32,441 nucleotides of DNA, from the NCBI GenBank assembly GCA_031264185.1, contig JAISEL010000007.1, forward strand, positions 1 to 32,441. The letters are read 5' to 3'. The position numbers and the translations under genes were made by a program. Shown piece by piece: positions 1 to 32,441 of the stretch. The DNA is from Deltaproteobacteria bacterium. Lineage in GTDB: Bacteria > Desulfobacterota > Desulfarculia > Adiutricales > Adiutricaceae. Position 1 is the first letter of the stretch. Each line of letters opens with the position of its first letter. Below the pieces are notes generated by a model. The model was not told where the DNA came from and ran no database searches. It saw nothing but the letters and a program-made list of their open reading frames with translations.

Positions 1-453
1 ATTCCGACAGGATAAATTCACTGCCCTCTTTGCCGATACGGCATCTGAAGCGTGACAGTTCCGAAGAGTCGCACGGCGCATCTATAGAAAATAAAATTTC
101 TCCTGTAAAAGCCTGCCAACAGACATTCTCCTTCCATTGCGCAACCATTTTATCATCGCTGAGGTTAAAATAATATTTCAGCATCAGAAGACCGACTAAA
201 AGACGGATCCGTAAAGACGGCCTGCCGTTGTCAAGTTTAAAAACCGAAGCATGAAAGTTTCGATTTTAGGCCAGTTAATTGCCATGGCCAAAATAATAAG
301 AGGGTTGCTCTTGTCGAGATTATTGATATTGATGAAAGATGCAGACTTAAACAGGCTGGGGGTCTTATCGCTGTATTCCTGGGTAACCACGGCTGAATCC
401 TTATTGCCAGCCGGCAGTTTATAGGTGAAGGCTTAGTCATTAGTACCAGGCAT
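1..453 (-). pseudogene. Decayed IS5/IS1182-like transposase, N-terminal part, cut by the window edge
   Basis: Reading the minus strand from the ATG at 453 gives MPGTND, an in-frame TAA at 433-435, then a frame through FININNLDKSNPLIILAMAI and NWPKIE. The frame then shifts near the T-run at 258-260 and continues as FHASVFKLDNGRPSLRIRLL, followed by VGLLMLKYYFNLSDDKMVAQ and a WQAFTGE segment. The GRPS..IRL..GLL.LKY..NLSD pattern followed by a W.ENP.WQ-like stretch is the N-terminal domain (DUF772 type) of IS5/IS1182-like DDE transposases. One nonsense codon and one single-base frameshift mean it cannot encode an intact transposase. The catalytic domain would lie to the left of the window. The family is recognised with fair confidence; the exact IS group is not. 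Confidence 0.75.
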
Positions 454-1077
454 TATTATAGCAATAAAAAGAGCAATGTCAATAGTAAAATCAAGAAAAA
501 TAAAAAATTTTTTGCATTATCAATCTTATTAAATTGTATAAATAGTTATATACAATATATATTTATTTTTAAAACCATAATAATTGTATAAAAATAATTA
601 TATATTGTTAAAACAAATTTTTTCACTCCTAAAAGGAATAAGAAAAATCAATTATATGCTATTTGATCTGACATCATGAAATTTTGAAGAAAATAGACAG
701 GGGGGTAACGACCAAAATTGCTAGGTTGCAGGGTTCAGAGTGACGCTGTCAAATATATAATATATTCGATCTTATTTATATATTTTACCAAATTATTGTA
801 TAAATCATGGGAATAAAAAAATGGATTTTCGACCGGGTATTGAGAGATTATAATCAATACACGGTCGATTTTAGGCTAGGATTTTTCAAATTTTAGAAGT
901 AAAATCAAGGACTTAAATGATTCTCAGGGACGACTAGCTATTTTTTCCCCACAGGAGAGAGGTCAATTGTGGCTAAATGAAGATTTTGTGCCTCTCTACA
1001 GTAGTCCATCGGCCAAAATTAGAATTGCTGTAGTCTGGCCGCTGTTTTTGACTGGAAATTAGACGGGGAAATCCTGA
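454..1077. other. A/T-rich intergenic region without a recognisable gene
   Basis: About 620 bases between the transposase remnant and the FmdE terminator. Positions 480-660 are extremely A/T rich. No frame on either strand resembles a protein. The only clear structure is the imperfect hairpin at 823-873, listed separately. It may be decayed mobile-element DNA, given the adjacent transposase remnant, but nothing proves this. Confidence 0.5.
823..873. repeat. Imperfect inverted repeat, about 18-base arms
   Basis: The left arm at 823-842 (GATTTTCGACCGGGTATTGA) pairs with the right arm at 854-873, whose reverse complement begins TAAAATCGACCG and ends GTATTGA. The loop is about 11 bases. There is no T-run directly after either arm, so it is not a classic terminator. 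It could be an operator, an RNA structure or the relic of a small element. Confidence 0.5.
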
Positions 1078-1102
1078 GAAAAAAAGGGGCCGAAGGCCCC
1101 TT
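1078..1102 (-). terminator. Rho-independent terminator for the FmdE/DUF364 pair
   Basis: On the minus strand AAGGGGCC-TTCG-GGCCCC (stem with a UUCG-type tetraloop) is followed directly by a run of T. It lies 17 bases after the FmdE stop codon. The stem is perfect. Confidence 0.9.
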
Positions 1103-1118
1103 GAGCGGATTTAGCCTC

Positions 1119-1682
1119 TCACTTGAGGCTGATTTCCGATAAAACCTGATAGTAAGGCTTCTCGGCGCAGGCCCGGCAGACAGTCTGACCGTCAACCGTC
1201 AGGTCTTTATGGTCCAGAATCTCATCGCCGCATTTCCGGCAAATTACGACCCGGGACGGGGGACCGGGTTCTTCGCCCGGAGCTAACTTGATGCCCACCT
1301 TCTGGACTTTGAAAATATCGCTGTCCGTTTTTTTGTTCCAAAATTCCACCGGATCCGCCGAATGAGGCGGATGCTCGCGGCTGGTCACCGCCACCCGGTA
1401 AGCGTCACCGGTCTTCAGATCCAAAAAAGACATGGCAGTTTTGCCGTAATTTTGAATCTTCACCCGGCGTCGGCCCACGGTCACCCCGGTCACCACATAG
1501 GCCGCATCGGCCACGCAGCGGTCGGATTCCAGATAAATAACCAGATCCTTCAAATCACTTTCAGGGTCTAAGTTTAAAAGTTTGAGGCCCAGAAGGGACA
1601 TCCTGATGCCCAAGATCTGGCCGCCGCAGATGTGACCGTGATAGGCAGCCGCTTTTTCCAGATAATCCTGCCAGACCGGCAT
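1119..1682 (-). CDS. FmdE family protein with C-terminal zinc ribbon
   Basis: 187 residues. The N-terminal half carries the family signature HGHICGGQ (about residues 15-22), named after subunit E of formylmethanofuran dehydrogenase, and the C-terminal part has a four-cysteine zinc ribbon (CRKCGDE at about 148, CRAC at about 169). FmdE-type proteins with this two-part build occur in many anaerobes that lack methanogenesis; the signature Cys and His suggest metal binding, and the exact reaction is unknown. The start ATG follows an AGGAG at a good distance. It sits 17 bases after the DUF364 gene in the same direction and is closed by a strong terminator, so the two form a small operon. This pairing hints at metal (possibly molybdenum or tungsten) handling, which is an inference. 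Family assignment is secure; role is not. Confidence 0.85.
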   Translation of the reverse strand: MPVWQDYLEKAAAYHGHICGGQILGIRMSLLGLKLLNLDPESDLKDLVIYLESDRCVADAAYVVTGVTVGRRRVKIQNYGKTAMSFLDLKTGDAYRVAVTSREHPPHSADPVEFWNKKTDSDIFKVQKVGIKLAPGEEPGPPSRVVICRKCGDEILDHKDLTVDGQTVCRACAEKPYYQVLSEISLK

Positions 1683-1699
1683 ATTTACTCCTGAAAATA

Positions 1700-2446
1700 T
1701 TAAGTAAAAGTTTTAGGTTTAAGAAGGTTAACTTTCCTGGCCCCTTTTTTAAACACCTGCTCGCAGCGGTCAGCTTTGATGGCGTCAATAAGTTCCGGCG
1801 AATCCAGGGCTGTCAGACCGGCCAGAGCCGAGACGCCGTATTCAAAGAGAACGGGACTTAGGGGAGTTGACGGCCCGACCAGAGTAATTTTGGCTTTTTC
1901 CGAAAGTTCCAGCAGCCGGGGCAGAGTTTTATTGATTACTGTGGTTCCGGTCAGAAAAACGAAATCCGACTCCGGCAGCACATACTCAGCCGCTGAATCG
2001 GGCAGATCCCCGGGCTGGGGATTTCTCTCCAGGACAGTCAGTTGGCTTTCTGCCCGGAGCCGGTTTAAATAGGGAAAATGACCTACGACCGTAACTTTTT
2101 GACCTTTAGCCTCATTAAAAAAATAATCGAAAGCGTCAAGCGGCGGTCCTGAATTACTGACACCTAAATTAGTATTTATGGCCGCGTTAACGGCGGCCAG
2201 ACCGACGGCGGCCAGGTTAAAATCCCAGGATTTAATCAATCCAGCCAGTTCCCGGAGACTGTATCCGGAAAAATCAGCCGGAAGAGGTCCGCCTCCGGGT
2301 CTTTGGGCCAACCCCGTGCCCCCGCCGGCGGCAGTGACCATGAGCCAGAAACGGCCGCCTTCTATCCGGCCGATCTGGGCGTCCGGAGGGACGAGATCTA
2401 TGAGGCGGTCATACAGGGCCCATTTATCTTCAGGAGTTAAGAGCAT
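1700..2446 (-). CDS. DUF4213/DUF364 protein (putative heavy-metal chelation family)
   Basis: 248 residues. The N-terminal part (roughly 1-100) resembles the DUF4213 enolase N-like fold and contains GGGTGLAQR. The rest resembles DUF364, a Rossmann-like domain, with VTVVGHFPYLNRL at about residue 130 and FVFLTGTTVINKTLPRLLEL further on. The asparagine-containing TGTTVINKT stretch is characteristic of the family. Members are annotated as putative heavy-metal chelation proteins and are often found near molybdenum, tungsten or corrinoid genes; direct biochemical proof is scarce. It is first in a two-gene unit with the FmdE protein. A shared leader motif lies about 180 bases upstream (2626-2663). 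Confidence 0.8.
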   Translation of the reverse strand: MLLTPEDKWALYDRLIDLVPPDAQIGRIEGGRFWLMVTAAGGGTGLAQRPGGGPLPADFSGYSLRELAGLIKSWDFNLAAVGLAAVNAAINTNLGVSNSGPPLDAFDYFFNEAKGQKVTVVGHFPYLNRLRAESQLTVLERNPQPGDLPDSAAEYVLPESDFVFLTGTTVINKTLPRLLELSEKAKITLVGPSTPLSPVLFEYGVSALAGLTALDSPELIDAIKADRCEQVFKKGARKVNLLKPKTFT

Positions 2447-2625
2447 GGTTCTTTACCTAAAAAATCTGATTCCTTTCACAGGCAGGCTTAAAAAGCTGAA
2501 AGCCGCATAAAATCCGGTTTACTTCCGGCCGCTTAAACCAGGGGCTGAATAACTTCTTTAATTTTCGGCATGTTAAGGCCGTTAAATAGCTTTCCTGGCC
2601 CGAAAAGCGACCTGCCCGAAGATTT

Positions 2626-2663
2626 GGAAATAAAGAAAAGTGACCGTAATCTACGGTTCGCTT
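2626..2663 (-). promoter_or_regulatory. Leader motif shared with the rpe operon
   Basis: On the minus strand this reads AAGCGAACCGTAG, then ATTACGGTCACTTTTC, then TTTATTTCC. The same two blocks, AAGCGAACCG[A/T]AG and TTTATTTCC, occur directly adjoined at 31146-31167, just after the strong promoter of the rpe operon. Here the spacer makes a small hairpin, ACCGTA-GATT-ACGGT. A palindrome, TATTCTTAAGAATA, lies just upstream at 2686-2699. The rest of 2447-2824 shows nothing else recognisable. Confidence 0.35.
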
Positions 2664-2824
2664 ATAAAACTGACTGTATTTTAAATATTCTTAAGAATAA
2701 CCCAGAAAAAGAGTCTTGGCAAGAAAAAAAATGACAGGAGGGGCTTTCGGACTAGGCCTTAACAATATATAAGATACAGCCCTTTGGACGGACCGTCAGG
2801 CGCAGGCAGGAAGTTCAAATTAAT

Positions 2825-2851
2825 AAAGGCCCGGATTAAGCTCCGGGCCTT
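2825..2851 (-). terminator. Rho-independent terminator after the malic enzyme gene
   Basis: On the minus strand AAGGCCCGGAG-CTTAATC-CGGGCCTTTATT forms a stem of about 9 pairs followed by a short T-rich tail. It is about 40 bases beyond the malic enzyme stop. Confidence 0.8.
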
Positions 2852-2889
2852 CAGGTGAGGTCCTAGGGCTGAATTAGGCCGGGGCCAGT

Positions 2890-4071
2890 TTAGGCCGGGT
2901 TAACCCGTGCCTCACCTGTAGCCATGGCCCTTTGAGCCACAGCGGCGGCTACTCTCTCCCGGATCCTGGGATCAAAAGCGGCCGGGATAATGTAGTCGGG
3001 GGTCAGTTCCTGGGAAGTGACTATATTGGCAATGGCCTCGGCCGCAGCTATTTTCATCTCATCGTTAATGTCCTTGGCCCGGACATCGAAAACACCACGG
3101 AAAATGCCGGGGAAAGCCAGAACATTATTAATTTGGTTGGGAAAATCACTGCGGCCCGTGCCCACCACGGAGGCTCCGGCGGCTTTCGCCAAATCGGGCA
3201 TGATCTCCGGGGTGGGATTGGCCATGGGGAAAAGGATGGGATCTTTGGCCATTGTTTTGACCATTTCCGGGGAAACTATCCCGGGGGCCGAGACCCCGAT
3301 AAATACGTCAGCCCCGCGAAGAACATCGGCTACACTGCCGGTTTTCCGGTGGGGGTTCGTAATTTCGGAGAGTTCTTTTTTAGCCGGGTCCATATTATCC
3401 CGGCCGGGATGAATAGCTCCCTGCCGGTCGCACATGACCGCTTCTTTCAGGCCGTTGGCTAAAAGCAGCTTGACAATGGCCGTGCCGGCTGCTCCGGCTC
3501 CGTTTAAAACAACCGAGACATCCCTTATTCTCCTGCCTGTAATTTTTAAGGCATTGGTTAAAGCGGCCAGCACCACCACTGCGGTCCCGTGCTGATCGTC
3601 GTGGAAAATAGGAATATCACACCGCTCTTTGAGTTTTCTTTCAATCTCAAAGCAGCGGGGAGCGGCGATGTCCTCAAGGTTTACTCCCCCGAAACTGCCG
3701 GCCAGTAAGGCTACGGTGTTGACAACGTCTTCAACTTCGGTGGATCGGATGCATAAAGGCACAGCATCCACTCCGCCGAAGGCTTTAAAAAGGACGCATT
3801 TGCCTTCCATGACCGGCATAGCCGCTTCTGGTCCTATATTGCCCAGACCTAAGACGGCCGTCCCGTCGGTAACCACGGCCACCGTGTTCCAGCGGCCGGT
3901 CAGTTCGTAGCTTAAACTGAGGTCTTTTTGGATCTCCAGGCACGGCGCCGCCACCCCTGGGGTGTAGGCTACAGCCAGATCGTCATTGCTTATGATCGAC
4001 ATTTTAGGGACGATGTCCAGTTTGCCTCGCCACCGGCGGTGCATTTTGATGGCTTCTTCAGCGTAGTTCAT
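2890..4071 (-). CDS. NAD(P)-dependent malic enzyme, short bacterial form
   Basis: 393 residues. It catalyses oxidative decarboxylation of malate to pyruvate and CO2 in the cytoplasm. Visible family motifs are AYTPGVAAPC (Tyr36, the likely catalytic tyrosine), MEGKCVLFKAFGGVDAVPLC with Lys91, the metal ligands in FHDDQHGTA (Asp158, Asp159) and the dinucleotide-binding loop GAGAAG (191-196). The length fits the small malic enzymes without the phosphotransacetylase domain of MaeB. A good AAGGAG ribosome site precedes the ATG. It follows the 2-hydroxycarboxylate transporter by 50 bases in the same direction, and a sensor-regulator pair lies divergently, so malate is the most likely imported substrate. 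Cofactor preference (NAD or NADP) cannot be read safely. Confidence 0.93.
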   Translation of the reverse strand: MNYAEEAIKMHRRWRGKLDIVPKMSIISNDDLAVAYTPGVAAPCLEIQKDLSLSYELTGRWNTVAVVTDGTAVLGLGNIGPEAAMPVMEGKCVLFKAFGGVDAVPLCIRSTEVEDVVNTVALLAGSFGGVNLEDIAAPRCFEIERKLKERCDIPIFHDDQHGTAVVVLAALTNALKITGRRIRDVSVVLNGAGAAGTAIVKLLLANGLKEAVMCDRQGAIHPGRDNMDPAKKELSEITNPHRKTGSVADVLRGADVFIGVSAPGIVSPEMVKTMAKDPILFPMANPTPEIMPDLAKAAGASVVGTGRSDFPNQINNVLAFPGIFRGVFDVRAKDINDEMKIAAAEAIANIVTSQELTPDYIIPAAFDPRIRERVAAAVAQRAMATGEARVNPA

Positions 4072-4121
4072 GAATCTCTCCTTTCGGAAAATTTAGAGTT
4101 AAAGGTGAAAAGCCCTGGCTT

Positions 4122-5471
4122 TCAGCCAAAAATTTGCAGCATCACACTGGAAAGTATAAGCATGAACGCCCCGCCGATCCTGGAAGATATCTGAGCAAAA
4201 GGCATCAGTTCCATTCTCTTGGCCGCCGAAAGAACCGCCACGTCACCAGTGCCTCCCATATTGGACATACAAAGACCGCCTGTGATGGCTGCCTCAATGG
4301 GGTAGAAGCCGACTAATCTGCCGACAATGCCTGCCCCGATGATAGCACCTAAAACTGTGACCGCAACCAAAAGCATGTACTGACCGGAGAAAGCCGCAGC
4401 CACCTCAGTTAAATTGGTGTAAGCGACACCAATCCCGACCAGGAGGACGCCGGTCAGGTTATTCATGACAAACTGGAACCACTGGTAGCAGCAGATTTCA
4501 AATTTCTGGGGCAGAAGACCCAAAACTTTGACCATGGCCACAGCCAGGATCATCCAGGCATAGCCATGGACAGCCGGGAATATATAGTTGACTAAAGCCC
4601 CAAAGGAGAAGAAACAGGTGGCGATCATCAGTCCTGCCCCCATCTGGCTTAAATCTAATTTGTCGCGGAGTTTTTTATAGTCCTCGGAGACTTCGGTGTC
4701 ACTGGCCGCGCTTTTATTACTGGACTGTAAAACCATCATCTGACCTTCGCCGGTTAGCGATTTTTTTACATGACCGAGACGATCCAGCAAACCGCCGCAG
4801 ACAATGGACAGGGCATTGCCCAAGGCCACCGCCGGAACCATGATAGAAAGCATGGTGGCCGGATCCTGATGCAGGCCTTCCCCGAAGATCTTGGACAGAG
4901 GCACTGCCCCTGCTCCCATGCCGCCGCCCATAATGGGAATGGAGACAAAGAAGACCGCCTGTTTAGAGCCGAAACCGGTCAGAGCGCCGACTAAAGCGCC
5001 CAGACTCAGAGCCACGGCCACACCGCCTAAAATAACCGGCAGATACCTTAAAGCAGCTTTAATTAAAAGCTGACGGTTCATGCCCATGATAGAACCGGTG
5101 ATAAGGGAGGCGATATAGAAATCCAGAAAGCCGCCGCCCTTCATGAAGGTGCCCATGGTCTTCAGAGCTTCTTCGGGTAAAATGCTGAAGGTGTTGAGAG
5201 CGGCTGAACCGAAGATAACGACAATAGCTCCGCCCCCTAAAAAGGAGTTGATAAAAGGTGTCCGGTCGCCGATGAGATTGAAGACGGCCCCCAGGACAAT
5301 CATTAAAGGAAAAGCCCCGATCATGCCGGCCGGCAGTATGCCGAGGTAAGTGGCTCCGAGTACCACTGCGCTAAAAAGAGCGAAAAAGTACCATGGCATC
5401 CCGTAAATCTGAAAAGGAGGGGATGGTACTTTGGCCGCCATGGGACTGGAAATGGTCATTGTGTCATTCAT
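4122..5471 (-). CDS. 2-hydroxycarboxylate transporter (CitS/MaeN/CimH family), probably malate:Na+ or H+ symporter
   Basis: 449 residues with about eleven hydrophobic segments. The family's first reentrant-loop motif is present as GGGMGAGAVPLS (182-193), and the second half has the matching MSNMGGTGDVAVLSAAKRM. The FAQISSRIGG stretch near the C-terminus contains the arginine that binds substrate carboxylate in characterised CitS proteins. Members import citrate, malate or both with sodium or protons. The next gene is a malic enzyme, and the divergent kinase/regulator pair resembles MalK-MalR, which controls maeN in Bacillus subtilis; malate (possibly with citrate) is therefore the inferred substrate. 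The C-terminus ends shortly after the last hydrophobic segment, normal for the family. Confidence 0.92.
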   Translation of the reverse strand: MNDTMTISSPMAAKVPSPPFQIYGMPWYFFALFSAVVLGATYLGILPAGMIGAFPLMIVLGAVFNLIGDRTPFINSFLGGGAIVVIFGSAALNTFSILPEEALKTMGTFMKGGGFLDFYIASLITGSIMGMNRQLLIKAALRYLPVILGGVAVALSLGALVGALTGFGSKQAVFFVSIPIMGGGMGAGAVPLSKIFGEGLHQDPATMLSIMVPAVALGNALSIVCGGLLDRLGHVKKSLTGEGQMMVLQSSNKSAASDTEVSEDYKKLRDKLDLSQMGAGLMIATCFFSFGALVNYIFPAVHGYAWMILAVAMVKVLGLLPQKFEICCYQWFQFVMNNLTGVLLVGIGVAYTNLTEVAAAFSGQYMLLVAVTVLGAIIGAGIVGRLVGFYPIEAAITGGLCMSNMGGTGDVAVLSAAKRMELMPFAQISSRIGGAFMLILSSVMLQIFG

Positions 5472-5889
5472 AAAGCTGGCCCCTTCGGAAAATAAGCCTT
5501 AATGGCTTTTTAAATACATTAGCTAAAAATTTATACCTCTACCTAAGATAACATTGTAAAGCCAAATAAAATCTTGACTAGTCATTGGAAAGTTAAAAAA
5601 CACTAAAGAAAATAAAAAAAATAAAATGACAGTTTTTTTCCTATTTTTATGTCCAAAAGACCGCCGCTAATATTGAAAAAATATATTTAAATTAAAGCTA
5701 TTAATAATTATATAATTCTATATCACATGCTTTACTTCTATATTTATCGCTATTTACAGGCTGTTGGAAGCTAAACAGGCCTCCAGGGCTATTCATAAAC
5801 CCGGGGATGTGAGATACTTAACTTATGTTTCAGTTTCCAAAGGCATGAATTCCGGGGCCGGAGAATTTTATTATCAAATAGACTAAAAA
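5472..5889. promoter_or_regulatory. Divergent promoter region of the malate module
   Basis: About 420 bases between the transporter (minus) and the sensor kinase (plus). Positions 5520-5750 are very A/T rich and carry repeated A/T tracts such as TATTAATAATTATATAATT at 5699-5717, the kind of DNA bound by CitB/DcuR-type regulators; no site can be proved by eye. From about 5755 to 5870 the composition becomes more G/C rich and contains a short open frame, listed separately. Confidence 0.45.
5764..5886 (+). CDS. Possible short leader peptide or gene remnant directly before the sensor kinase
   Basis: A frame open from about 5716 reads, from a TTG at 5764, LEAKQASRAIHKPGDVRY and then LTYVSVSKGMNSGAGEFYYQ to a TAA at 5884-5886. 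It is in the same frame as the kinase, whose ATG follows after a single AAA codon. Its G+C is clearly above that of the A/T-rich DNA around it, as expected for coding sequence, but I do not recognise the protein. An internal ATG at 5845 has a purine-rich stretch before it. It could be a translated leader that feeds ribosomes to the kinase start, a relic of an older gene, or chance. Confidence 0.25.
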   Translation: MEAKQASRAIHKPGDVRYLTYVSVSKGMNSGAGEFYYQID

Positions 5890-7518
5890 ATGGGCATGAA
5901 ACTTCCATTCAAGATGACATTATTGTCCAAAATGCTTTGTTTGGATATTTTTGTAGCCACGACCATGCTGATTCTGTCGGTCGGTCTGGCTGCCCGCTAC
6001 AGCATTAATATGCTGGAACGGGGCTTGAACGCTAACCTTTTTAATGTGGCCCAGCTTCTGGCCACCAATGATGAGGTCAAAAGAAGCCTGGCCTCACACC
6101 GCCTGACTCCCAGTCTGGAAAAGTACCTAGACACGGCCATAGCCAACCAGAATAATATTGATGTCATTACCCTGGCCGATATGGACTCCGTAAGGCTCTA
6201 TCACCCGGACAAAGAACAGATAGGCGGTAAATTTGTCGGCGGCGATGAGGCCAGGGTCTTAAAAGGCGAAAATTACCACTCCAAAGCCGTAGGCACTTTA
6301 GGCTTTCAGAGCCGCTATCTATACCCGGTTTTTGACGAAAGCGGCCGGCAGGTAGGGTTTGTTCATGTCAGTATGCTCATGAGTAATGTGGATTCTTTAA
6401 GAGACCGGGTCATAGGCGTACACTTAAAATCTCTGGGCCTGGTTTTTGCCATCAGTTCGGCGTTTCTGGCCCTAATCGCCGTGAGTATCAAAAAGTCCCT
6501 GCTGGGCTATGAACCGGCTCAGATAGCCAAAATTTTTCTCCAGCGCCAGGAAGTCATTGATTCTCTGGAGGAAGGCCTGCTGGCCATTGACGAAAAAGGA
6601 ACGGTCATAGTCGTAAATTCGGCGGCCGAGAGGATTTTAGACATAGGCGAGACTGCTTTGCTGGGCGTGGATGTGGACCAGCTCCTGCCCCAGATCAATC
6701 TCAAGGAAAGTCTGGACGGCCGTAAAGAGTACAATATAAGTTTAATAACCGACTCTATAAACGCTATTTATAATAAACTGCCCATCAACAGCCGTGGCCG
6801 GTTGATGGGCGCTCTGGCCATTATCCGTGACCGCTCCGAACTGACCCGCCTGGCCGAACAGATTACCGGCTTCAATCACCTGCTAAACGCTTTAAGGGCC
6901 AACACTCATGAGTTTAAAAACCAGCTCCACGTCATTTTAGGCCTGCTTCAGACAGGGTCTTACGAAGAGGCCAAAAAATATATCGCCCAAAACGGCCAGC
7001 TCCAAAGCGATACTTTGACGACCATTGCTAAAAATATTGAAAACAGGACTCTGGGGGCCTTAATTCTGGGCAAAGTGAATCAGTGCCACGAACTTGGCAT
7101 TAGGATGAATATCCTGTCCCAAAGCAAAATCCCCCGCCACAGCAGATTTCTGTCCACCAAAAGCCTGATTACCATTGTCGGAAATTTAGTGGAAAACGCC
7201 ATAGACGCCATTAAAGTCGGCGGGGAAGATAAAAACCCGGAAATATCTCTCTTAATCCATGAAGACGAGCTGAGCCTTCTGATTTCCGTAGACGACACCG
7301 GCATCGGATGTTCTCCTGAGGAAATCGCCCGTATGACCACCCCAGGCTATACAACCAAAGGCCCCGGCCGGGGCATGGGTTTAAGCCTGATCCGGGCCGT
7401 GAAGGATACTTACCGCGGGCAGATGACCATGGACTCGGAAAAAGGCGAGGGTACGTCCATGGAATTGGTTTTTCGGGAACCCAGAAGCAGGGTGGGAGTT
7501 TACCCCCCGGGAGAGTGA
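5890..7518 (+). CDS. Sensor histidine kinase of the CitA/DcuS/MalK family
   Basis: 542 residues. Order: transmembrane helix about 15-35; extracytoplasmic sensor domain about 40-175; second transmembrane helix about 180-200; PAS domain about 215-305; dimerisation/phosphoacceptor box with His340 (NTHEFKNQLH); ATPase domain with N-box NLVENAIDAI (Asn436), DDTGIG and TTKGPGRGMGLSLI. In the sensor domain VRLYHP (Arg102, His105) matches the carboxylate-binding Arg/His of DcuS and CitA, so a C4-dicarboxylate or citrate ligand is likely. Its position opposite a 2-hydroxycarboxylate transporter and malic enzyme points to malate sensing. No good ribosome site precedes the ATG at 5890; the next ATG is two codons on. 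The regulator gene follows after 2 bases. Confidence 0.92.
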   Translation: MGMKLPFKMTLLSKMLCLDIFVATTMLILSVGLAARYSINMLERGLNANLFNVAQLLATNDEVKRSLASHRLTPSLEKYLDTAIANQNNIDVITLADMDSVRLYHPDKEQIGGKFVGGDEARVLKGENYHSKAVGTLGFQSRYLYPVFDESGRQVGFVHVSMLMSNVDSLRDRVIGVHLKSLGLVFAISSAFLALIAVSIKKSLLGYEPAQIAKIFLQRQEVIDSLEEGLLAIDEKGTVIVVNSAAERILDIGETALLGVDVDQLLPQINLKESLDGRKEYNISLITDSINAIYNKLPINSRGRLMGALAIIRDRSELTRLAEQITGFNHLLNALRANTHEFKNQLHVILGLLQTGSYEEAKKYIAQNGQLQSDTLTTIAKNIENRTLGALILGKVNQCHELGIRMNILSQSKIPRHSRFLSTKSLITIVGNLVENAIDAIKVGGEDKNPEISLLIHEDELSLLISVDDTGIGCSPEEIARMTTPGYTTKGPGRGMGLSLIRAVKDTYRGQMTMDSEKGEGTSMELVFREPRSRVGVYPPGE

Positions 7519-7520
7519 CC

Positions 7521-8198
7521 ATGATCAAAGTTATAGTGGTGGAAGACGATCCTATGGTGGCCCATATTAACCGTGATTATCTCCAGAAAGTGCCGGACCT
7601 GGAAGTAGTCAAACTTCTGGCCAACGGGCAGGAGGCTCTGGACTATCTTCTTAAGAATGAAGTGGATCTGGCTGTTCTGGACGTGTATATGCCGGAAATG
7701 GGCGGCATTGAACTCCTTCGCCGGATGCGCCAGGAAGATCTGAAGGCCGACGTGATCATGGTCACCGCAGCCAATGAGACAAAGCAGGTCGAAGAACTGC
7801 TGCGCTTAGGGGTGGTGGACTATCTGGTCAAACCTTTTACCGAAGTCCGGTTCATGGAGGCCATGGTTAAGTACATGGCCAAAAAGAAAACCTTGGATTC
7901 CGTGGAAGAACTGGATCAGGAAAAAATAGATCTGTTAATCGGCATTCCGACTGACATTTTATCCCAGGAACTGCCCAAGGGTCTCCAGGAAACGACCTGG
8001 AATCTGATTTTAGAATATCTGGCCAAAGTCAAGGGCCAGTATTTAGGCTGCGATGAGCTGGCCGCCTCGGTTGAGCTGTCCAAAGTCACTGTCCGGCGCT
8101 ATCTTAAGCACATGACTGCCTCTAAACTGGTGGACAGCCGGATTGACTACGAAACAGGCGGCCGGCCCAGCATGAAATACCGCCTGAGATCGCTTTGA
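7521..8198 (+). CDS. Response regulator of the CitB/DcuR/MalR family
   Basis: 225 residues from the ATG at 7521. The receiver domain occupies about 1-120, with the acidic pair VVEDD (Asp9, Asp10), phosphoacceptor Asp54 in VLDVYMP and the conserved lysine in DYLVKPF. The C-terminal part has a helix-turn-helix, GCDELAASVELSKVTVRRYL, typical of CitB-type regulators. I chose ATG 7521 because GGGAG at 7509-7513 is then at normal distance; a GTG at 7515 would sit almost on the ribosome site and overlap the kinase stop. Expected role: activate the divergent transporter and malic enzyme genes when the kinase senses substrate. Confidence 0.92.
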   Translation: MIKVIVVEDDPMVAHINRDYLQKVPDLEVVKLLANGQEALDYLLKNEVDLAVLDVYMPEMGGIELLRRMRQEDLKADVIMVTAANETKQVEELLRLGVVDYLVKPFTEVRFMEAMVKYMAKKKTLDSVEELDQEKIDLLIGIPTDILSQELPKGLQETTWNLILEYLAKVKGQYLGCDELAASVELSKVTVRRYLKHMTASKLVDSRIDYETGGRPSMKYRLRSL

Positions 8199-8886
8199 TC
8201 GCTTCCATTTGGCCTTATCTGGGTAAAACACCCAAAACCCAGGTTGGATAAAGATCCGGGACAGGTCTGTTACGCTGAACAGCGTGAATGATTTGAAGAA
8301 AAAAACAATACTCTCTTAATGGAGTTATTTTTGAAATGAAAATTTAAAGTATAAGGCTCATGAGGATTGTGTTTTGGTAAAAGAGCCTGCTAAGCCAATG
8401 GAAAATTACTGCATATGGCTGGAATAAAAATACATGAAAAAATAATTTACAGATCAAGTGTCTACAGCAGGAAAATTGGCCGGGAATTACGGATAAATAC
8501 CTAAATACCTTGACAAATTGAATTTGCAGTTTTATATTAACCTGGCGGATAATTATGATAGATCAAATACTCCTTATTACTTATAGATGATCACGGTATA
8601 ATAATTTTTTAGCCATACTATAAGGGGTAATAATTGAGCGAGCATACTACAAAAATACCTTCAAGAATACAATGAGGTTAAAACATTGGCTGTCGTTGTC
8701 GCCGGACGGAAGCGGCAGCTGTATTTTTCAAACCTCCCGTCTGCTGTCCGCACTCCTGAAAATCGTGTTTTTTCTTTTTTACTGTAAATTCCGTTTAGCT
8801 GTAACCATTGGGCTGCCAGCGGCGAAAACAGGTCAAAAATACTCAGGACCATATAATTGTTACCTGGATTACCAAAACTGCTTTGA
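8199..8886. other. Decayed intergenic region holding a short inverted-repeat element
   Basis: About 690 bases between the response regulator and the truncated DUF262 gene. No convincing gene on either strand. A 6-base stem, CTGGGT/ACCCAG at about 8218-8245, lies after the regulator but has no T-run. The repeat at 8536-8631 is the only element recognised. The stretch 8680-8886 is less A/T rich and may be old coding DNA, but no family could be read. Confidence 0.5.
8536..8631 (+). repeat. Short inverted-repeat (MITE-like) element, copy A, internally deleted
   Basis: The first 88 bases match 16881-16968 (copy B) with 6 differences. The end carries the family's terminal motif CGGATAATTATGATA. 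Directly after the 88 bases comes GGGGTAAT, which is exactly the far terminus of copy B, so copy A looks like copy B with the middle and the inner part of the right end removed. No target-site duplication is evident. Confidence 0.75.
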
Positions 8887-9429
8887 TTACTGAACCCAGT
8901 GAGTGTTCATTATCTCAAAGAAATCTTTTCTGGCCTGCAGGCTGGTTTTACGTTCAAAGACAATTACGCGCAGCATGGTCTTTTTAAAGTTTTCCTGCAA
9001 CCTGGCTGACAGGTCCGTAAACTTCAGACCGTTTAATTCGGTCAGTTTGGTTAAATCCGACACCGCCAGATCACCCAGTACAAATCCGGCCACCGCCGAA
9101 ATCCTCTGGACCCCGTCGACAATATCGCACCGGCCGTCGTCATTGTCGGCCAGGAACAACGGCGGAACCGGATAGCCGATGAATATCGACTCTATGTACC
9201 GGCTTTTTTTTGACCTATTCCAGTCAAAATTATGCCGGTATTCTTCATTGAGGTAAAAATCCCCTTCTTTAAAACCGGCTGTCAAATATTCTATTGACAT
9301 GTTGCGAATGTCAAAGTCTGTTTTCAGGCGTAATTTGGTAATCTGACGGGAAACAGAATCGCCTTTTCTCTTTCGCCCGGCTTCGGTATCGGTATCAACA
9401 GCATTAGGGCTAATATCTTCAGTATTCAT
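8887..9429 (-). CDS. DUF262 (GmrSD-type ParB-like) protein, truncated
   Basis: 180 residues. The region from about 40 onward is a DUF262 domain: YLNEEYRHNFDWNRSKKSRY, then ESIFIGYPVPPLFLADND and the diagnostic nucleotide-handling motif DIVDGVQRI, then LRVIVFERKTSLQARKDFFE. In complete members the sequence continues past an F..IN.TG-like motif for at least another 150 residues; here it becomes NTHWVQ and stops. DUF262 proteins include the GmrS half of GmrSD modified-DNA restriction enzymes and other defence proteins. The surroundings (repeat element, A/T-rich decay) suggest loss of the C-terminal part, so this is probably a non-functional remnant, though short DUF262 proteins cannot be excluded. 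Confidence 0.75.
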   Translation of the reverse strand: MNTEDISPNAVDTDTEAGRKRKGDSVSRQITKLRLKTDFDIRNMSIEYLTAGFKEGDFYLNEEYRHNFDWNRSKKSRYIESIFIGYPVPPLFLADNDDGRCDIVDGVQRISAVAGFVLGDLAVSDLTKLTELNGLKFTDLSARLQENFKKTMLRVIVFERKTSLQARKDFFEIMNTHWVQ

Positions 9430-9578
9430 TTCTGACCCTTCTCAAAAACATCAGCTGCCAGGCCGCAGGCCATAAACTCAATCATTAAAATCCGCCAAAA
9501 GGCGCCTTCACCTGAGGTAAATCACTGTTTTTCACCAAAAATTCCGCCTATTAATAATCTCCCGGTCAAGACGCTGTC

Positions 9579-10358
9579 TTATTTTGGCGCATCCTCAGCC
9601 GGATTTTCCGGCAGAGCCAGATTATTTAAAAGCCATGATTCCGGAATATCTCGAAGCCAACAGCCCTGGGACGTTTTGGCGATTTTTCCGGCCAAAAGCT
9701 CAAAAAGCGTCCAAATCCCGGCTCCGGTTCTGGGTTCCGGCGGACTCTGACCAGGAGAGAGCCTTTTGCTGATCATGTTGAAATCAGCCAGGGACCGGAC
9801 ATTTAAGTGGAGATAAGTCACATGAAAACAGAATATCTTCAGTCCCGGTTCGTCCAGGTAAGGCATCTCCAGACGATCTAAAGGAAAACGCCGCAGTAAG
9901 TGGAGATGATCGCTGGCCCAGACCGGCCAGCGGGTCAGATTGCCGACTTTAAACCCCCTGATGCCGGGCAGATAAGGCAGAATCATAGAGCTGTCGTATA
10001 AAAAGCCGTTTTTGGCCATAACCCGGGCCAGATCCGAATGCCAGTAAAAGCGGTGGGTCCGGACGCATTCCGCTTCAGGGATACTGACTCTGAAAGCGCT
10101 CAAGATATCCGATTCCGCCTTCTGAACGTCCCTGTCGTGCTCCATGGTGGCCATGCTCATAGGGCCGCCGCCGTCCGAAGGCACGTGTCGGCGGGAAAGA
10201 TCGGGATGAGCTCCGACTTCCAATAAAGGCCAGTAAGGCACCGGGCTGGGCGCGGAAAAGAAGACCGTGGTCTTGATGCCCAGAGCCCGGACCTTATTTA
10301 AGACGCTGGCTGTGGCTTCATGGGGAGCCCAATCGGTGTCAATGGTCAGAATGATCAT
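9579..10358 (-). CDS. Polysaccharide deacetylase-like protein (WbmS-type)
   Basis: 259 residues. It opens directly with the family's first motif, MIILTIDTDWAP (Asp7, Asp9), followed by an alternation expected of a deformed TIM barrel: KTTVFFSAPSP, LEVGAHPDLS with a histidine, a CVRTHRFYWHSD block containing Arg and His residues, and FLYDSSMILPYLPG. This resembles WbmS-like carbohydrate esterases associated with surface-glycan genes rather than chitin deacetylases. No signal peptide, so it is cytoplasmic. It lies 26 bases after the metallophosphoesterase in the same direction; the two may be co-transcribed, perhaps for envelope sugar or lipid processing. Substrate unknown. Confidence 0.75.
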   Translation of the reverse strand: MIILTIDTDWAPHEATASVLNKVRALGIKTTVFFSAPSPVPYWPLLEVGAHPDLSRRHVPSDGGGPMSMATMEHDRDVQKAESDILSAFRVSIPEAECVRTHRFYWHSDLARVMAKNGFLYDSSMILPYLPGIRGFKVGNLTRWPVWASDHLHLLRRFPLDRLEMPYLDEPGLKIFCFHVTYLHLNVRSLADFNMISKRLSPGQSPPEPRTGAGIWTLFELLAGKIAKTSQGCWLRDIPESWLLNNLALPENPAEDAPK

Positions 10359-10384
10359 CGGTGCCTGTCCGGTTTTCTTTTGAT

Positions 10385-11494
10385 TCAGGAGCCCAATTTC
10401 TTGGGAATGAGTTTGACATGCTGGATTTCATTAAACGAGCCCAAACGCATCCACGGACCGAATGTCCCAGCTCCCTGGGAAACGAGCAGAGTCATCTTGC
10501 CCACCTGATAGCGTCCTTTGAAAAAAGGGAATCTGGAACGCACTACCAGCATACCCGGAAAGACCTGACCTCCGTGGGTGTGGCCGGAGAACATGGCCGC
10601 AATCTCGTTTTGGGCCGCATAGCTGACGCCAACCGGACTGTGATGGACCAGAATAGCCGGCAGACCCGAACGTGGTATTTTGGGCAGTTCCACATTCATG
10701 AAAAGATCATTGACCCGGTGGGCATCGGTGGAGGTCTGGTCGGCGTTCATGTACTCCAAACCTATGATCTCCAGGCCGTTGGTTAAAGCCGTCTCCGATC
10801 TCAGGATCTTAAGGCCGGATTTGGAGATTAAATCTAAGGCCTCATTGGTGTTCACGTAGAACTCATGATTGCCGGTCGTAAAATACTGCTCGGCTGTGAC
10901 ATTCCGAAAAATGGCAAAAAGTTCAGGTCTTAAAGCTATGTTGCTGTCCACCAGATCGCCGTTGTAAAGGACTATGTCCGGCCCTAAAGAATTAACGGTT
11001 TCCACGATTTTAGTCAGGTACTTCTCCCCTCTCTGGGCTCCCAGATGGATATCGGGAAGATGGACCAAACTGACCTGTTTATTTAAGCCGGCCACCTCAA
11101 TTTCATGATACGTGACCTTGAATTCCTGAGCCTGAACCCAGCCCAAAGCGACAAAACCGAAGGCTACGGCCAGACACAGGACTCCCACCGAACATGGTGA
11201 TTTTTTCTTAAAGATTTTAAGGCCCAAATAGGAAAGGACGGGAGCTCCAACCAAGGTGACGGCCAGAAGGTACAGGACAAAAATAGAAAACAGGCCTAAA
11301 ATATTGAACGAAACCGCCACCACGGCGTTGGGCTGGGTATAAATCCCGCTCATTAGCAGAGCAAAATAGCCGACCAATAAGACGGCTACAGCCAAGGACC
11401 AGGGCCAGGTTTTTTTCAGCTTAAAAAAGCGCTTGTAGCGGAACGGCAAAAACCAGGAGGCAAAAGCCAAAACAATTAAACAGGCTATCAGCAT
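10385..11494 (-). CDS. Membrane-anchored metallophosphoesterase (YaeI/YkuE-like)
   Basis: 369 residues. The first 125 contain about four hydrophobic helices (near 2-17, 32-50, 58-92 and 103-120). The calcineurin-like phosphoesterase domain follows, with the metal-site motifs DIHLG (Asp148, His150), NGDLVDS (Asp180), GNHEFY (Asn209, His210), a VHHSP histidine and GHTHGGQ. This layout is that of YaeI/YkuE-type phosphodiesterases, some of which remove lipid headgroup phosphates such as UDP from UDP-diacylglucosamine; the exact substrate here is not known. It comes first in a probable two-gene unit with the deacetylase-like protein. Confidence 0.88.
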   Translation of the reverse strand: MLIACLIVLAFASWFLPFRYKRFFKLKKTWPWSLAVAVLLVGYFALLMSGIYTQPNAVVAVSFNILGLFSIFVLYLLAVTLVGAPVLSYLGLKIFKKKSPCSVGVLCLAVAFGFVALGWVQAQEFKVTYHEIEVAGLNKQVSLVHLPDIHLGAQRGEKYLTKIVETVNSLGPDIVLYNGDLVDSNIALRPELFAIFRNVTAEQYFTTGNHEFYVNTNEALDLISKSGLKILRSETALTNGLEIIGLEYMNADQTSTDAHRVNDLFMNVELPKIPRSGLPAILVHHSPVGVSYAAQNEIAAMFSGHTHGGQVFPGMLVVRSRFPFFKGRYQVGKMTLLVSQGAGTFGPWMRLGSFNEIQHVKLIPKKLGS

Positions 11495-12013
11495 GGGCGT
11501 TATCCTAGGTCCGGCCGTCAGCCGGACTGATTAAGGGCCGGTGGTTGCGGGTTTATCCAGACTAAACGCGGCTTGACTGTCAAAAATCAACGGACGAATT
11601 CAGAACTGACTATAAGAGGCTAAACTTTTCGGTAAAGTTTAATAGGACCGGGAATTTCAGTCAAGCCGGGCCAGAAAGACAGGAAATTTTAATAATTTTC
11701 TATCCAATATTAACCAACAAATAGCTAAATATTGATATAATATTAAGTAAAATAGGAAAAAAATATTAAATTTATCCTACTTGAATTTCCAGGTCTCCAA
11801 AAACTTTTCCGCTTAAAATAATCGGCTCCGTAACTGCAATCCGTCCCGCCTGAATTGATATCGCCGAACCGTATTTTATGCCTAAAAATTACAATTACTT
11901 ACATAAATAGACTATTATAATCAATTATATATATCATATAAAAGCTAAATCTTGCTAAAAAAAATAATATAATTTTAAAATTGTCTGATTGCCGAGGTAT
12001 TATCCTACAAAAC
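11495..12013. other. Divergent intergenic region, A/T rich
   Basis: About 520 bases between the metallophosphoesterase (minus) and the his promoter (plus). From 11640 to 12000 it is almost only A and T, with scattered TATAAT-like strings. No gene, repeat or stable hairpin was recognised. Confidence 0.5.
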
Positions 12014-12042
12014 TTGCCTCCCCGGGTTTTTGGCTATATAAT
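12014..12042 (+). promoter_or_regulatory. Sigma-70 type promoter of the hisI operon
   Basis: TTGCCT at 12014-12019, a 17-base spacer, and a perfect TATAAT at 12037-12042. A transcript would start near 12049, leaving about 40 bases of leader before the hisI ATG at 12090. This also rules out an upstream TTG at 12045 as the hisI start. Confidence 0.75.
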
Positions 12043-12089
12043 CTTTGGGCCGCATGTTTTTGTGGACGGATATTATATTTGGAGAAACT

Positions 12090-12464
12090 ATGTCAGAACA
12101 AGCTCTGCAGCCGCTGGAGCCTGATTTTGCCAAAGGCGGAGGGCTGATACCGGCTGTGGCTCAGGATGCGGAAACCGGCGAGATTTTAATGTTAGCTTAC
12201 ATGAACCGGGAATCTTACCTGAAGACTCTGGAAACCGGCGAGGTTCACTACTGGAGCCGGTCCCGCCGGGAGCTGTGGCACAAAGGCGACGGTTCCGGCC
12301 ATATACAGAAGGTCAAAGACCTTTACCTGGACTGCGATCTGGACGCCGTTGTGGTCAAGATTGAGCAGGTAGGCGGCATAGCCTGCCATACCGGTCGGCG
12401 GTCGTGCTTTTATAACCGCCTGGTGTCCGACGGACAATTCGAAATCTTAGAAAGCAAAAAGTGA
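12090..12464 (+). CDS. hisI: Phosphoribosyl-AMP cyclohydrolase
   Basis: 124 residues. It carries out the third step of histidine biosynthesis, opening the adenine ring of phosphoribosyl-AMP. Motifs: [27 protein letters not shown], the acidic [10 protein letters not shown] with a metal-binding Cys and Asp residues, and [13 protein letters not shown] with the other two zinc cysteines. The start at ATG 12090 has GGAG seven bases upstream and lies just after the mapped promoter. There is no HisE domain, so phosphoribosyl-ATP pyrophosphohydrolase must be encoded elsewhere. First gene of a five-gene plus-strand run. Confidence 0.95.
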
Positions 12465-12474
12465 TCTTCACCAG

Positions 12475-13383
12475 ATGAAAAAACATCATACGGCCGACTC
12501 CAAAAGTCCGGCCAAGACTTTGAAGCTGGGACTGCCCAAAGGCTCTTTGGAAGAATATACCATCGGTCTGTTTGCCCGCTCCGGCTGGCGGATTAATGTC
12601 GGTTCCAGAAACTATTTTCCGACCATAGACGATCCGGAAATCACCTGTACTCTCTGCCGGGTCCAGGAAATGACCCGCCATGTGGCCTCAGGCGTTCTGG
12701 ATGCCGGTTTTACCGGCAAAGACTGGCGTCTGGAAAACGGAGTTGAGGTAGAAGTCATAACCGATCTGGTATATTCCAAAGCCAGTCCCACAGCGGCCCG
12801 CTGGGTTCTGGCCGTCCCCGGCGACGGCGCCATTACTAAACCAGAGCATTTGGAGGGCAAGAAGATTGCCACCGAACTGCCCGGTCTGACCAAACGCTGG
12901 TTTCAAGAACGCGGGGTCAACGTGGATGTGGAATTTTCCTGGGGCGCCACCGAGGCCAAAGTCGTCAGCGGTTTAGCCGACGCCATTGTCGAGGTCACCG
13001 AGACCGGCAGCACCATCAGAGCCCACGGACTTAGGATCATCGACGAAATCATGACTACTTATACCGAGTTTGTGGCTAACCCCCAGGCGGCCAAAGACAA
13101 ATTCAAAATGGCCAAGATGCAGCAGATTGCCCTTTTACTAAAAGGCGCTCTGGCAGCCGAAGGTCTGGTGGGCCTCAAAATGAACGTTCAGGAAAAGAAC
13201 GCCGCCCGGGTAATCGCCTTACTGCCCAGTCTGAACGCCCCGACAGTGGCGCATCTTTACCAGAAAGACTGGCTGAGCATTGAGACGGTAATCTCGGCCC
13301 ATACAGTCCGGGAACTGGTGCCGTCTTTACTGGCCAGCGGAGCAGAAGGCATTATAGAGTATCCTTTAAACAAGGTAATTTAG
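12475..13383 (+). CDS. hisG: ATP phosphoribosyltransferase, long form
   Basis: 302 residues. First, committed step of histidine synthesis: ATP plus PRPP. The N-terminal catalytic part shows LGLPKGSLEEYT, the GVLDAGFTGKDW region and the PRPP loop region ADAIVEVTETGSTIRAHGL. Residues from about 215 on (MQQIALLLKGALAAEGLVGL, IETVISAHTVRELVPSLLAS) form the ACT-like HisG_C regulatory domain, so it is the hexameric long form, expected to be inhibited by histidine and not to need HisZ. The gene begins 10 bases after hisI; no clear ribosome site is seen, so translation may depend on the upstream gene. Confidence 0.95.
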   Translation: MKKHHTADSKSPAKTLKLGLPKGSLEEYTIGLFARSGWRINVGSRNYFPTIDDPEITCTLCRVQEMTRHVASGVLDAGFTGKDWRLENGVEVEVITDLVYSKASPTAARWVLAVPGDGAITKPEHLEGKKIATELPGLTKRWFQERGVNVDVEFSWGATEAKVVSGLADAIVEVTETGSTIRAHGLRIIDEIMTTYTEFVANPQAAKDKFKMAKMQQIALLLKGALAAEGLVGLKMNVQEKNAARVIALLPSLNAPTVAHLYQKDWLSIETVISAHTVRELVPSLLASGAEGIIEYPLNKVI

Positions 13384-13423
13384 GCCCCGAGAGCCTCTTG
13401 ACCCTAGGCGGAGATTAGGTATT

Positions 13424-14227
13424 ATGTCCCGATCAGACCGAAGAAAAAATTCAGGCCCACTAAGGCTTTTTATAGTCTTGTGGGTTACAGCCGTTTTAGC
13501 CGGTTGCGGGGGATTGGCCGGTAACCGCAGCGGAGGCATGGTCTCCAAAGCAAGCCAGATTGACGCTCACCTCAAGATGGGCGCTGCCTATCTTGAGGTG
13601 GGGGACTATAACTCAGCTCTGGCCGAACTTTCCAAGGCCGAGCTGTTGGAGCCGGATAATGTTGATATCAATGCCTATCTGGGCCTGACCTACTTCGGCC
13701 GTGGCGATTATCCCCAGGCTGTCGAAAAGTACCAGAAAGTTTTAGCTTTAGATCCCAAAAAGACTGAGGCTCATAACAACTTGGGCCTTATTTACATGCG
13801 CCAGCGGGAATATGCCAAGGCCAGGACCGAGTTTGAGACGTGCATCAAAGACCGCACCTACAGTCAGGTCCATCTGGCCCAGTTTAATTTAGGTCTGCTG
13901 GAAGAATCCGAAGGCCACCCGGAGGCGGCCGAAAAAATTTACCATCAGATCATAAGCACCAGTCAGATGCCCTCCGCATACTACCGTTTGGGCCAGCTAG
14001 CTCTGGTCCGCGATGATGCCCGGATGGCTTTGGATTTTTTTCTGCCTGCAGTCCGGCTGGATCCCCATTACACTGACGCCTTCTATGCTTTGGCCCAGGC
14101 TTATGAGAAACTGGGCCTAAATGACGACGCAGCCGAGGCTTACGGCCAGGTTGTCAACCTCTCTCCCAATACGGCCAGAGCCATTGAAGCCCAGAACCGG
14201 GTCAGAAAACTCCTTGGTTATCAATGA
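13424..14227 (+). CDS. TPR lipoprotein, PilW/PilF-like
   Basis: 267 residues. A basic N-terminus and hydrophobic stretch end in a lipobox, AVLAGC, with Cys28 as the acylated residue. Residues about 45-265 are five to six tetratricopeptide repeats (for example AAYLEVGDYNSALAELSKAE and LGLIYMRQREYAKARTEFE). The overall build matches PilW/PilF, the outer-membrane lipoprotein that assembles the PilQ secretin of type IV pili, but no other pilus gene is in the window, so a general TPR lipoprotein is also possible. GGAG precedes the ATG. Its stop overlaps the next gene's start by four bases (ATGA), so the two are translationally linked. Confidence 0.75.
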   Translation: MSRSDRRKNSGPLRLFIVLWVTAVLAGCGGLAGNRSGGMVSKASQIDAHLKMGAAYLEVGDYNSALAELSKAELLEPDNVDINAYLGLTYFGRGDYPQAVEKYQKVLALDPKKTEAHNNLGLIYMRQREYAKARTEFETCIKDRTYSQVHLAQFNLGLLEESEGHPEAAEKIYHQIISTSQMPSAYYRLGQLALVRDDARMALDFFLPAVRLDPHYTDAFYALAQAYEKLGLNDDAAEAYGQVVNLSPNTARAIEAQNRVRKLLGYQ

Positions 14228-15411
14228 AAAGTCCGGAAAAATACCTGACCAAAGAGGCCAGGGAAGTCACTCCCTTCATGGTTATGGAGGTTATGGAAAG
14301 AGCCCAGGAACTCGTCAAGCAGGGCCGGGACATTGTCCACATGGAAGTGGGCGAGCCCGACTTCCCTACCCCGGACCTGATTATAACAGCCATGACCGAG
14401 GCTTTAAACCAAAATAAGTTCTATTACGCCCATTCCCAGGGAGATCCGGAACTTCGGGAAGCTCTTTCTTATCATTACCGGGAGCGTTACGGTCTGAACA
14501 TAGATCCTTTTCGGTTTTTAGTCACCCCCGGAACTTCACCCGGCTTTATGCTTCTGTTCGGAGCTGTCCTGTCCCACGGCGACGGGGTGGTCATTACCGA
14601 TCCCTACTACTGCTGCTACCCCAATTACATAAAATTTTTCGGCGGACAAGTCGTTCTATGCCCGACTTCGGAAAATGACGGCTTCAGGATAGATCCAGGT
14701 AAGGCCAAAGACTGTCTGTCCCCGGAGGTTAAAGCACTGATCATAAACTCCCCGGCCAACCCCACCGGAGCCGTTTTAGGGCCGGACCGGCTTTCGGCTC
14801 TGGCTAAACTGGATACTTTGCTTATTTCCGATGAGATCTATCACGGATTAAATTATCAGAGCGACCGGGATCACAGTATCCTGGAATACACGGATCGGGC
14901 TATTGTGGTCGGAGGGTTCTCCAAAAGTTTTGCCATGACCGGCTGGCGGATAGGATATCTGATATTGCCCCAGGAACTGGCCCGGCCCTTTCAGCGTCTG
15001 GCTCAGAACTTTTTTATTTCCGTAAATTCAGCTGTCCAGAAAGCGGCGGCGGCAGCTCTTCTTAAAGCCTGGCCTGTAGTTGAAGAAAGACGGGCCGTTT
15101 ATGACCGCCGAAGAAAACTTTTAATCAAAGGCTTAAAAGATTTAGGTTTAGGCATCCTGGTGGAGCCGACCGGAGCCTTTTATGTTCTGGCCAGGGCTGA
15201 TCATTTAAATCCCGACTCCGAGGCCTTAGTTTACGAACTTTTGGAAGAAGCCGGAGTAGGCGCCTCCCCAGGACGGGAGTTCGGCAGTCTGGCTGAAGGT
15301 TTTCTGCGCTTTTCATACGCGACCTCTGAAGAAAACATCGAAAAAGGGCTTAAAAGGCTGGCTGATTATATAAGCTCCCGCCCCCAAAAAAACCAGGCAG
15401 CCAGCTCTTAA
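14224..15411 (+). CDS. Class I/II pyridoxal-phosphate aminotransferase
   Basis: 395 residues, the usual length of aspartate-aminotransferase-fold enzymes. Motifs: MEVGEPDFPTPDLI near the N-terminus, substrate/PLP region PANPTGAVL, ISDEIYHGL, and GGFSKSFAMTGWRIGY with the Schiff-base Lys234; LRFSYATSEENI near the end holds the carboxylate-binding arginine. The amino-acid specificity cannot be told. The gene could supply the histidinol-phosphate step, since hisI and hisG precede it, but the sequence resembles general aspartate/alanine-type subgroup enzymes more than HisC, so that is only a possibility. Confidence 0.9.
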   Translation: MKSPEKYLTKEAREVTPFMVMEVMERAQELVKQGRDIVHMEVGEPDFPTPDLIITAMTEALNQNKFYYAHSQGDPELREALSYHYRERYGLNIDPFRFLVTPGTSPGFMLLFGAVLSHGDGVVITDPYYCCYPNYIKFFGGQVVLCPTSENDGFRIDPGKAKDCLSPEVKALIINSPANPTGAVLGPDRLSALAKLDTLLISDEIYHGLNYQSDRDHSILEYTDRAIVVGGFSKSFAMTGWRIGYLILPQELARPFQRLAQNFFISVNSAVQKAAAAALLKAWPVVEERRAVYDRRRKLLIKGLKDLGLGILVEPTGAFYVLARADHLNPDSEALVYELLEEAGVGASPGREFGSLAEGFLRFSYATSEENIEKGLKRLADYISSRPQKNQAASS

Positions 15412-16031
15412 TGAGTCAGACAAAAGACACGCCCCCGGCCTATTCAGCCGATTTTGTGGTCTCGGCGGCGGCGTTTAAGCAGTTTCCTGAGCCTTTGGAT
15501 TTTGAAGTTGCCTTACTGGGCCGTTCCAACTCGGGAAAATCGTCTCTTCTGAACCGTTTTATCGGCCGAAAGTCTCTGGCCCGGGTCAGCGGAACCCCGG
15601 GACGAACCCGGCTGATTAATTTTTTCAAAATTGCCTGGACTAAAGAAGAGGCCCCGTTTTACGTGGCCGATCTGCCGGGTTACGGTTTTGCGGCGGCTCC
15701 AAAAGACATGGTGGCCGGATGGCAGGAACTGGTTAATTCCTACCTAAAAGCCAAAAGACCTAACCGGCTGGCTTTACTGCTCATGGATATCCGACGGGAT
15801 CCCCAGATTGAAGAAAAAAATCTAGTCCAGTGGCTTAAAGATCTGGCCATTGACTTCAGGCTGGTAGCCACTAAAGCTGACAAGCTAAACTCTTCGGCCC
15901 GCAGTAAAAGGCTGAAAATAATCCAAAAAGATCTTCAGCTCCCCGAACCGCCTCTTATGTTTTCAGCCCTTTCCGGTGAAGGCCGGGAAGTGCTGATATC
16001 GGCTTTAAGGCAAAAAGCTCAATCAGATTAA
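15411..16031 (+). CDS. engB: Ribosome biogenesis GTP-binding protein EngB/YsxC/YihA
   Basis: 206 residues. Small GTPase that assists late assembly of the large ribosomal subunit. All G-boxes are visible: G1 GRSNSGKSS (37-45), G2 threonine in SGTPGRTRLINFF (60-72), G3 DLPGYG (87-92), G4 TKAD and G5 SALSGEG. GTPGRT is typical of this subfamily. The start ATG overlaps the aminotransferase stop by one base (TAATG), placing it last in the hisI operon. No clear terminator follows. Confidence 0.95.
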   Translation: MSQTKDTPPAYSADFVVSAAAFKQFPEPLDFEVALLGRSNSGKSSLLNRFIGRKSLARVSGTPGRTRLINFFKIAWTKEEAPFYVADLPGYGFAAAPKDMVAGWQELVNSYLKAKRPNRLALLLMDIRRDPQIEEKNLVQWLKDLAIDFRLVATKADKLNSSARSKRLKIIQKDLQLPEPPLMFSALSGEGREVLISALRQKAQSD

Positions 16032-16122
16032 TTTTCCGGACAAAGAGACGCATTGCCCGAAGCTTAAAAAATATGCACCTTGTGTTCCTTAAGACGGCAA
16101 ATCAGTCTGAGATTATTTTGCA

Positions 16123-16629
16123 TTATTCCGTAACAATCTCATAGCTAACCGCAATCTTCCGTTTGGCAGCAGTTGCATCGTTGATGACAACGACTTCAGG
16201 TTTCCACATTTTTGACATGCAGACAGATTCACGAATCCGCCGATTCAAAGCCCTCTCAATTTCATCGCACCAAGATTCTTCAAACCCCTTTGTCACCAGC
16301 ATAAACGTCAACGTTAACCTCGCGGCAGGAACATAGCCAGGAGGAAATCCTTCCTTGGTCACGCTGACGGAGGAATACAGATTCAGCGAATGGGTGAATT
16401 TATCGCAGATGCCGGCAATCTCTTTCTGAAATATTTCTTTCACAGTTTTATTCCCCATTCCCCTGTTTGACGCCAGGCTGTTTGGGTTTGAGAAAGAAGA
16501 CTTGGCCTCCACAAACAGCAGTTTCTCACCAATAGCACGAACAAACTCCACAGTTTTCACACTGTCGCCAACCGCTGCATATTGAGGCGATTTTTCAATG
16601 TGAAACACATTGTCAGATACAAAGCGCAT
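16123..16629 (-). CDS. Orphan protein with an E-x-K nuclease-like motif
   Basis: 168 residues, family not recognised. Residues about 25-45 read TVEFVRAIGEKLLFVEAKSS; the hydrophobic strand followed by E-A-K is what the core of PD-(D/E)XK nucleases looks like, with the earlier Glu in TVEF as a possible partner. The rest is an alpha/beta mix without signal peptide or membrane segment. The reading frame is intact, and the start follows GTGGG. It stands alone between the engB operon and an IS remnant, in A/T-rich DNA, so recent transfer or a defence-island origin is plausible. The nuclease idea rests on one short motif only. Confidence 0.55.
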   Translation of the reverse strand: MRFVSDNVFHIEKSPQYAAVGDSVKTVEFVRAIGEKLLFVEAKSSFSNPNSLASNRGMGNKTVKEIFQKEIAGICDKFTHSLNLYSSVSVTKEGFPPGYVPAARLTLTFMLVTKGFEESWCDEIERALNRRIRESVCMSKMWKPEVVVINDATAAKRKIAVSYEIVTE

Positions 16630-16691
16630 CCCACTTTCTGAAAGGGTGTGTCATTATAATAATGTAAAAATAAAATCGTTTTGCATAATAT

Positions 16692-17306
16692 TCAGATGCC
16701 TCCGCGTGTCATATAATGGTTCCTAAATTGAGACCACCGATTGTTTGAGAAGATAAGAGAACGAATTCCTATAATATTTGAGGCGCCGTCTTTGGACCGC
16801 CTCATTCCTGAACAGCACATGCGCTGTTTGATCAGCGTTTTGCATGCAGCCTCTGTTACTCCGCTGCCTACAGGCCGGTTATTAACACGGCGGATAATTA
16901 TGATATATCAAATACTCCTTATTATTTATAGATGATAACGGTATAATAATTCTTTAGCCATACTATAAATAGATGATAGAAATTGCATAATTTTTGAGTA
17001 TGCTAAAAACTGAAGAAACAAAGGATAAACTCTTTTATCATAATTATCCGCCGGGGTAATATTTGCTCTTTCGCGCCGGTAATGTGTTCTGTCTTTCTGA
17101 TTCCTGAGGTACACAAGAACTTTTTCCAATTCTTCGGCAGACGGTTTTTTGAGTGCCTGCCGCCGCTCTTCCAGTTCTTCAACCAGTAAATCCGCGCCAT
17201 TGTTTGAGTATTTTATTTTATGGAGCCAAGTCTCAGTCCATTCATCCCGGTCGGATATTTTTTTGGGAAAAAGAATGTCAGAAGCTTTGCAGACATAAGT
17301 TGACAT
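16692..17306 (-). pseudogene. ISKra4-family transposase remnant, interrupted by repeat element B
   Basis: On the minus strand 17306-17061 reads MSTYVCKASDILFPKKISDR, DEWTETWLHKIKYSNNGADL and EKVLVYLRNQKDRTHYRRER, then AN. Element B interrupts. The frame resumes at 16880 with NRPVGSGVTEAACKTLIKQR and ends MCCSGMRRSKDGA... SNNRWSQFRNHYMTRGGI at the stop 16692-16694. The P-(I/V)-G-S-G-V-T-E-A-A-C-K-T block and the CSGMR.. and RW.QF ends are the C-terminal signature of ISKra4-family transposases. Removing 16881-17060 (180 bases) joins the two parts in frame as RAN-NRPVGSG. The N-terminal catalytic part is missing; element C and a different gene fragment lie where it should be. Confidence 0.8.
16881..17060. 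repeat. MITE-like element, copy B (180 bases)
   Basis: Ends are inverted repeats of about 25 bases with two differences; both contain CGGCGGATAATTATGATA reading inward (left 16888-16905, right 17036-17053 on the other strand). The element carries no gene. It sits inside the ISKra4-type transposase remnant. Its first 88 bases are shared with copy A (8536-8631). A clear target-site duplication is not seen. Confidence 0.8.
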
Positions 17307-17408
17307 ATTACTCCGGCGGATAATTTTGACCATGATAAAATTAAATATGCGAAAGTCAATATGAAACCGAAGAATAAATATATTTTCATAATTATCCGCC
17401 GGGATAAT
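17307..17408. repeat. MITE-like element, copy C (102 bases)
   Basis: Left end CCGGCGGATAATTTTGA (17313-17329) and right end, read inward on the other strand, CCGGCGGATAATTATGA (17386-17402). Flanking bases ATTA also match the family. The interior differs from A and B, so only the ends are shared. It lies exactly at the junction between a helicase-like N-terminal fragment and the ISKra4 remnant. Confidence 0.75.
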
Positions 17409-17534
17409 AAAGCGAAGCTCGCTGATACCATCAAATTGTTTCTTCAATGTCTGATAAGCATATAATGTCTGATAAGCATATATAGAAAAACAGGAAGCAG
17501 CTATTGATAATCTACTGCCTTTTTGAATTTTCAT
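17409..17534 (-). pseudogene. N-terminal gene fragment, possibly of a PLD-domain helicase
   Basis: Minus-strand frame from the ATG at 17534: MKIQKGSRLSIAASCFSIYA, then YQTLYAYQTLKKQFDG and ISELRF up to element C. The S.AA..FSIYAY..LK.Q...I.ELRF pattern recalls the phospholipase-D-like N-terminal region of some SNF2/DEAD-type helicases found in mobile defence loci, but the match is by memory of the pattern only. YAYQTL occurs twice because 18 bases (ATGTCTGATAAGCATATA) are tandemly duplicated at 17447-17482. The rest of the gene is absent. Confidence 0.4.
17447..17482. repeat. Perfect tandem duplication of 18 bases
   Basis: The unit ATGTCTGATAAGCATATA is present twice in direct succession (17447-17464 and 17465-17482). 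It keeps the frame of the fragment in which it lies and doubles the residues YAYQTL. Confidence 0.95.
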
Positions 17535-18355
17535 GGTAAGATCGTCCTTTACGGTCTTATTAACTTTGTTAAATACTTCAATTTTTATATTTTCAATGCT
17601 AAATAACTTTTATTATTTATATTATTTGCTAATTGTTATACCTTAAGAATTATTTATAAATAATTATATATAATTTAGGAAATAAAAGAGTTATTCCACT
17701 CCCCATAAAATTTTAAACGCTTTAAATCAATTTCATTGAGATCCTCATCTGTTCCCTTTAAACCATTAGTATATTTCGGTCAGTGTAAGAGAGCGCACTT
17801 AAGTCTCAACCTTGCACTGGTTCCGGGTTTTTATCGACCCAATCTGATTAACATCACCATAGTGACTTATGGTGCCTTCATAAACTGTCATGAGCAGTTC
17901 TGGCATCATCTCATGGGCATGGAAAAATCCCATGGAAAATTTGCTTCACAGTAAAAGCCACTTATTATCAAAGGTTGCGTAAAAAAAGTAATAATAACAG
18001 ATAATTATTAATCACATTTTTAATATAATTGATTTTTTATAGACCGTCACTTATTAACAGTCTTTATCTTAAATTCATTAGTTTTAACTGTGAAATTTTA
18101 ATTTTAAGAATTAATCATACCAATTAAAAAACTAAAAAACTCACAACCATCTTTTGCGGATGATAAAACTATTTTCTGCTTAATTTTTATTAATTAGCTT
18201 TAATTATATTCTATAATGCTCTATAATGATTTATACTATCTTTTTTAATAAAATTATAATTTATATATCGAAATGTTAGAATATTACACTAACCGCCGCT
18301 TTGATAGGCTTGGAGAAAATAAATGCCCCAGCCTTAGGAAAAATCCGGAAAAATC
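17535..18355. other. A/T-rich accessory DNA without a clear gene
   Basis: About 820 bases. 17570-17700 and 17960-18290 are nearly pure A/T. In the middle, 17799-17933 on the minus strand has an open frame of 44 codons (MGFFHAHEMMPELLMTVYEG and then TISHYGDVNQIG) with a stop, after which VRSLTLTEIY continues; this composition looks like decayed coding DNA, but no family was recognised. The overlapping plus-strand frame is not convincing. Confidence 0.4.
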
Positions 18356-18384
18356 TTGACTTTAGCCGTTTTTTTTATTATTAA
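18356..18384 (+). promoter_or_regulatory. Probable promoter of rpsU
   Basis: TTGACT at 18356-18361, 17-base spacer, TATTAA at 18379-18384. The -35 box is close to ideal and the -10 box moderate. A leader of about 85 bases would precede the rpsU start. Confidence 0.55.
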
Positions 18385-18477
18385 TCTACCATGGCTTTTG
18401 GCCCGGGGACAGGCCGGATTTTCTGGTCTGGACTGGCCCTCGCTAAAATGTAAGCCGGACTGGCAGGTGATTTTTTT

Positions 18478-18705
18478 TTGAGCAGCAACAATACGGGCAT
18501 CGAGGTCTCAGTTCGCGACAACGACGTTGAGCAGGCTATTAAAGCTTTGAAGCGGAAAATCGCTCGCGACGGTCTTTTAAAGCAGCTGAAAAGCAAAAAA
18601 GCCTATGAAAAGCCCAGTGAACGGCGGAAACGCAAAGAACGGGAATCCAAAAGGCGTATTCGTAAGGCTTTGGCGCGTCGGGCTCGCCGAATTCCCAAGG
18701 AATAG
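18478..18705 (+). CDS. rpsU: 30S ribosomal protein S21
   Basis: 75 residues. Small basic protein of the 30S subunit needed for efficient initiation on natural mRNAs. The family pattern is clear: IEVSVRDNDVEQAIKALKRK, then RDGLLKQLKSKKAYEKPSER and a basic tail RRIRKALARRARR. No ATG is available; the frame starts at a TTG (18478) that ends a run of nine T, with AGGTGA seven bases upstream. This odd start is discussed as a finding. A terminator follows at 18731, so the gene is transcribed alone or as a short unit ahead of fbp. Confidence 0.92.
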   Translation: MSSNNTGIEVSVRDNDVEQAIKALKRKIARDGLLKQLKSKKAYEKPSERRKRKERESKRRIRKALARRARRIPKE

Positions 18706-18730
18706 GGCCCAGACCTCGGCTTACCTTTTT

Positions 18731-18767
18731 GGGCGGCTTCACCATATTGTGACGGCCGCTTTTTTTT
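18731..18767 (+). terminator. Rho-independent terminator after rpsU
   Basis: GCGGCTTCAC at 18733-18742 pairs with GTGACGGCCGC (one bulge), loop CATATT, followed by eight T. It ends about 70 bases before the fbp start, which therefore needs its own promoter or read-through. Confidence 0.8.
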
Positions 18768-18839
18768 ACCGCTGCCTTTTTTTGCCGTTATCTAAAAAAT
18801 GTTTTTCTGCCAGTTTTCAGATTGGGAGGTTGAGTTTAA

Positions 18840-19859
18840 ATGAGTGAAAATCTTGGCATAACCATTTCCAATCATTTCCTTTTAAACCAGCAGCTTTCCC
18901 CCGGAGCTACCGGTTCTTTCACCAGACTTCTCCAGTCTCTGGTTTTAGCCTGCAAAATTATCCAGAAAGATGTAGGCAAGGCCGGTTTAGTGGATGTCCT
19001 GGGCCGGGCCGGCACCGTCAATATCCAAGGGGAGGAAGTTCAAAAGCTTGATGAACTGGCCAATCTGACCATCAAAAGACGTCTTTCCGTGTCCGGAGAG
19101 GTCTGCGCTCTGGTTTCCGAGGAAGAAGCCGATATAATTGAGATTCCCCGCCAGTACCCCAGAGGCAACTATATTGTCCACTACGATCCTCTGGACGGCA
19201 GCTCCAATATTGACGCCAATGTCTCCATCGGCACCATCTTCTCCATATACCGCCGCATTACCCCTTCCGGCTCGGACACTAACGATAAAGACGCTCTCCA
19301 GCCGGGTCTGAAGCAGGTTGCGGCCGGTTACATCATCTACGGCTCATCCTGCATTCTGGTGTTTTCAACCGGCCAGGGAGTCAACGGCTTTACCTTAGAT
19401 CCGTCCATCGGGGAGTTTCTGCTGTCTCACCCCAATATCCGGACCCCCAGACGGGGAAAGATCTACTCCGTTAACGAAGGCAATTACGGCTACTGGGACG
19501 ACTGCACAAAAAGGTATATTGAGTGGCTCAAGCACGGCTACTCCGAACACCAGACCCATTACTCCAGCCGCTACATCGGCTCTTTAGTGGCCGACTTCCA
19601 CCGCAACATGCTCTACGGAGGCATATTCCTGTATCCGGCTGACCTGAAAGATCCCCTGAAACCACAAGGCAAACTGCGCCTGATGTGCGAGGCCAATCCT
19701 TTAGCTTATCTGATTGAGCAGGCCGGAGGTATGGCCACTACCGGCCAGAACCGAATCCTGGAAATTGAACCCAATTATATCCATCAGCGCGTACCCCTGA
19801 TAATAGGCTCCCCGGACGATGTGGCCATTTATCAGGATTTTATTAACGGCCGCCGCTGA
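18840..19859 (+). CDS. fbp: Fructose-1,6-bisphosphatase, class I
   Basis: 339 residues, full length for the class. Gluconeogenic hydrolysis of fructose-1,6-bisphosphate to fructose-6-phosphate in the cytoplasm. Motifs: LVSEEE (91-96) and the metal site DPLDGSSNID (116-125), followed by the substrate-site blocks YSVNEGNYGYWDD, HYSSRYIGSLVADFHRNMLY with arginine and tyrosine contacts, and GKLRLMCEANPLAYLIEQAGG with the catalytic glutamate. GGGAGGT is well placed before the ATG. It fits an organism that builds hexoses from C3/C4 acids, in line with the malate module. Confidence 0.96.
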   Translation: MSENLGITISNHFLLNQQLSPGATGSFTRLLQSLVLACKIIQKDVGKAGLVDVLGRAGTVNIQGEEVQKLDELANLTIKRRLSVSGEVCALVSEEEADIIEIPRQYPRGNYIVHYDPLDGSSNIDANVSIGTIFSIYRRITPSGSDTNDKDALQPGLKQVAAGYIIYGSSCILVFSTGQGVNGFTLDPSIGEFLLSHPNIRTPRRGKIYSVNEGNYGYWDDCTKRYIEWLKHGYSEHQTHYSSRYIGSLVADFHRNMLYGGIFLYPADLKDPLKPQGKLRLMCEANPLAYLIEQAGGMATTGQNRILEIEPNYIHQRVPLIIGSPDDVAIYQDFINGRR

Positions 19860-20964
19860 CCTTCGGTTTTATCTTATTTTGCTCAGGCGCTGGATTTTAC
19901 TGAGTCTTTTTTCCGTCCTCCTAACCATGGGGCTGGATTATGTCCATTTTCCGGCAGCCCGTTTTTTAGGGCCTCTGTGGGCGGCCGTATTCCTGTCTCT
20001 GGCCAATTTCCGCTTAAGTCTCCACCCCAGACTCTACCCCTGCGCCCAGGGGCTGATCGGCATTTTAGTAGCCTCCAGTCTCACCCCTCGAACCTGGTCC
20101 GTTTTAGGTCAGTCCTGGCCTTTTTTGGTAGGCGGCACGGTTTGGTCCATCCTGGCCTCGGCGGTCATAGGCATTGGCCTTTACCGCTTTAAAGTCCTGC
20201 CCGCTTCGGCTGCGGTCTGGGGTTTGTCACCCGGAGCGGCCGGAGTTATGACCGTCATGAGCGGCGACTACGGGGCCGACATGCGTCTGGTGGCTTTTGC
20301 TCAGTATTTAAGGGTCCTGATGGTTTCCATGGCAGCTGTGGGAGTGGCCCGTCTGGCTGCAAGCAGCACCGGCGGCGGAGCTGCGGCTGCGGACTTTTTT
20401 CCGCCCGTCTTATGGCCGGATATTCTGGCCGCTCTTTTGGCTTTATTTTTTGGTCTGGGACTGACCAAACTGGCCGATTTGCCCGGCGGCCTGATCCTTT
20501 TGCCAATGGCCATGGGCATTCTGGCGGAAAACTTTTTAGGCCTTGATGTCACCCCGCCGCCCTGGATTATGGTTCCCGCCTACGCTGTCATCGGCTGGCG
20601 CATAGGCCTGACCTTTGACCGGGATACGGTCATAAGAACAGTCAAGCTACTGCCGGCCGTGTGTCTGGCCATCTTAATCCTGATTGCCGCCTGCGGTTTA
20701 TATGCTGTCCTCATGATCTTCTGGGGCGGCTTTGATCCTCTGACCGCTTATCTGGCCTCCAGTCCCGGAGGCCTGGACGCAGTGACCATCATTGCTTCCA
20801 GTTCCGGAGCCGATCTGCCTCTGGTTATGGCTATGCAGGCCTGCCGCCTGATAATTGTCATCGCCACAGCTCCCTGCTTGGCCAGATACATTTCCAAAAA
20901 AAGAGGCTTAAGTCCGCCTAAGCCTCCTTCAGAAAATCCTCCGCCCAGTAATAATGAAGCCTGA
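19819..20964 (+). CDS. AbrB family membrane protein (PF05145-type putative transporter)
   Basis: Up to 381 residues with about ten hydrophobic helices. Two related halves are visible, each with a glycine/proline-rich element: LSPGAAGVMTVMSGDYGADM in the first and LASSPGGLDAVTIIASSSGA in the second, the internal duplication typical of the AbrB/ammonia-monooxygenase-like family. Function of these proteins is poorly known; a transport role is usually assumed. The start is uncertain: GTG 19819 would overlap fbp by 41 bases; TTG 19879 and ATG 19927 are later options, the last trimming the first helix. No good ribosome site marks any. It lies in line with fbp and convergent with the Mla-like operon. 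Confidence 0.78.
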   Translation: MWPFIRILLTAAADLRFYLILLRRWILLSLFSVLLTMGLDYVHFPAARFLGPLWAAVFLSLANFRLSLHPRLYPCAQGLIGILVASSLTPRTWSVLGQSWPFLVGGTVWSILASAVIGIGLYRFKVLPASAAVWGLSPGAAGVMTVMSGDYGADMRLVAFAQYLRVLMVSMAAVGVARLAASSTGGGAAAADFFPPVLWPDILAALLALFFGLGLTKLADLPGGLILLPMAMGILAENFLGLDVTPPPWIMVPAYAVIGWRIGLTFDRDTVIRTVKLLPAVCLAILILIAACGLYAVLMIFWGGFDPLTAYLASSPGGLDAVTIIASSSGADLPLVMAMQACRLIIVIATAPCLARYISKKRGLSPPKPPSENPPPSNNEA

Positions 20965-21001
20965 AAATAGTCCGGTCTTGCATCTTTCGCCGGTTACTGT
21001 A

Positions 21002-21928
21002 TTACGGACAGGCCTGACCCAGAGGATCAAAGGCTTCGGGATTTTTAATCACTTCCAGGTAATGGGCCAGTTCTTTGGGAAAACCCTGTCTGCTTGTTTT
21101 TTCCAGAAGAGCAAAAACCCGAGTGACGGCCTCCCTGTGACCGACAGCGGCCCAGAGATAAAAAGCCCGGTCCAGACTCTGGGCGCCTTCGCGGATTTGG
21201 CCGTGAGCTAACTGCAGTTCAGCCTGTAGCTCCAGATCCTGAGCTAAACCGACCGGGTTTTCCGTTTCCCGGTCTAAATTTAAAGCCTCGTTCAAGTAAG
21301 TTTCGGCCAGTTGGCTGTCGCCCCTGTCCAAGGCCACCTGAGCGCCCAGCGCCAGAGCATCGGCCCGGGCGGCGGCGGCCGTGCCTTTTGTTTGGGAGGC
21401 CGTTAAGCATTGGTCGGCCCGGACTAAATACTCAGCCTCCCGGCTCTGGGATTTATAAAGGCGGGCTAAATTGGCCAGATAAACCGTCTGCCGGTGCGGC
21501 GGGGCGCTGTTTAACGCCTCCTGCCAGAATTCTTCGGCGTCTTTCGGGCGTCCGGCTTCAAAGGCTAAAGAACCTAAATTGCCGTAAATACTGTCCAGTT
21601 CCGGATGCTCAGGCACGGACAAAGAAAGTTCCAGCGCCTCGGACAGTTTGACCGCCGCTTCGTTTAACCGGCCCTGGGCCAAAAAGGCGGCGCCCATAGA
21701 ATTATGGCTCATGACAATTAAAGGAACACTGTCGGCTAAACGGGCGTAAGCCAGACCTTCCCCAAAAAAACGGGACGCTTCCCGGTGGCACCCCCTTAAG
21801 TACCAGTGGTGGCCTTTGTTTAAATTGTCTTTGGCCTGAGCCAGATTAAAAGGATCCTGAGGGGGCACAGGACCGCAGGCCATGAGCCCGGCTAAGACTG
21901 AGACCGCCAAAAACCCGCCTCTGAACAT
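21002..21928 (-). CDS. TPR lipoprotein at the end of the Mla-like operon
   Basis: 308 residues. Signal sequence with lipobox GLMAC, Cys18 as the acylated residue. From about residue 30 on the protein is tetratricopeptide-like: NLNKGHHWYLRGCHREASRF, MSHNSMGAAFLAQGRLNEA, IYGNLGSLAFEAGRPKDAEE, and later QLAETYLNEALNLDRE. No enzymatic motif. Its start codon is immediately next to the stop of the MCE gene (21928/21929), so it is the last member of the operon. A periplasmic scaffold for the lipid-transport proteins is a reasonable guess. Confidence 0.8.
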   Translation of the reverse strand: MFRGGFLAVSVLAGLMACGPVPPQDPFNLAQAKDNLNKGHHWYLRGCHREASRFFGEGLAYARLADSVPLIVMSHNSMGAAFLAQGRLNEAAVKLSEALELSLSVPEHPELDSIYGNLGSLAFEAGRPKDAEEFWQEALNSAPPHRQTVYLANLARLYKSQSREAEYLVRADQCLTASQTKGTAAAARADALALGAQVALDRGDSQLAETYLNEALNLDRETENPVGLAQDLELQAELQLAHGQIREGAQSLDRAFYLWAAVGHREAVTRVFALLEKTSRQGFPKELAHYLEVIKNPEAFDPLGQACP

Positions 21929-22834
21929 TTATCTCTCCCGGACCGGCCGGGTCAGGCTCTCCGGCGGTTCATCGGGCCTTAAATTACCCCGGATAAGGAA
22001 GTTGCGTTTAATGGAATCCAGGATCTGATCCACTTCCCGGATGCCTTCTCTGGTGCCGCGGGCAACTTCCGGAAAAGAGCGGGTCCCCGACTCGACCTGC
22101 TTTAAGATGGCGTCTATTTTTAAGGTCAGAGCCGGGATATCTTTCTGAAGACCTGAGGCGGTTTTGGAAAGGGACTCGCTGACCGATCTCAGTTCCTTCA
22201 AAGTCTCCAAAAGCTGGTCGTAGAGATCGGTTCTGACGACCAGATTACCCAGCGAGCCTTCCCCGGCCGAAACAGTTCCGGTAATGCGTCTTAAGTTTTC
22301 CATGGTCCCTAGGATGGGACCGGAAGGATCCTGGAGCCGGTCAGACAGGCTGACTATATTTTTCATAATAACGTCAACCTGCTTGAGCTTCTGGTCCATT
22401 TCAAAAGAGGCTATGACATCTTCCACTGTCTTGGGATCTTTGGCCGGAATCTGGCCGCCAGGGGGAATCGGCAGACTTTCGGCGCTGCCGGGAATGATCT
22501 CCAGATACTCGCTGCCTATTATGGTGGGACTGTTGACGCTGGCTAAACTGTCGCCTTTTAACCGGGAGGCGTATTCGGTTAATATGGTCAAGTGGATCTT
22601 GACCATATTGGTGTCAGTCAGTTCCAAACTGGTGACCCGGCCGATATCCAGTCTTAAGAACTTAACTTTAACGCCCGGCAGAAGTCCGTAGCCGCCCTGG
22701 AAAAGCACAAAGTAATTCTGGTAACTGGAAAGCCAGTCCCGGCCGGCTCCAACCAGCACCATAGCTAAGGCAATTAGCCCAAAGCCCAAAAGCAGAATCA
22801 ATCCGGCTATTCTTTCGGTCCAGGTGTATTTCAT
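21929..22834 (-). CDS. mlaD: MlaD-like MCE domain protein
   Basis: 301 residues. One transmembrane helix at about 11-30, then an MCE domain (about 38-115: YFVLFQGGYGLLPGVKVKFL, RLDIGRVTSLEL, SPTIIGSEYLEIIPGS). The remainder is helical, with repeated hydrophobic spacing, ending in an arginine-rich tail. MCE proteins form hexameric rings that carry lipids through the periplasm. This one is MlaD-like (a single MCE domain, inner-membrane anchored), with a longer than usual helical extension that could form a needle as in PqiB or LetB-like proteins. It is preceded 26 bases upstream by the degenerate ATPase-position gene. Confidence 0.9.
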   Translation of the reverse strand: MKYTWTERIAGLILLLGFGLIALAMVLVGAGRDWLSSYQNYFVLFQGGYGLLPGVKVKFLRLDIGRVTSLELTDTNMVKIHLTILTEYASRLKGDSLASVNSPTIIGSEYLEIIPGSAESLPIPPGGQIPAKDPKTVEDVIASFEMDQKLKQVDVIMKNIVSLSDRLQDPSGPILGTMENLRRITGTVSAGEGSLGNLVVRTDLYDQLLETLKELRSVSESLSKTASGLQKDIPALTLKIDAILKQVESGTRSFPEVARGTREGIREVDQILDSIKRNFLIRGNLRPDEPPESLTRPVRER

Positions 22835-22860
22835 AGCTCTCCGGATTATGCGCGGCCGTA

Positions 22861-23511
22861 TTATGAAGTGATTAAAGCTAATTCTTGAGCGGCTAATTCT
22901 AAGGCCCAGGGCTCGGGGCTGTAATCAAAAATGACCAGGGCTAAACCGCCGCTCTTCAGTTCCGATAAAAGCTCCCAGGCTAAAGAAAAGTCAGCCTCAA
23001 ATAAAAATTTCGGCCGGTCCAGGAAAAAAAGCTTCGGCTCTCTGGCCAGAGCCTGAACTAAAAGAGCGATGGGCTGAAGAGCGGCCGGTATGTTTTCCCC
23101 CAAAATATGCGCCTTATCCGAAAGACCGGCCCTCTCCAGCCATTTAAGCCCCCTGGCCTCGGCCTCCCCGGTCGGCCAGCCCAAAGTATACTCAAAATAA
23201 AGAGTCAGATTATTAAGAAGCGTCCGGCTTGAAAGCAAGCGGCTGTTTTTGGCCACCCAGCCCAGGCGGCTTAAGAAAGCGGACTGCTCCCACTGAGCTG
23301 ACTCCGACGGCTTTGGTTCATTAAACCAAAATATCCGGCCGTCAGCAGGCTCGGCCAGGCCTAAAACCAGTTCCCACATGAGGCTGTATAAATTCGGATT
23401 ATCTATAACCCACAGGACAAACTGACCGGGTTTGACCGAAACATTGACCGGTTCCAGAAACTCGCCGCCCGGCCGGAGGTCATTAAGCCGGAAGACTGCA
23501 TCCTCAGTCAT
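22861..23511 (-). CDS. Degenerate ABC ATPase in the MlaF position (predicted inactive)
   Basis: 216 residues, close to the size of MlaF-type ATPases, and it aligns along its length with their fold: PVNVSVKPGQFVLWVI, then LVLGLAEPADGRIFWFNEP, LLSSRTLLNNLTLYF, LERAGL and PKLFFLDRP. Yet every nucleotide motif is altered. The Walker A position (35-45) reads VIDNPNLYSLM with no GxxGxGKS/T; the Q-loop Gln is Lys88; the signature LSGG position (about 140-147) reads NIPAALQP; Walker B keeps Asp165 but the catalytic Glu is Arg166; the switch His is Asp196. The frame is intact and overlaps the permease gene by 8 bases, so it is maintained, not decayed. It may be a structural subunit, or a partner of an ATPase encoded elsewhere. 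Confidence 0.72.
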   Translation of the reverse strand: MTEDAVFRLNDLRPGGEFLEPVNVSVKPGQFVLWVIDNPNLYSLMWELVLGLAEPADGRIFWFNEPKPSESAQWEQSAFLSRLGWVAKNSRLLSSRTLLNNLTLYFEYTLGWPTGEAEARGLKWLERAGLSDKAHILGENIPAALQPIALLVQALAREPKLFFLDRPKFLFEADFSLAWELLSELKSGGLALVIFDYSPEPWALELAAQELALITS

Positions 23512-24364
23512 AAAGGACAGTCACCAGAACCACGCCCAAGGTGCAGAAAATAAACGTTTCAGCCATGGCCCAGCGGGCACAGCGGGGAATTGCTCTTAAA
23601 TTGCCTTCCTTAATCCGCCAGCTGTGAAAAAGGCAAAAAAAGTTTAAGCAAAAGCCGACCAGTATAAATTTGGCCCCCATTTTAATAAAATTAAAATCCA
23701 CCAGAGCTGTTTTAGCTCCGGCCAGATAATCCCCCAGCGGCAGTTCAATGGAATCCCAGATACCTATGTAAAGGCCGGCTAAAGTGGAAACAGCCATGAC
23801 GGCAAACAAAACAGGAAAGCCAATTAAACCGGCCAGAAGGCGGGGCCAGGCCCAGAAATGTTCAGGCGGAATGCCCATGGATTTGAGGGTCATAAACTCA
23901 CCCTGACTTTTTCTTAAAGCCAGATCCACAGTCATGGGCACCCCGTGGCCCATGGTGACAACCGTGGAGGCTAAAATGGGGGCGACTTCCTGAAGCTGGA
24001 TGGAGAAGGCCAGGGAGATTAAACTCTCCGCCCCGGCAATATTGTCCAAAACCCCGAACCAGATAGCGTCCCACAGAAAACCGGCCATCAGGCCTGTTAG
24101 GATCATAATCCAGCCGGTTGTTGCAAATAGAAGCCAGACCTCTCTTAATAAAAGCCGGTTCATGATCCGGCGCCGGCCTTTTTGACGCTCAGAACCGAAG
24201 AGGCCCATCAAGAAAAGCCGGCCCCCAAAAGCCATTTGCTCATAGTGGCGCTTAAGCCAGACTAAGAGAAAACGGCCCAGAAAGCCGGCCAGATTAAAGA
24301 AGCGGAACCTTGGATCTACTGGGTCAGAGAGCCAGGGCCAATCTTTGGGTTTTTTGCTTTCCAA
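23504..24364 (-). CDS. mlaE: MlaE-like permease, divergent
   Basis: 286 residues, five to six membrane helices. The family layout is clear: an amphipathic N-terminal segment, WIMILTGLMAGFLW, then QLQEVAPILASTVVTMGHG, TLKSMGIPPEHFWAWPRLLA, and helices to the C-terminus. In usual MlaE proteins the cytoplasmic loop contains GR.G.AIAAELG..KV; here it is GHGVPMTVDLALRKSQGEFM, well away from the standard. This loop contacts the ATPase, so its change fits the loss of ATPase motifs in the next gene. The start is a TTG (24364), overlapping the upstream lipoprotein gene by 41 bases; a later start would cut into the amphipathic segment. Confidence 0.82.
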   Translation of the reverse strand: MESKKPKDWPWLSDPVDPRFRFFNLAGFLGRFLLVWLKRHYEQMAFGGRLFLMGLFGSERQKGRRRIMNRLLLREVWLLFATTGWIMILTGLMAGFLWDAIWFGVLDNIAGAESLISLAFSIQLQEVAPILASTVVTMGHGVPMTVDLALRKSQGEFMTLKSMGIPPEHFWAWPRLLAGLIGFPVLFAVMAVSTLAGLYIGIWDSIELPLGDYLAGAKTALVDFNFIKMGAKFILVGFCLNFFCLFHSWRIKEGNLRAIPRCARWAMAETFIFCTLGVVLVTVLYD

Positions 24365-25052
24365 TCTTAACTTTCAGGTTGAGCTTAACCGGACGGTCAG
24401 ATTCTCCGGGAAAGAACAGAAAACCCCGGACCGATTCTCCCGGGGCCACGCTGCTGGGTTTAATAGCCATGTCGGAAAAATCCCGGACAATAGCCCCGCT
24501 TTTGTCGTCATTCATCCCGATACCCAAAATAGCCGAGGAAGCTCCGATGGCCCCGCCCACAGCCGCCCCTTTACCGACGGCCGAACCGACATTTGTACCG
24601 GTGGCCACGCCCACAGCGGCTCCTAAAATTGCCCCTATCACAGCCCCTTTAACGGTCCGGCCGGCCCCCTCCTCAAAGGAACTGCCGCCGGTATGTCTGT
24701 CAATCCGGTCGAAAACTACATTCTGAGGCAGAAGCTCCCAGATCTGGCCCCGGGCGTCGGTCAGGGTAGAACCGGCGAGGATGGTCAAATCCACGTCGTC
24801 GTCATTCTGGATCAGAAGACGGACCGGCTGAACTCCTGCGGCTTTTAAATCAAATCCGAAAGTATCGGTCAGCTGGCGGCCGTCAGCCAAAGCCTCGGCG
24901 GCTATTGAGGCATAGCCGATCTCGGTCAGGTTGCGGTATGATTCAATGGCTCTCGTGGGCACGGCCCGGTACTCGTACTTGGGAGCGCAGGCCAGCAATA
25001 AAAAGCCCAGAACAAAAACCGGGCATATTTTTTTCCAAAAATTTAAAGGCAT
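24324..25052 (-). CDS. Lipoprotein with glycine-zipper segment, first gene of the Mla-like operon
   Basis: 242 residues. Signal sequence and lipobox LLLAC with Cys22. The middle (about 125-170) is a glycine-zipper: GAVIGAILGAAVGVATGTNV and GKGAAVGGAIGASSAILGIG, a pattern that packs tightly in membranes. Flanking regions look like beta-rich periplasmic domains (QPVRLLIQNDDDVDLTILAG; SVRGFLFFPGES with a VKLNLKVKIG end). No family assigned. Lying first in a run with MlaE, MlaD and TPR lipoprotein genes, it could be the outer-membrane contact of the system, in the role that MlaA plays elsewhere; this is an inference from position only. Confidence 0.72.
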   Translation of the reverse strand: MPLNFWKKICPVFVLGFLLLACAPKYEYRAVPTRAIESYRNLTEIGYASIAAEALADGRQLTDTFGFDLKAAGVQPVRLLIQNDDDVDLTILAGSTLTDARGQIWELLPQNVVFDRIDRHTGGSSFEEGAGRTVKGAVIGAILGAAVGVATGTNVGSAVGKGAAVGGAIGASSAILGIGMNDDKSGAIVRDFSDMAIKPSSVAPGESVRGFLFFPGESDRPVKLNLKVKIGKQKTQRLALAL

Positions 25053-25066
25053 AAAACACCAGTGTC

Positions 25067-25105
25067 AAAAAAAGAGCTGGCCCTCAAAAACACTGACCAC
25101 CAGCT
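25067..25105 (-). terminator. Probable terminator after cheW
   Basis: On the minus strand AGCTGG and CCAGCT (6 pairs) enclose a loop of about 20 bases, followed by C and a run of seven T. It lies about 100 bases beyond the cheW stop and just before the lipoprotein start. Confidence 0.45.
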
Positions 25106-25202
25106 TAGGGTCTTTAAGGGTAAAAGGCCAAAGGCCCAAACTCAAAAACTATATGCTTCGCCCATTCTACAAGCCAAAATAGGCCAAAAAACCGAAATCT
25201 TA

Positions 25203-25700
25203 TTACATAGCTCCAAGCTCTTCAGCCGACAGAACAAGATCGATGTTCAATAAGATCTTCACCCCGTCCCCTGTTTTAGCCATGCCTAAGATAAAATTCA
25301 TGTCAATGGTGGAACCGAAAGCCGGCGCCGGCTCGATCTCGTGGGTCTGGATATTGATAACCTCGGAAACTGTGTCGACCACAATACCGATGGGAATGCT
25401 GTTGGTCAGTCCCTTGACTTCGACCACAATGATGCTGGTCCTCTCGGTGTACTCTTCTTCCGGCAGGCCAAATTTCAGGCGCAGATCAACCACCGGAATG
25501 ACCTGACCCCTTAAATTTATGACTCCCTTTAAAAAACTAGGGGTCTGGGGCACAGGGGTGACAGGCAGCATACCGATAATCTCCCTGACTTTCAGGATCC
25601 CAATGCCGTAGCCTTCATCTACCAACTGAAAAGTTAAATATTTACCGTCATTTTCCGAAGAAACAGGTATATTCTCGGTCTTTTGTTCAACTTCATTCAT
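25203..25700 (-). CDS. cheW: CheW-like chemotaxis coupling protein
   Basis: 165 residues from the ATG at 25700, which has GGGAG at a good distance; a longer frame starts at a TTG at 25745 but is less likely. Domain: YLTFQLVDEGYGIGILKVRE, then FLKGVINLRGQVIPVVDLRL (the strongly conserved CheW stretch) and GIVVDTVSEV. CheW links methyl-accepting receptors to the kinase CheA. No receptor, CheA or other chemotaxis gene is in the window, so this is an isolated copy. The first 20 residues are a polar linker. Confidence 0.93.
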   Translation of the reverse strand: MNEVEQKTENIPVSSENDGKYLTFQLVDEGYGIGILKVREIIGMLPVTPVPQTPSFLKGVINLRGQVIPVVDLRLKFGLPEEEYTERTSIIVVEVKGLTNSIPIGIVVDTVSEVINIQTHEIEPAPAFGSTIDMNFILGMAKTGDGVKILLNIDLVLSAEELGAM

Positions 25701-25777
25701 TCGCGGCTCCCAAACATCGGCCCAAGTGGCGGTCATATCCAACAAGACTGACCAGAAAAAGTAATCTGCTCCCTGAT

Positions 25778-25806
25778 ATTATAGGTCATTTCCGGGATTT
25801 GAGCAA
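25778..25806 (-). promoter_or_regulatory. Promoter of cheW
   Basis: On the minus strand TTGCTC (25806-25801), a 17-base spacer and a perfect TATAAT (25783-25778). It lies about 80 bases upstream of the cheW ATG. Confidence 0.6.
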
Positions 25807-25831
25807 GAAAAACCGGGGGGACGAAAACTAA

Positions 25832-25875
25832 GACCCGGAACCTTGGAAATAAAGCTGTTCCCAAGATCCCGGGTC
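25832..25875. repeat. Long hairpin between cheW and the RRM gene
   Basis: GACCCGG-AA-CCTTGG pairs with CCCAAG-AT-CCCGGGTC across a loop of about 15 bases. It may terminate the RRM gene transcript, although the T-content after the stem on that strand is only moderate. A similar GACCCGGAA...ATCCCGGGGTC hairpin lies upstream of the same gene at 26513-26548. Confidence 0.6.
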
Positions 25876-25984
25876 AATAATCTACCGATCTAAAGCTGTC
25901 GGATATCAGTTTGGCCTAGGCCCGGACATCCGGTAATGCCAAAAGGCCAAAAGGTCTGTGACCTCCGGACCGATCACAATATGA

Positions 25985-26269
25985 TCATTCATTTCTACGG
26001 AAGTTGGAACGACCTCCCCCTCTTTCATCCCGACCACGGGCCTCGTTAACTCTGAGACTGCGTCCGCCCAGCTCAATGCCGTTCAAGGCCTCAATGGCGG
26101 CTAAAGCCTGCTCGGGATCCATCTCCACAAAACCGAAGCCGCGAGGCCGTCCGGTCTCCCGGTCACTAATCAGGTTGACCGAATGGACAGTCCCGTAACG
26201 ACCGAAAAGATCGCTAATCTCGGCCTGGGTAGAGCTGAAAGGCAAATTCCCAACATAAATCGTTTTCAT
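25985..26269 (-). CDS. RRM-domain RNA-binding protein
   Basis: 94 residues. A single RNA-recognition motif: RNP2 IYVGNL (4-9) and RNP1 RGFGFVEM (43-50), with the usual [11 protein letters not shown] lead-in, followed by a short Gly/Arg tail ([16 protein letters not shown]). Such small RRM proteins are found in cyanobacteria and many deltaproteobacteria and often respond to cold; here the role is not shown. GGAG sits 9 bases before the ATG. A long upstream gap with a hairpin suggests regulation at the RNA level. Confidence 0.93.
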
Positions 26270-26913
26270 TCTGAACTACTCCGTAAAGCTTATCACACCC
26301 TTATCACAGGGGTTTTAAAAAAGTCTGATAGAAATCCAAGAGATCTCATCGTATATATAAAGACAATTACCCGACCGCCCCAAAAAGCTCGACAAAAATG
26401 ATCGATAGCCCTGAGGCACTCAAAACTGCCAAAGTGCCCATTTGTATAAACAAGAATACTAATTGTGACAGGATTGTGTTGTAAAGGAACAAATTTTAGC
26501 CTAATTCTAAGGGACCCGGAATAAGGACAGTCTCTAAATCCCGGGGTCTGGGGCGGGACAGGAAACAAAAAACTGAGAAAAAAAAACCAGTTTAAAACCT
26601 TATCACCATTAATCAATCACGAGCCGCCAAATAAAATCAGAAAATTCCTAAAACATAGTCTTCACAGATGCATCTTGACATGGAAAAAAACAAAAATCAA
26701 GAAAAATTTTGGCTTTTCAAGTAAAAATTCACTTCTACATGAAATATTTTCAATCAACCGGCCCCAAGTGGCCTTTCAGCTAAAATCGCTAATGAGTCAA
26801 TATTGAGATAATTAGGCCACGGAAACGACTGTTTAAATAATTTGACCTCCAATCTTCAGGCAGACAGGCAAAAAAACAATTAATGAAAGCAATTTGCCAA
26901 AATAAAATATTTT
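26270..26913. other. Leader and intergenic DNA upstream of the RRM gene
   Basis: About 640 bases between hisF and the RRM gene. The near part (26290-26560) contains a hairpin at 26513-26548 (GACCCGGAAT paired with ATCCCGGGGTC, loop of about 15). The far part is A/T rich. An open minus-strand frame of 107 codons (26293-26616) does not read like a protein. No repeat element or RNA family was recognised. Confidence 0.45.
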
Positions 26914-27690
26914 TCACACAACCGGCCGAACAGGACAACCCCGACTTTTGAGGTAGCCTTTGAGTTCTTTGAGGCTGTAGGTCCGGTAGTGGACAATTGA
27001 AGCCACCAGAACGGCCGAAGCTCCAGCCAGACTTAGAGCGTCATAGAGATGTTCGGGAGATCCGGCTCCGCCCGAGGCTATGACCGGTACCGAGACAGCC
27101 CGGGAGATCAAGCCGGTCACCGTCAGTTCATAGCCGTCCTGTGTACCGTCGGCGTCAATAGAATTTAAACAGATTTCCCCTATACCCAGGGTTTCAGCCT
27201 TTTGGGCCCAGGCCAGAGCATCTAAGCCAGTCGGAGTCCGGCCGCCGTTAATTACCACCTCATAGCCCGAGGGGCAGCCGGGGCCGGTCACCTGCCGGGC
27301 ATCCAAACCTAAAACCACGGCCTGAGAGCCGAAAGCCGCCGCCGCCTCGCTGATCAGGGCCGGATTTTTGACGGCCGCCGAATTTAGGGATACTTTTTCC
27401 GCCCCTGCCAGCAAAACTTCCCTCATCTGGGCCACTGTGGACAGCCCCCCGCCCACTGAAAAAGGAATAAAAATAGCCTCAGCCACTTTCTCCACCACTT
27501 TTAAGAAAATACCCCGGCCTTCGGCTGAAGCAGTGATGTCGTAGAAGACTATCTCGTCGGCCCCTTCCAGATAATAGCGGCGAGCCGCCTCGACCGGATC
27601 GCCCAAGTCCAGATTTTCCTGAAACTTGACCCCTTTGGTCAGTAACCCGTCCCGGACATCTAAGCAGGGTATGATTCTTTTACTGAGCAT
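26914..27690 (-). CDS. hisF: Imidazole glycerol phosphate synthase, cyclase subunit
   Basis: 258 residues, TIM barrel. Uses ammonia from HisH to close the imidazole ring, giving imidazole glycerol phosphate and AICAR. Catalytic aspartates are Asp11 (PCLDVRDG) and Asp130 (VLGLDARQ); phosphate sites lie at SVGGGL (about 78-83) and VIASGGAG. The [20 protein letters not shown] start, [12 protein letters not shown] insertion and [13 protein letters not shown] are typical of the sulfate-reducer type subgroup. The start overlaps hisH by 11 bases, so the two subunits are translated together. No clear terminator follows. Confidence 0.96.
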
Positions 27691-28321
27691 AGCCTCTTCC
27701 CCGGCAGTAGTCGTAGAAATTTTGGAGAATCCTGAGTCCGGGCGGACCGCTTTTTTCCGGATGGAACTGGACGGCCCAAAGACCGTCGTAACCGAAAAAT
27801 GAAGTAAATTCCAGGCCGTGTTCCGTCAGCCCTATAGTCAGCCGGGGCTGAGGTTCTGGATAATAGCTGTGAACAAAATAAAACTGGTCCTTAGCTCCGA
27901 TTCCCTCCCACAGGACTGTGGGTTTAATGGTTTTAACTTCATTCCAGCCCATATGGGGAATACGGATGGGCCTTTTTTCGCAATCAAGGATGTCCGGCTC
28001 AAAGCGCTTAGTCTGACCTGGCAGGATACCTAAAGTAGCCACAGCATTTTCCTGGCTAAAGTCCAGCATAATCTGGCAGCCTAAGCAAATGCCCAAAAAA
28101 GGCCTTTTGTCTTGGATTAAGGCTCTTATTTCATTGGCTAAACCGGTCTTATTCAGGTGTTCCATAGCCTGACCGGCCGCCCCTACTCCGGGAAAAATTA
28201 TCCCTTCCGCTTCTCTTAAGACCTGGGGATCTCCGGTGACGAGAGAAGGAATTTTCAGGCAGTCCAGGGCCCGGCGGACACTGGTCTGGTTGCCGGCCCG
28301 GTAATCAATTATGGCAATCAC
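27680..28321 (-). CDS. hisH: Imidazole glycerol phosphate synthase, glutaminase subunit
   Basis: 213 residues, class I glutamine amidotransferase. The nucleophile is Cys79 in FLGICLGCQ, and the His/Glu partners are in VQFHPEKSG near the C-terminus; the oxyanion region PGVGAAG is at 44-50. It releases ammonia for HisF, encoded next with an 11-base overlap. The start overlaps the membrane-protein gene by 17 bases, showing tight packing of this operon. Confidence 0.96.
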
Positions 28322-29282
28322 TGGCGGATCCTTTGACTAACGGGGGATTCACGGATTTCAGGCGGTTTAAGTAAGGCCAGCCCCATAAGCTTATTAATAC
28401 CATGACCGACAACTGGGTCAACCGGTTCAGACCCTGAGCCATTAAAGCGTGCGCCGGGGAGAAACCCAGAATCTGACCGGCCAGAATCCCGAACGTCTCT
28501 ACTATACCCAAACCGGCCGGAGTCAGGTTAATGATGGTCGAATGGATCTGTCCGGCTGAGTAAAAAAGCGCCTGAGGCAGACTTAGAGAAATGTGGAAGG
28601 CCTTAAAGCAGAGGTGGTTAACCAGAGCCAGGGAAAAATAATAGGCCAGCTGAAAAACCGTAAGCTTAAATAAAGCTTTTTTGTCAGCCCGAAAAAGATC
28701 CCAGCCTTTGGCCAGATTGTTAAGTTTCGGGAAACGCGTCAGGTTAATCCGGCCAAGATACAGAAGCGACCCCAGACCCAGACCGAAAGTTACGGCAAAA
28801 TAGCCAACCAAAGGACCCTGAAAGCGCTCCGGAGCCATGACCAGCAGGCTTATTAAGGCCAGGAATGAACCGACGGCCAGAGTATGGACACTTATGGCCA
28901 AAAGCTGAGAAATAAAATTAGTCAAAGGCATCCGGTAACGGGACAGAAAATAAATGGCCCTCAGTCCCGCTCCCCCTTTTAGAGGGATAAAGTAGTTGGC
29001 GGCCATGGTTGACATATTAAGGGCCAACCCTTCCAAAAACTTAATGTCCGTCCCCTGAACCACAATCCCCAAGCGGAGGATTTCGCTGTTGAAAACTAAA
29101 GTCAGGGTATAGGCCGCCCCAACGGTCAGCCACAGACGATAACCAATGGGTCTGGACCATAAAAAAGAAAATTCTTCCCAATGGTTCCGGACATAAACAT
29201 AAGCCAAAAAAGCCAGAAGCGCAGTCAGGCTGAGGCTCAGGAACACCTTAAGCCTTCGTCCGTTTTTAGGCTCTGGACTCAC
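28305..29282 (-). CDS. Lysylphosphatidylglycerol synthase-like membrane protein (UPF0104 family)
   Basis: 325 residues with seven to eight hydrophobic helices and no soluble C-terminal transferase domain. Family signs are the FIPLKGGAGLRAIYFLSRY region in the first half and HSTIINLTPAGLGIVETFG in the second, corresponding to the P.G.G motif. Standalone proteins of this type act as lipid or lipid-carrier flippases or envelope-glycan proteins in some organisms; the role here is not known. It overlaps both neighbours (4 bases with the aminotransferase, 17 with hisH). Confidence 0.82.
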   Translation of the reverse strand: MSPEPKNGRRLKVFLSLSLTALLAFLAYVYVRNHWEEFSFLWSRPIGYRLWLTVGAAYTLTLVFNSEILRLGIVVQGTDIKFLEGLALNMSTMAANYFIPLKGGAGLRAIYFLSRYRMPLTNFISQLLAISVHTLAVGSFLALISLLVMAPERFQGPLVGYFAVTFGLGLGSLLYLGRINLTRFPKLNNLAKGWDLFRADKKALFKLTVFQLAYYFSLALVNHLCFKAFHISLSLPQALFYSAGQIHSTIINLTPAGLGIVETFGILAGQILGFSPAHALMAQGLNRLTQLSVMVLISLWGWPYLNRLKSVNPPLVKGSASDCHN

Positions 29283-30265
29283 CTGGATTTTAAATCAACG
29301 GTAAAAGGATTTTGGCCGGCAATCTCTTTTTCCAGACGGTTTTTAAGCTCTTTGGCCACTGGACCGACCCGGCCGTCACCTATGGGTTGATTGTCCCAGG
29401 ACGTGACCGGCAGAACATCAAAAGTAGTGGCGGTTAAAAATATCTCTGAGGCCTCTTTTAAAATTTCGGCCCTGGTGATATCCCGGTTGCCGGCCGATTT
29501 AAGGAGTCCCTCCTGGACCATTTCCAGGCCGTGGGCTAAAACCCGGCCTAAAGTTACGCCCTTTAAGATCCGCTCATATGACGGGGCCAGCAGCTGACCG
29601 TCTTTGGTCACCACCACCACGTTTTCGGTGGCCCCTTCCGTCAGTAATCCGTCCTGATCAAAACTGACCACATAATCGGCTCCGGCGTCCAAAGCCGCTT
29701 TTTTGGCCAGAACCTGCTGGAGATAATTGCAGCTTTTAATGCCAGCATAAACGGTCTGAGCCGGAAAAGGTGCAGTCTGGATCCGGACGCCTTTTTCGTA
29801 GACTTCCGGCTTGGACAGCTTCAGTTTAGCAGTCGTCAAATACAGCTGGCTTCCCACGGCGTCGTAAGGACTGACCGTAAAACTGCCGGGACCACGGGAG
29901 ACATTTAAGCGGATCAACAGGTCATCTGCGCCACCCAGACGCCAGGCTTCGGTAATCAGCTCCAGGACCGTATCCATCTCGGCCGGCAGCGGCAGTTCCA
30001 AGCCCTGAGCCGATTTTTTTAAGCGCTCCAGATGGAGATCCAGGCAGTAAACACGACCGCCGACGCATTTGAAAGCCTCAAAAACCGCGTCGCCTCTGTG
30101 GACCATATGATCGTCCGGCGGCACTCCCCACAGGGCAGGATCGGTAATAAATCCACCCCAATAGCTGGAAAACATAACCAGATACTGATTGTGCCACGGT
30201 TTGCGCCACCGGGGGACGGCCTGGGCGAATTCGGCCGGATTGGCATATACAGGCCAGGAGGCCAT
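29279..30265 (-). CDS. Class IV aminotransferase (branched-chain or D-amino-acid type)
   Basis: 328 residues from ATG 30265, chosen because AAGGAG lies seven bases upstream; a longer frame from a TTG at 30289 is unlikely. PLP enzymes of fold type IV: HRGDAVFEAFKCVGGRVYCL, DLHLERLKKSA, catalytic lysine Lys177 in AGIKSCNYLQQ, and LLTEGATENVVVV with the pyridine-N-binding glutamate. This motif set covers branched-chain, D-alanine and aminodeoxychorismate lyase enzymes; specificity cannot be fixed by reading. A small palindrome, AAGGCCAAATGGCCTT, lies just upstream (30282-30297). It follows rpe and overlaps the next gene by 4 bases. Confidence 0.88.
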   Translation of the reverse strand: MASWPVYANPAEFAQAVPRWRKPWHNQYLVMFSSYWGGFITDPALWGVPPDDHMVHRGDAVFEAFKCVGGRVYCLDLHLERLKKSAQGLELPLPAEMDTVLELITEAWRLGGADDLLIRLNVSRGPGSFTVSPYDAVGSQLYLTTAKLKLSKPEVYEKGVRIQTAPFPAQTVYAGIKSCNYLQQVLAKKAALDAGADYVVSFDQDGLLTEGATENVVVVTKDGQLLAPSYERILKGVTLGRVLAHGLEMVQEGLLKSAGNRDITRAEILKEASEIFLTATTFDVLPVTSWDNQPIGDGRVGPVAKELKNRLEKEIAGQNPFTVDLKSR

Positions 30266-30334
30266 GTGATTCTCCTTACTTAAGGCCAAATGGCCTTGAC
30301 TTCAAAAATTAAAGCCGCGAACTTAAAAAAACTA

Positions 30335-30994
30335 TTACCGGCCTGCCCGTCGCAGACAGGCTATGGCTAAACTGTAATCCGGGGACCTGAAAAGGTACGA
30401 CCCGCTGACCAAAACCGTAGCCCCGGCCCGAACAAGAGCCGGGGCCGATAAATCCGTCACTCCCCCGTCTATTTCCAGAAAAATCGGCCGGTCGGGCTTT
30501 AAACCGGACAAAAGACTGGCGACCTGAGCCGTTTTGGTCAAAGTCTGGGGAATGAAATCCTGACCGGGCCACCCAGGGTTCACACCCATTAAAACCACCA
30601 GATCCAGAAGATCCAAAGCCTGTTCCAGAAAACAAGGATGAGTCAGCGGATTTAAAGCCAGTCCGGCTTTGGCTCCGGCTTCCTTAATTGAACATAATAC
30701 CCGGTGAAGATGGGGTGCGGCTTCGGCGTGGACAGAGACATAATCGGCTCCGGCCCGGGCGAAAACCGGACCGTAAGTCACCGGATCGGTGACCATCAAA
30801 TGGACATCCAAAGGCAGGGAGGTCTTTTTTTTGGCCAGTTCTACCATCCAGGGCCCGAACGTTAAATTTGGCACAAAATGGCCGTCCATGATGTCAATGT
30901 GAATCCAATCAGCACCGGCCGCCTCCATGGCCTCAATTTCCTGAGTCAGGCGGCCGTAGTCAGCGGAGAGAATGGAAGGGGCAATTAAGGGCAT
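30335..30994 (-). CDS. rpe: Ribulose-phosphate 3-epimerase
   Basis: 219 residues, TIM barrel. Interconverts ribulose-5-phosphate and xylulose-5-phosphate in the pentose phosphate pathway. Motifs: IAPSILSADYGRL, IHIDIMDGHFVPNLTFGP (catalytic Asp and metal His), DVHLMVTDP, VLMGVNPGWPGQ and LEIDGGVT with the second catalytic Asp. The usual VNPGFxGQ is VNPGWPGQ here, a mild change. First gene of a five-gene minus-strand operon leading to hisF. Confidence 0.96.
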   Translation of the reverse strand: MPLIAPSILSADYGRLTQEIEAMEAAGADWIHIDIMDGHFVPNLTFGPWMVELAKKKTSLPLDVHLMVTDPVTYGPVFARAGADYVSVHAEAAPHLHRVLCSIKEAGAKAGLALNPLTHPCFLEQALDLLDLVVLMGVNPGWPGQDFIPQTLTKTAQVASLLSGLKPDRPIFLEIDGGVTDLSAPALVRAGATVLVSGSYLFRSPDYSLAIACLRRAGR

Positions 30995-31145
30995 TTTTAA
31001 TCAGGGCAGGTCCGAAATGGGCTTTAAACTTTAAAACCCAGGGCCCAGTGGCCAAGGTTAAATTTATTGAGGCCGCCGCCTCCCCCTGATTTTAAGCTGG
31101 GGGCTGGCTGACCAATTACAGCCGAACCGGCTTAATTCCGAACAA

Positions 31146-31167
31146 GGAAATAAACTTCGGTTCGCTT
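31146..31167 (-). promoter_or_regulatory. Leader motif shared with the DUF364/FmdE operon
   Basis: On the minus strand AAGCGAACCGAAG is followed directly by TTTATTTCC. The same two blocks occur at 2626-2663. Here it begins about ten bases after the promoter -10 box, so it would be at the start of the transcript. Confidence 0.35.
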
Positions 31168-31176
31168 AAAAAAAGT

Positions 31177-31205
31177 ATATTATATAAAATGTTGCCAACT
31201 GTCAA
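31177..31205 (-). promoter_or_regulatory. Strong promoter of the rpe operon
   Basis: A perfect TTGACA (31205-31200) is followed by either TATAAT at 15 bases (31184-31179) or TAATAT at 17 bases (31182-31177). The transcript would carry a leader of about 175 bases before the rpe ATG. Confidence 0.7.
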
Positions 31206-31570
31206 ACGGGCCTAACGCCTTGTGTGTACCTAAAAATTTTCCCTTTTTCGGTTCCCTGTCAAATATTCAAAATCTATGACCTCGCCGCCAGGGACTAATA
31301 CCCTGTAACCTTTAATTTGAGGGATAAAAAATTCTTAGGGAAATCAGGTTCTTAAAATACTAAATTTCATTAATTTGGATATTATAAGCAGCAGATAACT
31401 TGATTTTTAATGATCAATATGTATAATAAAGGGGCAGCGCAATAGGAGGACGCTGCCATGGTAATAAGGCACACAATTAAATCGACCGCTGAGGAAGGGA
31501 AGAGCTGAACACACTGACCCGCACCCGGAAAACTGATTCCAGGACAGCTCTCTTCGCCGCAGCACTTTTG

Positions 31571-31738
31571 TTAAGTGAGCCTCTTTCTCCGTTTGGCGGC
31601 AGCATTTGGCCGTGTCCGGCACAAAGAGGCGGTTTCCGAGTCCTGAAGCCCTTCAGTGCTTTTTAAAGCATAGTCAGCCCGTTCGGACAGACGAACTTCC
31701 ATGTTTTTACCGGCAGCCCGCCGCTTAAGAGTTGACAC
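31571..31738 (-). CDS. Possible small basic protein
   Basis: Minus-strand frame from a GTG at 31738: (M)STLKRRAAGKNMEVRLS, then ERADYALKSTEGLQDSETAS and LCRTRPNAAAKRRKRLT, 55 residues; an ATG at 31702 would give 43. The third-base pattern and Arg/Lys/Ala-rich makeup look like coding sequence, and the frame is closed upstream by a TAA. No family recognised. It could be the tail of a decayed gene; other minus-strand frames here are poorer. Confidence 0.3.
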   Translation of the reverse strand: MSTLKRRAAGKNMEVRLSERADYALKSTEGLQDSETASLCRTRPNAAAKRRKRLT

Positions 31739-31842
31739 TATCCTGGCCTGAACAAGCTGGGGCTTCGGCTTTTAGGGGCATAGGCTCCGCCTCCTAATGC
31801 CCCCATTGCACATATACTATCGCTAATTTAGTAAAGCAGACA

Positions 31843-32441
31843 CTAGCTCCCGGCTTTAGACACCGTTCCTGATTCAATATCCAAAGATGAAGGGACCCAG
31901 GCCGGAGTAGGACCTCCGTAGGTCAGGGACACTGAACTTGAGCTGGGCACAATCTGAGTGCCCACATCCGGATTGGCATTGTTAAATGTTCCGGTCAGAG
32001 AACCTGAGGCAGAGACCATTGTAGGAACGCCGCTAACAGTATAATCAAGATTCCCGGCGGAGGCAGGGAAATTAATGCTGAAACTGCTTCCCGACACGGT
32101 CCCAGTGCCTTGCCGGAGATAGATATCCACTTCATTCATAGGGGTTACTTCGTAAATAACATCAAGCATACTGTCATATATGTTTCCTGTATACATGTTC
32201 ATAACAAATTCTAGATAATTGCTTTGTATATAAGTGGCTCCGGCACCCAGGAGATCAAATGTGGCACTGACTTCCAAAAGCGGACGCTGCTCAAGGGAGC
32301 CCCCGAAAGCAATAGAGGACGGCAAACCGTAAATAGTACCGTAAGATGGAACATAATCAGGATACAGGGTCCCGGATCCAGAAGAGCCAAAATCCACAGG
32401 CCCCAGAAAACTGCCGGTCATAACTGTAGAGGGTCCTAAAG
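31843..32441 (-). CDS. Repetitive secreted or surface-type protein, 5' end beyond the window
   Basis: The minus-strand frame is open to the right edge (LGPSTVMTGSFLGPVDFGSS..), so the true start lies outside; the first internal ATG is at 32421. At least 199 residues, rich in Ser, Gly, Thr and Val and poor in Lys and Cys. Segments such as GTVSGSSFSINFPASAG and ASGSLTGTFNNANPDVGTQI suggest repeated beta strands, as in extracellular adhesin-like or beta-helix/barrel proteins. It ends with a polar SLDIESGTVSKAGS rather than a membrane anchor. No family assigned. Confidence 0.6.
   Translation of the reverse strand, partial: LGPSTVMTGSFLGPVDFGSSGSGTLYPDYVPSYGTIYGLPSSIAFGGSLEQRPLLEVSATFDLLGAGATYIQSNYLEFVMNMYTGNIYDSMLDVIYEVTPMNEVDIYLRQGTGTVSGSSFSINFPASAGNLDYTVSGVPTMVSASGSLTGTFNNANPDVGTQIVPSSSSVSLTYGGPTPAWVPSSLDIESGTVSKAGS

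Follow-up and report, generated by a model that had tools for sequence, protein, structure and literature searches.

A conserved MlaF-position ABC protein without ATPase motifs in an MCE operon of Desulfobacterota

PqiAB and LetAB carry out MCE transport without an ABC ATPase, PqiA and LetA being unrelated permeases; the operon dealt with here is a different type of case, in which an MlaE-family permease retains its nucleotide-binding domain (NBD) and apparently not the chemistry of that domain. Among described systems, E. coli MlaFEDB (PDB 6XBD, 6XGY/6XGZ) has an MlaE permease, an NBD of the MlaF fold and the MCE-domain protein MlaD encoded together, with the coupling helix of MlaE contacting MlaF (PMC7790496). 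In the minimal transenvelope system of Veillonella parvula the core is MlaE, MlaF and MlaD only, MlaD is long and the operon contains neither MlaA nor MlaC; its mlaF is described as close to those of model diderms, the available part of that report contains no description of a dead MlaF, and its survey of 1083 genomes, in which MlaF was identified by profile and synteny, carries the remark that MlaF annotation is uncertain (PMC10665443). The mycobacterial Mce1 and Mce4 operons encode permease and MCE proteins and share an ATPase, MceG, encoded elsewhere, whose motifs are canonical and whose Walker B residues are needed (PMC9947336). Conserved non-canonical NBD motifs are a feature of heterodimeric ABC exporters with one degenerate site, e.g. 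TM287/288, which have one complete ATP site per dimer while the other site usually still binds ATP (PMC7756269).

The window (the whole stretch analysed, 32,441 nucleotides, contig JAISEL010000007.1 of GCA_031264185.1, a draft assembly of a Deltaproteobacteria bacterium in 166 contigs) contains on its minus strand an intact open reading frame of 216 codons with an ATG start, at 22861-23511. Its 216 amino acid product occupies the place of MlaF, and is here termed MlaF′, the prime marking the proteins of this operon and their orthologues. The former Walker A loop, residues 35-45 (23377-23409), reads VIDNPNLYSLM with no G-x4-GK[S/T], the residues aligned to GxxGxGK[S/T] being IDNPNLYSL. The LSGGQ signature is likewise absent, with NIPAALQP at residues 140-147 (IPAALQPI in the alignment), and the Q-loop Gln, catalytic Glu and H-loop His are replaced by Lys88, Arg166 (23014-23016) and Asp196, respectively. 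The frame shares 8 bases (23504-23511) with the 3′ end of the mlaE-like gene. All these residues, and an intact frame coupled to mlaE by the overlap, had been reported in the initial annotation, which named no strand, and all were found as described.

The transcription order, all on the minus strand, is Gly-zipper lipoprotein, MlaE′, MlaF′, MlaD′ and TPR lipoprotein. The permease MlaE′ (23504-24364, TTG start) matches Pfam MlaE (PF02405) with E 4.1e-21 and 76 bits, above the cut-off of 22.5, and MlaD′ (21929-22834) matches Pfam MlaD (PF02470) with E 2.3e-13 and 50.6 bits, above the cut-off of 25.1. MlaD′ has 301 amino acids, as against the 183 reported for E. coli MlaD (PMC10665443), and comprises a transmembrane helix, the MCE domain and a long C-terminus that appears helical in a model of low confidence (pLDDT 46, too poor to read). 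The TPR lipoprotein (21002-21928), with a signal sequence and a lipobox LMAC assigned by eye, is kept downstream of mlaD′, and the Gly-zipper lipoprotein (24324-25052), with lipobox LLAC also by eye, is conserved upstream of mlaE′ in families f1 and f3. Differences from MlaFEDB thus include, besides the loss of all ATPase motifs, the two extra lipoproteins and the apparent absence of MlaB and MlaC from the operon. The order from mlaE′ through mlaF′ and mlaD′ to the TPR gene is retained at most loci whose flanks were read. Two loci in f12 have a rearranged operon, with mlaD′ and the TPR gene on the strand opposite to mlaE′-mlaF′.

By sequence and predicted fold, MlaF′ is an ABC nucleotide-binding domain. 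Pfam ABC_tran (PF00005) matches with E 8.1e-5 and 23.7 bits, below its gathering cut-off of 25 bits, an FtsE model matches with E 2.6e-8, and a phmmer search of the PDB finds ArtP (1.6e-12) and LolD (3.1e-11). An AlphaFold2 model (pLDDT 86.4, pTM 0.82) has the ABC fold; its alignment included seven ABC proteins from viral contigs, the scans of which served only as a source of ABC sequences for fold prediction, so that the fold was guided by homologues. Foldseek places E. coli MlaF (6xgz) first for this model, with E 4.3e-15. A non-ABC identity, one of two outcomes on which the initial annotation had said its reading would fall, is ruled out by the PDB and Foldseek searches. Since the VIA-align Z scores of 21.9 to LolD and 21.1 to MlaF (6xbd) are tied within 1, the fold says ABC and does not alone single out MlaF; the NCBIfam MlaF model (NF008809) is not among the best 25 of the 31 families matched, and canonical copies from the same genome also fall below its cut-off of 441. 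It is operon position, between mlaE and mlaD, rather than fold that identifies the protein as MlaF. A single-sequence scan of genome contigs with MlaF′ gave one match, of 25% identity, in Endozoicomonas.

For conservation, MlaE′ orthologues were collected in the family of the window's genome and the MlaF′ frames were read directly after mlaE′. The P-loop lysine is missing from all 30 copies, which represent 11 genera, and the overlap with mlaE′ is exactly 8 bases at 23 of 26 loci. Local decay, for which the initial annotation had allowed and under which close relatives would have normal motifs, is ruled out along with sequencing error, as the same loss is present in the open frames of the whole set and none of the homologues is normal. 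That orthologues at the same operon position all through the family are without the same motifs makes the loss more than chance, and the proposal of a conserved, catalytically dead partner of an MCE transporter is supported to that extent, with catalytic death itself being probable from the motifs. In several genera, six copies have a long low-complexity N-terminal extension of about 40-100 amino acids that the window protein does not have.

Other residues are conserved across the family. Pro159 and Pro167 are invariant among the 30 copies, Tyr108 (23188-23190) is present in 29, Phe175 in 28 and Trp62 in 25, and the position of the catalytic Glu is Arg in 23 and Lys in 2, making W62, Y108, R166, P167 and F175 new family-wide positions. 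Such constraints are pertinent to a regulatory role, e.g. ligand sensing in an altered former nucleotide site, with MlaF′ gating the permease. A repurposed site is suggested by the basic residue at the catalytic position in 25 of 30 rows together with Asp (17) or Asn (5) at position 38 of the former P-loop in 22, and by one genus in which both positions are changed in three of four rows, though the latter is probably a single event. However, the residues vary by family, f22 having Thr38 and f12 lacking an acidic-Arg pair, so that they do not point to any one ligand site, and a regulatory function seems quite improbable.

The pace at which MlaF′ diverges raises a further question. Within a genus its identity is 34-47%, as against 58-60% for MlaE′, so that MlaF′ evolves faster. 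Pairwise dN/dS for the dead copies of closely related species, computed on stop-to-stop frames and hence liable to be inflated, is 0.18-0.38 in family f22 and 0.34 in f55, and mostly 0.2-0.4, with 0.46 for one f12 pair; the matching MlaE′ values are 0.06-0.22. Dead MlaF′ is therefore under continued purifying selection, less tightly than MlaE′. A slow decay, with the operon's function already lost and MlaF′ drifting, is in keeping with the fast divergence, with the occurrence of distant members without MlaF, and with one family genome in which the mlaE′ match has an internal stop and no MlaF′ was found after it. Set against this are intact frames and operon order in about 50 species, residues conserved throughout the family and dN/dS values well under 1, and decay of this sort is very unlikely. 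The genome with the internal stop is a small one in which the orphan ATPase discussed below is also missing, and its locus looks to be decaying.

What selection has kept may be a particular face of the domain. Tyr108 is found in nearly all MlaF copies of the wider clade described below, whether dead or Walker-bearing, while canonical rows have Glu or Gln, and it can be regarded as a clade marker. In the predicted model it is at the end of the helix that follows the former Q-loop. The helix region after the Q-loop in ABC transporters faces the coupling helix of the permease. Judged by this single marker and the predicted secondary structure, loss may have affected the nucleotide side and spared the one that faces the permease.

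The phenomenon extends well beyond the family. Searching 395 genomes of the phylum with an MlaE′ profile gave about 50 genomes with a match above about 154 bits, a soft limit as canonical MlaE copies start at about 152 bits, and flanking DNA was read at 40 of the best places. The Walker A lysine is absent from 51 of the 67 mlaE-adjacent MlaF copies of the clade, in twelve families; the other 16 keep it, all with an altered signature (LSLG, ISTG or LPxx for LSGG), and most of them have also lost the catalytic Glu. There is, then, a graded series in which the signature is altered in all clade members, the catalytic Glu is retained in few and Walker A is lost last. In a tree of 76 MlaE rows rooted on six canonical ones, all 70 clade rows group together (100/98), as does a 50-row subclade (100/98) that covers ten families and whose adjacent MlaF copies, where found, are all without the lysine. 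Parsimony on this tree requires at least 3 changes in the state of the lysine, and the rooting suggests that their direction was from presence to loss. Seven loci form a second sub-clade in which the lysine is kept and the catalytic Glu is Lys, Arg, Asn, Ser or Ala, and their MlaF proteins could possibly bind ATP and be unable to hydrolyse it. At four clade loci mlaE′ was not found to be followed by an MlaF frame; at two of these a fructose-bisphosphatase gene is present where MlaF is expected, and the window has a fructose-bisphosphatase gene too, at 18840-19859. The MlaE′ clade was not found among 299 genomes of a second phylum, that of an Endozoicomonas record, where only 2 matches reached 1e-44, both beside an intact MlaF, and a search of plasmids for MlaE′ gave no match.

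We favor, with moderate confidence, MlaF′ being a pseudo-ATPase that plays a structural part in an envelope complex of MlaE, MlaF′ and MlaD. It would neither bind nor hydrolyse ATP; most likely attached to the MlaE′ dimer from the cytoplasmic side, it would hold that dimer together through the coupling-helix interface and fix or gate its conformation. This would make the complex an MCE conduit for lipid, unpowered by its own MlaF, with lipid passing through MlaE′ and the MlaD′ ring down a gradient, or being drawn from the outer-membrane side, and with the TPR and Gly-zipper lipoproteins probably taking part. Whether the clade as a whole has repeatedly dropped ATP hydrolysis and kept the NBD as a scaffold, to yield a passive or externally driven lipid bridge, is about evenly balanced. 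Against a scaffold are the clade members without detectable MlaF after mlaE and the fast divergence of MlaF′, on account of which relaxed constraint could explain some of the pattern. Pertinent also is M. tuberculosis, where mutation of Walker B in MceG, the shared ATPase, destabilises both Mce1 and Mce4 (PMC9947336): MCE complexes do not in general tolerate a dead ATPase, and other changes would have been required to compensate for a dead MlaF′.

The main rival to the structural role is that an MlaF-like ATPase with its motifs, encoded as an orphan, powers MlaE′-MlaD′ in trans, as MceG does the mycobacterial Mce operons; MlaF′ would then be vestigial, or serve as an adaptor or alternative subunit. 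The window's genome has two further MlaE loci, each with an adjacent Walker-bearing MlaF gene, and, as the natural candidate, an orphan on contig C90 (L179:3423-4226) with Walker A GESSCGKST, LSGGMRKR and FDEP and no permease gene beside it in the stretch read. Its neighbors, conserved where they were read, were identified by eye as a CheZ-like gene and a phosphopantetheinyl transferase. It is kept in 26 of 37 family genomes at 49-64% identity, and the three family genomes without MlaE′ are also without it, an association that is weak and confounded by completeness and kinship. The orphan is, however, missing from three genera that have MlaF′, in assemblies 61-92% complete, its own H-loop His is replaced (LATADP or LATTDP), and family f2 has a gene resembling it (43%) without MlaE′. 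Beyond the order, genomes with dead MlaF′ gave only matches of the level expected of canonical MlaF (30-37%), and an orphan in trans is unsupported as a general answer.

The mycobacterial parallel is also incomplete in that here a dead NBD fills the operon position. Direct pairing with MlaF′ fares worse. The operon's single NBD gene has lost both Walker A and the signature, and because of this a heterodimer has no complete site, whichever partner is encoded elsewhere; in contrast to TM287/288 and its like, neither site can be complete. Of the roles raised in the initial annotation, passive lipid flow is compatible with the findings, and of pairing in trans what stands is a candidate ATPase in most family genomes, while a functional heterodimer of MlaF′ with an intact MlaF is judged unlikely on site geometry. 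Overall, powering in trans is to be regarded as unlikely, and a structural pseudo-ATPase is the likelier description of MlaF′.

The full-text literature searched, mostly outside of which are subscription papers and preprints, yielded no account of an MlaF that is conserved yet devoid of ATPase motifs, and the novelty is to that extent provisional. For Mla it is debated whether ATP powers the movement of lipid through MCE conduits or lipid follows a gradient, and which way it goes. With orthologous operons whose MlaF ranges naturally from Walker-bearing to fully dead, steps that need ATP could be told apart from those that need only the shape of an NBD. MlaF′ would, if confirmed, be the NBD of an ABC transporter that has lost every working site and is nevertheless retained by selection. 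For genome surveys, the presence of an mlaF gene is not equivalent to an energised transporter. For the organisms concerned, with the loss spanning dozens of species, the complex must either work without a motor of its own or borrow another.
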